A stretch of DNA of 64,000 nt from contig JAROBA010000014.1 in NCBI GenBank assembly GCA_029432815.1, forward strand, positions 1 through 64,000, read 5' to 3'. Both the position numbers and the translations under genes were made by a program. Under the pieces are notes generated by a model. It was not told the origin of the DNA. It searched no databases and saw only the letters and a list, made by a program, of their open reading frames with translations. The stretch's first letter is position 1. Every line of letters begins with the position of its first letter. This document shows, in pieces, positions 1 through 64,000 of this stretch. The stretch is from Pontiellaceae bacterium B1224 (GTDB taxonomy: Bacteria; Verrucomicrobiota; Kiritimatiellia; Kiritimatiellales; Pontiellaceae).

Positions 1-1
1 G

Positions 2-154
2 AGTATTGAAACCAAGCAGATTTCCGATAAGCAATGGAAGTTAATGATACGGATGGAGCCGCAGACCCTGAAAGCAGGGGCCCGGTTAAAGATCCTGACG
101 GATTGCACCTCTCAGCCGGTGTTGGTTATTCCGCTGAGCAGTCGATCCCGATGA
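2..154 (+). CDS. C-terminal end of an unidentified protein (partial)
   Basis: An open frame enters from the left edge and ends at TGA 152-154, giving about 50 residues. The tail, with a Gly-x-x-x-Lys-Ile stretch followed by a strand-like PVLVIPLSS, is reminiscent of the last beta-strands of DUF1573-type Ig-like domains ('...PVITIPVS'). The fragment is too short for a firm assignment. It reads towards cca, which is on the other strand. Confidence 0.4.
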   Translation, partial: SIETKQISDKQWKLMIRMEPQTLKAGARLKILTDCTSQPVLVIPLSSRSR

Positions 155-233
155 ATGGTTGAGCCAATTTTTCGCCCCTTTAAGCAGGTAATAATGGTGA
201 GGCTGTCAATACGCCGGAACTGAAATTCGTAGT

Positions 234-1601
234 CTACTCGGATTCATATGATTTTCGGACCCAGTCGATCAGTGCTTCTTTAGAATTGAACTGATCCTCC
301 ATCTGATGTTCGTAGGCTTCTTTGAGAATTTTACCAATCAGTCGGCCTTCTGTGATGCCCATGGCGATCAGATCGTGTCCCGTGATCCAGGGTTCGGGAA
401 GAATTGGCTCGTCGGCCATTTTCTGTTGGTAACAGCGGACGTAATCGAAATTATCGAGCTTGCTGTGCGAGCCGAGGCAATCCAGTCGGTGCAGTTCCAT
501 TTCCAGATCGAAGGTGGCGGCACCGATCAGCTGCCGTAGTTTGGACGTACGCATTTTTTGCACATCCATGAAGCGCATGTGTCCGGCGATGGCGGCGGTG
601 ATGCTCTTTTTTTCAATGTTTGGAAATTTGAGCCGAATCAGAATCTCTTCGGCCATACGTGCGCTGACCGATGCATGTCCGTCAAAGCGGATGCGGTCTT
701 TTCCATCGGTGCCCGGGCCGATGGATGCCGTTGCCGGCTTGCCGACATCGTGCAACAGAACAGTATAAGCCAGCTCCCGCGGGGAGTAGGCCTGATCGGT
801 TTCCGGGCCCTCTTCGGCCATGAGGTTAAGCATCAGGCAGGTGTGTTCAAAGACATCGCCTTCGGGATGAAACTGCGGGGGTTGTTTTTGTCCAACCGTT
901 GGAAGAAGTTCGGGCAGGGTGTATTGCATCAATCCAAGTTCGTGCAGGTGTTTGAGGGCATCGCCGGGTTTCGCGCTATCGGTCAGCGTGCGGGTCAGCT
1001 CGGCCTCGATTCGTTCGGCGCTTATTTTTTTGATGAGATGCGCCATTTCACGAATAGCGGCTTCGGTATCCGGATCGAGCGTAAATCCCAGATTGTGGGT
1101 AAAGCGTACAGCCCGCAGCATGCGAAGGTGATCTTCCCGAAAACGTTCTGCCGGATCGCCAATGGCAGTAATGATTCGGTTTTTCAGATCTCGTTGGCCG
1201 TGCACATAGTCGTGTAGTTTTTCCTGTACCGGATCGTAGAACATACCGTTGATCGTGAAGTCGCGGCGCAGTGCATCTTCTTTCGCGGCGGAAAACTGGA
1301 TGCTCTCCGGATGGCGGCCGTCGAGCGTTCCGATTTCTTCCCGGAAGGTTGCGACCTCGATCATTTCTTTGCCGTCAATCACGGCAATTACGCCGAAGGC
1401 CTTCCCGATGGGGAGTGTTTTGGGAAACATCGATTCTACCTCTTCGGGTAAGGCATCGGTGGCAACATCATAGTCCTTGGGTTCGCGCCCCAGCAGTTCA
1501 TCGCGTACACAGCCGCCGGCAAAAAGTGCGATATAGCCCTTGTCCTGGAGCTGTTGCACCACGTTGAGGGCGGCGGCTTTTTGCTGGACTATTTTACTCA
1601 T
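234..1601 (-). CDS. cca: CCA-adding tRNA nucleotidyltransferase with HD domain
   Basis: 455 aa, in the normal range for bacterial class II CCA-adding enzymes, which add the 3'-terminal CCA to tRNAs in the cytoplasm. The nucleotidyltransferase signature GGCVRDELLG lies at about residues 29-38, with the metal-binding D-Y-D at 43-45 and RRDFTINGM near residue 112. An HD phosphohydrolase-type domain follows, with FHPEGDVFEH and LLHDVGKP around residues 245-290. A poly(A) polymerase role cannot be excluded from sequence alone. The gene is divergent from dsbD. Two one-mismatch copies of the window-wide palindrome (611-625, 890-904) lie inside it. Confidence 0.92.
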   Translation of the reverse strand: MSKIVQQKAAALNVVQQLQDKGYIALFAGGCVRDELLGREPKDYDVATDALPEEVESMFPKTLPIGKAFGVIAVIDGKEMIEVATFREEIGTLDGRHPESIQFSAAKEDALRRDFTINGMFYDPVQEKLHDYVHGQRDLKNRIITAIGDPAERFREDHLRMLRAVRFTHNLGFTLDPDTEAAIREMAHLIKKISAERIEAELTRTLTDSAKPGDALKHLHELGLMQYTLPELLPTVGQKQPPQFHPEGDVFEHTCLMLNLMAEEGPETDQAYSPRELAYTVLLHDVGKPATASIGPGTDGKDRIRFDGHASVSARMAEEILIRLKFPNIEKKSITAAIAGHMRFMDVQKMRTSKLRQLIGAATFDLEMELHRLDCLGSHSKLDNFDYVRCYQQKMADEPILPEPWITGHDLIAMGITEGRLIGKILKEAYEHQMEDQFNSKEALIDWVRKSYESE

Positions 1602-1678
1602 ATAACCTTTTACCGTTGTTTGAATGAACTATAGTTCCCTTAACGTGTCGAAGGAAACAATAAATAGGAAACCTCTCT

Positions 1679-3250
1679 ATGAAGAAAATGTTCAGTACTG
1701 TTTTGTTGTTCGTTGTTTTTGTCATCACTTCCTTTGGGCAGTTCGGGGATCCGTTCGCCGCTGAGGTCTCGCTGGAAGGCGATCAGATCAAGGTTGATGT
1801 AACGGTTCCGCCGGAACACTATCTGTATGCGGATCAGTTTACGGTGACGGACGCATTGGGCAACGAACAGAAAGCAATCTCTCTGCCGCCGACACAAAGC
1901 ATTGTTGATCCGAACTCCGGAAAATCGAAACCGGTGTTTGCTGAATCTTTCACGGCGCTCTATGCCTGGCAACCAAAGGGTGACGGGGCCGCGGCGGTTC
2001 ATGTGAACTATTGGGGGTGCAACGATCAGGTTTGTTTTATTCCCCAGAATAAAGTGGTCGAATTTTCTGAAACGGTGTCAGTTCCAGAGGTTGAAAGTGT
2101 GGATGCCGGTTCCAGCGATTGGGAAGCGGAACTGGAAAATTTTACGATTTTAAAAGCCCACTCCGGCGGATTGAATGCTGAGGAGTTTCTTGAGTTTATA
2201 GAATTGGATGGTCCAAACGAGCCGGCAGAAATGCTGAGCGGATTCAAACTGTTTCTTAGAGATCCTGTGGCATTTGTGCGCGAGTCCGGTTTGTTTGTTG
2301 CCATTATTTTTATACTGATCGGCGGGCTTGCGCTGAATCTGACCCCCTGTGTGCTTCCTATGATTCCGATCAACCTGGCGATTATCGGAGCCGGAGCTCA
2401 GGCCGGCTCGAAAGGGCGCGGCTTTGCGCTGGGAGCAACCTACGGTCTGGGTATCGCATTGGTCTATGGTTTACTCGGTGTGGGCGTTGTACTGACCGGC
2501 TCGCAGTTTGGAACCATTCAGGCCAATCCCTGGTTTAATCTGGGGATTACCCTCATTTTTGTGGTCTTGGCGCTTGCTATGTTTGATGTATTTCATATCG
2601 ATTTTTCCCGCTTCCAATCCAAAATGGGTGGCGGAGAACAAAAGCAGGGGAGCTTCCTTGTTGCTCTCGGCATGGGCGCTGTTGCTGCGTTGCTGGCCGG
2701 AGCCTGTGTGGCACCGGTAGTGATTGCGGTTCTGCTGCTGGCCACCAATATTTATGAAGCCAACAGCTTTGCCGGGCTTGCGCTTCCGTTTGTTCTCGGG
2801 CTGGGGATGGCGCTGCCATGGCCGTTTGCCGGTGCAGGCCTGTCGTTTCTTCCAAAGCCTGGAAAATGGATGGAGTATGTGAAATATGCCTTCGGGGTCG
2901 GCATCATCTTTTTTGCGCTTTATTACGGGAATATCAGTTACCGCGCATTTAATCCGGCAGAAGTGAAGAGTGGTGTGGATGGGCGGACCAATGAGGGGCT
3001 TGCCGATCGCTTTGCCGCAGCGAGGGCTATAGGCAAGCCAGTAGTGCTCGATTTCACGGCCAGCTGGTGTAAAAACTGCGCAGTAATGGACAAGACGACC
3101 TTCAAAGATGAGATGGTGAAGGCCGCGCTGGAAAACTATGTCCTCATTAAATATGTTGCTGAAAATCCGGATAATCCGAACACAAAAGCGGTTATGCAAT
3201 ATTTCGAAGCGCAGGGCTTGCCCACATTGGTGCTGTTGCAACCGGAGTGA
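1679..3250 (+). CDS. dsbD: DsbD-like thiol:disulfide interchange protein, short C-terminus
   Basis: 523 aa inner-membrane protein expected to carry electrons from cytoplasmic thioredoxin to periplasmic thiols. A signal peptide (1-20) leads to a DsbD-alpha-like periplasmic domain with the Cys pair in GCNDQVCF (near 113 and 118). A CcdA-like multi-pass membrane region (about 200-420) contains LNLTPCVLPM. A thioredoxin domain has W-C-K-N-C at 463-467. The protein stops at GLPTLVLLQPE, right after the cis-Pro strand, so the last strands and helix of a normal thioredoxin fold are missing. The second copy of this 3' end (4363-4612) has a stop at the same codon, so the short end seems to be ancestral. 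Start chosen at ATG 1679, behind a weak purine-rich stretch. Confidence 0.88.
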   Translation: MKKMFSTVLLFVVFVITSFGQFGDPFAAEVSLEGDQIKVDVTVPPEHYLYADQFTVTDALGNEQKAISLPPTQSIVDPNSGKSKPVFAESFTALYAWQPKGDGAAAVHVNYWGCNDQVCFIPQNKVVEFSETVSVPEVESVDAGSSDWEAELENFTILKAHSGGLNAEEFLEFIELDGPNEPAEMLSGFKLFLRDPVAFVRESGLFVAIIFILIGGLALNLTPCVLPMIPINLAIIGAGAQAGSKGRGFALGATYGLGIALVYGLLGVGVVLTGSQFGTIQANPWFNLGITLIFVVLALAMFDVFHIDFSRFQSKMGGGEQKQGSFLVALGMGAVAALLAGACVAPVVIAVLLLATNIYEANSFAGLALPFVLGLGMALPWPFAGAGLSFLPKPGKWMEYVKYAFGVGIIFFALYYGNISYRAFNPAEVKSGVDGRTNEGLADRFAAARAIGKPVVLDFTASWCKNCAVMDKTTFKDEMVKAALENYVLIKYVAENPDNPNTKAVMQYFEAQGLPTLVLLQPE

Positions 3251-3308
3251 AGGCTGTCTCTGTTTGGGTCCGATAGATACAGGCTGGTTCTGAACGGTTG
3301 GAGGGATG

Positions 3309-3995
3309 TTAATCCTCGAACAGGAAGTCGCGATACAGATCACTGCGCTTCTGCATATCCTGGATCTTCGTTTCCATCTCTCGGGCGTTCGTTCCTGTGG
3401 CCGAGAGATGGTCTGAAAGCCAGTCGACATATAGTTCCTGCACATCCGTCGGCAGGAATTGTCCGGTCTTTTTGAACCAGTTCATTCCGTCATAGACGAA
3501 CAGCGCCTTTGAATATTCGTTCTCATAGGCGGCCTTCTCCGCGTTGGTGGACGGGCTGGCACTCTTTAAGTCGGAGAGCATGCGCTTATGCACTGAAATC
3601 AACTTCTGTTTCACGGCAGGTGTAAGGGTATAAGCACCCGTCATGCGTCGTTTCATATAGGCTTTTACTACCTGCTCGTAGGATGGATAAAGGTGGCCTA
3701 CGTTTTCGCCATTAATGTTCTCGAATTGGTCGATCCATACGATTTGTCCCAATACCATGTCCTTTAGAATCGCTTTTGGCTCGGAGCCTCCCAGCAAAAC
3801 CTTCGACCGATTGTCAGTGATGTATTCAATTTTCTCCAGATTGGCCACACGCATCTGGACGCCGTTCTTGCTGCCCGTGCCTTTACTGAGTTGCACCACA
3901 ATTGTGTTGTAACTCAATACATTCGTCACCAAGTACCACTCGGCTCGTACCGAAATACCAACCACCATCATCATTGTCAAAATTACCGCTTTCAT
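3309..3995 (-). CDS. Secreted hypothetical protein, possibly degenerate SNase-like fold
   Basis: 228 aa with an N-terminal signal peptide ending near VRA-E. The first 110 residues alternate strand-like segments in an order recalling staphylococcal-nuclease domains: a VTNVLSYNTIVVQL start, VQMRVANLEKIE, then a Lys/Leu helix with LGQIVWIDQ and NGENVGHLYPS. An Arg corresponding to the second catalytic Arg of that family is not obvious, so nuclease activity is doubtful. The rest (120-228) is helical and charged. It lies in the accessory stretch between dsbD and the clpX/dsbD junction. The nuclease-fold idea is inference; otherwise the function is unknown. Confidence 0.6.
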   Translation of the reverse strand: MKAVILTMMMVVGISVRAEWYLVTNVLSYNTIVVQLSKGTGSKNGVQMRVANLEKIEYITDNRSKVLLGGSEPKAILKDMVLGQIVWIDQFENINGENVGHLYPSYEQVVKAYMKRRMTGAYTLTPAVKQKLISVHKRMLSDLKSASPSTNAEKAAYENEYSKALFVYDGMNWFKKTGQFLPTDVQELYVDWLSDHLSATGTNAREMETKIQDMQKRSDLYRDFLFED

Positions 3996-4306
3996 CTATG
4001 TCCTCAAATTTTAAATCGAATGTGAAAAACATTGTTAAGAAGACGCGATTCAAACAAAATACCTGACAAAGAAATATAATAAATGATCGCGTGACGGGGT
4101 CGGTGCGCGAAGTACTTTTCTAAAGCTTACGATAGAGAACGAGAGCAAGTTCGCAAAAATAAAAAGACATGTCCTGCTTGTGCGTGCGGTCACTGAGGCC
4201 AGCTGGAGCATTTCACAAATGAGATACCTCTGGCCTTTTTGAATCGAGGCTTTTTTCATTTCCATCCACCTTCACCGAGGCTATGGCGGACAGGATGGAT
4301 TGGAAT
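3996..4306. other. Non-coding stretch with a clpX downstream-region copy
   Basis: No gene is seen here. Bases 4243-4272 (a cgaggcttttttcat core and the bases after it) match the clpX downstream region at about 9874-9903, including one half of its terminator. The other hairpin arm has decayed. The rest is A/T-rich and holds nothing recognisable. Confidence 0.7.
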
Positions 4307-4357
4307 TTAGGCTGATTTCTTTTCGGTCTCGACGAGCTTGAGGCCTTCCAGCGGATG
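4307..4357 (-). pseudogene. clpX: clpX 3'-end fragment (second copy)
   Basis: On the minus strand this encodes [16 protein letters not shown] plus a TAA stop, identical in protein to the last 16 residues of ClpX encoded at 9914 onward. The bases differ at two places, both synonymous (His CAT/CAC and Thr ACC/ACT). The homology stops at 4357, and the dsbD fragment begins a few bases later. There is no start codon or upstream coding part, so it is a relic. Confidence 0.85.
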
Positions 4358-4362
4358 CGGGT

Positions 4363-4612
4363 CTTGCCGATCGCTTTGCCGCAGCGAGGGCTATAGGCAA
4401 GCCCGTAGTGCTCGGTTTCACGGCCAGCTGGTGTAAAAATTGTGCGGTAATGGATAAGACAACCTTCAAGGATGAGATGGTGAAGGCCGCGCTGGAAAAC
4501 TATGTCCTCATTAAATATGTTGCTGAAAATCCGGATAATCCGAACAAAAGCGGTTATGCAATATTTCGAAGCGCAGGGCTTGCCCACGCTAGTGCTGCTG
4601 CAACCGAATTAA
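4363..4612 (+). pseudogene. dsbD: dsbD 3'-end fragment (second copy, frameshifted)
   Basis: About 94% identical to 3000-3250, the thioredoxin-domain end of dsbD, including the W-C-K-N-C codons and a stop at the same codon position (TAA instead of TGA). Eleven of the substitutions are synonymous. One, Asp to Gly before FTASW, is not, and the last codon differs. A 2-base deletion near 4545 breaks the frame. It lacks the upstream 440 codons. An ATG at 4408 opens a frame of about 100 codons, but only through the frameshift, so a functional product is unlikely. Confidence 0.88.
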
Positions 4613-4732
4613 CGGCTTCCCTTTACGCGAAGGACGCATTGTCTAGCGAAAATAGTTTTAGGGCGGAAGCGGTTGAGCGCAATCGATATTTCATACAAAA
4701 GTATCCTGCATAGTGTTTTAACGCAGCCAGCT

Positions 4733-7081
4733 CTATTGCTGTGTTTTGATCACATCAATCGCATCCACCTGCCATTCATCGCCGGTGCGGGTTTTTACGG
4801 TCAGTTCAATGTCGCCTGCTGTGGTTGCGGCGGGCTGGACATACATCACCAGCGATGTGAGGCACTGACCTTCAGTGAAGACGAGGTCCGGCCAGCTGTT
4901 GCGATTGTCGTCGCCGACGATCTGGTCGCCGCGATCAAGAAAGTCGCCGTCGCCGTTGGCATCAATAGCGAGAAGCTCCCCCGACGTCGCATCATAGGTT
5001 TCAATGCGCATGGAGGAGGAGGCCTCGACGGTAAAGTCGACGGTTGCCTGCTGATCTGCATGGGTGCGCTGGATCATGTGATGGATCGGAATGAGATAAT
5101 ACGGGTTATCCTGCAGTTCGTGGGCATCCACCACTGCGGTGCGTTTGCCCGTTTCCGCGGTCCGGTATTCCCAGGTGCCGGAAACGCCGGCTTGTGATTT
5201 CCCTGCGGGAATCCAGTGACAGCCTACTTTTGCACCTTCGCCATTTTCTAGAGGAAGGCCAAATATATCGATGATGCAGGAGGCACCCGCTTCTAATATA
5301 TAATCCTTTGACAGCTGAACAGTTTCGAATGTGGGGCTGGCATTGACGGTGAGCCATTGTTCGTTACGCCAGTCGGGTTGGTCGAGAGCGCCCGACAGCT
5401 GGATGGTACCTGGTTGGGGAATGGCCGCCGCATTGTGGAGATAGAAGCGGCCGTAGGCAGCCTGCTCCGGCAGTGCGGCCGACAGGCTTAGGCGCGGTTG
5501 AATATCGATGGCCGGAAGGATAGTCGCGCTGATGCTGATATCCGCGCTGATGCTGGTATCCGCTTCAGAGGTGTCGGTGGGTTGCGATTTTGTCTCAGTG
5601 ATTTCCACCTCACTCACCGCAGCCGGTCCGGCGGTAATCGCTTCGTCTTCTATCCGTTGCTGCATATCGGCGAGATGGTCGCGGTTGTCGCTGATTCGTT
5701 TGGGCAGGCTCATGGCCCGGGCGAGCCGTAGCGCTTCCTGCTGGATGCGGATGGCCTCTTGATATCGACCTTTCATCATCAGGAACTGCGCATATTTTTC
5801 ATAGAGCGGCAGTTCCTCAAATTTGTTGCCCGCCCGGCGCGCATTTTCCAGTGCCAGAATGAGCCACTCTTCCAGCTCTGGGCGCACGGCTCCGTCGGTC
5901 AGTGCCAGATCGATGGCGGTATTGAGCATTCTTACCCAATGGTACGGATTCACATCCTGCGCCATTTCAGCCATGAGGGCATCGAGCATTTCCCATGCTT
6001 CCTGTGTTTGGCCAAGGGCGTGATAGACGCGGATTCTGTTTTGAGATGCCTTTAGTGCGGAAGAGCGGCTGAACCATCCGTGTTCGGCAACCGCTTTTTC
6101 AGCTTGGTCGACCAGTATCAGGTCGTCCTCGCTCAGCTCTCCGAGTTGGATGCGGATGGCGGCCAAGTCACTTTTTGAACGGAGGATATCCCTTTCTTCC
6201 GATCTGTAATAATCTTCAGCTTTGGCAACATAGGTACGCAGGTATTGGGCCGCCTCGTCGGGATACCCGTGCAATAGCATCAGTGCTGCCATTCGTTCGC
6301 GCGACTCGTAGGAGACTACGGCTGCGACCTCCCCGCGATTATAGTTATTGCCTTTCAGATATTCATCCGCGTAGCGGATACACCAATCGCTGAGTTCCGC
6401 AGCTTTGACCCAGTCCCCTGATTCCAGTGAGGTGTCAGCAATGCCGCTGAGAACATATATGTAAGGATAGTCGATGAAATCCTCTCTGGTTCTGGTGGTC
6501 GGTTCCTGGTAGCGCATCGGCAGTTCGTGCTCATAGATGGCGGAAGTGCGCCTGCGCGCTTCTGGAAGAAAAGAAACGATGGGTCCGAGATCGGAATAGG
6601 TATTGCCGCTAGTATCCAATCCCTTTTGTGTAATCAGGAAGAGTTCTTCCTCTAGTCGAAGTGCGCGTGCCTGAGCAACTCTCCCAACCTCGCTATTTTG
6701 GTGAATTATATTATCGAGCAGGCAATATTTTCCGGAGGGCAATCGGAGGGCATATTCAGGATGGCTACTCAGGTCACGATCCCATAGATATTGAAAAATT
6801 GCCAAGCCCCATTCTTCGTCGGCCTTTCCGGTTCCCATCTGGGCTTCGTACCAAATGAAGGAATAGAAAAAATAGGTGTCGTTAAATTGGCGCTCGGCCA
6901 ATTGATAGATACGCTCAATCTCTTCCAGTGCCGCTTCGGGCCCCTGCGTTTTGTGGAGTTCCAGCACGAGGGGCATATATTGGTCACAAAAAGCCTGCTG
7001 CTTAGGATTTCTTTTTCCTTGAGCCGGGAGAAAAGAGGTCAGTGTCAACAGAGCGACAGAAATCATCGTGATGGGCTTCAT
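4733..7081 (-). CDS. Secreted TPR-rich protein with C-terminal beta domain
   Basis: 782 aa. A signal peptide ends near LPAQG. Residues about 25-480 are helical with TPR-like repeats, the clearest being GRYQEAIRIQQEALRLARAM near 440. A Thr/Ser/Ile-rich linker with repeated DISISA-type units (about 500-530) leads to a beta-rich C-terminus. There, residues 690-740 contain a DANGDGDFLDRGDQ run that looks like a calcium-binding loop. It is probably an exported or surface scaffold protein. Its start codon overlaps the stop of the upstream gene (ATGA), so the two are translationally coupled. No family was recognised. Confidence 0.75.
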   Translation of the reverse strand: MKPITMISVALLTLTSFLPAQGKRNPKQQAFCDQYMPLVLELHKTQGPEAALEEIERIYQLAERQFNDTYFFYSFIWYEAQMGTGKADEEWGLAIFQYLWDRDLSSHPEYALRLPSGKYCLLDNIIHQNSEVGRVAQARALRLEEELFLITQKGLDTSGNTYSDLGPIVSFLPEARRRTSAIYEHELPMRYQEPTTRTREDFIDYPYIYVLSGIADTSLESGDWVKAAELSDWCIRYADEYLKGNNYNRGEVAAVVSYESRERMAALMLLHGYPDEAAQYLRTYVAKAEDYYRSEERDILRSKSDLAAIRIQLGELSEDDLILVDQAEKAVAEHGWFSRSSALKASQNRIRVYHALGQTQEAWEMLDALMAEMAQDVNPYHWVRMLNTAIDLALTDGAVRPELEEWLILALENARRAGNKFEELPLYEKYAQFLMMKGRYQEAIRIQQEALRLARAMSLPKRISDNRDHLADMQQRIEDEAITAGPAAVSEVEITETKSQPTDTSEADTSISADISISATILPAIDIQPRLSLSAALPEQAAYGRFYLHNAAAIPQPGTIQLSGALDQPDWRNEQWLTVNASPTFETVQLSKDYILEAGASCIIDIFGLPLENGEGAKVGCHWIPAGKSQAGVSGTWEYRTAETGKRTAVVDAHELQDNPYYLIPIHHMIQRTHADQQATVDFTVEASSSMRIETYDATSGELLAIDANGDGDFLDRGDQIVGDDNRNSWPDLVFTEGQCLTSLVMYVQPAATTAGDIELTVKTRTGDEWQVDAIDVIKTQQ

Positions 7082-8277
7082 TGCGAGGCTCCTTTTAATT
7101 CAGATTGTCTAATAAGTTTATTCCGTTGCTCCTGCAAAATCTTGACGGGATCTTCACCGATCAGTCGAAGTCCGCGGAAGGCGACATAATCACTTGTATT
7201 GTTATGGCGTTTCACCGCAATGATTTCGGAGTACATGGCTTTGGCCGTCTCCGATTCATTTTTTAGTCGGAACAATTCCCCAACATAAGCTCCGTTAAAA
7301 TCTGACCTTGTCCGGCCACAGGTATCAAAGAGAACTTGCAACTGGGTTTTTACCTCGTGTGAAAGGTTCCCGGCCAGGTTGGCTTGAATATATAGATCAA
7401 CGAAAGCTTTGGCATTTCTACGGTTCTGGTTGGGATTCGGAAAGCGCGGCCAGCGCTCGACAATATCCTGAAGAATTTGATCTCGGCGTTGCATCCATCC
7501 CTTTTCTTCGCAGAGCAATGCGGCGTGTAAGCCGAACCATGGATCGTTCGACTGTTTCAGCCCCCAGTCCATCAACGAAACTGCGGCATCATAATCTTCT
7601 CGGATCAAGGCAATGCTCATGCATCGGGCTCGGTTGATGACTTTGCCCTGCCTGTGCATTTCATAATAGTAGTCGAGCAGTTGATTGGACCATTCGGAAG
7701 GGGTTGCGTTAAATGCCAGAATGTAGTTGGAAATTGCATCATGCAGATTGAAAACTGCATTCTGTTCCATCCACTCCAGTCCGCGCTGGGTATGGCCCAA
7801 GGCTCCATTGAGCCAGGCGGCCTGGTTGTATGCCCAGACATATCCGCGCATGGCTGCGGCTTCTGCATAAGGCAGCGCTTTTTCCCATTCGCCTTGGTTG
7901 ATAAAGTGCTCGGCAATATCGCGGTTGGTAACGGCATCTTTATAACGGTCGAACGGAAGGTCGAGGCGCTGCTCCATGGTTTTTAGCCAGCTCTCTTCAT
8001 CGCCTTGTGAAAGGTACAGTTGGGCCAATGCCGTCAGATTTTCTGTGCTCGGTTTGAGCTTGATAGATTGCTCGTAAACGATTTGAGCCTGCTCCGGTTT
8101 GCCTTCTTGGGTAAAGCGATTGCCCAGCCGGTATAGGGCTTCGGGGTCAGCCTCAACGGTTTGTTTGGGAATGAGAAAATCCTGCTGTATTTGTGCGCTG
8201 GTGGTGGGCGCCGAGCAGAGCGTAATAATCAGGCTCATAGCGACGGCCTGGTAGACTGGTATAGAAGGTTTGTTCAT
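7078..8277 (-). CDS. Secreted TPR-repeat protein
   Basis: 399 aa from the preferred start at 8277, which gives a clean signal peptide (MNKPSIPVYQ...TSAQ). An upstream in-frame ATG at 8322 would add 15 residues in front of it. Residues 40-330 are TPR-like helices: ALYRLGNRFTQEGKPEQAQI, the following AQLYLSQGDEE, and WEKALPYAEAAAMRGY. It forms a two-gene operon with the downstream TPR protein through a 4-base overlap. Both belong to the dsbD-clpX accessory island. The specific function is unknown; partner binding in the periplasm is a guess from the repeats. Confidence 0.75.
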   Translation of the reverse strand: MNKPSIPVYQAVAMSLIITLCSAPTTSAQIQQDFLIPKQTVEADPEALYRLGNRFTQEGKPEQAQIVYEQSIKLKPSTENLTALAQLYLSQGDEESWLKTMEQRLDLPFDRYKDAVTNRDIAEHFINQGEWEKALPYAEAAAMRGYVWAYNQAAWLNGALGHTQRGLEWMEQNAVFNLHDAISNYILAFNATPSEWSNQLLDYYYEMHRQGKVINRARCMSIALIREDYDAAVSLMDWGLKQSNDPWFGLHAALLCEEKGWMQRRDQILQDIVERWPRFPNPNQNRRNAKAFVDLYIQANLAGNLSHEVKTQLQVLFDTCGRTRSDFNGAYVGELFRLKNESETAKAMYSEIIAVKRHNNTSDYVAFRGLRLIGEDPVKILQEQRNKLIRQSELKGASQ

Positions 8278-8322
8278 GGAATTCCCTAATTTTTGATTCT
8301 TATATTGTAGTGCATAAAACAT

Positions 8323-8785
8323 GAAGGCTCAAGAAAACTTCAAAAAATGATGGTATTAACCTAGATTCGGGAATGGCCAAGTTTACTGTAGCCACAAGAT
8401 TTTAAAACCGCAGATGTAGTTGCCTACCTCTAGGGTTTAAAAGCACAGTGTTGTGGTGAAATCGGTCACCCGAAGGGTGAAAATGAAGGAAACAAAAAGA
8501 CGAATCCCTGTAGGTGTGAAGTGTGGTTTGGGATAGATGCCGGTATCATTGAATAAAACACCGTTTCCTTCATTTTCATTCCCGGATCTAGGATTAATTT
8601 ACTGGCGCATGGAGATGAACGGATGGGATAGTCTAATTTCGTAAACTGAAAAAATAACCGCTTTCAAAATGCTTGAGTTTTCTTTTTTATTATTTATAAA
8701 AGATGTCAATAATGTTTTCGATAAATTTAGGCTTACAAAAAAAGTATACAGCGGACAAGATATTTTCTTCATAATTGAGGAAACA
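8323..8785. other. Non-coding stretch with a long inverted repeat
   Basis: No supported gene. It holds a perfect 16-bp inverted repeat (8478-8493 and 8563-8578) and an A/T-rich segment (8640-8780) just before the beta-helix pseudogene. Only shadow-like short ORFs occur. Confidence 0.6.
8478..8578. repeat. 16-bp perfect inverted repeat with 69-bp loop
   Basis: TGAAAATGAAGGAAAC at 8478-8493 is matched by its exact reverse complement at 8563-8578. The arms lie between two accessory genes on opposite strands and bound 69 bp with no coding content. It could be a small non-autonomous element or a folded RNA. No flanking direct repeat was identified. Confidence 0.7.
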
Positions 8786-9817
8786 ATGAAAGTCCTGCTT
8801 TGTTGGTTATTACTTTGCGCTTCGTCGTATTCGGTTACCAATTACGTTGATCAGGCGAGCCCTAATCCGACGCCCCCTTACACCAAGCTGGGAAACGGCC
8901 GCCGCCAATATTGAAGATGCGGTTGGTGCTGCCTTGCCGAGTAATACGGTACTGGTTGCGGATGGATACTACACGCTGTTGAACACAATAACCCTGCCTG
9001 GCTATAGCCGCTTAGAGAGTGTTGCTGGCCCTGATGTCACGTATATCGAAGATCCCCCGGATAAGGTTTATATTGATCTTCCTGAGAATGGCCACATCAG
9101 CGGGTTCTCGGTAATGGTGCCGCTGGAAGTGGCGGTGGCTTAGCATTTGTAACTGCCTATAACTGTGTTATTCACGGGAACAGCGCTGCCGGTGATGGAG
9201 GCGGGATACTAAGCGGAAATGCTTTTAATTGTGTCATAACGGATAATTATTCGGGCGGTAAAGGCGGCGGAGTTTTCGGAGCCGGTGGTGAATTGGTTTC
9301 TGCATGTACACTCATCAACAACGTAGCCGAGCGGGGTGGGGACGCCCTGTCTGGAGACCTCGAATATGGTGGCCCCTATGCACGGAACTGTATTTTTGTG
9401 GAGGATGGTAATCAGCCTAAGGCAAACATGTTTGGCGACAACACCATTATCAGTTATTCAAGCTCCATAAATCTGCACCATGGCGTTTTAGGGAACATTA
9501 CAAACAGCCCCGCATTCATCAATTTTGAAACGGGCAACTACCAGCTCACCCCCGAGTCGGCCTGTATTGATGCGGGGATTAATAACCCCGACAATGGAAC
9601 GACAGATATGGATGGAAATCCGCGCATCGTCGGCAGCACCATTGATATGGGGGCCTATGAATTCCAGACGTCGGAAAGTGCAGTATAAATTCCGCTACGC
9701 GCCGTACTGGAATATTCGACGGACCTGCAGACGTGGACGAATTCCGGCAACACGGTTGAGTGGCTGATTCCTGCCGATGAAGCGGATGAGGTATATCGGG
9801 TGATGTTGGAGATTTAG
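8786..9817 (+). pseudogene. Choice-of-anchor-Q / beta-helix secreted protein, broken
   Basis: The frame starts at ATG 8786 with a signal peptide and the family hallmark NYVDQASPNPTPPYT. It shifts by an extra A near 8884; SWETAAANIEDAVGAA continues in the next frame. A second shift occurs near 9115, after which GSGGGLAFVTAYNCVIHGN reads on. It then hits an in-frame TAA at 9686-9688 directly after the conserved MDGNPRIVGSTIDMGAYEFQ end. Reading through that stop gives a typical C-terminal tail (VLEYSTDLQTWTNSGNTVEW) to TAG 9815-9817. This shows one ancestral gene of about 340 codons inactivated by two frameshifts and one stop. The intact family forms secreted right-handed beta-helices. Confidence 0.85.
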
Positions 9818-9863
9818 TAGACGAATTCTGAGGGCAGATCCCGTCGATTGAGAAGTAAAAAAA

Positions 9864-9888
9864 GCCTCGGAATCCCGAGGCTTTTTTC
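9864..9888 (-). terminator. Rho-independent terminator of clpX (bidirectional)
   Basis: Hairpin arms GCCTCGG and CCGAGGC flank an AATC loop at 9864-9881, with an A run on the left and a T run on the right, so it can act on both strands. Half of it survives as a copy near 4245. Confidence 0.85.
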
Positions 9889-9913
9889 ATATCCATCCGC
9901 CTTTGCGTGGAGT

Positions 9914-11173
9914 TTAGGCTGATTTCTTTTCAGTCTCGACGAGCTTGAGGCCTTCCAGCGGGTGGAGGCCGTGCTCGACCATATCGCGTGTGATCACACA
10001 ATGCGTAACATCGTCGCGCATCGGGATTTCATACATCACGTCGAGCATCAGGTGTTCGATGATGGCTCGCAGCCCGCGAGCGCCGGTTTTGCGTTTGAGG
10101 GCCATGCGGGCTAGGGCACGCAGTGCATCTGTTTCAAACTCGAGCTCGACATCATCCATGGCCAGCAGTTTTTTGTACTGCTTGATCATAGCGTTTTTCG
10201 GCTCGGTGAGAATATGAACCAGATCGTCTTCGGTTAGTTCCTGCAGCATGGTGACGACCGGCAGGCGACCAATGAATTCCGGAATCAGACCAAAACGCAG
10301 CAGGTCTTCGGATTCGACATTCATGGTTACAAAATTCGGAGACTCTTCTTCGCTGGACTTTGCCGTGGTTCCGAAGCCCATCGATTTTTTGTCGACCCGT
10401 TGTTTGATGATGTCTTCAATCCCGACAAAGGCACCGCCGCAGATAAAGAGAATGTTGGAGGTATCAATTTCAAGATATTCCTGCTGCGGGTGTTTGCGTC
10501 CTCCTTTCGGGGGAACGCGGGCCACGGTGCCTTCAATGATTTTCAGCAGGGCCTGCTGAACGCCTTCACCGGATACATCGCGGGTGAGGGAGACATTATC
10601 GGTTCGACGGCCGATTTTATCGATCTCATCAATATAGATGATGCCGCGCTGGGCACGGTCCACATCATAGTCGGCGGCCTGCAACAGCTGCAGCAGAATA
10701 TTTTCAACATCTTCACCCACATAGCCGGCTTCGGTTACGGTGGTCGCATCGGTGATTGCGTACGGAACATTCAGCGAACGGGCCAGTGTTTTGGCGAGCA
10801 GCGTTTTTCCGCTGCCGGTCGGGCCGATCAGCAATACGTTGGATTTATCGATCTCAATGCCGTCTTCATCCAGTTCGGCAAACATACGTTTGTAGTGGTT
10901 GTGAACGGCCACAGATAAAACTTTTTTAGCCATGTCCTGCCCGATGACGTACGCATCCAGTTTTTCTTTGACTTCATGAGGCGCCAAGACGCCGATTTCC
11001 TGCGAAGACGTCGGTTCGTCCACATGGTCTTCAGACTGGTGGCCTAACAATGCATCGCAAAGGCCAACGCACTCATCGCAGATGAATACGCCCGGTCCGG
11101 CAATGAGTCGTTTGACTTCTTTTTCGTTCTTTCCGCAGAAGGAACACTCAGGAGTGTTATGCTTATCCGCCAT
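9914..11173 (-). CDS. clpX: ATP-dependent Clp protease ATP-binding subunit ClpX
   Basis: 419 aa, the usual length. The N-terminal zinc-binding domain has Cys10, Cys13, Cys32 and Cys35. An AAA+ module follows with Walker A GPTGSGKT (near 118) and Walker [11 protein letters not shown]. The IGF-like ClpP-docking loop region lies around residue 265. It unfolds substrates and feeds them to ClpP in the cytoplasm. It is last in the tig-clpP-clpX order, 14 bases after clpP, as in many bacteria. The last 16 codons have a second, synonymously diverged copy at 4307-4357. Confidence 0.97.
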
Positions 11174-11187
11174 GGGATTTCCTTAAA

Positions 11188-11787
11188 TTATTTTGCGTGT
11201 TCGACCACTTCGTCGATCAGTCCGTATTTAGCCGCCTGGGCCGCCGACATAAAGTTGTCGCGATCGGTATCTTTTTCAAGATCTTCGACTTTCTTGCCGG
11301 AATGGCTGGCCAGAATGCCGTTAAGAATTTGTTTGATGCGCTGGATTTCCTGCGCCTGAATCTGGATGTCGGTTGCCTGGCCCTGCGCACCGCCGAGCGG
11401 CTGATGAATCATGATGCGGGCATTGGGCAGTGCAAAGCGTTTGCCCGGCGCACCTGCCGCGAGCAGAACCGCGCCCATGCTGGCTGCCTGGCCCATGCAA
11501 TAGGTGGTAATGTCGCACTTCAGAAACTGCATCGTGTCATAAATTGCCAGACCGGCTGTAACTACGCCGCCCGGGGAGTTAATGTAGAGACTGATATCTT
11601 TTTCGGGGTCTTCGCTCTGAAGGAACAACAACTGGGCAACCACAAGGTTTGCCACGGTGTCATCGATGGCGGTTCCAAGAAAGATGATGCGTTCCTTGAG
11701 GAGGCGGGAATAAATGTCGAACGCGCGTTCGCCACGCCCGGTCTGTTCAATGACGGTTGGAACCAGATAGTTTGCTACTTCGTTCAT
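11188..11787 (-). CDS. clpP: ATP-dependent Clp protease proteolytic subunit ClpP
   Basis: 199 aa from the start at 11787, which has GGAG about 7 bases upstream. An upstream ATG at 11817 would add ten residues not typical of the family. The catalytic triad is Ser103 in GQAASMG, His128 in MIHQPLGG and Asp177 in DTDRDNFM, with the family spacing. It forms the tetradecameric serine-protease chamber that pairs with ClpX. Downstream of tig, with about 100 bp between them. Confidence 0.96.
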
Positions 11788-11889
11788 TAAAAAACTCCGT
11801 TGGTAAGGTTGGATCAATGAACTATTGGCTCAATGGGCGTTTCCATCAATCCAATAATCCATCCATCCCGTTTTCCGGCTCAGTGAGCC

Positions 11890-13185
11890 TTACTTGATTT
11901 TCGCGTTTTCGACCATGTAGTCCAGCGCTTTATTGAAACGAATCTGCTCACCTACGCTGGCAATGGAGTCGTTTTCTACCATTTCCTTACGCAATGCCGA
12001 AGCATCTTTGCGCTGCTGGATAGCCATCGATGCGATTTCTTCGTCCACTTCCACTTCAGAGGCGTCGTACTCCAGTTCTGTAGCAATTCCAAGGCCAATG
12101 TAGCGAAGCTTTACGTTATCGAGCGCGCGTGTTTCGGCTTCTTTAACGATCTCTTCCTGTTGCTCGGCAATCTGTTCCTGCGTGGCACCCATCATCATGC
12201 GCTGGTTGGCAATGTCATACATCACGTTGCGCACCTGCTGCTGAACAATGCTTTCCGGAACCTCGATTTTTGTTTTCTTGATCAGGTATTCAACGATCTG
12301 CTCGTGCTTTTTGCCAAGTGCCATATTTTCGGCCTGAGCTTCGAGCTGCTCGCGGATATTGCTGCGCAATGCTTCTTCGGATTCAATCTGCAGTTTAGCC
12401 AGAATTGTTTCATCGAGCTGCGGAACCGTGCGAACCCGTACGGCCGTGACTTCAACGTTATAAAGCGCTTTAACACCAGCCAGTTCTTTCACCATGAAAT
12501 CTTCCGGGAAGGTGACTTCCACTTCCTTTTTGTCGCCGACGTTCATGCCGATGATGGCAGCGCCCATGCCGGGGATGAAAGCGTGTTCATCAGCAGAAAC
12601 CCAGTAGCCTTCGCCGGAACCAATGCCTTTGGCTTCCGGAATCGCTTCGGAAAGGGCAGTGCCGTCGGTGGTGGCATCGTAGGTCAGCTGACCCATATCG
12701 CCTGCATCAACGGCTTTGTCGGTCACTTCTTCATAGTTGGCGTGCTGGCTGAGGATGGCGTCGATCTGCTCCTGTACCTGCGCGTCGGTGACTTCGATTT
12801 TTTCTTCTTTCACCGGAATGTCGGTGTATTTCGGGAGTTTGAACTCCGGCTCAACATCAACGGTGACATCGAAGGAAACCGGTTCATTGTCCTTGATTTC
12901 CACTTCGGTGGCATCGACCACATTGACGACTTTCAGTTCAGATTCCTGAAGGGCTTCGTGGTAATATTTCGGTAGCACGCGCTCCTGCAGGTCCTGATTG
13001 ATTTCCTGAGCATATTTCTTTGCAACCACGTGTTTTGGTGCTTTGCCTTTACGGAATCCGGGTATGTTGGCGAACTTGATGTAGGCCTTCAGAGTATCCG
13101 CTTTTTCTTCGGCGATTTTGTCAGCCGGAATTTCGATGGTCATGGTCTTGCGGCAGGTGCCGGCATCCTTCACTGAAACATTCAT
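11890..13185 (-). CDS. tig: Trigger factor chaperone
   Basis: 431 aa. The N-terminal ribosome-binding domain carries FRKGKAPKHV, the variant of the GFRxGK(V)P ribosome-docking signature. A central FKBP-like domain (about 150-245) and an extended helical C-terminal domain follow. It folds nascent chains and acts as a peptidyl-prolyl isomerase at the ribosome exit. The start ATG is preceded by AAGGA. First gene of the tig-clpP-clpX cluster. Confidence 0.95.
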   Translation of the reverse strand: MNVSVKDAGTCRKTMTIEIPADKIAEEKADTLKAYIKFANIPGFRKGKAPKHVVAKKYAQEINQDLQERVLPKYYHEALQESELKVVNVVDATEVEIKDNEPVSFDVTVDVEPEFKLPKYTDIPVKEEKIEVTDAQVQEQIDAILSQHANYEEVTDKAVDAGDMGQLTYDATTDGTALSEAIPEAKGIGSGEGYWVSADEHAFIPGMGAAIIGMNVGDKKEVEVTFPEDFMVKELAGVKALYNVEVTAVRVRTVPQLDETILAKLQIESEEALRSNIREQLEAQAENMALGKKHEQIVEYLIKKTKIEVPESIVQQQVRNVMYDIANQRMMMGATQEQIAEQQEEIVKEAETRALDNVKLRYIGLGIATELEYDASEVEVDEEIASMAIQQRKDASALRKEMVENDSIASVGEQIRFNKALDYMVENAKIK

Positions 13186-13232
13186 AAATCCTTGTACTCC
13201 TGTAATTACCTGTTTTTGGTCAAAAGGCGGTG

Positions 13233-13261
13233 AATCTACGCATAAACACCCTTCAGGTCAA
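13233..13261 (-). promoter_or_regulatory. Candidate sigma-70-type promoter of tig
   Basis: On the minus strand TTGACC (13256-13261) and TAGATT (13233-13238) are separated by 17 bases and lie about 50 bases before the tig start. Good -35 match, moderate -10 match; not tested. Confidence 0.5.
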
Positions 13262-13278
13262 GCTTGTGCGGGGCCGAT

Positions 13279-13293
13279 TTCCAAGGATTGGAA
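13279..13293. repeat. Palindrome TTCCAANNNTTGGAA, exact copy 1
   Basis: Exact match, spacer GGA, in the spacer between tig and the HTH regulator gene, 28 bp (start to start) from the next copy. Confidence 0.95.
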
Positions 13294-13306
13294 GGTCCTG
13301 AAAACG

Positions 13307-13321
13307 TTCCAAAGATTGGAA
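13307..13321. repeat. Palindrome TTCCAANNNTTGGAA, exact copy 2
   Basis: Exact match, spacer AGA. It covers the presumed -35/spacer region of the promoter whose -10 is TATAAT 13327-13332. Confidence 0.95.
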
Positions 13322-13326
13322 GTGAG

Positions 13327-13332
13327 TATAAT
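13327..13332 (+). promoter_or_regulatory. Candidate -10 element for the HTH-nfeD-flotillin operon
   Basis: Perfect TATAAT 73 bases before the HTH gene start, with no good -35 at 17 bp. Exact palindrome copy 2 occupies that place. Confidence 0.4.
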
Positions 13333-13404
13333 AATTATGCAGATTTACAATGGCACAAAAAAAAGGCATGTTTTAAAACGTATGCCTCTTACAAGGAGAT
13401 TTCC

Positions 13405-13872
13405 ATGGATTCATATGAAGTAATGAAAAAGTCGGTCAGCGATCTAGGGGTGAAGTCAGTGGCTTCCGACCTCGGGCTGTCGACCTCGCTGATCTATAAA
13501 TGGTGCCAGCCCTCCAGTTCGGAAGATGCCAGTGGGGCGGAAAATCCATTGGATCGTCTCCGGCGGGTTTATGAACTGACCGGCGATAAGGGACCGATCG
13601 AATGGCTCTGCCGGAAGGCGGACGGTTATTTTGTGGAGAATGCCCCCACAGAAGAGATCGATGCCATTCCGCTGCTGCATATGACCCGTCGCATTGTTCG
13701 TGAGTTTTCCGATGTGCTGGATGTGCTCACGGAAAGCATCGATAACGACGGCCAGATTGATCTCACAGAGGCCAAGCAGATCCGTCGGGAGTGGGAAAAG
13801 TTAAAATCTACTGCAGAAAGCTTTGTCAGTTCCTGTGAGAAAGGAACCTATTTTGACGACGGGGAGGGATAA
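13405..13872 (+). CDS. CII-like helix-turn-helix regulator
   Basis: 155 aa from ATG 13405, which follows AAGGAGAT at good spacing; an upstream in-frame start at 13264 lacks this. The N-terminal helix-turn-helix reads SVASDLGLSTSLIYKWCQ (about 17-34). The remainder is helical with an acidic C-terminus, the overall shape of phage regulatory CII-type proteins. It lies 3 bases ahead of the NfeD-like gene and 650 bases ahead of the flotillin gene, all on the same strand. It is therefore probably cotranscribed with them and may control them. Target unknown. Confidence 0.75.
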   Translation: MDSYEVMKKSVSDLGVKSVASDLGLSTSLIYKWCQPSSSEDASGAENPLDRLRRVYELTGDKGPIEWLCRKADGYFVENAPTEEIDAIPLLHMTRRIVREFSDVLDVLTESIDNDGQIDLTEAKQIRREWEKLKSTAESFVSSCEKGTYFDDGEG

Positions 13873-13875
13873 ATC

Positions 13876-14517
13876 ATGAATGCGTGGTGGAGTGAATTAT
13901 CAGGCATAACGCAATTCTTTTACGGAATGGCGGTCTTTTTCAGTGTGTTTTTCCTGTGGCAGATTGTTGCCGCATTTATGGGGCTGGATGGTGACGATGT
14001 GGATGTCTCCGGGGCCGGTGACATGGATATGGATGCGGACATTGATTTTGACGTTGATGCGCCGGATGATGTGAGCCATGCCGATGTGGTTGAATCCTCT
14101 CAGGCGTTCAAAGTGCTCAGCCTGCGTTCCATCATCACCTTCTTTACGCTCTTTTCCTGGATGGCGGCGCTTTATACGACCCAGGGCGTTGAACTTTCCA
14201 ATGCCTTGCTCTGGTCCAGTATCTGGGGCGTGGTCGGGATGCTGATTGTAGCGTTTATTTTCTACGGGATGAATCGGCTCACGGAAACCGGCACAAAGGA
14301 TATGGCGACCGCCCGCGGGAAAACGGGAACGGTTTATCTGAATATTCCTGCGGCAGGTTTTGGTGAAGTGAAAGTGGAAGTCAATGGTGCGATAGAGCAC
14401 ATCAAGGCAAAAAGTGTGGATGGGTCTGAGCTGCTGGCCGGAACAGAAGTTAAAATTGTTCAGGTCATGAGCCAGACGTTGGTTGGGGTTGTTAAATTAT
14501 CAGGTGAAGGAGCGTAA
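13876..14517 (+). CDS. NfeD-like membrane protein (flotillin partner)
   Basis: 213 aa. A membrane helix at about 12-36 is followed by a strongly acidic Asp/Met-rich stretch (38-66) with repeated D-V-D/D-M-D units. Two more membrane helices lie near 82-102 and 112-135. A C-terminal OB-fold-like domain (about 140-213) starts at ARGKTGTVYLNIPAAGFGEV, typical of NfeD proteins next to flotillins. It probably anchors or organises flotillin-rich membrane patches. It ends 3 bases before the flotillin start, and the flotillin ribosome-binding site GAAGGAG is in its last codons. Confidence 0.8.
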   Translation: MNAWWSELSGITQFFYGMAVFFSVFFLWQIVAAFMGLDGDDVDVSGAGDMDMDADIDFDVDAPDDVSHADVVESSQAFKVLSLRSIITFFTLFSWMAALYTTQGVELSNALLWSSIWGVVGMLIVAFIFYGMNRLTETGTKDMATARGKTGTVYLNIPAAGFGEVKVEVNGAIEHIKAKSVDGSELLAGTEVKIVQVMSQTLVGVVKLSGEGA

Positions 14518-14520
14518 AAA

Positions 14521-16062
14521 ATGGAATGGTTAATCGGGTTAGTACTCATCGCAATTGCCGCTATCGGCGCACTGTTGGCATTGGTCAGTCGATATCGGAG
14601 ATGTCCCTCAAACAAGATTTTGGTGATTTATGGTAAGACCTCCAGCGGTGCGGCCAAGTGTGTGCACGGCGGAGCGGCTTTTGTCTGGCCGTTAATTCAG
14701 GATTTTGCCTATCTCGATCTGGAACCGTTCGTGGTTCCTATTGATCTTAAAAATGCGCTGTCGCAGGAAAATATTCGTGTAACGGTTCCAACCACGGTAA
14801 CGGCGGCGATATCTAATACCAAAGGTGTCATGCAGAATGCCGCCGTGCGTCTGCTTGGATTGAGCCGACAGGAGATTGAAGACCAGGCGCAGGACATTAT
14901 TCTCGGTCAGATGCGTGCGGTAATCGCAACCATGCTGATTGAAGAGATCAATCGCGACCGGCAGGCCTTTCTGGCAAAAGTAAACGAAGCCGTGTCCGGC
15001 GAGCTGGAAAAAATCGGTCTGTATCTGATCAACGTCAACATTCGCGACATTGAAGATGAATCGGGCTATATCGAAGCACTCGGCCGGCGCGCCGCTGCAG
15101 AAGCAATTAACCAGGCGCTGGTCGATGTGGCCGAACAGGAAAAACTGGGTCAGACCGGGGTGGCCATTCGCGAACGAGATAAGCGTGTTGCTGTGGCCGC
15201 TGCAACGGCCTCGGCCGAGATTGGTGAAGCCGAAGCCGACCGGGATCGCCGTTCGAAATCGGCCGGACTCGATGCGGAAGCTGCTTTGGGTGAAACCGAA
15301 GCACGTGCTAAAAAGGCGGCCTATGAGGCCAATCAGTCGGTGGCCGAGGAAGAAGCTCGTAATCGTCGTGAATCCGCTGCAAAAGATGCCGATGGTGCCA
15401 TTCGTGTGGCACAGGAATTGGCTGAGAAAAATGCGGAAGAAGCCCGTGCCCAACGCGAAGCAGCCCGTCTGAATGCCACCATTATTGTTTCGGCAAATGC
15501 GGATAAAGAGCAGACGGTTATTATGGCGGAAGCACAGAAAGCAAAAGCCATTATTGCAGCAGAAGCCAGCAAAGCAACGCAGATCATTGGTGCGGAAGGT
15601 GAAAAGCAACAGCTGATCATTTCCGCCGAAGGTACGAAAGAAAGCACCATCAAAATTGCCGAAGGGGAAGCCGCAGGTACGCTGGCGAAAATGACCGCTG
15701 AAGGTCAGGGGGTAAAAGCGATTCTCGATGGTAAAGCGAAAGGGTATGAAGCTCTGGTTGGTGCATGCGATACGGTGAATGATGTGGCTTCGTTGCTGCT
15801 CATCGAAAAACTAGAGAAGATTGCCGGTGTGCAGGCGCAGGCAATTTCCGACCTGCCGATCGAAAAAGTGATTGTCTGGGATGGCGGAGGAAAAGACGGA
15901 GGCGGTCTTTCCGGTCTCGGCGGTCGTCTGATGGGAGCGCTGCCTCCGATGCACGACCTCGCTAAACAGGTCGGGCTGGATCTTCCTGAGTTCCTTGGGA
16001 AACTGTCGGACGATACAAGTGAACCGAATCCTGAAGAACCTCCGGCCCCCATGGCGGAATAA
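14521..16062 (+). CDS. Flotillin-family SPFH protein
   Basis: 513 aa. One N-terminal membrane helix (about 3-25) is followed by an SPFH/band-7 domain (30-200) with RDIEDESGYIEALGRRAAAEA at its end. A long Ala/Glu/Lys-rich coiled coil follows (205-420) with repeated AEA/IIxAEG units. The C-terminal tail (420-513) is Gly- and Pro-rich. This is the YqiK/FloT-type arrangement that builds membrane microdomain scaffolds. The gene order HTH-NfeD-flotillin and the near-zero spacing indicate one operon. Confidence 0.9.
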   Translation: MEWLIGLVLIAIAAIGALLALVSRYRRCPSNKILVIYGKTSSGAAKCVHGGAAFVWPLIQDFAYLDLEPFVVPIDLKNALSQENIRVTVPTTVTAAISNTKGVMQNAAVRLLGLSRQEIEDQAQDIILGQMRAVIATMLIEEINRDRQAFLAKVNEAVSGELEKIGLYLINVNIRDIEDESGYIEALGRRAAAEAINQALVDVAEQEKLGQTGVAIRERDKRVAVAAATASAEIGEAEADRDRRSKSAGLDAEAALGETEARAKKAAYEANQSVAEEEARNRRESAAKDADGAIRVAQELAEKNAEEARAQREAARLNATIIVSANADKEQTVIMAEAQKAKAIIAAEASKATQIIGAEGEKQQLIISAEGTKESTIKIAEGEAAGTLAKMTAEGQGVKAILDGKAKGYEALVGACDTVNDVASLLLIEKLEKIAGVQAQAISDLPIEKVIVWDGGGKDGGGLSGLGGRLMGALPPMHDLAKQVGLDLPEFLGKLSDDTSEPNPEEPPAPMAE

Positions 16063-16086
16063 ACGTCCAGAGTTTGGAACGATGAA

Positions 16087-16116
16087 AGCTGCCTTTAATA
16101 GGGCGGCTTTTTTTTT
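16087..16116 (+). terminator. Terminator after flotillin gene
   Basis: Hairpin AGCTGCC / GGCGGCT with an 8-base loop, followed by nine T residues. Confidence 0.85.
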
Positions 16117-16188
16117 GGGTCTCATCCATTGCGCTTCTTTACCCATTTTATGGTCAGCTTGGTTTCAATCCTGCTAGTCTAATGCGCT

Positions 16189-17175
16189 ATGGAACATATT
16201 CATGGCGCGATCTCTTCTCTGGGTGCCTTTGCACCGATTACCTGCATCTTTCTCTTTCTGCTGGCAAGTCTGCTGGTGGTCTGGCGTTTGGAAGCGCTGG
16301 CGGGGCAGGGCGTGGAAGGTACGGTGCTCGGCACCATTTTTATGCCGTTCTGCTCCGGGATGGGGAATATCGTCTTCGCGTTGGTGATGGCCCGCAGTCA
16401 GGGGCGTGGCGAAGATGTGCTGATCAACTGCCTGTTTAACAATGTCACCAATCTGACGCTTTTAATCGGGTTGCCGGTTTTGATCTGGGGCATGGCCCGT
16501 ATTCCACGGAAGAAAACCAAGGCCGTGGTACTGGAGCATAAAATGGGGCGCCTTTCGCTGGCACTCAACCTGGTGGCCGCGCTCTTTTTTTCCGCCTTCC
16601 TTTGGATGCTGGCGGCTGATGGAACCCTGTCCAGAATGGATGGTTTCGTACTCCTGCTGTTGTTTGTGTTCTGGCAGTGCTTTCATATTTACGATGTAAA
16701 AAAAACCAACCTGTTGAAAAAGAAGACGTACCCGCTCACGCTCCCGCTGGAGGTGTTCGTTCTTATGCTCGGGGCGGCGGGAGTCTTCATTAGCACCGAC
16801 TGGCTGGTGCAGTGGTTCCAGTCATTGGAAAGCGCCACGGTCTCTCCGCAAATACTGGGCTGGGCGAGTGGCGTGCTGATGGTGCTGCCGAATGCGCTGC
16901 TGGCTTTTTATTACGGGTCAAAAAAAAGGATGGACGTGGTCTATACCTCGCAATCCGGCGATGCCCATATCTGCATTCCGCTCTGCATCGGCCTGTTTGC
17001 GGTATTTAAAGAGATTCCAACCTCTGGATTTCTTCAGCAATCGTTGTTGATTCTGATGGGTCTGTGCGCCGTGCATCTGCTCTTTGTCGTTGCGCTCGGG
17101 AAACTCCCGCGCCTTGCCGGAGCTGCTCTGCTCGCCGCCTTCGGCTGGTTTGTCTGGGTGGGAATGAGTTTGTAG
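16189..17175 (+). CDS. Sodium/calcium exchanger-like membrane protein, atypical
   Basis: 328 aa with about ten hydrophobic segments. Two half-repeats resemble the alpha repeats of CaCA antiporters: MGNIVFALVMARSQGRGEDV with CLFNNVTNLTLLIG (about 63-102), and GWASGVLMVLPNALLAF (about 224-240). The membrane Glu normally found in the S-L-P-E / T-S-L-P-E motifs is missing in both: the first reads C-S-G-M-G-N, the second V-L-P-N. Transport of calcium by the usual mechanism is therefore doubtful. No clear ribosome-binding site precedes ATG 16189. Its stop codon TAG lies inside a terminal repeat of a MITE-like element (17171-17255). Confidence 0.65.
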   Translation: MEHIHGAISSLGAFAPITCIFLFLLASLLVVWRLEALAGQGVEGTVLGTIFMPFCSGMGNIVFALVMARSQGRGEDVLINCLFNNVTNLTLLIGLPVLIWGMARIPRKKTKAVVLEHKMGRLSLALNLVAALFFSAFLWMLAADGTLSRMDGFVLLLLFVFWQCFHIYDVKKTNLLKKKTYPLTLPLEVFVLMLGAAGVFISTDWLVQWFQSLESATVSPQILGWASGVLMVLPNALLAFYYGSKKRMDVVYTSQSGDAHICIPLCIGLFAVFKEIPTSGFLQQSLLILMGLCAVHLLFVVALGKLPRLAGAALLAAFGWFVWVGMSL

Positions 17176-17255
17176 TTCCACCTTTTATGTCCGCCGTAGC
17201 CTTGGCGTAGGAGGAAGGCGACCATTCCGCAGAGCCGGCTGAAGCCGGAACTACA
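17171..17255. repeat. MITE-like element with 9-bp terminal inverted repeats
   Basis: TGTAGTTCC at 17171-17179 and GGAACTACA at 17247-17255 are exact reverse complements bounding 85 bp. The inside holds two smaller hairpins (GCCGTAGCCTTGGCGTAGG and GCCGGCTGAAGCCGG). The left terminal repeat supplies the stop codon of the exchanger-like gene. No transposase is present in the window. Confidence 0.65.
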
Positions 17256-17261
17256 TACTTT

Positions 17262-17678
17262 TTAACTCAACGGGTCCGCAATAAACGCTTCCAGCAGGTT
17301 GCTGAAATGCACTTGCGCCTTGGTCCACATAGGGCTGGAGGTAATCTGATCGGTGTTTTTTTCGGTATTGTTGAAGAGAATCAGCGTGTCGGTTCCCACC
17401 ACCATGTGAGCATCGAATCCCGATCCGAACCCTTCGTGGGAAAAGGCAAAATCGCCGATTAAAATATTTTCAGGGTCCAGCGTTTCCCGCAGCGAGGCAA
17501 TGTCTTTGCTGAAGTCGGCCACAAAAGCCTCTTTCCGCGTCCCGCCGTATTCCGCCAGTTTCCAGCCATTGGCGCTTCGTTCAACCAGAGCCCATTCGTC
17601 AAAGACCGGTTCGCCAATGGTGGTTTCCATATGCTGCAGGGCAGTTTCGATGCGGGTTTTTGCGGTGTCTAAATTCAT
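17262..17678 (-). CDS. Hypothetical small cytoplasmic protein
   Basis: 138 aa, no signal peptide or membrane helix. It begins with a helix (LDTAKTRIETALQHMETTIG) followed by alternating strands (FDEWALVERS, GWKLAEY, MVVGTDTLILFNN), recalling a profilin- or roadblock-like alpha/beta sandwich, but no family was recognised. The start ATG follows the SD-like GAGGA, which lies inside a one-mismatch copy of the window-wide palindrome (17680-17694). Convergent with the exchanger-like gene. Confidence 0.6.
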   Translation of the reverse strand: MNLDTAKTRIETALQHMETTIGEPVFDEWALVERSANGWKLAEYGGTRKEAFVADFSKDIASLRETLDPENILIGDFAFSHEGFGSGFDAHMVVGTDTLILFNNTEKNTDQITSSPMWTKAQVHFSNLLEAFIADPLS

Positions 17679-17759
17679 GTTCCAATCCTCGGAAGTTGTT
17701 TGCGGCAGAGAATAGGGGATTTATCCCTGATTTCCAGCCTTTAGCCCGACCGCTTTCGT

Positions 17760-17787
17760 TTGACTCGCTTTTCGATATGCTTATAGT
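17760..17787 (+). promoter_or_regulatory. Candidate promoter of pgk
   Basis: TTGACT (17760-17765) and TATAGT (17782-17787), 16 bases apart, 45 bases before the pgk start. Confidence 0.5.
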
Positions 17788-17832
17788 CAGCGGCTTATTT
17801 CCGAATTCGTATAATCCTAAAGGAGTTAAACC

Positions 17833-19032
17833 ATGAATAAACTGACGATCAAAGACCTCGACGTTCAGGGCAAGCGCGTCCTGATGCGCGTAGACTTCAA
17901 CGTACCCGTGAAAGACGGCGTTGTGGGCGACGACACCCGAATCACCGCCGCACTTCCTTCCATCAACTATGTGCTCGAAAACGGTGGATCCCTCGTGCTG
18001 ATGAGCCACTGCGGACGCCCGAAAGGCGAAAAGAACATGGAATTCACCCTCAAGCCGGCCGCTGATCGCCTGGCCGAGCTGGTGGATGCCAAAGTTACCC
18101 TCGCTCCCGATGTGATCGGTCCCGAAGTGAAAACGCTGGTCGACGGCCTGAAAGCCGGCGAAATCCTCGTGCTTGAAAACGTTCGCTTCTATAAAGAAGA
18201 AGAAGGCAAAGGCTGCACCGCTGAAGAGCAGGATGCCTTTGCGAAAGAACTCGCTTCCTTCGGCGATGTCTATGTTTCCGACGCCTTCGGCACAGCGCAC
18301 CGCGCCCACGCCTCCATGGCCGTTGTCACCAAATATGTCGACCAATGTGCGGCCGGCTTCCTGCTCGAAAAGGAAATCGAATATCTCGGTAAAACCCTCG
18401 AAGCTCCGGAAAAACCGTTTGTTGCCATCATCGGCGGCGCCAAGATTTCCGGAAAAATCGACGTCGTCATCAATCTGATGGACAAGTGCGACAAGATTCT
18501 CATCGGCGGCGGAATGGCCTACACCTTCTACAAAGCCCAGGGCAAAGCCATCGGCGGATCTCTGGTTGAGGACGACAAAGTTGAACTCGCCGCTTCGATT
18601 CTGAAACAGGCGGAAGAAAAAGGCGTTGAGTTTCTCCTGCCGGTCGACAACACCGTTGCGGATGCTTTCTCGGCCGACGCCAACGTTAAAGTAGTTGGCG
18701 ATTCCATCGAAGACGGTTGGATGGCACTGGACATCGGTCCGAAAACCATCGAGCTCTACTGCGATGCCGTGGCCAATGCCAAAACCGTCGTTTGGAACGG
18801 CCCGATGGGCTGCTTCGAAATGAAGCCGTTTGCGGCTGGAACCTTCTCCGTATGCGAAGCGGTTGCCAAGTCCGACAGCATCAGCATCATTGGTGGTGGC
18901 GATTCTGTTGCTGCGGTAAACCTGTCCGGCGTAGCCGATCAGATGAGCCACGTTTCCACCGGCGGTGGTGCTTCCCTCGAATTCATGGAAGGCAAACAGC
19001 TCCCCGGCATTGTGGCTCTGACCGATAAATAA
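17833..19032 (+). CDS. pgk: Phosphoglycerate kinase
   Basis: 399 aa, full length. The N-terminal lobe starts with RVLMRVDFNVPVKDG and contains SHCGRPKGE. The C-terminal lobe has the nucleotide-binding VWNGPMGCFE and ends with STGGGASLEFMEGKQLPG. It transfers the phosphate of 1,3-bisphosphoglycerate to ADP in glycolysis. AAAGGAG precedes the start at normal spacing. Stands alone between hypothetical genes, with its own promoter and terminator. Confidence 0.98.
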   Translation: MNKLTIKDLDVQGKRVLMRVDFNVPVKDGVVGDDTRITAALPSINYVLENGGSLVLMSHCGRPKGEKNMEFTLKPAADRLAELVDAKVTLAPDVIGPEVKTLVDGLKAGEILVLENVRFYKEEEGKGCTAEEQDAFAKELASFGDVYVSDAFGTAHRAHASMAVVTKYVDQCAAGFLLEKEIEYLGKTLEAPEKPFVAIIGGAKISGKIDVVINLMDKCDKILIGGGMAYTFYKAQGKAIGGSLVEDDKVELAASILKQAEEKGVEFLLPVDNTVADAFSADANVKVVGDSIEDGWMALDIGPKTIELYCDAVANAKTVVWNGPMGCFEMKPFAAGTFSVCEAVAKSDSISIIGGGDSVAAVNLSGVADQMSHVSTGGGASLEFMEGKQLPGIVALTDK

Positions 19033-19042
19033 TCGGCCCGGC

Positions 19043-19057
19043 TTCCAATGATTGGAA
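19043..19057. repeat. Palindrome TTCCAANNNTTGGAA, exact copy 3
   Basis: Spacer TGA; 10 bases after the pgk stop and just before its terminator hairpin. Confidence 0.95.
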
Positions 19058-19060
19058 CGA

Positions 19061-19088
19061 GCCTCCGCAGCAATGCGGGGGCTTTTTT
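19061..19088 (+). terminator. Terminator of pgk
   Basis: Arms GCCTCCGC and GCGGGGGC (one G-T pair) with a six-base loop, then six T residues. Confidence 0.85.
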
Positions 19089-19131
19089 GTGTTCATGCCC
19101 CGCCTTTAACGGCGGTCGTCGAATCTGCGGA

Positions 19132-19146
19132 TTCCAAGCATTGGAA
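19132..19146. repeat. Palindrome TTCCAANNNTTGGAA, exact copy 4 (extended)
   Basis: Spacer GCA. The palindrome extends outward by A/A (mismatch) and TGCGG/CCGCA, spanning 19126-19152. Confidence 0.95.
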
Positions 19147-19220
19147 ACCGCATTTGTGCGACTTGGCGTGCGTGCGGCGCGATGGGGACATCGCAGCCCT
19201 ACCGGTGGCTTTTGTTGTGT

Positions 19221-19868
19221 TCATAGTTTAATTCGAAAGTGTCCGGTGATGGGGAAGTCGAAAAGTCGGTTTTCCTCGCGGGTGCCGGAGCCGATGTTAT
19301 GGATGACGAGGGGCGTCCCGTCAGCGGTCTTGCGGTCGCTGACGATCATGATGTGCGGTCGGTTTCCGACGGAGCAGGTGACGATGTCGCCGGGGAGATA
19401 GTCGGCGGGGGATTTGCTGATTGCGAGCCCGCAGCCTCGTCGCTTGAAAAAGGTGATTAAGTTCGGGACCCGGCGGTGATCGATATTTTTGTCGGGCTTT
19501 TTCAGTCCCCAGTTGGCGGGGTATTTTGAAAAGGCGCGCGACATATCCTCGTGAACCTCTTTTTGGAGGTCGAGTTGAAGGGCGTCGCGCAACGCGCGGA
19601 TCACGACGTCGGTGCAAACGCCGCGGTCGCGGGGGATATCCCCTCCGGGGTACGCGAGGCCGACGTACGCCGGGTCGTAAAAAACGGTGATCCCGATCTG
19701 CTCGCGGGCAGCGGTTACAATCGGGGAGACCGGTTTTGATTGCACGGGTTCTTGCGGCGCGGCGGGTTGCGACGGGGGAGGTGAATCCGGGGGCGAACCG
19801 CCGCAACCGCTTAAGAGGCTGACTGCAATGAGTATGAAGATGACGCAGGATTGAATGTACATTTGCAC
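19221..19868 (-). CDS. DUF1287 lipoprotein
   Basis: 215 aa. Lipoprotein signal peptide with LLSGC lipobox (Cys about 22), a Pro/Ser/Gln-rich linker (25-48), then a DUF1287 domain: ITVFYDPAYVGLAYPGGDIP, RGVCTDVVIRALR, NPxW-like tract and HIMIVSD. The conserved Cys and His match the papain/NlpC-like fold of this family, suggesting an envelope amidase or peptidase, though activity is not established. Convergent with pgk. Confidence 0.8.
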   Translation of the reverse strand: MQMYIQSCVIFILIAVSLLSGCGGSPPDSPPPSQPAAPQEPVQSKPVSPIVTAAREQIGITVFYDPAYVGLAYPGGDIPRDRGVCTDVVIRALRDALQLDLQKEVHEDMSRAFSKYPANWGLKKPDKNIDHRRVPNLITFFKRRGCGLAISKSPADYLPGDIVTCSVGNRPHIMIVSDRKTADGTPLVIHNIGSGTREENRLFDFPITGHFRIKL

Positions 19869-20253
19869 ATCATCATGACTTTTATTTTGAACTCCAGTTT
19901 TTTTAACACCTCATGGAGCACCCTTTTGCTGTTCCGATGTTTGGAAGTTCTGAAAACCCAACGGTCGAACTTTTTTTCTGTGCGATGATTACACTAGAAC
20001 CTCATGAAAAAATAAGATATATGTTTTCATAATTGCAACGCGTGTAATTTTCAGGGCCTTGTTGAATCGGGAGTGTTCAAAAGACGGGTGTTTTTTTTCA
20101 TGACGCGACAGTGATTATGCGCCCTGTCTGAGCGACGCGGGATCGGGTCGGCCCATGATACACGTGAGGTTGCTGAAAATAGTTTGCAATAAAACAGGGG
20201 GGTGGTGCGTCATGCTCGATTCTCCTGAAATTTGAATGGGAACGGGATATATT
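19869..20253. other. Long 5' region before the secretin operon
   Basis: No gene. It contains a one-mismatch palindrome copy (19932-19946), several T runs and A/T-rich stretches that may hold promoters for the divergent flanking genes. No clear -35/-10 pair or operator was found. Confidence 0.5.
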
Positions 20254-21636
20254 ATGAAAAAAAGCTTTCTATTATTGGTATGCACGGCGTCTGTTGCGGT
20301 GTTTGCTCAGCAATCCTCGGATACGGGAACTCAACGGCCTCGAGGTACTCGAGGTGAGGGTAATTCATCGTCGAGGGAGAGACGAAATTCAGATAATTCG
20401 CCGGGGGAGAATGCAGCCCCGAAGCCCGGGAGCGGGGCCTCGCAGGCGGAGAGAGAGGCATCGCCAGGCAATCAGGAAAACTTCGATCAGATTATGGGCA
20501 GTTTTTCCGAGCTGGCCATGAAGTTTTCAGAGAAGGAATCCAACAATATCGAAATGTTTGTTTACGAATGTAAACATGTGAGCGGGAAGTCCTTCAGTCA
20601 GGCCCTTGAACCGTTTCTTTCTGTCCATGGCGAGCTTTCCGATTTCGAAGATGCTGATCTGGTGATTATCTCCGATGAGCACGAGAATCTTGAAAAGCTT
20701 AAAGCCATTGCGGTCTCCATCGACCGGCCGATTCGTCAGGTCCTTGTTAGTGCGAATATTGTCGAATTTCAGATTACCGACGGTTTTGAGAAGGATATCA
20801 GCATGCAATACAATCAATTCCAGAACATGGATGAGCTGGTTCCTTTGCCGGGCGGTGGCGTGGCTTCCAGTGGTCTGAACTCCGAGTTTGCCTCGCGGAT
20901 AATGGATGCGATCGTACCTTCCGGCAGTAATCCGGCCAGCTTAAGCGGGAAATCGTCTTATATGCGATACAATGCGGATGAGCAGTCGATTTTTTCCGCA
21001 TTTCTCACCTTTCTCGAGACCGAAGGAAAGGCGCGGATTCTATCTTCGCCATCGTTGATTATGCGCCGGGGTCACACCGGCAATATTCTCTCGGGGGAGG
21101 ACATTCCGATTACCGCCGCCAATGTTGGTTCTGGAGGAACCTCGTATTCGGTGGAATACAAGTCCGTCGGGATCAAGCTGCGGGTTACGCCCGAATCTAT
21201 TTTTGACGACCGCGTTGTGCTCGAAGTCAGCCCGGAGGTTTCCAACATCATTCGTTACGAAGAGTCGAATGCGGGCCGTAATCCCGTGATCGCAATTCGT
21301 AATGCAAGCACGAGGCTCGAAATGAGCGATGCTGAAATGGTCTCCATTGGAGGACTCCTGCGCGAGGAAAAAATCGAAACGAAAAAACAGGTTCCGATCC
21401 TGGGTAGTATTCCGTTGATTGGATCGCTCTTCCGATCCAACAGCAGTGAAGAAGTTCGTTCACAGCTCGTTATTTTTCTTACGGTTAACGTGGTTGATCC
21501 GGCGGATTTAAATGCGGACACGGTCAACCCCCGTAAGGTTCCGGAGGAGTTGCGGGAAATAATTGATGCCACGCAAAAATCGATTCCGGATAAGGAGCGT
21601 TCGATCTCCAGTGACGCAGCTCTGTGGTTCAAATAA
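20254..21636 (+). CDS. Short secretin-family outer-membrane channel
   Basis: 460 aa from ATG 20254, chosen because it opens a clean signal peptide (MKKSFLLLVCTASVAVFAQ). Residues 25-70 are low-complexity Ser/Arg/Gly. One N-domain of secretin type follows (about 90-175), with ADLVIISDEHENLEKLKAIA then VSIDRPIRQVLVSANIVEFQ. The C-terminal secretin barrel domain (190-430) has YKSVGIKLRVTPES and QVPILGSIPLIGSLFRS. It is much shorter than GspD or PilQ, lacking extra N-domains. It lies 12 bases before the MacA-like gene, so it probably provides the outer-membrane pore for that exporter. Confidence 0.88.
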   Translation: MKKSFLLLVCTASVAVFAQQSSDTGTQRPRGTRGEGNSSSRERRNSDNSPGENAAPKPGSGASQAEREASPGNQENFDQIMGSFSELAMKFSEKESNNIEMFVYECKHVSGKSFSQALEPFLSVHGELSDFEDADLVIISDEHENLEKLKAIAVSIDRPIRQVLVSANIVEFQITDGFEKDISMQYNQFQNMDELVPLPGGGVASSGLNSEFASRIMDAIVPSGSNPASLSGKSSYMRYNADEQSIFSAFLTFLETEGKARILSSPSLIMRRGHTGNILSGEDIPITAANVGSGGTSYSVEYKSVGIKLRVTPESIFDDRVVLEVSPEVSNIIRYEESNAGRNPVIAIRNASTRLEMSDAEMVSIGGLLREEKIETKKQVPILGSIPLIGSLFRSNSSEEVRSQLVIFLTVNVVDPADLNADTVNPRKVPEELREIIDATQKSIPDKERSISSDAALWFK

Positions 21637-21648
21637 GACGGGAAACGC

Positions 21649-23130
21649 ATGAAACCGGATTGTATTAAATTTAAACATGGCCTGCTCATCGCCTTGGTGC
21701 CTTGTCTGTTCGCTGCGGGATGCAGCAAGAGCAGTAAAAAGGAGACCGAGCAACCCGATCAGGTCTACGAAGTGGTCCGAGGCGATTTTAACATTGTCAT
21801 CACCGTCAACGGGGTGCTCGATGCGGTCAAGCGTTACATCGTCAGCGCACCCTCCATTTCGAAGCAGGGGCTTGATATTATTTATGCCGTACCGGATCAG
21901 ACGGTTCTGAAAAAGGGAGATTTAATCGTCGAGTTTTCTGACGAGAGCTATCTTGATGAGCTCGAAGATCAGAGCATTAAAATCGAAGAGGCTGAAAAAA
22001 ACCTGATGATTCTGCAGCAGGACTATCAGATGAAAATCGCAGAAATCGTCAGCTCCATTAAAAGCGCGACCGATAGTCACCGCATCAGCGTTGAGGCGTA
22101 CGAGAAATATGTGAAAGAAGACGCGCCGCTGGCAAAGACCACCTTCCAGAAGGAGTTGGCGACGGCCCGGGAGAATGTGGAGAACGAAGAGGAAAATCTG
22201 GCCGCGCTTAAAGCTAATCTACTCTCCGCCTCGATGGGCGATGAAGAAGCCAGTCAGAAGCTTGAAGGCGAGGTGGAAACTTCGGAAAAGAAAATCGAGG
22301 ATCTGGAGAGTGCAAAGGAAAAGGCCTCCTATAACCTTCGGATGTTCAAACAGTACACCTTTCCCCAGCAGGCCCGAAAACTTGAACAGGCTCAGGTGAA
22401 GGCGGAGATGGACCTGAAAAATGAGCTTGTGAAATCGGCCGCACAGCGCGTGCAGCTGGAAGGAAAAATTCAAACGCAGACCCGATTGCTCAGTAGTCTG
22501 GTACAGCAGAAAAATGATCTGATCAGCAATATTGAAATGTTGAAGGTCACGGCCCCTGTGGACGGTACCATTTCCTATGGCGATCCCAATCCCCGCCGCC
22601 GCAGTCAGGAGCAGAAAGAAATTATTGTCGGAGCCAACATGAACCGGAATGAGGTGATCGGCAGTATTCCCGATATGAGCCAGCTCATCGTTAATGTGGA
22701 CATCCCGGAGATTTCTCGGTCGAAAATCAGTCAGGGAACGCGTGCTGAAATGCGGATCAAGGCATTTCCAAACCTGCACTTGTCCGGCGTGGTGGACCGT
22801 ATTGCCGATATGGCGTCCAACCTGCAGTATTGGGACCGGGGAAGTCCGAAAATTTATCCGACGGTGATCAGTCTGGATCAGAATGATGCAATACTTCGCC
22901 CAGGCATGACCGTCGAAGTTGATATGATTTCCGAAATCATTTCCGATGTCATTTACGTTCCGGTCGAAGCGCTTTATGTGAAAGAGGGCAATATCTATTG
23001 CAACCTCAAAAAGTCGGTTTCAACGGAAGAGCGCCAAGTCACTATCGGCCGTAGTTCCAGCAGTTATGTGGAGATTCTGGAAGGGCTTAAGGAAGGGGAT
23101 CACGTTCTTTTGAGCCGGGAGGAATCGTAA
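21649..23130 (+). CDS. MacA/HlyD-like periplasmic adaptor lipoprotein
   Basis: 493 aa. N-terminal lipoprotein-like signal (FAAGCSKS). The first half of the lipoyl/barrel-sandwich domain is followed by an unusually long coiled coil (about 105-295, Glu/Lys/Ala-rich). The second lipoyl half (KVTAPVDGTISYGDPN) and beta-barrel domains follow (VDIPEISRSKISQG, then VPVEALYVKEG). It should bridge an inner-membrane ABC transporter to an outer-membrane channel. The long hairpin fits a partner with a wide periplasmic vestibule such as a secretin. Confidence 0.88.
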   Translation: MKPDCIKFKHGLLIALVPCLFAAGCSKSSKKETEQPDQVYEVVRGDFNIVITVNGVLDAVKRYIVSAPSISKQGLDIIYAVPDQTVLKKGDLIVEFSDESYLDELEDQSIKIEEAEKNLMILQQDYQMKIAEIVSSIKSATDSHRISVEAYEKYVKEDAPLAKTTFQKELATARENVENEEENLAALKANLLSASMGDEEASQKLEGEVETSEKKIEDLESAKEKASYNLRMFKQYTFPQQARKLEQAQVKAEMDLKNELVKSAAQRVQLEGKIQTQTRLLSSLVQQKNDLISNIEMLKVTAPVDGTISYGDPNPRRRSQEQKEIIVGANMNRNEVIGSIPDMSQLIVNVDIPEISRSKISQGTRAEMRIKAFPNLHLSGVVDRIADMASNLQYWDRGSPKIYPTVISLDQNDAILRPGMTVEVDMISEIISDVIYVPVEALYVKEGNIYCNLKKSVSTEERQVTIGRSSSSYVEILEGLKEGDHVLLSREES

Positions 23131-23131
23131 A

Positions 23132-23803
23132 TTGAGCTTGATTCAGTTACAGGGAATCAGCCGGGTCTACGGAAGCGGGCCCGCTGCTGTGCATGCCCTG
23201 CGCCCCGCCAACTTAAGCATCGAGGAAGGTACCTTTGTTGCCATTTACGGAGCTTCGGGTTCCGGCAAATCCACCATGCTCAACATGCTCGGGCTGTTGG
23301 ATGAACCCTCGGGGGGGGATTATTTCCTCGAAGGTCGTAATGTGGCAAAACTGACCGATGCCGCCCGTTCTGAAATCCGATGCCGGGAAATCGGTATTGT
23401 CTTTCAGTCGTTCAACCTGTTTCCCCATTTTTCAATTCTCGAAAACGTCTGCATGCCGATGCGCTTCGCCGGAGCCGAGCGGCGGGAGATGAAGGATCGT
23501 GCGGCAGAGCTGCTGGCTCGTGTCGGTTTGAGCGATCGCCTTACGCACAGCCCCTCGCAGCTTTCCGGCGGACAATGCCAGCGCGTGGCCATTGCCCGAG
23601 CACTTGCGAACCGGCCCGCCGTAATTCTTGCAGACGAACCGACCGGTAATCTTGATGTGAAAACAGGGGATGAAATCCTTGGTGTTTTTCATGAACTGGT
23701 GGATGAAGGTCACACCGTCATCATGGTCACACACAACGCCGAGTACGAAAAAGAAGTTCAGCGAGTCATAGAACTCAACGACGGAAACGTGGTGCGCCAA
23801 TGA
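23132..23803 (+). CDS. MacB-type ABC transporter ATPase
   Basis: 223 aa starting at TTG 23132, one base after the adaptor stop, with GGGAGG upstream. Walker [11 protein letters not shown]-loop [12 protein letters not shown], signature [15 protein letters not shown], Walker [13 protein letters not shown] and the switch His in MVTHNAEYE. The MacB/LolD subclass is indicated by the length and the ADEPTGNLD wording. Overlaps the permease gene by 4 bases (ATGA). Confidence 0.93.
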
Positions 23804-25020
23804 GTTTTTTCTACAATGTAGAATCCACCTGGCTCAGCCTGAAGCATCACGCTTTCCGCTCTCTGCTAGCCATGCTTGGCGTTGTGCTCGGTGTGGCTGC
23901 GGTGGTCGGTATGCTGGCGGTGAGCGAAGGGGCGCGTGTTGAGTCGGTCGAACGGATTCAGCGGCAGGGTGTGGATAACATTATCCTGCACTCAGAGCGG
24001 CCTCAGGCAAATGTCACCGGCGGGGAAAATATCTATTTCTACGGAATTACCACCGAGGATATTGAGCACTTTAACACCGTTTTTGATAACGTTAAAAAGG
24101 TTGTTCCGGTGGTGGAACTTCATCGGACCATTTACGCAGACGGAAAACCGACGGACGTGGGTCTGATGGGTGTGGGCCCGGACTTTATGAAAATATCCCG
24201 CTCGCAAAATGCCGACTCACGCGGCCGCTGGATTTCTGAAGCAGATGGAGTCACGGCCTCGCTGGTCTGTTCGGTGGGGGTCGATGCGGCCCGTCAGATT
24301 TTCGGATTGGAAGATCCGCTGGGAGGGACGATCTCAGTTTCCGGATCTGCGTTCGAGGTGGTGGGACTGCTTGATAACCCGTTGCGCTCTAAACTGGCCG
24401 GCAAACACGATATCAATAATCTGGTATATGTTGATTATGAAACGCTGCTCTCGATTTATAACCGGGGTACCCTCCAGGTGGTCGCTGACTATGTCTATGT
24501 GCAGGTCGATGACCTGACGTATCTGAAGAACACCGCCGACCGCATTCGGACCTATTTGGCGGAAACACACGATTTACCCGACTACACCATCAGTGTTCCC
24601 TACGAACTGCTCCTCGCGGAGCAGGCCACCCAGCGTGTCTTTGCAGTCGTTATGGGATCCATCGCCGCCATTTCATTGCTGGTCGGCGGTATTGGCATCA
24701 TGAACATCATGCTCGCCAATATCTACGAGCGAACCAAAGAAATCGGAACCCTGCGCGCCCTCGGTGCCCAGCGGAAGACCATTCTTGCTCAGTTCCTTTT
24801 TGAAGCGGTTACTCTCACTGGAGTCGGCGGTGTGGTTGGTGTTGCCATCGGCTTTCTGATCGCCATGCTTATTAAATATTCGGCGGGCATGCCCACTATT
24901 GTCACGCCCGGCAGTGTCATCGTTGCCCTGAGCGTTTCCATTCTGACCGGAATCATCTTCGGAACCCATCCCGCGTGGAAAGCGGCAAACCTGAGCCCGA
25001 TCGAAGCCCTGCGGCGTTAA
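23800..25020 (+). CDS. MacB/FtsX-type ABC permease
   Basis: 406 aa. An N-terminal membrane helix (about 18-40) with LAMLGVVLGVAAVVGML is followed by a large MacB_PCD periplasmic domain (45-270). Three C-terminal helices follow, with the family signature LLVGGIGIMNIMLANIYERTKEIGTLRALGA and a terminal NLSPIEALRR. Works by mechanotransmission with the upstream ATPase. Last gene of the secretin-adaptor-ATPase-permease operon. Confidence 0.93.
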   Translation: MSFFYNVESTWLSLKHHAFRSLLAMLGVVLGVAAVVGMLAVSEGARVESVERIQRQGVDNIILHSERPQANVTGGENIYFYGITTEDIEHFNTVFDNVKKVVPVVELHRTIYADGKPTDVGLMGVGPDFMKISRSQNADSRGRWISEADGVTASLVCSVGVDAARQIFGLEDPLGGTISVSGSAFEVVGLLDNPLRSKLAGKHDINNLVYVDYETLLSIYNRGTLQVVADYVYVQVDDLTYLKNTADRIRTYLAETHDLPDYTISVPYELLLAEQATQRVFAVVMGSIAAISLLVGGIGIMNIMLANIYERTKEIGTLRALGAQRKTILAQFLFEAVTLTGVGGVVGVAIGFLIAMLIKYSAGMPTIVTPGSVIVALSVSILTGIIFGTHPAWKAANLSPIEALRR

Positions 25021-25041
25021 GGTTGCAAATGCGAGGCAGCT

Positions 25042-25530
25042 CTATCGACGCAGGTAGAGCTTTGCGCAGCCAATGGCATCGGACAGTGCTTCGTGGTGGG
25101 TGAGCGGAATCCCGAGGCGTTCGCAACAACTGTTCAGTCTATACGGAACATACCCTTTAGCTTTGTAAATACGCATTGTGCATTCCCATCGATCGGCCAG
25201 ACCGAGCTCGCCATAATACAGATCGTAGTATTCCATCGTGCGCTTTAGCACCGAACGGTCGAACACTTCGTTGTGAGCAACCAGTGTACGGTTCTGCAGG
25301 CGTATCCGTATTTCCGGATAGAGCCGATCAAACGTAGGCGCGTTGACCGTGTCCCTGGGATGAATACCGTGGACGGCAATATTCATCCCGAAATACTGAT
25401 TTCCCGGAGGTTGAATCAGCGAATAATACTCTTCTGTAATTTTCCCGTTTTCCACGGTTACAATTCCCACGGCGCATGCGCTGTCGCGCTTGCCCGTAGC
25501 GGTTTCAAAATCGATGGCGGTAAAATTCAT
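25042..25530 (-). CDS. DnaQ-like 3'-5' exonuclease
   Basis: 162 aa, a single DEDDh exonuclease domain. The first motif is FTAIDFETA (Asp7, Glu9), the second AHNEVFDRSVL (near 85-95), and the last has HHEALSDAIGCAKL with the His and Asp. It resembles stand-alone epsilon-like proofreading or repair exonucleases. Convergent with the permease gene, separated by 21 bases. Confidence 0.85.
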   Translation of the reverse strand: MNFTAIDFETATGKRDSACAVGIVTVENGKITEEYYSLIQPPGNQYFGMNIAVHGIHPRDTVNAPTFDRLYPEIRIRLQNRTLVAHNEVFDRSVLKRTMEYYDLYYGELGLADRWECTMRIYKAKGYVPYRLNSCCERLGIPLTHHEALSDAIGCAKLYLRR

Positions 25531-25613
25531 CAGGACAACGTAGCGACTTACAGCAGGCGCGGCAATACGCAGTTATCTAAACGAGAACCGGTTTTAAAGA
25601 TCACCAATGGCGG

Positions 25614-25693
25614 TGGAGGGTCAGCGGTCTCGCTGACTCATTCTGTGCGGGCGGCGGCCGCTGAGTCCAGCATCCCTCCATTTTTATGGAGGG
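25614..25693. repeat. Nested palindromes in the exonuclease/AsmA spacer
   Basis: TGGAGGG (25614-25620) pairs with CCCTCCA (25674-25680). Inside it GTCAGCG/CGCTGAC (25620-25637) form a perfect hairpin. CCCTCCAT/ATGGAGGG (25674-25693, loop TTTT) form another. Looks like a small mobile palindromic repeat or structured leader; no T run for termination. Confidence 0.6.
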
Positions 25694-25760
25694 TCGGAAA
25701 AATAACTGAATCCTTCGGTGGATTAATGGGTTGAGTGTTGTATTCTTTTTGTCCGTGACT

Positions 25761-27137
25761 ATGAAAGCGACATTTAAAGTATTTGGTTCAATTGTTGCGC
25801 TGGGATTGGTGATTCTGGCGGTTTCCCATGTGGTGATGCTGTATGGATTGACAAAGGCGATGCGCGATGTGGTGCTGCCGCGGCTCAAGGAGGAAACGGG
25901 GATTGATGCGCAGGTGGGGCGGCTCTCGATTAATGTGGCGGCGGGGATGCTCTATTTAGACGATATTGAAGTCCGCAACCCGGAAGGTTTTCTGCTCGAA
26001 AATTTGGCATCGGTCGAGCGTATTGAAGTTGAGCTGGATGTAAAATCGCTGTTCCGGCAGAAGCCGCTGATCATTAAAAATGTGGAGGTGGAAAATACGC
26101 TGGTGAATGTGATTCGCAACAAAGACGGCGAAATCAATCTCACGAAACTGCAGGAGCAGATGCCGTTGCCGGTCGAACCCGCCGAATCGCAGCAGGTTCC
26201 AGAGCCTGGAAAACAACCGCCGGAAAAAGTTCCAACCCCTGGAACATCCGTTCCGGTTGAAGACGCAAAGCCGTTGCCTGAGCTGCTGTTTGAACGGTTG
26301 TTGTGCAATGCGACGGTTCGGTATGTAGACTTTAAACTCAATGAACTCGATATTGCGTTGCAGTTGAATCTGAAGGCGGTCAACCTTTCAACGCTCTCCG
26401 ATCCGGAAGCGGCCTGGGGGGCTGCAACTGTTTCGGGAGCACTGGGAAATGATCGGAACAGCTATAAAACAGATTTGAGCCTGCGGCTCGCCCCGATCCG
26501 CGACACGGAAATCTGGTCGTTCGATCTGACTGGCCGGGTGATGGAAATTGACCCGCGTTCGCTGGACTCGCTGTATAAACGGGCAGGCATCCGCACGGCG
26601 CCGTTCGGGATTGAACCGCAATTTTATTGCCGCGAAAACCAGTTTGCTAATTCGCAGGTCAGTATTGCGATGCAAAATATTCAACTGGAAGAAAAGCTGT
26701 CGCGACAGTTGGGTGGCATGGGATCAATTGATCAATTGAATGTTACCGCGCCAGTTACGGGCACGCTTTATGAACCGCAAGTGGATCTGCAAGGGGCGCT
26801 GATGTCGGCGATCGGCGGGAATACGCGGTCGTTGCTCGATGCGTGGATTCGGGGGCAGGTTGAAAAGCAGGTCGGTGAGGGCGATCCGAATGCTTCTGTG
26901 ACGGATGCGGCGGTGGAGGCTTTGGCGAAAGAAGTTCCGGAGATTGGAAAAAGTGAGACCGCAAAGAAGGTTTTAAAGGATTTGGCAGGCGGAGGCACTT
27001 CCGCTACAAACGCGCCTGCCCCGATCAATTCCGATACGATTGTTGAAATTCTCGGCGAGACGGTGGATGAAATCGGCGAAAATGAAGAGCTCAAAAGTGA
27101 GCTGAAAAACCTGGGGAAATGGCTGTTCGGAGAATAG
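25761..27137 (+). CDS. AsmA-like inner-membrane-anchored protein
   Basis: 458 aa from ATG 25761, which opens directly into the membrane helix; an upstream TTG at 25731 would add ten residues. One N-terminal membrane helix (about 5-27) is followed by an AsmA-type start domain (TGIDAQVGRLSINVAAGMLY, then LDDIEVRNPEGF). A Pro/Glu-rich linker (about 145-175) leads to a beta-rich middle and a helical C-terminus. AsmA-like proteins are thought to help move lipids to the outer membrane. Its location directly before plsY and gpsA, phospholipid precursor genes, fits this. Confidence 0.75.
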   Translation: MKATFKVFGSIVALGLVILAVSHVVMLYGLTKAMRDVVLPRLKEETGIDAQVGRLSINVAAGMLYLDDIEVRNPEGFLLENLASVERIEVELDVKSLFRQKPLIIKNVEVENTLVNVIRNKDGEINLTKLQEQMPLPVEPAESQQVPEPGKQPPEKVPTPGTSVPVEDAKPLPELLFERLLCNATVRYVDFKLNELDIALQLNLKAVNLSTLSDPEAAWGAATVSGALGNDRNSYKTDLSLRLAPIRDTEIWSFDLTGRVMEIDPRSLDSLYKRAGIRTAPFGIEPQFYCRENQFANSQVSIAMQNIQLEEKLSRQLGGMGSIDQLNVTAPVTGTLYEPQVDLQGALMSAIGGNTRSLLDAWIRGQVEKQVGEGDPNASVTDAAVEALAKEVPEIGKSETAKKVLKDLAGGGTSATNAPAPINSDTIVEILGETVDEIGENEELKSELKNLGKWLFGE

Positions 27138-27148
27138 CCGGAACTTTT

Positions 27149-27754
27149 ATGACGATTATACTATTAACATTTTTGGCTTATCTGGTTGGAGCAATTCCGT
27201 TCGGCCTGCTGGTTGCCAGACTGAACGGGGTGGACATCCGCGAAAAAGGCAGCGGGAACATTGGTGCCACGAACGTTTTCCGCGTCATCGGAAAAGGGTG
27301 GGGGATTTTTACGATGATCCTGGATGCCCTGAAGGGATTTATTCCGGCGTTCTTTTTTCCAATGCTTGGAAATGTGGATCCGGTCTGTGGGGTACTGTTC
27401 GGTTTCGCGGCGATCATTGGGCACACCTTCCCGGTCTATCTCAAGTTTAAAGGCGGCAAAGGCGTGGCCACCAGTGCCGGTATGCTGTTGGGCGTGGCTC
27501 CGGTCGCGGTCGGCGTCGGCTTGATTTTCTTTATTATTACCGTGGTGATTTCCCGATATGTCTCGTTGGCCTCGATCATTGCGGCTGTTGCGGTGGGCAT
27601 CACGGTTTGGGTGGAAGGTGAAAAACCGATGGTGGTTAAAGTAGCACTTTCAATTCTATCGCTGCTGGTCATCTGGCTGCACCGCACGAATATCAAGCGC
27701 CTGATGAACGGCACCGAAAACCGCTTTGGTAAGAAGAAGGAGACTTCCGCATGA
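27149..27754 (+). CDS. plsY: Glycerol-3-phosphate acyltransferase PlsY
   Basis: 201 aa from ATG 27149 (an earlier ATG at 27119 lies inside the preceding gene). Multi-pass membrane protein with the three PlsY motifs: GSGNIGATNVFR near residue 30, KFKGGKGVATSAG near 100, and the C-terminal IWLHRTNIKRLMNGTENRFG. Uses acyl phosphate to make lysophosphatidate. Its stop overlaps the gpsA start (ATGA), linking substrate supply and acylation. Confidence 0.95.
   Translation: MTIILLTFLAYLVGAIPFGLLVARLNGVDIREKGSGNIGATNVFRVIGKGWGIFTMILDALKGFIPAFFFPMLGNVDPVCGVLFGFAAIIGHTFPVYLKFKGGKGVATSAGMLLGVAPVAVGVGLIFFIITVVISRYVSLASIIAAVAVGITVWVEGEKPMVVKVALSILSLLVIWLHRTNIKRLMNGTENRFGKKKETSA
27357..27371. repeat. Palindrome TTCCAANNNTTGGAA, exact copy 5
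   Basis: Spacer TGC; inside plsY, encoding F-P-M-L-G-N. Confidence 0.95.
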
Positions 27755-28740
27755 AGGTAACTGTTATTGGTGATGGCGGCTGGGGAACGGCGCTGGCGAT
27801 GGTGCTCGATCGGAATGGACATGCAGTGACGGTCTGGGGCCCCTTTCCTGAATATCTCGACAAGATTAAAATCTCTGGCGAAAATACAACCTATCTTCCA
27901 GGGGTTGGAATTCCGGCCACGTTAAAGTGGACGTCCGACCACGCTGAGGCCGTGCAGGATGCCGGACTCGTAGTGTTGGTGGTTCCTTCGCGCTTTTACA
28001 AACCGGTGGTGAAAGCATTCAAACCCTACATTCCTGCCGATGCCCTAATCGTCAGCGCCACAAAAGGGCTCGATGAACAGACGCATGAACGTATGAGCGA
28101 AACGGCGGAACATATTCTCGGCCGGGAAGTGGCGGTGCTGTCGGGACCCAGCCATGCTGAAGAAGTGGCGCGCGGAGTTCCCTGCGCGGTGGCCATTGCG
28201 GCACGCGATCATGCGATGGCCGAAAAGATCCAGCATCTGTTTTTGAATGAAAGCTTCCGTGTTTACACCCTTGAAGATGTAGTGGGGGTCGAGCTCGGCG
28301 GAGCACTGAAAAATGTGGTGGCGGTTGCGGCCGGGATTTCAGACGGCCTGGGATTCGGCGACAATACCAAGGCAGCGCTGATGACGCGCGGAATTGCGGA
28401 AATCACGCGTCTCGGTGCGGCGCTTGGCGCACAACCGGAAACCTTTATGGGCCTGAGCGGCATCGGCGATCTGATGGTCACCTGCATGAGCAAGCACAGT
28501 CGCAATCGCGGCGTCGGCGAACGGCTCGGCAAAGGCGAAACGCTTGAAGATATAATGGGCAGCATGAAAATGGTGGCCGAAGGGGTCTGGAACTGTCAGG
28601 CCGCGGCAGCGCTGGCCGCAGATCTGGGGGTTTCCGTTCCGATCACCGAGCAGGTGAATGCCGTCGTTCACGAAGGCAAAAACCCGCGCGAAGCGGTGAT
28701 GGCGCTGATGGGCCGAGCTCCGAAACCTGAAATGGAATAG
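27751..28740 (+). CDS. gpsA: NAD(P)-dependent glycerol-3-phosphate dehydrogenase
   Basis: 329 aa. Nucleotide-binding start VTVIGDGGWGTALAMVL (GDGGWG instead of the usual GAGSWG), LSGPSHAEEVARGVP, the catalytic Lys in ELGGALKNVVAVAAG, and GLSGIGDLMVTCMS. Makes sn-glycerol-3-phosphate for PlsY. Ends in LMGRAPKPEME. A second, diverged copy of this end lies at 29828-29866, after the inserted peptidase gene. Confidence 0.97.
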   Translation: MKVTVIGDGGWGTALAMVLDRNGHAVTVWGPFPEYLDKIKISGENTTYLPGVGIPATLKWTSDHAEAVQDAGLVVLVVPSRFYKPVVKAFKPYIPADALIVSATKGLDEQTHERMSETAEHILGREVAVLSGPSHAEEVARGVPCAVAIAARDHAMAEKIQHLFLNESFRVYTLEDVVGVELGGALKNVVAVAAGISDGLGFGDNTKAALMTRGIAEITRLGAALGAQPETFMGLSGIGDLMVTCMSKHSRNRGVGERLGKGETLEDIMGSMKMVAEGVWNCQAAAALAADLGVSVPITEQVNAVVHEGKNPREAVMALMGRAPKPEME

Positions 28741-28795
28741 GGGGGCGAGAGCCTGCCAGTGGAATAAACCGCCAGTAAACCATTAAGGAATGAGT

Positions 28796-29803
28796 ATGCG
28801 TGTATTTGAATGCAATTGTGGCCAACCTTTATTTTTTGACAATCGAAGTTGCGAAAAATGCAAAGCCGAAATTGGATTCGATCCCAAGACACTGGAGTTG
28901 ATAAATCTATCTTCGCAACCGGATAAAAAACGGTGTAGCAACCACCAAATGCCAATTCAGTGCAACTGGGTACTCGCGACCGATGATGCATTAGGCCTGT
29001 GTGAAAGCTGCCGGCTCACTCAAACGACACCCATTTCCAATCCCGATAACGACCAGCGTTTATCCAAGCTGGAAGCGTCCAAGCGTCGGTGGTTATATGG
29101 AGTGTTTCGCCTTGGAATACCGGTTGTCAGCTTTCGCCAGCAACCCGACGGAGGGCTGGCTTTCGATTTCTTAGAGGACCAGGCCGCTGACGCGAGTGGT
29201 GATGAGTCGAAAATTCTTACCGGTCACGCCAATGGTCTCATCACACTTAACGTAGCCGAGGCTGATGCGATTGATCGTGTAATTGCCCGAGAGCAACTGA
29301 ATGAGCAGTATCGTACGTTGGTTGGCCATTTCAGACACGAATCCGGTCATTTTTTCTGGGATCAGTTCATTAAAGCCAGCCCAAACCTGAAACCATTCCG
29401 TACGCTGTTCGGCGACGAACGACAGGATTACAGCGAGGCGCTCGAACAACATTACAAAACGGGGCTGGCAAACGACTGGCAGGATCATTTTATTTCCAGC
29501 TATGCAAGTTCTCACCCTTGGGAAGATTGGGCGGAAAGCTGGGCGCATTACCTGCACCTGGCCGATACCCTGGAAACCGCCGCAAGTTTCAATCTCTGCA
29601 AGGACTGGGAAGTGCTGATTCAGGATTTTGATCAACTGATTGCCAGCTGGTTGGAACTGGCCGTGATGCTGAATGAGCTTAATCGCAGTATGGGGCAAAA
29701 CGACAGTTATCCATTCACTCTGCGGCCTCCCGTTATTGAGAAACTTGAATTTATTCACAATCTCATACGTGATCAATCGGCCTCTAAATATAAAACGATT
29801 TAA
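28796..29803 (+). CDS. Putative zinc-binding metallopeptidase (Peptidase_Mx-like)
   Basis: 335 aa from the second ATG at 28796, which has AAGGA at better spacing than ATG 28790. The N-terminus is a zinc ribbon with Cys pairs in FECNCGQPLFF and SCEKCKAEIGF, and a second set in CSN...CNW and CESC. A zincin-like motif RHESGHFFWD (near 180) and a downstream Glu/His region (HPWEDWAESWAHYLHLAD) match this uncharacterised peptidase family. It sits between gpsA and a second gpsA 3' end, so it appears to be inserted cargo. Confidence 0.8.
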   Translation: MRVFECNCGQPLFFDNRSCEKCKAEIGFDPKTLELINLSSQPDKKRCSNHQMPIQCNWVLATDDALGLCESCRLTQTTPISNPDNDQRLSKLEASKRRWLYGVFRLGIPVVSFRQQPDGGLAFDFLEDQAADASGDESKILTGHANGLITLNVAEADAIDRVIAREQLNEQYRTLVGHFRHESGHFFWDQFIKASPNLKPFRTLFGDERQDYSEALEQHYKTGLANDWQDHFISSYASSHPWEDWAESWAHYLHLADTLETAASFNLCKDWEVLIQDFDQLIASWLELAVMLNELNRSMGQNDSYPFTLRPPVIEKLEFIHNLIRDQSASKYKTI

Positions 29804-29827
29804 CTGCGGATTATAAAACGCATCATC

Positions 29828-29866
29828 AACCTCATGGGCCGCGCCCCGAAGGATGAGCAGGAATAA
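29828..29866 (+). pseudogene. gpsA: gpsA 3'-end remnant
   Basis: Reads NLMGRAPKDEQE then TAA, matching the LMGRAPKPEME end of gpsA. The shared Arg, Ala and Lys codons differ only at synonymous third positions (CGC/CGA, GCC/GCT, AAG/AAA). Upstream similarity fades within a few codons. Confidence 0.7.
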
Positions 29867-29894
29867 ATATCCGTGCGTGAAGACACGAAGCGAT

Positions 29895-29916
29895 GGTCCT
29901 CCTGTGTTGGAGGACC
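29895..29916. terminator. Perfect hairpin between convergent genes
   Basis: GGTCCTCC and GGAGGACC flank a six-base loop between the peptidase and DUF1826 genes. No strong T run, so terminator activity is uncertain. Confidence 0.45.
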
Positions 29917-29928
29917 TCACGTTTTGCG

Positions 29929-30600
29929 TCATATTCTCACGGGGTCAATCCGAAGGCGAAGCCGGGTATGTTCCGGACCTGAGACAGGAGCGGAGCGGTG
30001 CACCAGTCCGTATCCTTCTTCCCCCGGGTAGCGGTTTCCTTTCAGTAAAAGAACGGCACCGGTAGGGGCTTGTTGAACGGCTTTGGCATCGGGAATGATG
30101 CGTCGGTTGGCTGCTTCGATGGAATCTGCAGTGCACCCAATTTCCTCGCGGCAAACCGCTTCCTCGGGAGCCCATTCGGTGCCCGGGCCGAAATAGGTGC
30201 AGAGCATGCGCAGGGCCAGGTAGTCAGCGTGAAACTTACAGCACCCGGAATCCCGTAGGGATTCGAGATGCAACTGTACCGATGATGTATCGGTGACTTC
30301 GCTGAATCGATAGACTAGGTCGGTCAGGTCGTCGATGAGCCAATTGCTGTTTTCTGAATTCCCGATCCACCCGTTCTCAGCAAGCCGGGCGGCAATCAGC
30401 CCCCGGACATCGACTTGGTCCACATGAATCTCTTCTTCCATGCAACAATCCTCGGTCTCCAGCCACGACTGAATTTGTGTCGTGACGCCCTCGGGAATAT
30501 CCCGCTCCCACATCATTAAAGGAACGTTCCGTTCACTGATATCAAACAGGCTGGCACTTTCGCTATTTCGCGGCTGAACCGCAGGGCTTACCAGTGTCAT
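29929..30600 (-). CDS. DUF1826 protein of the zinc locus
   Basis: 223 aa, no signal or membrane segment. Matches the DUF1826 layout, with a central CCKFHADYLALRMLCTYFGPGTEW and a C-terminal GAVLLLKGN...HRSAP that recalls a dioxygenase-like His pair. The family is typically found beside COG0523 GTPases under Zur control. That is the case here: it lies one base after the GTPase stop and is surely cotranscribed. Biochemical function unknown. Confidence 0.8.
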   Translation of the reverse strand: MTLVSPAVQPRNSESASLFDISERNVPLMMWERDIPEGVTTQIQSWLETEDCCMEEEIHVDQVDVRGLIAARLAENGWIGNSENSNWLIDDLTDLVYRFSEVTDTSSVQLHLESLRDSGCCKFHADYLALRMLCTYFGPGTEWAPEEAVCREEIGCTADSIEAANRRIIPDAKAVQQAPTGAVLLLKGNRYPGEEGYGLVHRSAPVSGPEHTRLRLRIDPVRI

Positions 30601-30601
30601 A

Positions 30602-31837
30602 TTAAACCTCCACCTCTTCTTGAGTCGCCTGCCATGAAGGAAAGGGATCCGCCAATGCTTCAGGCCAGGATTCCATTCCGGCGTCCAGCTCGTTCGGTGT
30701 CAGTAACGCGGCATCCAATGTCTGGATCATTTCTTCCTTCGGAAGTTTTTGACCAATGAAAACCAGCTCCTGCCGGCGATCTCCCCAGGGGCCCTCCATT
30801 TGGCTGTTGATCCACGCTTCGCTCTCCGGATCATCCGGCCATTCACTCTTTGGCGCCGCCGCCCACCAGTATCCGACCGGGCGATATTGCGCCATTCCGC
30901 CGGCCTGTGACCACTCCGCGGCCACACTCGGTCGGGACGCAATCCAGAAATATCCTTTAGACCGCAGCATACCGGGCCATTCGGTGTGGAGAAAATCCCA
31001 GAGTCGCTGAGGGTGAAACGGGGTACGTTGGCGAAACGTGAAGTTGCCGATGCCATATTCTTCGGTCTCCGGCGTATGCTCTTCGGCCAATTCCCGAATC
31101 CAGGCGGCGGATCGTGATGCCTTTTCCATATCAAACCGGCCGGTTCCCATCAGTTTATCAAGCGGGACATTTCCTTTGATGGATGAAAGCACTTCTGCTC
31201 CGGGGTTCAGTGTTTGTACTGCATTCATCACCACATTCAGTTTTTTGGAAGAAACGCAGTCCGCTTTGTTCACGATGATGACATCGGCAAATTCAACCTG
31301 CTCAACGAACAGGTCGGCCAGACCGCGTTCATCTTCTTCCGAAACCGCCATGTCCAGTTCGCTGAGCGCGGTTGTGCCGCCATATTGTTCCAGAAAGTGC
31401 ATGGCGTCCACCACCGTGACCATCGTGTCCAGGCGGGACCAATCCTGCAGGCTGTTGCCTTCTTCATCCATGAAGCTGAAGGTTTGCGCAACCGGCAGGG
31501 GCTCGGATATGCCTGATGATTCAATGAGCAGGTAGTCATATTTCTGTTCCCGGGCCAGGGCGGAAACCTCTTCCAGGAGGTCATCCCGCAGAGTGCAGCA
31601 GATGCAGCCGTTCGAAAGCTCCACCAGCTTTTCCTCGGCCCGTTTCATGGTAATGCCGCTGTTGCGGGTCATTAAAGCATCGATGTTCACATCGCTCATA
31701 TCGTTTACGATCAGCGCGACCCGCTTGCCTTCCTGGTTGGCAAGGATATGGTGCAGTAACGTGGTTTTGCCGGCTCCCAGAAAGCCCGAAAGGACGGTTA
31801 CGGGAAGTCGTTTATCGGTTGAATTTCGGGTTGTCAT
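30602..31837 (-). CDS. COG0523 zinc metallochaperone GTPase (ZigA-like)
   Basis: 411 aa. Walker [12 protein letters not shown] (about 15-25), the family metal-binding G-C-I-C-C (near 75), NKAD guanine motif and a long C-terminal CobW domain. The length and linkage with DUF1826 fit the Zur-controlled ZigA/YciC branch, which delivers zinc to target enzymes under zinc limitation. A palindromic Fur/Zur-type operator lies 30 bases upstream. Confidence 0.88.
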
Positions 31838-31866
31838 TTAAAAGTCTCCTTAATAATGCAAGTTGA

Positions 31867-31887
31867 TTGCGATAATAATTATCGCAA
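31867..31887. promoter_or_regulatory. Zur/Fur-type operator
   Basis: Perfect 9-bp inverted repeat, TTGCGATAA and TTATCGCAA around a TAA spacer, in the gap between the divergent GTPase and regulator genes. Size and A/T core match Fur-family boxes. It can serve both promoters. Confidence 0.8.
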
Positions 31888-31931
31888 GTAAGTTGCAATG
31901 TCAACCGGGATGAATTACTAATACGGAACTC

Positions 31932-32408
31932 ATGACAAATAAAACGACAGTAATCGGTGATATGGAACAGGAGGTCCGAGCCCTATTGCATCAACAAGGA
32001 CTTCGTGTGACCACGCCTTGCCTGCTGGTCCTGCAGATCCTGGCTGGTGCGAAGGCTCCGCTTTCGCACACGGAAGTACTGGAACAGATAAAGCAGGGGG
32101 ACTGTGATCCGGCAACGGTGTACCGGAACCTGATCAAATTACGGGATGCCGGGCTCGCCTGCGTGGTCAGTCAGGCTGATGGAATCGATCGCTATGTGTT
32201 TACCAGGCCGGGCTCGGAAGGGCACGCTCATCCGCATTTCTATTGCACGGAGTGTGAACAGGTCCTGTGTCTACCTTCAGACGTCCAAACCCTCCTGAAT
32301 ATAGAAGGCCCCTGGGTTGAAGCGGTCCAGCAGGCCGTATGGGATCTGCGCGGTACGTGCCCGGCCTGTCGGGATAAGAAGAATGCTTCAACCCGCAGCA
32401 GCAAATGA
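31932..32408 (+). CDS. zur: Fur-family regulator, probably Zur
   Basis: 158 aa. Winged-helix DNA-binding half with LRVTTPCLLVLQILAGAKAPLSHTEVLEQIKQ and DPATVYRNLIKLRDAGL. The metal half has HAHPHFYCTECEQV and CPAC, i.e. the structural zinc Cys pairs. Divergent from a zinc-chaperone operon with a shared operator, so a zinc-sensing role (Zur) is the best reading; it is inferred from context. Confidence 0.82.
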   Translation: MTNKTTVIGDMEQEVRALLHQQGLRVTTPCLLVLQILAGAKAPLSHTEVLEQIKQGDCDPATVYRNLIKLRDAGLACVVSQADGIDRYVFTRPGSEGHAHPHFYCTECEQVLCLPSDVQTLLNIEGPWVEAVQQAVWDLRGTCPACRDKKNASTRSSK

Positions 32409-32486
32409 TGCTCCATGCCGGAACAGCAATAGGTATTGGTTTCATAATCGTTACACGTGGGTTGAGCATATCGTGTGTGAATGCCA

Positions 32487-33491
32487 TTAATTTGGCTCAA
32501 TGCATTCCATGAGCTGATCTTCCCACATACTTTCAATTTCCGGGGCAATGATTTCAACCCGGCTTTCGGCGCACTCATCGAGCGCCATTTCTGTTAAGCC
32601 GTCTGTCGTCAGGTTGTATCCGAAGATGCCTTTCTGAGTAATAAAGACCCCTTTCATGCGTTCGGCATTCAGTCCGCTGAAAAATGAAAACAGTTTGCTG
32701 CGATCAAATACCAGGTAAGGCGAAAATCTCCAACCGAGGCTGTAGAATCCTTCCCCTTTATTTTCTGCTTTAATATACCCCGACTCCGGAATGGGCAGCT
32801 CGGCGATTGAAGGCTTCCGGTTTGCATGATGATGGTGGTGCGGCTGTGTTGCGCCGGCTGCCTGGGCATGACCTTCCAGCAGAGAGGGAGAGAGCCTGCC
32901 TTGTTCGGTAATCATAAGTTCCACGTGCGATGCACCTTGTTTATCAATATAGGTTTTCAGCGTGTTTTTGTCGGCTTCCTGATAAAGGTCCGCTTTGTTA
33001 CCCACAATGACATCGGCGATAGCGATTTGCTGGTTAAAGATTTCGTGTTCCGTGTAGCGACTGTCTGAAAGGTGGCGGGCGTCCACGAGCGTCACAATTT
33101 TCTGGATGGAAAGGCTTTCCTGGTAATGTTCACCGGAAAGCACCCCGAGCACTTCAATGGGATGCCCTAATCCCGTCGGTTCAATCAGCAACCGGTCCGG
33201 GCATGCACGGGTAAGCAGTACATTCAGAGCAACCTGCATGGGTATGCCTGCCGTGCAGCACATGCAACCACCGGGAACTTCCCGAATAAAAACACCTTGG
33301 TCCTCACTGTGCTGTCCCTCAAAGAGACTTCCATCGACGCCGATTTCTCCAAATTCATTAACAAGAACCGCCCATTTTTCATTCGCCGGTTTGTTTTTAA
33401 GCAGGTGCAGAATGGCAGAGGTTTTGCCGGAGCCTAGAAAGCCGGTGATAATATTAGTTGGAACGCTTGTGATTCGTTTTTCAGTTTTCAT
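32487..33491 (-). CDS. Second COG0523 GTPase with His-rich loop
   Basis: 334 aa. Walker A TGFLGSGKTSA (about 16-26), G-C-M-C-C metal motif, GNKAD, and a Gln-Pro-His5 loop (QPHHHHHAN near 217-225) that may store or present metal. It is a different subgroup from the 411-aa paralogue (about 30% shorter C-terminal part). Convergent with the zur gene; no operator was recognised in its upstream region. Confidence 0.87.
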   Translation of the reverse strand: MKTEKRITSVPTNIITGFLGSGKTSAILHLLKNKPANEKWAVLVNEFGEIGVDGSLFEGQHSEDQGVFIREVPGGCMCCTAGIPMQVALNVLLTRACPDRLLIEPTGLGHPIEVLGVLSGEHYQESLSIQKIVTLVDARHLSDSRYTEHEIFNQQIAIADVIVGNKADLYQEADKNTLKTYIDKQGASHVELMITEQGRLSPSLLEGHAQAAGATQPHHHHHANRKPSIAELPIPESGYIKAENKGEGFYSLGWRFSPYLVFDRSKLFSFFSGLNAERMKGVFITQKGIFGYNLTTDGLTEMALDECAESRVEIIAPEIESMWEDQLMECIEPN

Positions 33492-33685
33492 ATGGGGTCT
33501 TCATATATCTCCAGCGTGTAGGTGGTGTCACGAAATATTTATATTCTTTAGGGATCCGCATGATGAATTGAATGTTGATATGAAGTGAAAAGCCGAATCT
33601 GTATATCGCTATCTGTAGCAATGATCAGGCACCTGTGTTCGGGATGTTCCTGTTTGATTATCACCCGATTTTACCGATGCAGATT

Positions 33686-33727
33686 TTGACAAGACATGGG
33701 GGGCGCATTAAGGTGCGCCCCTATAAT
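33686..33727 (+). promoter_or_regulatory. Consensus -35 and -10 separated by a palindrome
   Basis: TTGACA (33686-33691) and TATAAT (33722-33727) are both perfect but 30 bases apart. The gap holds an 8-bp-arm palindrome, GGGGCGCA / TGCGCCCC (33700-33721). It lies 26 bases before the DUF1015 start. A normal sigma-70 promoter would need about 17 bases here. Confidence 0.45.
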
Positions 33728-33752
33728 TTATGAAATGGAGAGGATTTTAGAG

Positions 33753-34973
33753 ATGAGAGTTAAAGCATTCAAAGCATGGCGTCCGGCGGAAGGTAAGGCG
33801 GAGAGCGTAGCATCGGTTCCGTACGATGTGGTGGATACGAAAGGGGCCGCTGCACTGGCGGCCGGAAATCCGGAGAGCTTCCTGCACGTGGTTCGTGCGG
33901 AGATCGATCTGCCGGAAGGCACCGATCCCTACAGCGATGCGGTTTATGCGCAGGCCAAAGAAAATATTGAGCGTTTCAAGAATGAGGGCATTCTGATTCG
34001 TGAAGAGGAACCGACGATTTATCTTTATTCCCAGCAGATGGGCGATCACCTCCAGTTCGGGATCGTGGCGACCTGCCATTTCGAAGATTACGAAGAAGGC
34101 AAAATCAAGATTCACGAAAAGACCCGCCGCGTGAAAGAAGAAGACCGCATTCGTTATGTTGATACGCAGAATGCTAATACCGGGCCGGTATTCCTGGCCT
34201 ATCGCGACAGCGAGAAAATCAATGCCGTGGTTGACGCAACGAAAGCCTCCGAGCCCCTTTATAAATTCACAGCGGAAGACGGCGTGATTCATACCGTTTG
34301 GAAGTTTGAAGATGCGGCGGTATTGGAAGAAGCCTTCGGTGAAATTCCTGCAACCTACGTGGCGGATGGGCATCATCGTTCGGCTTCTGCCGCAAAAGTC
34401 GGTGCGAAACGCCGTGCTGCCAATCCGAACCATACTGGAACGGAGCCTTATAACTATTTCCTCGCGGTCATGTTCCCGGAAAGCGAGCTGAAGATTCTGG
34501 CCTATAATCGCGTGATCCTCTCGCTGCCTGGTACGCAGGATGAATTTTTCCAGGCATTGGAAGAACAGTTCACCATCGAGAAAAACGGCATTTCCAAACC
34601 TCGGAACGCCGGGGAAATCTGCATGTATATTAATGGTGAGTGGAGCACGTTGACTCCGATTTACATGCCGACCGCGACCGACCCGGTGGCGGCGCTGGAT
34701 GTGAGTATTCTGCAGAATGATGTGCTGGCCCCGATCCTGAATATTGCCGATCCGCGCGAGAGCAACGATATCGACTTCATCGGCGGAATCAAGGGCACGG
34801 AAGAGCTGGAAAAGTGGGTGGATGACGGCCGCGCTGTGATGGCGTTCTCGATGTATCCGACTTCAATGGATCAGTTGTTTTCCGTGGCTGATGCGGGCAT
34901 GCTGATGCCGCCGAAGAGCACCTGGTTCGAGCCGAAGCTTCGTTCGGGGCTGCTGGTGAATACGCTCGACTAA
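33753..34973 (+). CDS. DUF1015 family protein
   Basis: 406 aa from ATG 33753, where the family start MRVKAFKAWRP begins; an in-frame start at 33696 lacks support. Contains the conserved SVPYDVVDT, ESFLHVVRAEIDLP, YVADGHHRSASA and the C-terminal MFSVADAG-like MDQLFSVADAGMLMPPKSTWFEPKLRSGL. The DGHHR motif suggests a ParB/Srx-like nucleotide-binding fold, but the function is unknown. Ends before a strong terminator that embeds palindrome copy 6. Confidence 0.88.
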   Translation: MRVKAFKAWRPAEGKAESVASVPYDVVDTKGAAALAAGNPESFLHVVRAEIDLPEGTDPYSDAVYAQAKENIERFKNEGILIREEEPTIYLYSQQMGDHLQFGIVATCHFEDYEEGKIKIHEKTRRVKEEDRIRYVDTQNANTGPVFLAYRDSEKINAVVDATKASEPLYKFTAEDGVIHTVWKFEDAAVLEEAFGEIPATYVADGHHRSASAAKVGAKRRAANPNHTGTEPYNYFLAVMFPESELKILAYNRVILSLPGTQDEFFQALEEQFTIEKNGISKPRNAGEICMYINGEWSTLTPIYMPTATDPVAALDVSILQNDVLAPILNIADPRESNDIDFIGGIKGTEELEKWVDDGRAVMAFSMYPTSMDQLFSVADAGMLMPPKSTWFEPKLRSGLLVNTLD

Positions 34974-35007
34974 AGCCGCGGGCGCTCTGCACCCCGACTG
35001 ATCAAAC

Positions 35008-35045
35008 GCCGCAGTTTTCCAAGGATTGGAAGCTGCGGCTTTTTT
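35008..35045 (+). terminator. Terminator built around a palindrome copy
   Basis: GCCGCAG (35008-35014) and CTGCGGC (35033-35039) form the stem base. The exact palindrome copy at 35017-35031 (spacer GGA) forms the upper stem, and six T follow. Confidence 0.9.
35017..35031. repeat. Palindrome TTCCAANNNTTGGAA, exact copy 6
   Basis: Spacer GGA, forming the upper stem of the DUF1015 terminator. Confidence 0.95.
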
Positions 35046-35107
35046 GTGTCTGGAAATTTTCGGGCGCAGTTTGTATCTTGTATGACTTCATTCAGAGCAT
35101 AGGGGAT

Positions 35108-36286
35108 ATGTTGGTGCATTTTTCGGGGAAGAGGTTGATGTGGGGCGCGCTGGGGCTGCAGCTCATGTTGTTTGGTTTCCAGCCTTTGGAAGCGGCGACC
35201 TTTCTAGGGCAGTCGACCAACACCCGGGATGTAAACGATGACGATGATGAGGAGGAGGAAGAGAAAGGCTGGTTTTCCCTGAGCACGGCTTCCTCTTCGG
35301 AAAAATCTTCTTCAAAGGAAACCGTGCAGGTGGTGTCCGGTGGGACAACCGGCTCATCCAGCTATTGGAAAGATCTACAGGAAGAGGTGAGTGCAGATGT
35401 GCCCGAGGATTGGCTCCCGAATCGGTTGAGGACCAGTTTTGAAATCGGCCTGCAGCATTGGGAGCCAATCAGCAAAAGCGGGCAGTATACGGCTGACTAT
35501 GACATTGATCCGGTAACGGTCACCACGCTTGATGCCTCAGTTCGTGTGAAGAGCTGGGTGTTTATGATGGACTACAAAACCTCGCTGACGGACCCGGAAA
35601 ACATGAAAAACCTGCTCGCTCAGGTTTCGCGGATCACGCCGGGGGAGGGCATGTGGTGGAGTCTCTATGTGGAAAAGGGGCACGTTGAGGGTTCGGCCAA
35701 AACAGAGGACGCGTTGGGAAATCCGGTGGAATATGGTGTGGATACCGAGTGGAACCGCATCGGTATTGAGCTGCGAACCTACAGGGGTATTTATGGCGGT
35801 TTGGTCTGGGAGGATCTCTCGATGCCGGCAATTCACACCTTCAATAACGAGAACATCGCTTTTGCTGTTTTTGATGACCAAACGCAGGCCCGCACACTTT
35901 CGTTGGCGATCGGGTATGATAAAGCACGTTATCTGATGAATAATTTTGAAGAGGGCGGCGCCTGGGCCTGGGCGCTGGAAGGTTCAATCGGGTTGGGGTG
36001 GCTCAGCTATTCTGAAGATGAAGCACGGGATTTTATTGAAGCGCAGGGCTACGATTTCAACTCCAACAATTTTCTGATTGCCGGGGCGATTGATGGTCGG
36101 CTGGGTTATACCTACTCCAAGGAATTCTGGGGCTGCGACACGCAGTGCTTTGTCGGGGGCCGTTTGCGGGCGTCCGGCTGGATGAATTGGGTAGGGGATG
36201 ACACGGAGTCGGATACCTTGGATCTGGATACCGGCTTCGGGCTCATTACGCCCGGCATTTTTGCCCGTTTTTCACTGCAGTGGTAA
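35108..36286 (+). CDS. Probable outer-membrane beta-barrel protein
   Basis: 392 aa from ATG 35108, preceded by AGGGGA and opening a signal peptide that ends near PLEAA; an upstream start at 35078 is less likely. An acidic run (DDDDEEEEE, about 45-53) and a Ser/Thr-rich linker precede a region of amphipathic strands (from about residue 110). The protein ends in FARFSLQW, with the C-terminal aromatic residue typical of barrels inserted by the BAM complex. No family recognised. Tail-to-tail with the next barrel gene, five bases apart. Confidence 0.65.
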   Translation: MLVHFSGKRLMWGALGLQLMLFGFQPLEAATFLGQSTNTRDVNDDDDEEEEEKGWFSLSTASSSEKSSSKETVQVVSGGTTGSSSYWKDLQEEVSADVPEDWLPNRLRTSFEIGLQHWEPISKSGQYTADYDIDPVTVTTLDASVRVKSWVFMMDYKTSLTDPENMKNLLAQVSRITPGEGMWWSLYVEKGHVEGSAKTEDALGNPVEYGVDTEWNRIGIELRTYRGIYGGLVWEDLSMPAIHTFNNENIAFAVFDDQTQARTLSLAIGYDKARYLMNNFEEGGAWAWALEGSIGLGWLSYSEDEARDFIEAQGYDFNSNNFLIAGAIDGRLGYTYSKEFWGCDTQCFVGGRLRASGWMNWVGDDTESDTLDLDTGFGLITPGIFARFSLQW

Positions 36287-36291
36287 GGTTG

Positions 36292-37569
36292 CTAGAATGA
36301 TTGGCCGAACATGGCGGCAATAGACATGCCTTCCGGCGACATCATGAAATCGATGCGGGCCACGCCGGTATCGAACATGCCGCGGAAGCCGATGCCGGCA
36401 TCGTATTTCATATCGGTATGCAGGGTGTTGAAGTTCCAGGTCGGGGCCACCCGGCCGGCTTCTCCAACGAGTACCATCTGCCACCAGCGAATCTTCAGGG
36501 GCTTCAGCCAGCCGACTCGGCCGAGCGGTTGCCATTCCGGCATAATGCGATACTCCGCGGTGTAATAAATCGCGGCTTTGTCGTGAAACCGATAGGAGGG
36601 ATAGGCACGCATGCGCCATAAACCTCCCAGTGTCGGTCCGGCGAAGTAGGGCGGCTTTCCGCTGAAATCTGCGGCGCCGACATCGTAGGAGAGCGAATAG
36701 GCCGCCCACCAGGAAAGGGCGATGGTTTGCTGTTTGGTCCAGGAAGTGTTGGGCAGTGGAATATAGCCGTCGATCTGCCCATCAACCATAGTCCATTGAC
36801 GGCTGTCGGTGAGCCAGTCGGGATCGTAGGTATAGCCGGCGGAGACTTTATAACCGCGGTGCGGATTGGGGATGAAGTCCGTATTGTCGCATTCAAATCC
36901 CGCTCTGAAATTCAGCGTTTCAACCCCTTCAATGTCGGTATATTGCTGTTGATAATAGGGCGTCAGAATGAGTGTGCTTTTCCCGCTTTTTAAGGGGTTC
37001 CACGATTCCGCTCCGCTGGGATTGTCGACCAGTCGCCCTTCGCTCACAAGATAGGTGTGTAGAGCCTGTTCCGCATAATTCCCGATCGGAAGGGTGTAGC
37101 GCATTTCTAAATTGACGATGGCTTCCTGCTCGTTGACCTCAATAAAATTTTCTTCATTGGAGTCGTTTGAGCCGGCCGGCGGCTGGCCCGCATAATCGGG
37201 ATTACCCTGAACGTAAACGCGCATCTGGGTGTAGCGCCCCAACGTGGCGTACGGGCGAATGTAAAAGCGTTCGGTTTTTGGAATCCGGATGTTGTATCCT
37301 CCTAATAAGGCTAACCACGATCCGTTTGCTGTGGCGTAGGCGGTCCCGTAGTACGTTGTTTCGGGGCTGTTGTCGGAGCTGTAGCTCCCGCCCAGACCGA
37401 TACCGAAATCCAGAACATCGGTTGAGAAAAAATAGGGAATCAGTAACTTATGGGTTCGGATTTTACCTTCTGCATCGTCGCTTTTTATTATGTATTGCGC
37501 GTTGGTTTCCATGGATTGGAAGGTGAGCAGGAGCGCAAGTATTGATAACTCGAAGATGGATTTTCTCAT
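36292..37569 (-). CDS. Omp85-type surface-antigen barrel without POTRA domains
   Basis: 425 aa. A signal peptide (about 1-24) is followed at once by beta strands; no POTRA repeats. The region GGLWRMRAYPSYRFHDKAAI then YYTAEYR matches the conserved lid/loop of Omp85 barrels, and the end GVARIDFMMS...GQSF matches the last strand signature. It resembles stand-alone barrels of the bacterial surface antigen family rather than full BamA or TamA. Divergent from the M48 lipoprotein gene, with only 44 bases between starts. Confidence 0.8.
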   Translation of the reverse strand: MRKSIFELSILALLLTFQSMETNAQYIIKSDDAEGKIRTHKLLIPYFFSTDVLDFGIGLGGSYSSDNSPETTYYGTAYATANGSWLALLGGYNIRIPKTERFYIRPYATLGRYTQMRVYVQGNPDYAGQPPAGSNDSNEENFIEVNEQEAIVNLEMRYTLPIGNYAEQALHTYLVSEGRLVDNPSGAESWNPLKSGKSTLILTPYYQQQYTDIEGVETLNFRAGFECDNTDFIPNPHRGYKVSAGYTYDPDWLTDSRQWTMVDGQIDGYIPLPNTSWTKQQTIALSWWAAYSLSYDVGAADFSGKPPYFAGPTLGGLWRMRAYPSYRFHDKAAIYYTAEYRIMPEWQPLGRVGWLKPLKIRWWQMVLVGEAGRVAPTWNFNTLHTDMKYDAGIGFRGMFDTGVARIDFMMSPEGMSIAAMFGQSF

Positions 37570-37613
37570 GGATGAACCCTATCTTCTAAATCGATTAATG
37601 AGCAAGGGTATTT

Positions 37614-38411
37614 ATGAAAGACAAGATTGGTAAAGTAATTATTTCTGTGTGTGCGGTTTTAATGACTGGCTGTTCAACCGTTCCAATCACAGGAAGAAAA
37701 CAGCTCAAGATTATTCCGGAACAGCAGATGATTGCGCAAAGCGCAGTGAGCTATGCCGAGGTCATCAGCGAAGGGCCGCTTTCAACCAACAAAGAACAGA
37801 CCGAGCAAATCCAGCGCGTGGGCGAGCGTATTGCCGCCGCCGTTGAAGCCTATTTGGCGGCGAACAATCAACTGGATTTAATTGATGGATTCGATTGGCA
37901 GTTCAACCTCATCGACGACGACGTGCCGAACGCCTGGTGTATGCCGGGAGGGAAAGTGGTCTTTTACACGGGGATTCTTCCCTACACAAAGGATGAAAAC
38001 GGGATTGCGGTGGTGATGGGGCACGAAATCGCGCATGCCATTGCCGGCCACGGAACCGAGCGGGTCAGCCACCAGATGATTCAGCAGGGCGGGGGAGTTC
38101 TCGCAGCCTATTTCAGTAAAGACTCCGACTATCATGAGGCCGTCATGATGGCCTACGGGCTGGGCTCGCAATACGGCGTCATGCTTCCATATTCCCGCGG
38201 GCATGAGAGCGAGGCCGACCACATGGGACTCATTTTTATGGCCATGGCAGGCTATAATCCGGAAGATGCCGTTGAATTCTGGCAGCGCATGGGAGCAGCC
38301 GGCGGTGACAAACCTCCCGAATTTTTAAGTACCCATCCCTCCGACCAAACTCGGGTCCGCGAGCTGCGCGAACACATGCCCGAAGCGCTGGAATATTATA
38401 CCCCTCAATAA
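37614..38411 (+). CDS. M48-family metalloprotease lipoprotein
   Basis: 265 aa. Lipoprotein signal with LMTGCSTVPITGRKQL, a family hallmark right after the lipid Cys. Zinc site HEIAH (about 137-141) with the third-ligand Glu in HESEADHMGL. Resembles BepA/LoiP-type periplasmic proteases that clear misassembled outer-membrane proteins. Its divergence from an Omp85-type barrel gene fits such a role. Confidence 0.9.
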   Translation: MKDKIGKVIISVCAVLMTGCSTVPITGRKQLKIIPEQQMIAQSAVSYAEVISEGPLSTNKEQTEQIQRVGERIAAAVEAYLAANNQLDLIDGFDWQFNLIDDDVPNAWCMPGGKVVFYTGILPYTKDENGIAVVMGHEIAHAIAGHGTERVSHQMIQQGGGVLAAYFSKDSDYHEAVMMAYGLGSQYGVMLPYSRGHESEADHMGLIFMAMAGYNPEDAVEFWQRMGAAGGDKPPEFLSTHPSDQTRVRELREHMPEALEYYTPQ

Positions 38412-38535
38412 TAAATTCTGTTGCGTCCAATATTCCGCCGGCGTATACGTTCGATTGTGTGTCTCATGTACGGATTCATGATTGGGATTGATTAGTACAG
38501 GAGCCTAAATAAATCCTTATTCAGGAGGATGGAAT

Positions 38536-39090
38536 ATGAAAAAATGGTTGGTAATTGCATTGGTAGCATGTGTTGCAGCAGGTGTGCAGGCAGCTGAAGA
38601 AACGACAGATGATTCCGCCAGGAAAAAGGTCAAAAATACTTCGATCACTAAAGATCAATTCATGAAAAAAATGAAAGCCGATGTAGAAAAAGTCGGGGAT
38701 GTATTTGATCCGGCCAAAGCCAATGCTGAGTTTAAGAAACTCGATAAAGATGGCGATGGAAAACTGACGGGTGCTGAAATGCCGAAGAAAAAAGGCAAAG
38801 TTACAGCGAATGACGAAGGAAAAGCCAAGGATCAGGACGAAACTGCACCCGCCGCTCCTACTGAAACTAAGAAGCGAGAACAGAAACCCGTAACCAAAGA
38901 AATATACGTTGCGAATCAGAAAAAGATGGCTGAGAGAAAAGGCGTTGATTTCGATCAGACTGCCGCCGAAGCTAAATTTACTAAAATGGATAAAAACAAA
39001 GACGGTACACTGACTGCGGATGAAATGCCGAAGAGAAAACCTAAAGCCAAGGCGAAGGCTGAAGAAACTGCCACTGATTCAGACGAATAA
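38536..39090 (+). CDS. Secreted EF-hand-containing protein
   Basis: 184 aa. Signal peptide (1-19, ending VQA). Two EF-hand-like calcium loops: DKDGDGKLTGAE (about 73-84) and DKNKDGTLTADE (about 155-166). Each is followed by MPK(K/R)K and preceded by an FxKM/FKKL helix, so the protein is an internal duplication of about 80 residues with a Lys/Glu/Ala-rich linker. Strong Shine-Dalgarno AGGAGG upstream. Calcium binding is likely; role unknown. Confidence 0.8.
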   Translation: MKKWLVIALVACVAAGVQAAEETTDDSARKKVKNTSITKDQFMKKMKADVEKVGDVFDPAKANAEFKKLDKDGDGKLTGAEMPKKKGKVTANDEGKAKDQDETAPAAPTETKKREQKPVTKEIYVANQKKMAERKGVDFDQTAAEAKFTKMDKNKDGTLTADEMPKRKPKAKAKAEETATDSDE

Positions 39091-39110
39091 GTAATCAGAT
39101 GATTTGATGA

Positions 39111-39136
39111 AGCCCCGGGTTTCCCGGGGCTTTTTT
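39111..39136 (+). terminator. Terminator after EF-hand gene
   Basis: AGCCCCGGG / CCCGGGGCT, TTT loop, then six T. Confidence 0.93.
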
Positions 39137-39186
39137 GTGCCCGGCCGAAACTTTTATTTGCAGGGTGTTAGGCGGCGATTCGTCTT

Positions 39187-39201
39187 TTCCAACCATTGGA
39201 A
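39187..39201. repeat. Palindrome TTCCAANNNTTGGAA, exact copy 7
   Basis: Spacer CCA; ends 18 bases before the mnmE start at 39220, in its untranslated leader. Confidence 0.95.
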
Positions 39202-39219
39202 ATCGTTATCATGCCGCGC

Positions 39220-40602
39220 ATGTCACTTTATAATCCAGATACGATAGCGGCCATTGCCACGCCTCCGGGCGAGGGCGGTGTGGGTATTGTCCGAATCTCC
39301 GGTTCCGAGGTTTGGAAGATTGCCGATAAACTTTTCCAACCTTTGGATAAAACCGTCGTCTCCGAACGGGCGCACGGAACCTTCGCCTACGGCAAAGTGC
39401 TGGATGCCGACGGCGCGGAAATTGACACCGGCCTCGCGCTGATTATGCGCGCCCCGAATAGTTATACCCGCGAAGATGTCGTCGAAATTCAGGGCCACGG
39501 CGGCGCCGTCGGGATGCGCCGAATTCTGCGCCGATGTCTGGAAGCCGGTGCGCGAATGGCCGAACCCGGCGAGTTTACCAAACGCGCTTTCCTCAACGGC
39601 CGGATCGACCTGCTGCAGGCGGAAGGCATTTTCGACCTGATCCGTGCGCGGTCCGACCGCGCCGCATCGGCTGCCCTCGAGCAGATGGAAGGGCGGCTCA
39701 GTTCTAAATTCAACCTCATCTACGAGGCTTTTCTCGAAGTGGCCGCCAATCTGGAAACCACCCTCGATTTTGTGGAAGACGAGCTTCCCGACGATGTGTT
39801 TTCCGGGATCGCAGACCTTTTAGACCGAACCTTCCAATCATTGGATAAATTGCTCGACACCTGGGACGAAGGCCGCCTGCTGCGCGAAGGCGCGCGGGTC
39901 GTCATTCTCGGTCGACCGAACGCCGGGAAATCAACGCTGCTGAATGCCTTGCTCGGATTCGACCGGGCGATTGTTTCAAGCACCGCCGGAACCACACGCG
40001 ATACGATTGAAGAAGGTTTTGTGCTCGATGGAATCCCGCTGCGGGTCATCGACACCGCCGGGCTGCGCGAAACCGACTGCGACATCGAGGCCGAAGGCAT
40101 CCGCCGAGCGGAAGCCCATTCTCAAGAGGCGAATCTGTCGATCTATCTGCTCGATGCTTCCGAACCGTTGCACGAAGAAGATCGGGCCCGTCTGGAAAAA
40201 CTCGATCCTGCCAAGAGCGTGGTTGTATTGAATAAGGTAGATCTGGGAAACAAAGTTTCAAGTTTCAAGTTTCAGGTTTCAAGTTTCGTTGAAGCGAGTT
40301 TGATTTCGGGAACCGGAATTGGTGAGCTGAAACAGGCCATGGCCGAAGCACTTGAAAAAGGAGCCGATTTGCAGGCTCCGCCCCATGCCGTAATATCCGA
40401 GCGGCACCGTCATTTGCTGATAAAATCGCACCAGGAAGCTCGGCAGGCCCGCGCTTTTTTGAATCAGAATGTGGAGGAAAATGCCGTGCTGGCCGCCGAG
40501 CATTTGCGTTCGGCCCTTGAATATCTGGGGCAGGTGACAGGCCGGCAATATCACGAAGAGCTGCTGGACAACATCTTCTCGCGCTTCTGCATTGGGAAAT
40601 AA
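39220..40602 (+). CDS. mnmE: tRNA modification GTPase MnmE
   Basis: 460 aa from ATG 39220 (MSLYNPDTIAAIATPPGEGG, the family start); ATG 39211 and TTG 39196 are in-frame alternatives. The N-terminal formyl-THF-binding domain and helical domain flank a G domain with GRPNAGKST, TAGTTRD, DTAGLRE and NKVDL. It ends in the invariant FCIGK, whose Cys is needed for U34 modification with MnmG. Five 7-base repeats (40254-40288) insert about 12 residues just after NKVDL. Three one-mismatch palindrome copies lie inside the gene. Confidence 0.96.
   Translation: MSLYNPDTIAAIATPPGEGGVGIVRISGSEVWKIADKLFQPLDKTVVSERAHGTFAYGKVLDADGAEIDTGLALIMRAPNSYTREDVVEIQGHGGAVGMRRILRRCLEAGARMAEPGEFTKRAFLNGRIDLLQAEGIFDLIRARSDRAASAALEQMEGRLSSKFNLIYEAFLEVAANLETTLDFVEDELPDDVFSGIADLLDRTFQSLDKLLDTWDEGRLLREGARVVILGRPNAGKSTLLNALLGFDRAIVSSTAGTTRDTIEEGFVLDGIPLRVIDTAGLRETDCDIEAEGIRRAEAHSQEANLSIYLLDASEPLHEEDRARLEKLDPAKSVVVLNKVDLGNKVSSFKFQVSSFVEASLISGTGIGELKQAMAEALEKGADLQAPPHAVISERHRHLLIKSHQEARQARAFLNQNVEENAVLAAEHLRSALEYLGQVTGRQYHEELLDNIFSRFCIGK
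40254..40288 (+). repeat. Heptanucleotide tandem repeat inside mnmE
   Basis: Five near-identical 7-base units (AGTTTCA, with variants GGTTTCA and AGTTTCG) encode a Ser/Phe/Gln/Val-rich insert between the G4 (NKVD) and G5 (ISGTGIG) motifs. Confidence 0.9.
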
Positions 40603-40633
40603 GGGTTGAATCTGGGGCGCAGACGGGTAGATT

Positions 40634-40648
40634 TTCCAACCTTTGGAA
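40634..40648. repeat. Palindrome TTCCAANNNTTGGAA, exact copy 8
   Basis: Spacer CCT; arms extend to 9 bp (ATTTTCCAA / TTGGAAAAT). Lies 19 bases before the hisD start. Confidence 0.95.
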
Positions 40649-40667
40649 AATTTATGAGGATTTCGTT

Positions 40668-41975
40668 ATGAGCAGAACTTATGCACCGATCGTTAAATGG
40701 GGCACCGATAAAAAATACAAGAGGGTCGAGGACTTTCTGTTGCGCCCGTCTGTGGAGGTCAAAGCGATGGAGGTGGCGGCCCGTATTTTGGCTCAGGTGA
40801 AGGAGAGCGGAGATAAGGCCGTAATCGATTGTGCGCGCCTTTATGACGGCTCGAATATTTCCACGCGCCGCCTGCGCGTGACTGCGGCTGAAATCGCTGA
40901 GGCTGATAAGCTGGTGGACGATGAATTTAAAGCGGCCGCCAGGGAAGCGCACAAACGGATTGCCGCTTTTTCTGAAAATGGATTGCGCGACGACTGGAAA
41001 ATGGATACGCCGAAAGGCGGCATGCTGGGCGAAAAGTTTGTGGCATTTGATCGCGTCGGCGCATACATCCCCGGCGGTGCGGCCCCGTTGGCATCGACGG
41101 CGCTGATGACCCTGACGCTGGCCAAGGTTGCCGGTGTTCGGGAGCTGGTGGCCTGTTCGCCGGCCGGCGCGGACGGAAAGCTGAATCCGTATGTGATTTA
41201 TGCACTGAATCTGGCGGGGGCGACGGAGATCTATAAAATCGGCGGTGTGCACGCCATCGGTGCGATGGCCTACGGGACCAAATTAATTTCCAAGGTTCGG
41301 AAAATTGTCGGTCCGGGCGGACCGTATGTGACGGCGGCGAAGCGTCAGGTTTATGGTGATGTGGCATTGGATATGGTGGCGGGGCCGAGCGAAATTGCGG
41401 TGCTTTGCGATTCGTCGGCCAACCCGGCACACGTGGCGGCCGATCTGTTATCGCAGGCGGAGCACGGAACCGGCTCGGAAAAAGCATTGCTCGTGACCTC
41501 TTCTCAAAAACAGGCCGAGGCGGTTCGAAAAGAAGTGCTGAAGCAGGCGGCAGCGCTGAGCCGTACCGATCCGGTCAATATGGTGTTGGAAAACGGGATG
41601 CTGCTGGTTGTGGTGAAAAGCGTGAAAGAGGGCATGCTGCTGTGCAATCTCTTCGCACCGGAACACATGGAACTGATTGTGAAGAATCCGGAAAAGTGGG
41701 TGGATCAGGTGGAAAATGCCGGTGCGCTATTTATTGGCGAATGGACCCCTGAATCGGTGGGCGACTTTGCGGCCGGGCCAAGCCATGTGCTGCCAACCGG
41801 AGGAACCGCGGCTTATTTCTCGGGACTGACCGTGGAGGATTTTCGCCGCCGCGTCAGTTTAATCCAATTTACCAAAGAAGATCTCGAAGACACCCTGCCG
41901 GTGGTTGAAGCTTTCGGGCGCATCGAAACGCTCGACGGGCACGCCCGTTCCGCTACGATCCGGTTTGGCAAATAG
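40668..41975 (+). CDS. hisD: Histidinol dehydrogenase
   Basis: 435 aa. Conserved YIPGGAAPLASTALM, the GVHAIGAMAYGT loop, AGPSEIAVLCD, LLSQAEHGTGSEKALLVT (zinc and substrate ligands), EHMELI and AGPSHVLPTGGTA. Performs the last two oxidation steps of histidine synthesis. GAGGA precedes the start. Followed by hisC at 12 bases, a two-gene histidine unit. Confidence 0.97.
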   Translation: MSRTYAPIVKWGTDKKYKRVEDFLLRPSVEVKAMEVAARILAQVKESGDKAVIDCARLYDGSNISTRRLRVTAAEIAEADKLVDDEFKAAAREAHKRIAAFSENGLRDDWKMDTPKGGMLGEKFVAFDRVGAYIPGGAAPLASTALMTLTLAKVAGVRELVACSPAGADGKLNPYVIYALNLAGATEIYKIGGVHAIGAMAYGTKLISKVRKIVGPGGPYVTAAKRQVYGDVALDMVAGPSEIAVLCDSSANPAHVAADLLSQAEHGTGSEKALLVTSSQKQAEAVRKEVLKQAAALSRTDPVNMVLENGMLLVVVKSVKEGMLLCNLFAPEHMELIVKNPEKWVDQVENAGALFIGEWTPESVGDFAAGPSHVLPTGGTAAYFSGLTVEDFRRRVSLIQFTKEDLEDTLPVVEAFGRIETLDGHARSATIRFGK

Positions 41976-41987
41976 GAAGGCGATATT

Positions 41988-43043
41988 ATGAGCAATTTGA
42001 TTAGAAAATCCGTCCAGGCGATGTCGGGCTATGTGCCCGGAGAGCAGCCGAAGGATGCTGACATTGTTAAACTGAATACGAATGAGAATCCGTATCTGCC
42101 TTCGCCGGATGTGCAGGATATTCTGCAGATGGTCGATATTGCAATGCTTTCGCGCTATCCGGATCCGGTTTGTCTGGAGTTGCGCAAGGTGATTGCCGAG
42201 CTACATGGCTGTGCCGTTGAAAATGTATTTGTCGGAAATGGTTCCGATGAAGTGTTGGCATTGGGGATTCGGGCGTTTGTCGAACGTGATGGCTCAGTGG
42301 GCTATTTTGATCCATCGTATTCGCTCTATCCAATTCTTGCGGATATTGAAGACGTGGAAAAACGTCCGGTGGCACTGACTTCGGCGTTTGGCTGGGACCT
42401 GCCGAAGAACTATGACGCGTCGCTCTTTTTGCTGACCAATCCGAACGCACCAACGAGTTTGAAGTTCAACCGGTCTAACGTTGAAACCTTTGCCAAAGGC
42501 TTTGGCGGGGTGGTGCTGATTGATGAAGCCTACGCTGATTTTGCGGATGAAAACTGCATGGATCTGGCATTGGATAATGTGAATGTGCTGGTGGCGCGAA
42601 CGCTATCCAAATCGTATTCGCTGGCAGGAATCCGGTTGGGCTATTGCGTGGGATCGGCGGAGCTGATCGGCGCGATGTTCAAGATTAAGGATTCCTACAA
42701 CGTCAATTATCTGACGCAGGAAGTGGCTCGCGTGGCTGTGCTGGATCAGGACACGATGAAGGCCAATGTTTCGGCGATTGTTGAAACCCGCCGGATGGTT
42801 GCGGAAAAACTGTCGGAGTTCGGCTTCGAGGTTTCGGATTCCCAAACGAACTTTCTATGGGTGAAGCCGCTGGGGATTGGCGCGAAGCCCCTTTTTGACC
42901 GCCTGCGGACGAAAAATATTATTGTCCGGTATTTCGGTAATGATGAGCGGACTAAGGATTATCTGCGGATTACGATCGGAACGGCTCCGGAAATGTTGAA
43001 GTTCCTTGATACGGTTGAAGAAATTGTGAACGGAGATTTCTGA
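41988..43043 (+). CDS. hisC: Histidinol-phosphate aminotransferase
   Basis: 351 aa, PLP-dependent class I/II fold. N-terminal KLNTNENPYLPSP, VFVGNGSDEVL, the Lys in ARTLSKSYSLAGIRLGY (near 208) that binds PLP, and a C-terminal RITIGTAPEM. Converts imidazole acetol phosphate to histidinol phosphate. Its stop TGA overlaps the start of the small DUF6485 gene (TGATG). Confidence 0.95.
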   Translation: MSNLIRKSVQAMSGYVPGEQPKDADIVKLNTNENPYLPSPDVQDILQMVDIAMLSRYPDPVCLELRKVIAELHGCAVENVFVGNGSDEVLALGIRAFVERDGSVGYFDPSYSLYPILADIEDVEKRPVALTSAFGWDLPKNYDASLFLLTNPNAPTSLKFNRSNVETFAKGFGGVVLIDEAYADFADENCMDLALDNVNVLVARTLSKSYSLAGIRLGYCVGSAELIGAMFKIKDSYNVNYLTQEVARVAVLDQDTMKANVSAIVETRRMVAEKLSEFGFEVSDSQTNFLWVKPLGIGAKPLFDRLRTKNIIVRYFGNDERTKDYLRITIGTAPEMLKFLDTVEEIVNGDF

Positions 43044-43243
43044 TGGCGGCTACGTGTTTGAACAGAGCTGAAAACCTTAAACACTGCACCTGCAGCTATG
43101 ACTGCGATAAACGGGGACTTTGTTGCGAATGCGTGGCCTATCACCGTGCAAAGGGCGCCGTTCCCGGTTGCTTTTTTTCAAAAGCAGGCGAGGCTACTTG
43201 GGATCGTTCCGCTGCGAATTTCTGCAAAGATTGCAGGCGCTGA
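43043..43243 (+). CDS. DUF6485 cysteine-rich small protein
   Basis: 66 aa with nine Cys in the pattern C-x-C-x3-C-x5-C-C-x-C, then GCFF and CKDC; also the YHRAKGAVPGCFF tract of the DUF6485 family. Likely metal-binding. Coupled to hisC by a one-base overlap. Confidence 0.7.
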   Translation: MAATCLNRAENLKHCTCSYDCDKRGLCCECVAYHRAKGAVPGCFFSKAGEATWDRSAANFCKDCRR

Positions 43244-43329
43244 TTTCCAACCCTTGGACCGGTCCCGGTTGCTTGACTCCGAGGCGGGTTCCGGCATAAT
43301 ACGAAGCTTTAATTGGGCGGACTGAATTT

Positions 43330-44268
43330 ATGATTAAAGTATCTGGGGTAACGAAACGATTTCCGGCGCGTTTGGCGGTGGATGATGTTTCGTTTGAGGT
43401 GGGCCGGGGAGAGATCGTCGGCTTTCTGGGGCCCAACGGGGCCGGTAAAACGACGACCATGCGTATGTTGACGGGATATCTTCCCATGAATTCCGGAACC
43501 ATCGAGGTGGCCGGCTATGATATTGCCAAACATCCGCAGGAAGTCCGCCGACGTATTGGATATCTCCCGGAGAGCTGTCCGCTCTATCCCGAGATGCGGG
43601 TGGACGAATACCTTAAGTTCCGCGCTTCCCTGAAAGGGGTGAAGATTTCCGCCCGCCGCGCCAAGATTAATGAAGTGAAGGAGCAGTGCGGACTTACAGA
43701 GGTTGGAAAACGCATTATCGGCCAGCTTTCCAAAGGCTTTCGCCAGCGGGTCGGTTTGGCCGACAGTTTGGTGCACGATCCCGATCTGCTGGTTCTGGAT
43801 GAGCCGACTGTGGGATTGGATCCATTTCAGATTCGCCAGGTGCGTGAGCTGATCACCCAGCTGGCAGAACGGCATACCATCCTGCTCTCCACACATATTC
43901 TCCAGGAAGTGGAGGCTATCTGTGAGCGAATCCTGATTATCAGCGATGGAAAGATTGTTGCTTCGGATACGGAAGAAAACCTGCATCGGAAACTGCATGC
44001 CTGTTCCATTATCGAGATGGAAATTCTGGCTGATCAAGAGCGGGCGGTTGAGCGGGTCGGTCAGATGCCCGGACTCGATGTCCGCACGGCAAATGAACTG
44101 GCGGATGGCTGGCTTTGGCTGGAGATTGAAGCCGATTCAGCATCGATGCGAGTTGAGCTTTATAATATGGCGGTGGCCGAAGGCTGGGCACTGCGGGAGC
44201 TTTCGGAGCAGCAGCATTCGCTGGAAGACACGTTTGTTCAAATGACCCGAAAGAAAGGGGAGGCCTAA
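43330..44268 (+). CDS. ABC transporter ATPase, GldA type
   Basis: 312 aa. Walker A GPNGAGKTTTM, LSKGFRQRVGLADSLVHDP signature, Walker B LLVLDEPTVGLDP, switch His in LLSTHILQEVE. The extra C-terminal domain (220-312) fits the GldA/NosF-type ATPases that serve ABC-2 permeases. First gene of a run of six; its stop overlaps the permease start by one base (TAATG). Confidence 0.93.
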   Translation: MIKVSGVTKRFPARLAVDDVSFEVGRGEIVGFLGPNGAGKTTTMRMLTGYLPMNSGTIEVAGYDIAKHPQEVRRRIGYLPESCPLYPEMRVDEYLKFRASLKGVKISARRAKINEVKEQCGLTEVGKRIIGQLSKGFRQRVGLADSLVHDPDLLVLDEPTVGLDPFQIRQVRELITQLAERHTILLSTHILQEVEAICERILIISDGKIVASDTEENLHRKLHACSIIEMEILADQERAVERVGQMPGLDVRTANELADGWLWLEIEADSASMRVELYNMAVAEGWALRELSEQQHSLEDTFVQMTRKKGEA

Positions 44269-45020
44269 TGAGTGTCTTTATCAGTCTGCTAAAAAAGGAG
44301 TTGCGTACCAGTTTCTACTCTCCCATTGCTTATGTGGTGATGTTTTTCTTCTGGGCGCTGACCGGCGGAAATTTTTACTGGTTACTTGGACAGCTGTCCC
44401 ACGGGGAGTCGCTTACGCTTTCGACGCAGCTGATGTTCAGCGGCCCCATCATCACCTTCGTTCTGCCGTTTGTGATTCCGCTTATTACGATGAGGCTTTT
44501 TGCTGAAGAGCGAAAGCTGGGAACGCTGGAGGCACTGCTCACTACCTCTGTACAGATTCCACAGCTTGTCCTTGCCAAGTTTTTCGGGGCGCTGATCTTT
44601 TTCGTTATCCTGCTGCTACCGTCGATTGTTTATGTGAGTGTTTTATCCCATTTAACACCCGGTGAGCTGGTTGGTTTTCCCGATTACGGGGCTCTTAAAT
44701 CCGGCGTGCTGGGCGTGTTGCTGGTTGGATCGTTGTATGTTTCGGTCGGTCTGTTTATGTCGAGTCTGACCTCGAATCAGATTGTGGCTGCCATCGGCGG
44801 TTTTGCAGTGCTATTCGGATCGTTGATGGGGATGATGTATATGGCCTACACGTCGCAGAGTTCATCGGTCAGGGTCGTGGGGCAATTCTACTCTTCTTTT
44901 GCGCACATGATGGATTTTGCGCGGGGCATTGTGGATAGCAAGATTGTGGTCATGTATCTGGCCAATGTTGCCTGGTTCCTGTTTGCAACGGTGCGGGTTG
45001 TGGAAAGTAAACGGGTTTAG
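44268..45020 (+). CDS. ABC-2 permease, GldF-like
   Basis: 250 aa with six membrane helices. Conserved LLKKELRTSFYSPIAYVV at the start and MRLFAEERKLGTLEALLTTSV in the cytoplasmic loop. Partner of the upstream ATPase. In Bacteroidetes this pair with GldG belongs to the gliding system; in other phyla the substrate is unknown. Confidence 0.9.
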   Translation: MSVFISLLKKELRTSFYSPIAYVVMFFFWALTGGNFYWLLGQLSHGESLTLSTQLMFSGPIITFVLPFVIPLITMRLFAEERKLGTLEALLTTSVQIPQLVLAKFFGALIFFVILLLPSIVYVSVLSHLTPGELVGFPDYGALKSGVLGVLLVGSLYVSVGLFMSSLTSNQIVAAIGGFAVLFGSLMGMMYMAYTSQSSSVRVVGQFYSSFAHMMDFARGIVDSKIVVMYLANVAWFLFATVRVVESKRV

Positions 45021-45031
45021 GCGAGGATTTT

Positions 45032-46477
45032 ATGAAACGTATTTTAACCAATATAAATTCCGTTTTTGCCGTTTTACTGGCCTTCGTTCTGGTGCAGATG
45101 ATCTGCTTTGTTGCAGCTCGAAATCACATCCGCGTGAATCTGAGCGGACGCACTTACTATGAACTTTCTGATAAAACGCTGAAGCTGCTGGAAGGCCTGG
45201 AGCAGGAGGTTACGGTTACCGTCTTTTTCCAGGAGGAACATGCACTCTATCATGACATCGAGAACCTGCTGGAGGAATATCAGTACCATTCCCGCAATAT
45301 CCGGGTTGAATGGGTTGATCCGACTCGTGATATGGCTCGTACGGAACAACTCGCGAATAAATATGGGCTGACAGAAGCCCAGGTGGTTGTTTTTGATATC
45401 GGGGATCGCAGTAAGGTTGTTAAGCAGGGTGAACTTGCAGATCTCGTTAAGGAGAAAGGCCAGAAAGAAGCGAAATTTGTTGCATTCAAGGGCGAGCAGG
45501 CATTTTCCAGTGCGATCTATGGCTTGAAACAGGGGGAAACGCCGAAGGTTTATTTTCTGGTGGGCCACGGCGAGAAAAGGGTTTCAGAATTTGATCCGAT
45601 GAAGGGGTATTCAAGAATCGGAACGGCTGTTCTGCGGGATAATCTGGAGATTGATGAGCTGATGCTCAGCGGCGAAAAACAAATTCCGGAAGATGCGGCG
45701 GCGCTGGTGATTGCCGGGCCTGAAAAAATGATGAGTTCGATTGAGATTGAGATGATCGAAGACTATCTCAGCCGAAGCGGCCGGGTTTTGGTGATGCTCG
45801 ATGCGCTGAAAGAGACGGATCTTGAGCCGATGTTGAGGCGCTGGGGAGTAGCGCTTCGTAACGATATTGTTGTGGATCCGGAAAATACCTTGCGGGGCAG
45901 CGATGTACATGTTCGCCGCTATAATACGCACCCCATCAGTATGGAAATGGACTCGATTGTTCAGTTTATTCTGCCGCGTTCAGTTATGCCGCTGGCCGCA
46001 GAGGATGGCACGGTTGCAGAGGATCGTCCAATGGTGGTCCCGCTGTTTTTCACTTCCGAGAAAAGCTGGTCTGAAACACAGGTTGAAGAATCTACTGCAA
46101 AGTTTGATGCAGGCACCGGTGATTTCCGCGGGGATGATCCAAACCACCCTATTTCGCTGGGTGTGGCTGTTGAACGCGGAGCAACGCAAACCATGCTGGA
46201 TGTGCAGATTAAACCATCGCGGCTGGTGGTTCTCGGCGATTCTGATTTTGTGAGCAACGGCAGTATGGTGGGAGGTAATCAGGATTTGTTTATGAGCGCA
46301 CTGAACTGGTTGCTGGAGCGGGAAGAGCTGATGGCCATTGCTCCGAAAATGATTGAAGAGGTGAAGTTGAGTCTTTCAAGAAAACAGCTCAGCCAGCTTT
46401 TCTGGATCAACGTTGCCGGTATTCCTTCGGTCGCCATGGTAATGGGATTGCTGGTCTGGGTACGCAGAAGAAAATAG
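45032..46477 (+). CDS. GldG-like ABC-associated membrane protein
   Basis: 481 aa. N-terminal membrane helix (about 8-28), then a large periplasmic region starting with YYELSDKTLKLLEGLEQEVTVTVFFQ, typical of the GldG/ABC_transp_aux domain. A C-terminal helix (about 455-475) returns to a basic tail (WVRRRK). Contains the DUF4350-type stretch ALVIAGPEKMMSSIEIEMI. Follows the permease by 11 bases. Confidence 0.85.
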   Translation: MKRILTNINSVFAVLLAFVLVQMICFVAARNHIRVNLSGRTYYELSDKTLKLLEGLEQEVTVTVFFQEEHALYHDIENLLEEYQYHSRNIRVEWVDPTRDMARTEQLANKYGLTEAQVVVFDIGDRSKVVKQGELADLVKEKGQKEAKFVAFKGEQAFSSAIYGLKQGETPKVYFLVGHGEKRVSEFDPMKGYSRIGTAVLRDNLEIDELMLSGEKQIPEDAAALVIAGPEKMMSSIEIEMIEDYLSRSGRVLVMLDALKETDLEPMLRRWGVALRNDIVVDPENTLRGSDVHVRRYNTHPISMEMDSIVQFILPRSVMPLAAEDGTVAEDRPMVVPLFFTSEKSWSETQVEESTAKFDAGTGDFRGDDPNHPISLGVAVERGATQTMLDVQIKPSRLVVLGDSDFVSNGSMVGGNQDLFMSALNWLLEREELMAIAPKMIEEVKLSLSRKQLSQLFWINVAGIPSVAMVMGLLVWVRRRK

Positions 46478-46484
46478 GGGAGTC

Positions 46485-48269
46485 ATGAAGGGTCGTTCCA
46501 CGCTAGTCATTCTTATCAGCATAATCGCGCTCGGAATCTTTATCTGGGCGCAGGAAAGCTGGCGCGCTTACAGTCCGTCTGCGGAGGGGCAGCGCATTCG
46601 TTTGTTTAATCTTGATTCGGACACGCTTCTGTCAATACAGTTTTCCCATTCCAACGGCATCGTGCGGTGCGAAAAGGAAAACGGCGTATGGATGACGAGC
46701 GACCTGGATGGGAATACAGGGCGAGCCGATGAGGCTTTAATTCAGCATATGGTTGCTGGCCTCAATTCTTTGGGTAAGGGAACCACCATTACGGAAAAAC
46801 AGCTTTCTGTGCGGGGCATTGATCCATCGGAATACGGGTTCGACAATCCACTGTCAACTATTACCGCTGTGGATAACCAGGGCCGGCAAACGTGGTTGGT
46901 CGGCCGGGAAACCCCGTTGGGGGAGATGGTGTATGTTAAGACCGATTCGAGTGAGGATATCTACACCATTGCGGATAAGCTGCTAGCCGTTATTCCTCCG
47001 TCAACCGATATCCTTCGCGATCGAATTCTTTTTCCGGGAGAGGCCGCCGGGGTCAGGCGGGTGGAAATTAGAGGTCCTGCCGGGTTTATGCAATTGGTCA
47101 AAGATCCGCAGGAAGGCTGGCGCCTTCAGCAACCGGTTGCTGCCCGAGCCGATGTGAAGGAAGTGGATGCATATATCGAAAAACTCTATCACTTCCGCAT
47201 TGAAGAGTTTATTGCAGATAATGTTTCCGATTTTTCCATCTATGGTCTGCAGGGAGAAACCCGTCAGATTTCGCTGGGGCATGCTGACGGCACTTCACGG
47301 ATGCTGATTATTGGCGATGACATTCCGGAGGATCCCGGATTTGTCTATGCACGGCGGGCCGACGATACATCCGTATTCAGCCTTTCGGCAGATGTGCTTC
47401 AGCTGGTAAATGTGCCTGCTGAACGATTCCGCGATGCCAATGTTCTTTCTGTTCCTCCAGGGAGTATTTCCTCTATTTCGATAACGCATGGTGAAGAGCA
47501 GTTGAGCATGGCGTATGACAGTTCCAAAGGCTGGAACATCAGAAGTCCAGTCGTATGGGAAGCGGATCTTCGGGCGATTTCTGATTTCGTTACGCTATGG
47601 GTCGCTGCCGTTGTAACTGAATTTGATGTTGTGACGAACAGTATACCTGCTGAGTGGATTCTTGAATTCGGGTCTGCGGAATTCGGCACCACAAACCGCC
47701 TTGAAATTCTTCCAACTAATGGAAGTAAAGAGGGACTGCTGATTCGGCGGGATGATGATCCTGCGGTGTACAGGATCAACCTTCCGGTAGTTCCTGAAGG
47801 AATTATAAATCCTTTAGGTTATAAAAACCGCACTGTTTGGAAATTAGATCCGGAGCTGATTGACAAGGTGACGCTGCAGAAGGACGGGTATCTACAGCAG
47901 ATGGTTGAGCGGTCGGAGGATCGATCATTTTCTCCTGCCGGAACCAATGGAAATGTTCGGGTGAATGAGGCGGCTCTGAACAAGTTGATGCGAAGACTGC
48001 AGCGAGTCGATACGCCGGGTTATATCACCTATAATCCACGGGATCTGGATATCTATGGTCTGGCGGAACCGGCAGCCGAACTGTATATCAGCTTAAGCGA
48101 TACGAACCAACTCGGCCGGGTGCTTCTGGTTGGCAGAGAAACCACCGATGGTTTTTATTCAATGATCAAGGGACGCGATGTCATCTTTTATCTAGAAAAG
48201 CCGGTGATTGATGCATTGACCGCTGATTTGATTCAAAATTCTGAATTGGTTGCGCCAGTGAATGAATAG
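46485..48269 (+). CDS. DUF4340 protein of the Gld-like operon
   Basis: 594 aa. One N-terminal membrane helix (about 5-22) anchors a long beta-rich extracytoplasmic region with three DUF4340-like repeats: YGFDNPLSTITAVDNQGRQ then TWLVGRETP, YGLQGETRQISLG..LIIGDDIP, and the last YGLAEPAAELYISL...VLLVGRET. Each has the pattern Y-G-L...V-G. This family regularly follows GldG-like genes. One base before the AsmA-like gene. Confidence 0.87.
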   Translation: MKGRSTLVILISIIALGIFIWAQESWRAYSPSAEGQRIRLFNLDSDTLLSIQFSHSNGIVRCEKENGVWMTSDLDGNTGRADEALIQHMVAGLNSLGKGTTITEKQLSVRGIDPSEYGFDNPLSTITAVDNQGRQTWLVGRETPLGEMVYVKTDSSEDIYTIADKLLAVIPPSTDILRDRILFPGEAAGVRRVEIRGPAGFMQLVKDPQEGWRLQQPVAARADVKEVDAYIEKLYHFRIEEFIADNVSDFSIYGLQGETRQISLGHADGTSRMLIIGDDIPEDPGFVYARRADDTSVFSLSADVLQLVNVPAERFRDANVLSVPPGSISSISITHGEEQLSMAYDSSKGWNIRSPVVWEADLRAISDFVTLWVAAVVTEFDVVTNSIPAEWILEFGSAEFGTTNRLEILPTNGSKEGLLIRRDDDPAVYRINLPVVPEGIINPLGYKNRTVWKLDPELIDKVTLQKDGYLQQMVERSEDRSFSPAGTNGNVRVNEAALNKLMRRLQRVDTPGYITYNPRDLDIYGLAEPAAELYISLSDTNQLGRVLLVGRETTDGFYSMIKGRDVIFYLEKPVIDALTADLIQNSELVAPVNE

Positions 48270-50777
48270 ATGAGAAAAAAGCCAGTCAGTAAACGGGTAT
48301 CCAGGAGACTGTATCATGTAGTCCGAATGACGGTACGTCTCATTAGTGTTCTTGTGGTCTTACTGGTTTGTGCCTTCGTTTTCCTGCGGCTCTACGGCAT
48401 TCCCGGCCCTGTGCTGAGGGAACTGGTCCGACGAGCAAATATCGCAGGAATTCCCGTAAATGTCGAAAATGTTATGCTGACACTCCGGGGTTGGAAGGCA
48501 TCCAACGTTACCTATTACAGTAAACATCCCGACGATTTGGGCCCATTGTTCCGGGCAAAGGAAGTGCTTCTGTTTCGCAAGAGAGTGTTGCCGGGAGAAA
48601 CCGATAAGGGCTGGGAAATTGATATAGAAGCATCTGATATTCAGTGGAATCCATCGGTTGAGTGGGGTGTGAGTATTCCTGAAAACAGCAGTTGCCGGAA
48701 TGTTGATTCGGTTCGTCTTTCTATCGGCATTTTTCCCGATCGTGTCGAGTTCAGTAAGGGAGCAATGACCTGGTTGGGGGTTGATTTCAAGTTGCAGGGC
48801 ACGGTTCTAAAACCGGACCCGGACGCATCGGATTCCATCCGGCCGCGAAGTAAGCCTGGTGGACAACAAAGCACCGTACTTCCGGTGTACGTAAGTTCTG
48901 AGCAGTTTCAGTCATTCGAAGATCAGTTAAGGATTCTTAAAATTGATGGCGAAGCCGAAGTCAATATCGGGTTTCTGATTGATGCCGAAGACTATTCCAA
49001 ATCCGCTGCTGATATCTCGCTTGAGGCACGGCGGGTATCGATCCGCGATATTGATTTTGATGAGCTTCAGATCAAGGGGAGCTATGCATTTCCTGAGCTT
49101 CGGTTTGAGCAGGTCCGTGTAAGCCGGGGCGGAGCGTCTTTCGCCATGGATACGGTTTATGACCTCCAGACGAAGTTGATTCAGGCGAATGTTAATAATT
49201 CGATTAAATCTCCCGAAATGTTGCTGTTAGCCCCCCAGGTGGTGCTGGATCTGTTGGTGAAAGCTCAATTTCAGATTGAGGAATTACCTCAGTTTTCGCT
49301 GCAGCTGGGGCCGGCTGAAGCAGTTGATATTCTGGATGCGGTTTCCGGGTCGTTTTCCATTAGAAACCTAACCTATTGCGGACTGGTGATTGAATCCGCC
49401 CGGGGGCACGTTGAGCGGAAGGATAATCGGTTGGATCTATCCCGGATTCACGCAACGGTCCAGGGGCAGGAAGACCGGGCGGAAGAGGTTGGCAGTGCGT
49501 TGCAGGGCGGTTCTATGGAGGGTAGCGTGTACTGGGATGCAAACGCGAACTGGTTCGGGGTTAAAGCCGAAGGATCCATGGATCCGAATTTGTTCCTGCA
49601 ACCGCTGGCGATTGTCCCGATCGCAACCAATGTGATCGGCCGATTCCATTTTCCGGAAACTTCGCCTCAGATCAGTCTCGAACTGGGGGCGAGTTATGTG
49701 GATTGGAGCACATTTTTTATTCAGGTTCAGGGGATGGGGAATCAGGTGCGTTTTCATGAAGGACTCTGCTCGTCCCTGAATACGACCGCCTTTTATTCCA
49801 ATGCGGTGCTGCGGTTGGATCCCCTCGCAATTATGAGTGGTGCTGATTTTATGAAAGGAACGGCCTCTCTCGATTTCAGAAGCAGCACCGTTAATTTCGA
49901 CGCTTTCGGAACGCTTTCGCCCGAGTTACTAGAGGATGCCGTGTATTCGGATTTCAATCTGTTTGGTAATAAGATCAAAACGTCCGGAAATACCCAGATC
50001 AAAGCCCGCGGGGCCTTGGACTGGAAGACGATGAAGGGCACGGACTTCAGGGCCGAGGTTGAGACAGAACGAATGGAAATCCCTATTGCGGCAATGGACC
50101 ATTTTACCGGAGTCGTAATCGGTGATGGCCCGCAAATCTCCGTTTCCAATGCTGTGTTTGATATTTACGGAGGGAAAGGGAATGGCGAATTTTCCATTCA
50201 GTTTGATCCGGAATCAGCTGGAATGCCATATTCCGCCCGCGTTGACTTACTTGGCTCAGACTTTAAACAGTGTCTGCAGTTTGTGGAGCTCCCCTGTAGA
50301 GAACGGACGGGGGGGACCATGGATGCATCGGCGCGGTTTGAAGCGGATATGCATGAAAATTTCTTCGAGTCGGCCAATGGAACGGGAACCATCGCTGTTG
50401 TGGATGGGGAGCTTACGGATATACCTCTGTTTGCTGGGTTCTCAAAACTGATGCGAAAGGTCATTCCCGGCTTCAATGCCTTGTCAATCACCAGTTTGCA
50501 TGCGGATTATACGATGAATGCCGGGGTCTTAAAGTCTCGCAAGGTGGCCTTTGAGGGAAATGTTTTCAGTGCGAAAGCTTCCGGCACTTATTCGCAAAAA
50601 ACGGGCTTCGATGCGATGGTGCAGGTTCAGTTGCTGAATAAAAAAGGACTTGGAATGGTTATCAGAGCAATTACAAACCCGATATTTAAACTCTTTGAAC
50701 TCCGGTTGAGCGGATCTTTGGCAGATCCTTCCTGGCGGTTGGAGAACTTTACGTCCGGCGGTCAGTCCAAGGAATAA
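48270..50777 (+). CDS. AsmA/DUF3971-like large membrane-anchored protein
   Basis: 835 aa. Membrane helix near 22-42, then long runs of beta strands typical of AsmA/TamB-type hydrophobic-groove proteins. The C-terminus (GTGTIAVVDGELTDIPLFAGF, then LHADYTMNAGVLKSRKVAFEGN) is the AsmA_2-like segment. Starts directly at the DUF4340 stop. Suggests that the operon handles lipids or outer-membrane assembly. Confidence 0.8.
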   Translation: MRKKPVSKRVSRRLYHVVRMTVRLISVLVVLLVCAFVFLRLYGIPGPVLRELVRRANIAGIPVNVENVMLTLRGWKASNVTYYSKHPDDLGPLFRAKEVLLFRKRVLPGETDKGWEIDIEASDIQWNPSVEWGVSIPENSSCRNVDSVRLSIGIFPDRVEFSKGAMTWLGVDFKLQGTVLKPDPDASDSIRPRSKPGGQQSTVLPVYVSSEQFQSFEDQLRILKIDGEAEVNIGFLIDAEDYSKSAADISLEARRVSIRDIDFDELQIKGSYAFPELRFEQVRVSRGGASFAMDTVYDLQTKLIQANVNNSIKSPEMLLLAPQVVLDLLVKAQFQIEELPQFSLQLGPAEAVDILDAVSGSFSIRNLTYCGLVIESARGHVERKDNRLDLSRIHATVQGQEDRAEEVGSALQGGSMEGSVYWDANANWFGVKAEGSMDPNLFLQPLAIVPIATNVIGRFHFPETSPQISLELGASYVDWSTFFIQVQGMGNQVRFHEGLCSSLNTTAFYSNAVLRLDPLAIMSGADFMKGTASLDFRSSTVNFDAFGTLSPELLEDAVYSDFNLFGNKIKTSGNTQIKARGALDWKTMKGTDFRAEVETERMEIPIAAMDHFTGVVIGDGPQISVSNAVFDIYGGKGNGEFSIQFDPESAGMPYSARVDLLGSDFKQCLQFVELPCRERTGGTMDASARFEADMHENFFESANGTGTIAVVDGELTDIPLFAGFSKLMRKVIPGFNALSITSLHADYTMNAGVLKSRKVAFEGNVFSAKASGTYSQKTGFDAMVQVQLLNKKGLGMVIRAITNPIFKLFELRLSGSLADPSWRLENFTSGGQSKE

Positions 50778-50843
50778 GATGTTTCCGATTGATCTCCATC
50801 AAGCGCAGACATATACAACCGGAAACGAATAAAGAGGTATTTC

Positions 50844-51287
50844 ATGAGTTTATTTCACCCTGCTTTATGGGCGGCACTTCTAGGATGGCTGGTTGCGCAG
50901 ACCGCAAAGATGATGAACTGTCTGATTGAGTCTCGTCGGCTGGATTTCAGTTACATGATGAGTACTGGCGGGATGCCGAGTGCTCATTCGGCGATGGCAT
51001 CATCGCTGGCAACATCGCTGGGACTGTGCGAAGGATTTAATTCGCCCATCTTTGCCTTGGGCGCGGCCTTTGCTGTTGTGGTTATGTTTGATGCGCAGAG
51101 TGTGCGAAAGGCGGCCGGAGAGCAGGCAAAACTGCTGAACCAGATCGTCGATGAGCTGTTGCAGGAGCATCATCTGTCGGAAACCAAGCTGAAGGAGCTT
51201 CTGGGTCACACCCGGCTCGAGGTCTTGATGGGGTGCCTGACCGGCATTGCAACGGCGATCGCTTCGTTTCGCTTTATTCATCTCTGA
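50844..51287 (+). CDS. Divergent PAP2 family membrane protein
   Basis: 147 aa, DUF212/divergent PAP2 family. TGGMPSAHSAM is the conserved signature, followed by DAQSVRKAAGEQAKLLN and the basic LLGHTRLEVLMGCLTG. About four membrane helices. The family is related to phosphatidic acid phosphatases, but the activity is unproven. Last gene of the run, followed by a terminator. Confidence 0.9.
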   Translation: MSLFHPALWAALLGWLVAQTAKMMNCLIESRRLDFSYMMSTGGMPSAHSAMASSLATSLGLCEGFNSPIFALGAAFAVVVMFDAQSVRKAAGEQAKLLNQIVDELLQEHHLSETKLKELLGHTRLEVLMGCLTGIATAIASFRFIHL

Positions 51288-51307
51288 TCTTCCAGGCATT
51301 GGAACAC

Positions 51308-51338
51308 AAAAAAAGCGACCGGTTGGCCGCTTTTTTTT
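51308..51338. terminator. Bidirectional terminator between PAP2 and ferredoxin genes
   Basis: AGCGACC / GGCCGCT stem (one mismatch) with GGTT loop; A run on the left and eight T on the right serve both strands. A one-mismatch palindrome copy (51290-51304) lies just in front. Confidence 0.85.
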
Positions 51339-51357
51339 ACATGAGCATAAATCCCGT

Positions 51358-51528
51358 CTAGCCGGCGGAGATTGCGTCTACCGGGCAGGAATCAGCACAG
51401 GCACCACAATCGGTGCAGGTATTAGCGTCGATGACAAACTGATCGTCGCCTTGGCTGATTGCTTCTACTGGGCACGTGGATTCACATGCACCACAGGAAA
51501 TGCACTCGCTGGAAATAACATAGGCCAT
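51358..51528 (-). CDS. 2[4Fe-4S] ferredoxin
   Basis: 56 aa: MAYVISSECISCGACESTCP at the start and a second CTDCGACADSCPVDAIS near the end, i.e. two C-x2-C-x2-C-x3-C-P clusters in an internal duplication of the classic clostridial-type ferredoxin. GGAGA lies upstream at proper spacing. Low-potential electron carrier in the cytoplasm. Divergent from a Fur-type regulator gene, which may control it. Confidence 0.95.
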   Translation of the reverse strand: MAYVISSECISCGACESTCPVEAISQGDDQFVIDANTCTDCGACADSCPVDAISAG

Positions 51529-51669
51529 GATGGTCTCCTTCTTGGTTAGTTAACTCTATCTTGCGTAAAACGGAGCAATATAACAGTAAAAATCTTGATT
51601 ACATCAATAATAATGCGCCATAAACATGTTTATATATAGATTCAATTTAAAAAAGGAAGTTGCGCAAAA

Positions 51670-52146
51670 ATGAGTATTGATGAACAGCAGTTACCCGAAG
51701 AAGTCAGGGAATCAGTGGAAGAAGCCTGGCCGCTGTTTGTGGACTTTCTGAAGAAGAAGGATGCGCGTGTAACCCAGGCGCGAAAGATTGTTCTCACTCA
51801 GGTATTTTCCCGTCACGATCACTTCTGTGCCGACGATTTAGCTGCAGAGCTCTCCAGTGGGCTGAATCATGTCAGCCGGGGAACGGTATACCGTACATTG
51901 GCTCTGATGGAAGAGGCGGGGTTGGTGCGCGTTATTCGCGATACCGATGTTCATGCTCATTATGAACATACCTTCAACCATCCTCATCACGAACATATGA
52001 TTTGCGACAAGTGCGGTCAGTTTATCGAGTTTTCTGACGAGAAGATCATGGAGTTGATTGAAGAAGCCTGCGAACTGCACGAGTTCACGGAGCGAAATCA
52101 TCGGATTGTGGTCTTTGGTACCTGCAAAGACTGCCAGGAATCCTAG
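51670..52146 (+). CDS. fur: Fur-family ferric uptake regulator
   Basis: 158 aa. Winged helix with ARVTQARKIVLTQVF and HVSRGTVYRTLALMEEAGLV. The metal half HPHHEHMICDKCGQFIEFSDE is the classic Fur wording, and CKDC gives the second Cys pair. Distinct from the zur-like gene. The upstream A/T-rich spacer contains the small palindrome TTGAT-tac-ATCAA. Fur versus PerR cannot be decided with certainty. Confidence 0.85.
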   Translation: MSIDEQQLPEEVRESVEEAWPLFVDFLKKKDARVTQARKIVLTQVFSRHDHFCADDLAAELSSGLNHVSRGTVYRTLALMEEAGLVRVIRDTDVHAHYEHTFNHPHHEHMICDKCGQFIEFSDEKIMELIEEACELHEFTERNHRIVVFGTCKDCQES

Positions 52147-52180
52147 TGCAGGATTCGGGGTATGTGCTCCGAAGGTTTGT

Positions 52181-52390
52181 TTAGAGCTGTTGAGCCGCTG
52201 CAATTTCGGCTTTCAGTTCTTTCAGCTCGCAAGAGGGGCACATCACTTTTTCGCCTTTATATACGACACAGTCGTGACTTCCGGAGCATCCCGGTTGTTT
52301 TTTGCGCAATGCATTGATGGTCGCCAGAATTCCAATCGGAACCGCGATAAACAAAAGTGCAATTGTAAACATGGATAAAAAAGTATTCAT
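52181..52390 (-). CDS. Small membrane protein with Cys cluster
   Basis: 69 aa. One N-terminal membrane helix (about 5-26), then a cytoplasmic tail with four Cys (GCSGSHDCVVY and MCPSCELK), probably a metal- or cluster-binding knuckle. It loosely recalls NqrM-type maturation factors, but the spacing differs. Upstream AGGT is a fair ribosome-binding site. Convergent with fur, close to the ferredoxin gene. Confidence 0.6.
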   Translation of the reverse strand: MNTFLSMFTIALLFIAVPIGILATINALRKKQPGCSGSHDCVVYKGEKVMCPSCELKELKAEIAAAQQL

Positions 52391-52525
52391 TATATACCTG
52401 TGAATTAATCATTGCCTCAATCGAGCAGAACTTGACTCTTACCCTGAGCCGTTTAATACTTCAATCCCTTTGTTCATAGAATAATTTGCGTATTAAGGGT
52501 GCGCATTTCCATCGGAAACCGCTTT

Positions 52526-53800
52526 ATGAAAAGAAATAAGAAGATAAACAGCACGCCGAAATCAGCTGGAAGCTACGATCAACTGGGTTCGAATTCAGAT
52601 TTTTATGCAGGCGGTTCACTATCAGAACAGCCGCTGTATAGCCAGCAGCATCATTCTTCCGCGAAAGGTGTGCATGTAACCGGCCGCCATCAGGCCGCGA
52701 AGGGGAAGCGGGAAGAAGGGGGAGATCCTCGGGAAAAAATGGCCATGCTGGCCATTTTGAAGTTATCCATCATATTTATACTGTTGCTTATTGCCTTTTT
52801 CATGCTCTGGAAGGGGATCAGTATTTACGAAGAAAGCGTCTTTATTAAGACACAAAACGAGCAGGACCTTTCTCCGGTTATGAAGGAAATGGTACTGGTT
52901 GATGACTTTGATGTAGAGAGTCAGGAATCGCGCGAACTGTTTGCTGAACGGATCAATATTTGGAAACAGGCAACACGTCTGGTTCGTTCTGCCGATGGTC
53001 TGCTGAACCGGAATAATTATGATCAGGCCATCGCTCGGTGTCAGGAAGCCTTAAAGATCAGTCCCTGGCATGTGGGAGCATTGGAACGTCTGGCGCAACT
53101 GTATTATGACAGAGGCATGTATGTTGAATCCATCAATTCCTATGTTCGGCTGCTCAGTATAGATCCTTCCCGCGTTGATCTTCAGGAAAAGGTGATTCAG
53201 GCGCTGGATGCAAATAGTGATGTCAATGCAGTAGCGTATATGGCTGCGTGGTATCTAGAGGAAAACCCGCATAACGCGAATGTACAGCGCCATTTGGCAA
53301 ACTCCTTGTTCATCAAAGAGGAGTTTGCGGACGCAGCCAATGCATATGAGCGGGTGTTAAAAGATTTTCCCGGAGATGCCGAAGCATTGGAGCAGCAGGC
53401 TAAAGCCTACATGTATCTGGAAGAATATGATGCGGCGCTGAAAACGCTGGAAAAACTGCAGCTGATAAACTACCGCGATTCAAACACCTATCGTTCAATC
53501 GCCGTCTGCCATGCTCAGTTGGAGCAGGGGTTGGAAACCGTACAGACGCTAGGTAAAGCCGCTCACCTTTTTGGTCAGAATATTGTGATGGGATGGATTC
53601 AGGACCCTCGGCTTGATCCGGTTCGTGAGGACCGTAGCTTTCAGGCATTTGCTGATAGAATCGGTGGGGAAGAGTTTCGTAAGTGGCTCGAAAAAGTGGC
53701 TAAAACAATGGAAAACAATGAGCGCGAGGATATTGAACCACAGCTTACCCTTCCGAAAGACGGCATCCTGAAAGAGGAGATACTGCCGTCAGAAAAATGA
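52526..53800 (+). CDS. Membrane-anchored TPR protein
   Basis: 424 aa from ATG 52526; a GTG at 52499 is an in-frame alternative. The polar N-terminal 70 residues are cytoplasmic-like. A membrane helix (about 74-96) is followed by four to five TPRs (about 165-330), including LLNRNNYDQAIARCQEALKI, EFADAANAYERVLKDFPGDA and EYDAALKTLEKLQ. Likely a periplasmic scaffold, possibly for envelope polysaccharide export given the neighbouring glycosyltransferase. Not assigned to a named family. Confidence 0.75.
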   Translation: MKRNKKINSTPKSAGSYDQLGSNSDFYAGGSLSEQPLYSQQHHSSAKGVHVTGRHQAAKGKREEGGDPREKMAMLAILKLSIIFILLLIAFFMLWKGISIYEESVFIKTQNEQDLSPVMKEMVLVDDFDVESQESRELFAERINIWKQATRLVRSADGLLNRNNYDQAIARCQEALKISPWHVGALERLAQLYYDRGMYVESINSYVRLLSIDPSRVDLQEKVIQALDANSDVNAVAYMAAWYLEENPHNANVQRHLANSLFIKEEFADAANAYERVLKDFPGDAEALEQQAKAYMYLEEYDAALKTLEKLQLINYRDSNTYRSIAVCHAQLEQGLETVQTLGKAAHLFGQNIVMGWIQDPRLDPVREDRSFQAFADRIGGEEFRKWLEKVAKTMENNEREDIEPQLTLPKDGILKEEILPSEK

Positions 53801-53815
53801 TCCGTCGTATTCACT

Positions 53816-54934
53816 TTGAATATTCTATTCGTCACCTTTGGGGAACTGTCAATAAACGGGGGAAGTATTCGCCCGGTTTCCATTCTGCGTGCATTGGCCG
53901 ATGCCGGGCATCAGATTTTCGCAATTGCCGCCCGAACTGATCTGCCGGAGCATCCGCACCTAACCGTTCTCGAAGGCCGGACGTCCGGCAAACTCAGTCG
54001 TTGGCATTTGTGGAAAGCCGTAATTAAAGCTACAGGAAGCCTTCATTTCGATGCAATTCATGCGGTTGACGACGCCGTCCTGTTTTCTGCCGGCATATGC
54101 CGCTTTCGCAAAATTCGACTGATTTACAGTGCCGTGCGTTGTTTTACCGGCCCGGTTGGACAGCAACCTTCCATACATTGGAAATGGTTCCCGAAACACT
54201 ATCAAAAGGTTGAAAAAAAGATTTTAAAGCAGGCTCTTTGCGTTCTTGCGCCCTGTGCAACCCTTTGTGCTGACATCAAGAACCTCAGCCCCGCCGCCCG
54301 TATACTCCAGATTGAGGATGTTCCGGTTCAAACCCTGTTTGGTTGCAGAGAGGTGGAGCGAGGAGAATTGCTGGGGCGGTTTAAAGCGGAAACCTCCTCC
54401 ATCGTAGTTTGCAGCATTCTCCCCAGTACTCAGGAAGAACTGCGCAAAGTGCTGATGGCCACGCGCAAGGTGATCGATGCCATTCCCGCAGTTTCTTTTT
54501 TCCTGAAGGGGAGTCTGGTGAAGGAGGCCGAGGCCATGGCCATCAATCTGGATATTCAAAATCACTGTATTTTTCTGAGCAATGAAGAAACGGAAACGTT
54601 TTTATCCGCACTGGACATTGCCGACGCTGCCGTTCTGGTTCCAACGCATGGAAATCGATACGTTCATCCTGAAATTTTCACACTGCTGCACGCACCGGCT
54701 CCGGTCGTCGCCGTGCTGGAAGGGGCCTATTCGGATTTGCTCAACGATCAAAACTCCATCGAGGTGCTCTTCAGTGCAGAGTCCATCGCCGAAGGAATCA
54801 TCCGTGTCATTCAGGAACCGCTTTTCTCCATCGGGTTAGGAGCGGAAGGGCAGCAGCTGATTGCGGACCGGTTTTCACTGTCCAGTTTCAAACATAAGAT
54901 TAGAATGGCCTATCACGAAATGATCACAAAATAG
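53816..54934 (+). CDS. Glycosyltransferase family 4-like protein
   Basis: 372 aa starting at TTG 53816. N-terminal Rossmann half: NILFVTFGELSINGGSIRPVSILRALADAGH, with the Gly-rich donor/acceptor loop. The C-terminal half has FLKGSLVKEAEAMAINLDIQNHCIFLSNEE and a short HPEIFTLLHAPAPVVA region at the place of the GT4 Glu-x7-Glu motif. It is smaller than average and lacks a clear second Glu. Substrate unknown. Confidence 0.65.
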   Translation: MNILFVTFGELSINGGSIRPVSILRALADAGHQIFAIAARTDLPEHPHLTVLEGRTSGKLSRWHLWKAVIKATGSLHFDAIHAVDDAVLFSAGICRFRKIRLIYSAVRCFTGPVGQQPSIHWKWFPKHYQKVEKKILKQALCVLAPCATLCADIKNLSPAARILQIEDVPVQTLFGCREVERGELLGRFKAETSSIVVCSILPSTQEELRKVLMATRKVIDAIPAVSFFLKGSLVKEAEAMAINLDIQNHCIFLSNEETETFLSALDIADAAVLVPTHGNRYVHPEIFTLLHAPAPVVAVLEGAYSDLLNDQNSIEVLFSAESIAEGIIRVIQEPLFSIGLGAEGQQLIADRFSLSSFKHKIRMAYHEMITK

Positions 54935-54954
54935 ACGAGGATATTATTCAGCAT

Positions 54955-56490
54955 ATGGAGTCAGGGGGAATACCAAGGCGTCCCGTCGTTGGCATTGCAG
55001 TTTCCACTGCGGTCGGAATGCTGATGGCATCAACCCAAATCCTGTCGCCCTCGCTGCTGTTCTTTCTCGCCATCTTCTGCGTGGCACTGGCATTTCTATT
55101 TATCCACTCCGCAAAATCAACCCATCTGGTTTTCATGGCAGTCGCGCTCACCGCAGGCTGCCGTTTTTTAATTGCGCAGCCGGATCTGGCTTCCGACTCA
55201 TTGAACCGGTTGGAAGTTCCGGAGGGCACCGAGATTCAGCTCACCGGCCGCGTGAGCGGTTTCCCTGAATTTCATGCCTACGATTCCGGTGTTCTGGGGC
55301 TCTGGATTGTGCCGTTAAAGGTCGAATCTGTTTCGTTTTCCAATGATTGGAAAACGGCCAGCGGTAAAATCGATGTCAAACTCAATGCCGCACCGCCAAT
55401 GATAGATCTCAAATATGAAGACGTCATAGAGGTAACCGGAACGTTACAGCAAAATTATTTCCCGGGTAGAAACGCTCATTTCATCAATACCCGGGTATCC
55501 GGCGTGCAGCTTCTTAAATCGTCAGGAATCGGTTCTCCGATCGCTTGGGGACGGGCGTGGCGCGATTCCGTTGCACCCCGTCTGGAAACCGGACTCGATA
55601 CCTATCCTTTGCAGGAGCAGGTGCTCAAGGCGCTGGTGCTGGGCTATCGCAAAGAAATGCCGTCCGAAGTCACCGATGTATTTCGCCGAACTGGCGCGCT
55701 GCACATCTTCGCCATCTCCGGGCTGCATGTCGGTATTGTCGGCCTCCTGCTGGCGCTCGTGCTGAAAACATTCGGCATGCCGCGCGATAAATTCGGACTG
55801 CTGCTGATTCCGCTGCTTTCGCTCTATGTAATTTCAACCGGCATGAAACCCAGTGCAATCCGTGCGTTGCTGATGGCGGCGGTATTTATTCTGGCGCCGC
55901 TTTTTCGCCGCAAACCCGACATTCCAACCTCAGTGGCCTTTGCTGCCGTGGTGCTGCTTGTTTTCCAACCATTGGAAATTCTATCGGCTGGTTTCATCTT
56001 CTCGTTCACGGTGGTGGCATTTCTGGTGATGGTCTATTCCTCCGTTCCGAAACACTGGACGCGGGGATCGTGGATTTGGGTATATACGAAATCGCTTCTC
56101 ATCACATCGGTGGCGGCGGGGCTGGCATCCATTCCGCTGGCCGCCCTGTTCTTCGGTACCTTTGCGCCAATTGCCTTCATCGGGAATATCATCGTTGTGC
56201 CGCTCACGTTCTGCATTGTGCTGTGCGGCTGGCTGTCCATTCTGCTACCGATCGCGGCCGGAATATTCAACGCGGCCGCCGTGGTCTTCATCGACCTTCT
56301 GCTCGGCAGTGTTCAATGGCTGGACCGTCTACCCGGTTCGAGCTGGCGGGTTGAACCGCCCTCGCTGTTCGCCGTAGTGCTTTGGTACGCAAGCCTGATT
56401 GCGCTGTTCACCATTTGTTCTCGACCCCGGCAGCGGCTGCTGGCTCTGGGAAGTGCGGCGTTTGCCATGGTCTTAGCTTTGCTGAGCTGA
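54955..56490 (+). CDS. comEC: ComEC/Rec2-like membrane protein without nuclease domain
   Basis: 511 aa. Two membrane helices and an OB-like DUF4131 domain (about 70-190) precede the Competence domain (about 200-490) with [23 protein letters not shown] and [14 protein letters not shown]. Full ComEC proteins of about 750 aa end in a metallo-beta-lactamase domain; here it is absent. DNA uptake through this channel is possible, but strand degradation would need another enzyme. Two exact palindrome copies lie inside. The 3' end overlaps trhO by 18 bases. Confidence 0.85.
55338..55352. repeat. Palindrome TTCCAANNNTTGGAA, exact copy 9
   Basis: Spacer TGA; arms extend to 9 bp (GTTTTCCAA / TTGGAAAAC). 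Inside the ComEC-like gene, encoding F-S-N-D-W-K. Confidence 0.95.
55973..55987. repeat. Palindrome TTCCAANNNTTGGAA, exact copy 10
   Basis: Spacer CCA; inside the ComEC-like gene in another frame, encoding F-Q-P-L-E. Confidence 0.95.
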
Positions 56491-57453
56491 AGCCTCTCTT
56501 CGCTTTTGTTTTTCCCGCCGATGTTTTTTTGCAGTCTGCAAAACCGACCCGCCGATATGCTCTTCACCGCGCGCCCTTGCCAGTTCAACCTGCCGTTCCC
56601 GCTCCAGAAAACGGGCTTTCCGATCCTTGGAATAGGTATCGTGACAATGCGGACAGCTGACGCCCTTCACATAGAGCTCACTCTGCTTATCCGCATCCGT
56701 AATCGGCATGCGGCAGGCGTGGCATTGGTCATAGTCGCCCTTCTGCAGGTCATGACCCACCGCCACCCGATTATCGAACACAAAGCATTCGCCTTCCCAC
56801 ATCGATTCTTCTTCCGGCACCTCTTCGAGATATTTCAGAATGCCGCCTTTAAGGTGATACACATCCTCAAAACCCAGCTCCTTCAGATAGGCTGTCGATT
56901 TTTCGCAACGAATGCCGCCCGTACAAAACATCGCCACTTTCCGATGTTTGGAAACATCCAGATTTTTTTCAACGTAGGCTGGAAAATCACGGAACGTTTC
57001 CGTGTCCGGATTAATCGCATTTTTAAAAGTGCCGATGCCAATTTCATAGTCGTTACGCGTATCAATCAAAACAGTTTCCGGATCGCTGATCAGCGCATTC
57101 CAATCCTTGGGAGCCACATAGGTGCCCACCGACCGGAGCGGGTCGATGCCCTCCACGCCCAGCGTAACGATCTCTTTTTTCAGACGCACTTTGGTCCGGT
57201 AAAACGGGTTGGTATCATCCAAAGATTCTTTGCTGTCCAGCTCCGCCAAGCGCACATCGTTTTTCAGATAGGCCAGCAGTTCGTCAATCGCCCGGCGCGA
57301 TCCTGCCACGGTCCCGTTAATCCCCTCAGCGGCCAGCAGCAGCGTTCCACGGATCTCCCGCTCCAGCATAAAATCAAGCAGCGGCTGACGCAGAGTTTCA
57401 TAGTCATCCAGCGTCACGAATTTATAAAGTGCACATACAACAATCGATTTCAT
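56473..57453 (-). CDS. trhO: Rhodanese-type tRNA uridine hydroxylase TrhO
   Basis: 326 aa. N-terminal acylphosphatase-like domain ([20 protein letters not shown]), then a rhodanese domain with LIDTRNDYE and the active-site Cys in [14 protein letters not shown]-terminal zinc-binding region has CHACRMP and CPHCHD pairs, and the tail is Arg/Lys-rich. Member of the YceA/TrhO family that hydroxylates U34 of tRNA. Convergent with the ComEC-like gene and overlapping it by 18 bases. Confidence 0.93.
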
Positions 57454-57668
57454 AGCGGCCGTATTTATCGATGTAAGTGGTTTATTTCAACAAACAATAG
57501 GGAAAAAGAGGCGTGTGCGCAGTGGGGTTCTCTTGGTCCCGGCTCCGAAAAATTTACAATCGTTGGAATCCGGCCCTCCTCAAAACACGGCTCCCGCTCT
57601 ATTCATCCGACTCCGCATCTCCGGGAGAAATAATGCGGCAGTTTAGGCCGGCAGTTTTCTCTCGGGAT

Positions 57669-60600
57669 CTATCGGTCCCAGATGATTTGGTAGAATCGGC
57701 CGGGGACTTCCAGTTCCGGATCGATTATTTCAACCCAATCCGCATCTACATCCGGCAGATCGATCAGGAGCTGCCAGTCCGGGTCCACGAGCGAATCGGT
57801 ATAGAGCACCCGATACGATTCTCCAACAAGGGCTTCAAAGGATAGAATCGGCATCTGGCCGGGGGAGGCCGACAGTGCCGTGCCCATGTCGAAGACTTCG
57901 CCGATGACGAAACCTGCAGTGCCTTTGCGGGGGGAGGCGCGCCAGCTGGCCGGATCATTTCCATAGGCATCGAGCGGAATCCGCTCTAGGCTGACGTCGC
58001 CGCTGTTGGCGACCGACCAAAAGGCATTGGTTCGGTATGAAACGTGGTCCATTCTGTACATCGGAACAAAGCCGTCAAATTCAGGATCGCCGGGATTGAG
58101 CAACTGCAGCTTTTCTCCCTCGGCCGCTAATCCGCCGGTCCAGGGTCCGAAGATCTGAACCGATGCATCGACGCCATATTGGGACCGGAAAGTAGCCGGG
58201 TTGGTGGCACAAAGAATGGCCACTTCGTCCGGGGCCAGCACGGTGCCTTCCGGGAAGGCAAAGTTGCCCACGTCGGCTACGTTCCAGACATTGGAAGAAA
58301 TGGCCGGATCATACAGCGGTACCGCCGCATCGCTGATGTTCATGAATTCAATATATTCAGAGCGCCCGATTTCCGGAACAAACATGATTTCGCTGATTAC
58401 CACCGGTCCAACCCTTGGAAGGGCATTTGCCGCGCCGGGCGTGATGGTGAGCAGCTCGGTGAAGTCCACGATTCCATCGGAACGCAGGTAGCGGCCAAAC
58501 GGTTCTTCCCGCTCAACCGCCGGGAAGGAGACACTATCGACCATGCGGATAATGTTGGTTCCGGCAAGTTCGAGCAGATAGGCCGAAGAGCCGAGTTCGC
58601 TGAATCCGAATCCGAGGTTCGATGCCGAAACCGTAAGGTAGCCATCCGAATCGATCGACGTTCCTCCGGGGATCAGATAGCGCGTGGGCAGATCCAGCGA
58701 GTCGGTGATGGCCATCGTTGAAAGATCGGCAGAACTGCTTCCTGCATTGTAAAACTCAATCCAGTCGACGCCGACATCGGTATGCGCGAGCACTTCATTA
58801 ATCACGACATTTATGCTTTCTGAATCAAACCGGCCGGGCGATCCGTGATAAAGCGAGCTCGCGGTCCAATTGCGGCCTTCGTTGAGGTAGGCCGCTTGTT
58901 CTGCCGAATCGGAAGGAATCGAAGCGGGATTGCTCAGTTCCAACGAACTGCCGCCGCCATCGGGGCGTTCCGGCCAATCGCCATCGGTAAGATAATGAAC
59001 CGAGGAGATGAGTGTTTCGTCGGCCGAGAGTAAGGCAATTTGTTCTCCGCCATCGCTCAGTCCGCCGACCCATTCGCCGGCGACTTCGATGCCGTCCCAG
59101 TACCATGGCGACAAAATATTCTGATAGCGATCCGCGAAGGCTGCTGCATCCTCGACTACCACGATATGCGCATTGGGATTCAGTGTGGTGTTTTCCGGGA
59201 AAATATAGCGAACGGCATTGCTGATGTTCACGCCGCTGAGATCGAGCAGATTGGTTCCGCGGTTCCAGAGTTCAATAAATTCATATTCATCAGGTCCATC
59301 GGGGTTGTAGTTCACTTCCGAAATCAGCAGCTCGCCTGCCGCAGGAACCTGACGCGAGCCGAGCAGGAAGAGGGGTCCGGCCAGAGCCGACCATTCACCA
59401 TCCGGTGTGCGGACGCGCGTCGTAATCGTTATATCTTCTGTAACCGTCACGGCGCCGGCCGACCAAATAAGGGCTGATTGAGAAATGGCCCCGCCCGGCA
59501 AACGCGGATCGGTACCATCGAGCGTATAATAGATCGTGCCGTCGGTGCTGGTCAGGATGGGCTGGAAGCCATCCAGCACGGACCCGCCATATTGATTAAA
59601 CGTCGGCGGATCAAAAGAGGGGAACCACCCAAAGCTTCGCCATTGTGCGATGAGCTCGCCCGCGCGGTAGGGGAACATGTCGGAACGAATGGTTTCTCCT
59701 TTGGTTTCCCAGCTTTCCGGAGTTACATAGCCCCAGCGTGCGGCTTCGGCGAGGAAGCTGTCGCGAATCTCGTCCATGCGTGCCACGAGCCGGGCATCGC
59801 AGGCGGCTTGGGTCATAGCGCCGTTGTTAAAGTAGTTTCGATACATTCGGTCGGCCAGCAGCATCATGAAATCCGGATGTGCTTCACTGAGCAGACTGCT
59901 CCAGATATAACCGGGGCCGACCGTGTTTTCCAGTCGGTCCCCGGAACCATCACGCAGGAAGCGATCCGAATCATTCATCCAGAACTTGTATCCGCTTCCG
60001 GCGTCCTTAGGTCCACTGGCTTTGAATTCCTGCTCAGCATATCCATATCCCCAGAGCAGCATGAAATCGATGTAGTGGCTGACATCCAGATAGGGACTCA
60101 CCGCGACGAAATCATCCCGCAGCGCGCGAACCCGCTCCCACGGTTCGGGATTGGGAGGGTCGCCAACTCCAATGGCCCAGGAAATTCCCGTCCGGTCGTT
60201 ATTGTTGCCTTTGACGTCGACGTAGTCTTCGTCCTCGCCGCCGAGGTAAGTGGCAAGGAAGCTGTCGTTCAGCATTTCTTTGCAGTTGTACTGCCCCCAA
60301 TACTCGCCATTGAGATAAACATGCACATAGCGTCCGTGCGGGTTCAGGCTGCCCATCTCCAGCATGCTGTCCTGGACAAAGCGGTCGGACATGTAGAATC
60401 CCGTGGTCCGATCCTGATTGCCGGCATGGAGCTGCAGTTTGTCGAACGATGTTTTGGCTAATACGCCATGATCAAATCCATTGAACAGGGGCGCATCCAA
60501 TTTTCCATTCCCATACTCGGAGCGGAAGGCCAGCTGAAAGCTCTCTTTGTCGAAGGTCTGAACCGCGCCGCCGTATAACGAAACGCCGCAGTTTTCCTGT

Positions 60601-63600
60601 ATGGGATTCTGGCCGTCGCCCCACAGGATTTCCATGGAGCAAGCCTGCTCCGAATATTCGGGCGCTGTGGGCACTACGATCGAAATGGCCGGAAGATCGA
60701 GCAGCCCCGGCTTCATGCGCGCGGCATAATCGGGGTCCTGCGTGATGCCTGTGTCCATATTGGACGCGGCAATGACATCGTCAAGGAAGACAAAGGTCTT
60801 GGTTTGAATGACCGGCGATTTGTACCCCGCCTGAACCGGCTGAATACGCACGGCGGATGTTCCAGTGATTGGAAGGCCGGTCGTATACGGAATAGACGGC
60901 TTCGAACCATCCAGTGAGTAGAGGATCGTCGCGCCGGGATTTTCGCTGGTTACGGTCAGCGTGAAATTGGTTTTGCAGTATCCTCGGGCATGACTCCAAT
61001 CGAGCGGTTCCAGCCAGCCTTCGTAGGTGCCGCCTGAATTCACGGCATCGGGGGTGGGCTCCATAAAAGTCCAGATGCCTGCTAAATCTCGACCATAAGA
61101 AAGGTCGGTATCGAGTGCAGGATAACTCACGCTGTCGATAACCGTGGAGCCATTGGCAGCCGTCAGCTGAAGCGTTTCACCATTTTTACCCAATGCAAAG
61201 TCGGCGTGCAGCAATCCTGCCGGATCGACCGGTGTATCGTTGTTGGACGCAAACACAATAAGCGTTTCATGAGGAGCCAGCGTGGTTGAAGGAAATACGA
61301 ATTTCATGGGATTGGACGGGTTGTCGGTCAGTCCCCAGCCCGTCAGATCGACGGTGCTGTTTCCGGTGTTGCGCAATTCGATCCAGTCCGGTGCATCGTC
61401 GTAGCCGTCTTTCAATGAATACTTATTTTCCGCAACGATTTCGCTAATACGAACGGATAGGGGAATCCCATCGACTTCAACGCCCACGGCTTCTGCAAAA
61501 ATGCCTGCCTTATTCGTTGCGATTAAAATGAACTCTGTGGAAGTCGTCATCGTTTGGATGATCGAACCAGCGCCGTTGGTGTCAGTATTCGCCCCAACGC
61601 TTCCAATGTCTGGAAAAATTTCCGCGCGTTTTACATCTTCGACCGACCAATCGAGTGTGACGCTCTGGCCGGATGAAACGGACGTGTCGGATGTGTTGAA
61701 CGACAGGATGCCAACCTCGCTCACAGCTCGGCCGAAAACTTCCACTTCGTTAAAGCCGATTTCGTATTCATTGACCGTTCCTGTATCGTTGGGCGTCGTC
61801 TTGTTTTCGAGCCCGATCCGGACGTATCGCGCAAATACTGGCCCATTCAAATCGATGTCGCAGAGGTACGATGAGCCCGTCACCTTCTGAGAATGAACCG
61901 ATTTATGCTCTTCGTCATAGAGGCGTGCGATGGTGTAGCCTAATCGTTCCGCGAGATCATTCGGAGCGATTGCGCGAATCCCGTAGAGCGCATAGGTTGC
62001 GCCCAGATCCACTTCCCAATAACCGTCGAAGGCATTGGACGTGGTGCGGGTCTCTGTGGCGTAGTCACCATCGTTTGCGTTGCCGGACGGCGCATCGGCA
62101 TCTGAAATTCTCAACATGAAACTGCGTTTTGAGGTGGCGAGGTTTTCGGTCGGTTCCGGCAATGTGGATTGTGCGCCCGCACCCAGCCAGTCGATGGAAC
62201 CGTCAAAAACCGCGACTTCAGCCAGACAAACCACATAGTCACCGTGACCATTCAGCGCACCATTCTCTAACCCGACTTTTACATAGCGTCCTGATGTATT
62301 GGCTGGAGGGGTGAACGTGTAGGTTCCGCCATCTCCAGGATTTGTCGTAGTCGCAGAAGCCATACTGTTAGACGCTGCATCCAAAATTCGCAGCGTCAAA
62401 TTACCCATTCTGGGTGTCGTGCTGCTGCCGCTGCGGTTCACTAATTCAACCGAAGTGATGGGACGCGATGTACCTAGATCGCAGATCCAGTAATTGTTGG
62501 GCGAAGCATTGTCGGTATGGCTGAACGAACCCGTATTGTTATCAATTGCTTTTTCCGCAGGATACGAGTCCGACAGCGTGGTCGATTGAGAAACCACAAC
62601 ATCCGGCACCTCCGTCTCGTCGGGAATAAACGGTTCCGGTGAAAAGGGAATGTTGGGCGGGCCGAACAACCGCACCTCGGAGATGCCCACTCGGTGATTT
62701 CCCGCTCCATTCGTATCGCTTCCGGATAAGCCGATTCGTAGCGTCCGGGCAGAGGTGCCCGCGGGCACTTCAACCAAAACGATGCCGCTGGATCCGGGGT
62801 TGCTCAAAATGGTTTCATAGACGATCTGATCATCCATATTAAACAGCGACAGCGTCAGGCCATCCATCTCTGCATCGTCCGGCGTGGCACGATTGATCAG
62901 CTCAATTCGGGTCAGCTCAAACGGCCGTCCTAATTCCGCCTGCCAATAGCTGCCGGGGATATCCTCTGTGAGACTGTGCGTGGCGATAGACCCATCGATC
63001 GCATCGACCGCCTTGGTGGAAGGGTTAAAATCCGAAGATTGGAAAACCTTCGTAAATTCAAGCTTCGTATCATCTGAAGGCGAGCTGGAGAATAAATAGC
63101 TGAAGCCCGCGCCGGCAAAAGGGTATTCATAAGGAGATGCATCCGTGATTCCATGGTCTCCGGCCCAGCTCACCGAAACAATGCCTTCGGCGGGTTCTGC
63201 GAATTGGAAGACGTATTCTGAGCTCGAAACGGCCGAAACACTCGATGCCGCCGTTCCGTTGATTAAGAGATCGGCCGCATCCACGCCTTGAACGACTTCG
63301 CTGAATGCGATCTCTATCTGGGTCAGATTGGTTACGGATGAACCGGGCATCGGAGTGGTACCTGCAACCACCGGCGCAACCGTATCCTGTACACGTTCGC
63401 TCCAGATCAGATCCAGCGTAAGCCCCATCACGATATCAGAACTGCCGGCCGTGCTTTGATGAACCTCAGCGGCCACGATATTGCTCCCGGAAATCAGGCT
63501 GGCCGTATCGAGCAAGAACGGGCCCTCCATCGTGGCGTTACCGACCGTTGTCCCGAATGTAGTGAATGAAACAGTTCCTGCATCCATATGATTTCGCAAC

Positions 63601-64000
63601 ACTTCGGTGCCGTTCAAATAAACCACCACGCCATCGTCAGTAACGGTATTTGCCACCAGGCTCATGGAGTAGGGGTTGGATGGAAGGCTGTTTGTGAATT
63701 CTGTGCGGAAATAACACGTGGTCGGAATGCTGCCTCCCGTGAGGGGCAGTGCGGTCGTTTTAGCCGCAGGTAATGCGCTGGATTCAACATACAGCAAGCC
63801 GCCGCCTACCGCCCATGAGCTATCTGGATAGACCGCATTCCGCCAGCTGGTCCCCAGATCCGTCCCGCTCACCTCATAACGCCATGGCGATGTGATTTCA
63901 ATCAGCCGGTTCGTTTGTGAAGGGCCTGCCATGCCGAAGTCGACCAACAGTTCGGCAGACCCGCTCGTCACCGATCCCTCCCCATTCGAGACTGCAACCG
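57669..64000 (-). CDS. Giant secreted CotH/lamin-tail/discoidin protein (5' end outside window)
   Basis: At least 2100 aa. The frame is open through 64000, so the start and signal peptide lie outside. Counting residues from the GTG codon at 63971: jelly-roll domain (20-190), Ig-like Big_5-type domain (195-295), three F5/8 C-like discoidin domains (about 300-430, 460-590, 615-755). A first lamin-tail domain (840-920) and a chitobiase-C-like strand domain (990-1060) follow. The CotH kinase-like domain (1085-1390) contains YLNGEYWGQYNCKEMLND. A second chitobiase-C domain (1470-1540), three more lamin-tail domains (1547-1620, 1720-1800, 1860-1960) and a C-terminal beta domain (2024-2100) complete it. 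Likely surface-attached and carbohydrate- or cell-binding; substrate unknown. Confidence 0.85.
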   Translation of the reverse strand, partial: VAVSNGEGSVTSGSAELLVDFGMAGPSQTNRLIEITSPWRYEVSGTDLGTSWRNAVYPDSSWAVGGGLLYVESSALPAAKTTALPLTGGSIPTTCYFRTEFTNSLPSNPYSMSLVANTVTDDGVVVYLNGTEVLRNHMDAGTVSFTTFGTTVGNATMEGPFLLDTASLISGSNIVAAEVHQSTAGSSDIVMGLTLDLIWSERVQDTVAPVVAGTTPMPGSSVTNLTQIEIAFSEVVQGVDAADLLINGTAASSVSAVSSSEYVFQFAEPAEGIVSVSWAGDHGITDASPYEYPFAGAGFSYLFSSSPSDDTKLEFTKVFQSSDFNPSTKAVDAIDGSIATHSLTEDIPGSYWQAELGRPFELTRIELINRATPDDAEMDGLTLSLFNMDDQIVYETILSNPGSSGIVLVEVPAGTSARTLRIGLSGSDTNGAGNHRVGISEVRLFGPPNIPFSPEPFIPDETEVPDVVVSQSTTLSDSYPAEKAIDNNTGSFSHTDNASPNNYWICDLGTSRPITSVELVNRSGSSTTPRMGNLTLRILDAASNSMASATTTNPGDGGTYTFTPPANTSGRYVKVGLENGALNGHGDYVVCLAEVAVFDGSIDWLGAGAQSTLPEPTENLATSKRSFMLRISDADAPSGNANDGDYATETRTTSNAFDGYWEVDLGATYALYGIRAIAPNDLAERLGYTIARLYDEEHKSVHSQKVTGSSYLCDIDLNGPVFARYVRIGLENKTTPNDTGTVNEYEIGFNEVEVFGRAVSEVGILSFNTSDTSVSSGQSVTLDWSVEDVKRAEIFPDIGSVGANTDTNGAGSIIQTMTTSTEFILIATNKAGIFAEAVGVEVDGIPLSVRISEIVAENKYSLKDGYDDAPDWIELRNTGNSTVDLTGWGLTDNPSNPMKFVFPSTTLAPHETLIVFASNNDTPVDPAGLLHADFALGKNGETLQLTAANGSTVIDSVSYPALDTDLSYGRDLAGIWTFMEPTPDAVNSGGTYEGWLEPLDWSHARGYCKTNFTLTVTSENPGATILYSLDGSKPSIPYTTGLPITGTSAVRIQPVQAGYKSPVIQTKTFVFLDDVIAASNMDTGITQDPDYAARMKPGLLDLPAISIVVPTAPEYSEQACSMEILWGDGQNPIQENCGVSLYGGAVQTFDKESFQLAFRSEYGNGKLDAPLFNGFDHGVLAKTSFDKLQLHAGNQDRTTGFYMSDRFVQDSMLEMGSLNPHGRYVHVYLNGEYWGQYNCKEMLNDSFLATYLGGEDEDYVDVKGNNNDRTGISWAIGVGDPPNPEPWERVRALRDDFVAVSPYLDVSHYIDFMLLWGYGYAEQEFKASGPKDAGSGYKFWMNDSDRFLRDGSGDRLENTVGPGYIWSSLLSEAHPDFMMLLADRMYRNYFNNGAMTQAACDARLVARMDEIRDSFLAEAARWGYVTPESWETKGETIRSDMFPYRAGELIAQWRSFGWFPSFDPPTFNQYGGSVLDGFQPILTSTDGTIYYTLDGTDPRLPGGAISQSALIWSAGAVTVTEDITITTRVRTPDGEWSALAGPLFLLGSRQVPAAGELLISEVNYNPDGPDEYEFIELWNRGTNLLDLSGVNISNAVRYIFPENTTLNPNAHIVVVEDAAAFADRYQNILSPWYWDGIEVAGEWVGGLSDGGEQIALLSADETLISSVHYLTDGDWPERPDGGGSSLELSNPASIPSDSAEQAAYLNEGRNWTASSLYHGSPGRFDSESINVVINEVLAHTDVGVDWIEFYNAGSSSADLSTMAITDSLDLPTRYLIPGGTSIDSDGYLTVSASNLGFGFSELGSSAYLLELAGTNIIRMVDSVSFPAVEREEPFGRYLRSDGIVDFTELLTITPGAANALPRVGPVVISEIMFVPEIGRSEYIEFMNISDAAVPLYDPAISSNVWNVADVGNFAFPEGTVLAPDEVAILCATNPATFRSQYGVDASVQIFGPWTGGLAAEGEKLQLLNPGDPEFDGFVPMYRMDHVSYRTNAFWSVANSGDVSLERIPLDAYGNDPASWRASPRKGTAGFVIGEVFDMGTALSASPGQMPILSFEALVGESYRVLYTDSLVDPDWQLLIDLPDVDADWVEIIDPELEVPGRFYQIIWDR

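Follow-up and report, generated by a model that had tools for sequence, protein, structure and literature searches.

A fused pair of relic clpX and dsbD ends between convergent dsbD and clpX genes of a Pontiella-like bacterium is consistent with additive exchange between strains

Evidence for additive exchange of DNA between strains mostly comes from laboratory transformants or from effector arrays. In Escherichia coli, 56 of 60 analysed Lac- exconjugants were found to carry a partial duplication, which measured 109 to 950 bp in the sequenced ones and was ascribed to a linear molecule that was trimmed, recircularised and integrated by a single crossover (PMC3240628). Homology-facilitated illegitimate recombination (HFIR), which is known in Acinetobacter, Pneumococcus and P. 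stutzeri, typically removes a similar length of resident DNA (PMC3240628). For the effector-immunity arrays of Vibrio T6SS and the Rhs loci, growth by additions that displace 3' ends has been proposed (PMC5361080). Hotspots that lack an integrase undergo turnover through recombination in their flanking core genes (PMC5635113). Finally, transformation of Streptococcus pneumoniae yields merodiploids with tandem duplications of ~100 to 900 kb that arise at repeats (PMC3784515).

The locus described here lies in the window, that is, the whole stretch of DNA analysed, which covers contig 55 from its start to 64 kb in a draft genome of 5.38 Mb and 204 contigs. The host is a Pontiella-like marine bacterium of the Pontiella group (Kiritimatiellota), and relatives of its dsbD are found in Pontiella desulfatans, P. 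sulfatireligans, Pontiellaceae isolates and Kiritimatiellales MAGs. The dsbD gene, on the plus strand, and the clpX gene, on the minus strand, converge on an interval of 6.6 kb, in the middle of which a relic clpX 3' end (clpX') is fused to a relic dsbD 3' end (dsbD'). The order along the interval is thus dsbD - cargo1 - clpX' / dsbD' - cargo2 - clpX, with the repeats present and arranged as the earlier note had claimed (Table 1). Neither a second dsbD nor another full-length clpX was found in the assembly.

Table 1. Features of the dsbD-clpX interval and its flanks (positions in the window)
Feature	Positions	Strand	Description
Intact dsbD, left flank	1679..3250	+	Thiol:disulfide interchange protein, 523 aa; Pfam DsbD_TM (1e-41), Thioredoxin_7, DsbD_N; full length compared with relatives
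Cargo 1	3251..4244		One minus-strand gene and an AT-rich tail; 46.8% GC
Cargo 1 gene	3309-3995	-	228 aa, without Pfam match
Relic of the clpX downstream region	4245..4300	-	Right half of the terminator hairpin (4245-4272) and a spacer that exceeds the intact one by ~28 bp
Relic clpX 3' end (clpX')	4301..4357	-	Last 16-17 codons; 95% identical to 9908-9964
clpX'/dsbD' join	4356..4367		Microhomology; 8/12 bases shared by the intact genes clpX and dsbD in the relic register
Relic dsbD 3' end (dsbD')	4358..4612	+	94% identical to 2991-3244; own stop codon TAA
Substitution-free tract, dsbD' against intact dsbD	4471..4587 (intact 3107-3225)	+	Probable crossover or conversion footprint
Cargo 2	4613..9841		Two minus-strand genes and a broken beta-helix-like gene
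Cargo 2 gene	4733-7081	-	782 aa
Cargo 2 gene	7078-8322	-	414 aa, TPR
Intact clpX terminator region	9842..9907	-	Hairpin GCCTCGGAATCCCGAGGC, then T6
Intact clpX, right flank	9914..11173	-	419 aa; 85-95% protein identity with relatives

This junction is a well-preserved example of a type of event already known, and each of the systems above resembles it in part. As in the E. coli exconjugants, a homologous gene is partly duplicated (over ~255 bp here) beside what would be added foreign DNA, apparently without loss of resident sequence; however, the E. coli system involved a laboratory plasmid and one homologous gene, whereas the ends of two native genes and natural cargo are found here. HFIR similarly has one homologous end and another at a microhomology, of 3 to 10 bp, and inserts foreign cargo. 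In contrast with its typical outcome, resident gene ends are duplicated here, and both flanking genes of this genome are intact, although some sequence of the interval may have been lost. The Vibrio immunity arrays and Rhs loci also collect displaced 3' parts in tandem as modules are added from other strains, but those parts can remain useful as immunity genes, whereas the relics seen here stem from housekeeping genes and are non-functional. The hotspots flanked by core genes resemble this locus in that two conserved genes enclose a variable cargo free of mobile-element genes, although the model proposed for them replaces the cargo (PMC5635113), and here a second cargo is added. Lastly, the tandem duplications of S. 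pneumoniae merodiploids can likewise hold two versions of a locus, but they are far from the few kilobases and the microhomology join seen here. Because this natural locus retains an illegitimate join, a probable tract of homologous exchange and a diverged allele, the steps can be read in one sequence, and it shows how accessory genes can build up at a site without a recognisable integrase.

The two halves of the junction are direct repeats of the flanking gene ends. The dsbD repeat (2991-3250 and 4355-4612) consists of two ungapped blocks with 94% and 89% identity, the clpX-end repeat (9908-9974 and 4301-4367) has 90% identity, and the clpX-terminator repeat (9876-9903 and 4245-4272) 93%. BLAST against the host's own genome retrieved them with E values of 1.8e-107, 1.5e-18 and 3.7e-4, respectively, and found no further copies elsewhere in that genome. 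Both relics keep their native stop codons. The earlier note had placed the relic clpX downstream region from about 4243 and the 3' end at 4307-4357; we find them at 4245-4272 and 4301-4357. The clpX genes of two relatives (G020 and G015) are followed by a hairpin similar to that of the intact copy. The relic spacer contains ~28 extra bases (4273-4300, including GCTATGGCGGACAGG) that are missing from the intact copy. A dispersed repeat was ruled out for GCTATGGCGGACAGG, of which the window holds a single exact copy, and so was a repeated-element origin of the relic, whose spacer and tail occur only once in the genome.

The ~5 bp initially thought to separate the two relics are not filler, as positions 4356-4367 align with both genes. 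There is no long shared word at the join, and the agreement of eight bases in twelve was counted on the intact genes rather than on the donor alleles, whose shared stretch may have been longer. Indeed, the DsbD proteins of several relatives have Asn-Ala-Gly at the join point, where the relic would read Ala-Gly.

Codon comparison of dsbD' with intact dsbD yielded 11 synonymous sense codons, with 12 nucleotide changes, and a stop codon that also differs synonymously (TGA/TAA). Three codons are replaced (E439A, D458G and E523N); the first of these falls inside the join and the last is the variable final codon, and the Asp lost in D458G is conserved in every relative examined. In addition, a 2-base deletion (AC, opposite 3180-3181) shifts the reading frame. 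The earlier count of 11 synonymous changes therefore stands, but its single replacement becomes three, plus a frameshift that had gone unnoticed. The two coding differences of clpX' as far as 4357 are both synonymous, as had been stated. From the sequence, D458G and the frameshift read as decay that followed truncation.

Most relatives carry the relic base at positions 3106, 3236 and 3245 and the intact base at 3051, 3076 and 3227, indicating that both alleles hold derived changes. The relic thus represents an allele that diverged separately from the intact line, with each under selection. That the copy diverged under selection had been proposed before, and the synonymous excess and the split among the relatives bear this out; the accompanying proposal, that it did so in another strain before import, is one that we infer from the same pattern. 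The crude dS between dsbD' and dsbD is ~0.25 overall and ~0.57 outside a tract of 119 bp without substitution. No other stretch between two synonymous differences is as long (P = 0.0042 by permutation, computed post hoc), and relatives are not unusually conserved across this tract. Being longer than chance would predict and unconstrained in relatives, it is probably the footprint of a homologous exchange, a crossover or a conversion, in dsbD. Such a tract means that the history comprised more than one clean event, unless the tract itself marks the crossover. The decisive sequence is short, at ~250 bp for dsbD' and 57 bp for clpX'.

The pattern of substitutions bears directly on whether foreign DNA was involved at all. 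If the locus had simply been duplicated within the lineage, with the copy then decaying neutrally and cargo being lost reciprocally, no foreign DNA would be needed, and decay is visible in the relic as the frameshift and D458G. However, 58 to 60% of the changes in a neutral copy are expected to be replacements, against 1 to 3 of 13 to 15 in dsbD'; for a freely decaying in-lineage duplicate this has a P of about 1e-4 to 3e-3, a value that was computed post hoc and varies with the counting of the ends. The changes in the relic are thus not the unconstrained ones of a simple neutral in-lineage duplicate, which the synonymous excess rejects. As both copies also hold derived bases and the cargoes have no sequence in common, we regard this origin as very improbable. 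The main rival combines a duplication with later exchange: a microhomology-mediated tandem duplication of dsbD'-interval-clpX' in the lineage would have come first, and double crossovers with DNA of another strain would then have replaced one copy, gene end and cargo together. It yields the identical order and the allelic divergence, and replacement of cargo by way of homologous flanking core genes has been documented in hotspots without mobile elements (PMC5635113). The patches of identity and divergence also fit several exchanges. Against it, one extra event is required, and clpX' offers a crossover only ~57 bp plus 28 bp past the indel, although the right-hand copy could make use of the 255-bp dsbD' and the full clpX. 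We consider it possible but on the unlikely side.

A hallmark of integrative elements that insert into the 3' ends of genes is a displaced 3' end whose differences are mostly synonymous; the phage-like element e14, for instance, carries a replacement 3' end for icd and displaces the old one. Here, dsbD and clpX both show displaced 3' ends that differ mostly synonymously, as a site-specific element would leave on bringing a replacement end and displacing the old one. Nevertheless, a single attachment site does not yield a fusion between the ends of two genes as seen here, and instead of an identical core at both ends there are repeats with 89 to 95% identity that derive from two genes. A Pfam scan of five reading frames of the island yielded no integrase or recombinase, and we find an element of this type hardly credible. 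The junction might also be an artefact, a chimera of two co-occurring strains created in the library or in the assembly. The genome is a draft of many contigs, and the join lies at a microhomology, as it often does in chimeric molecules. However, with a frameshift and the loss of an invariant Asp the relic is not the functional allele of a co-sampled strain, neither dsbD nor full-length clpX occurs twice in the assembly, and the join offers no long word able to mislead an assembler. Misassembly is therefore unlikely to be behind the junction.

The explanation that we favour, with slightly better than even confidence, is that the locus as it exists in a related strain was added beside the resident one and not swapped for it. 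Additive exchange at a convergent-gene site, as suggested by the earlier note, remains the best supported reading, as the order and the synonymous excess both hold; the flanking gene ends are partly duplicated, in tandem order. A donor segment from a related strain or sister species would have run from inside dsbD, through its own cargo, into clpX, and would have been placed beside the resident dsbD-cargo-clpX. One end would have been formed by an illegitimate join at the short clpX/dsbD microhomology and the other by homologous recombination within a flanking gene, giving the observed order with a single intact copy of each gene. One illegitimate microhomology join and one homologous crossover suffice for the structure. 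Since one intact dsbD and one intact clpX remain, nothing essential was lost, and the truncated dsbD' would afterwards have begun to decay. Import from another strain, its completion in a single event and the route taken are our reading of these features. Within the additive explanation, we slightly prefer a linear donor fragment that closed into a circle and entered by a single crossover in dsbD over HFIR of a linear fragment. A ComEC-family competence gene lies within the window at 55633-56418, and homologues of both ComEC and DprA were found in the genome; as both are widespread, E. coli included, their presence does not decide the entry route.

We compared the dsbD-clpX site with that of relatives. 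In four of them (G008, G020, G013 and G016), dsbD and clpX are convergent and 0.16 to 1.3 kb apart, indicating that a short convergent interval is probably ancestral. The interval of G002 measures 9.4 kb and contains different, unrelated genes, and three other genomes (G001, G011 and G027) have dsbD and clpX widely separated. Some species of the genus thus keep the pair side by side and others do not, showing that the site is also a rearrangement breakpoint. A search for a strain whose gene ends match the relics better than the resident genes had been proposed. Among the genus and family genomes searched, none has a dsbD end nearer to the relic than the resident gene, and no closer donor was found, the best matches being 76% for the dsbD region, 86% for clpX and 75% for the relic dsbD'. 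The clpX' relic is 94% identical to G002 over 50 bp and 95% identical to the host's own clpX over 57 bp, a stretch too short and conserved to discriminate. Polarising the alleles against relatives did not reveal which copy is the resident one. We doubt that the dsbD-clpX site of the genus regularly gains strain-specific cargo additively, with allelic loci stacked through convergent gene ends; if true, this would be a general route for accessory genes to accumulate without mobile elements.

The two cargoes are unrelated, as had been noted: they have no sequence in common, no repeats link them in the window, and each is patchy in the genus. Homologues of the cargo 1 protein occur in 5 of 28 genus genomes, the host's own included, and those of the two cargo 2 proteins in 6/28 and 4/28. 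None of these homologues lies in the dsbD or clpX neighbourhoods of the relatives compared, with which neither cargo has any sequence in common. Just inside the clpX side of cargo 2, at ~8786-9817, a broken gene for a secreted beta-helix-like protein was recognised by eye; its pieces are without Pfam match. An AT-rich intergenic stretch of the same cargo (36.7% GC) contains a perfect 15-base inverted repeat, GAAAATGAAGGAAAC at 8479-8493 and GTTTCCTTCATTTTC at 8563-8577, which is possibly the remnant of a small mobile element.
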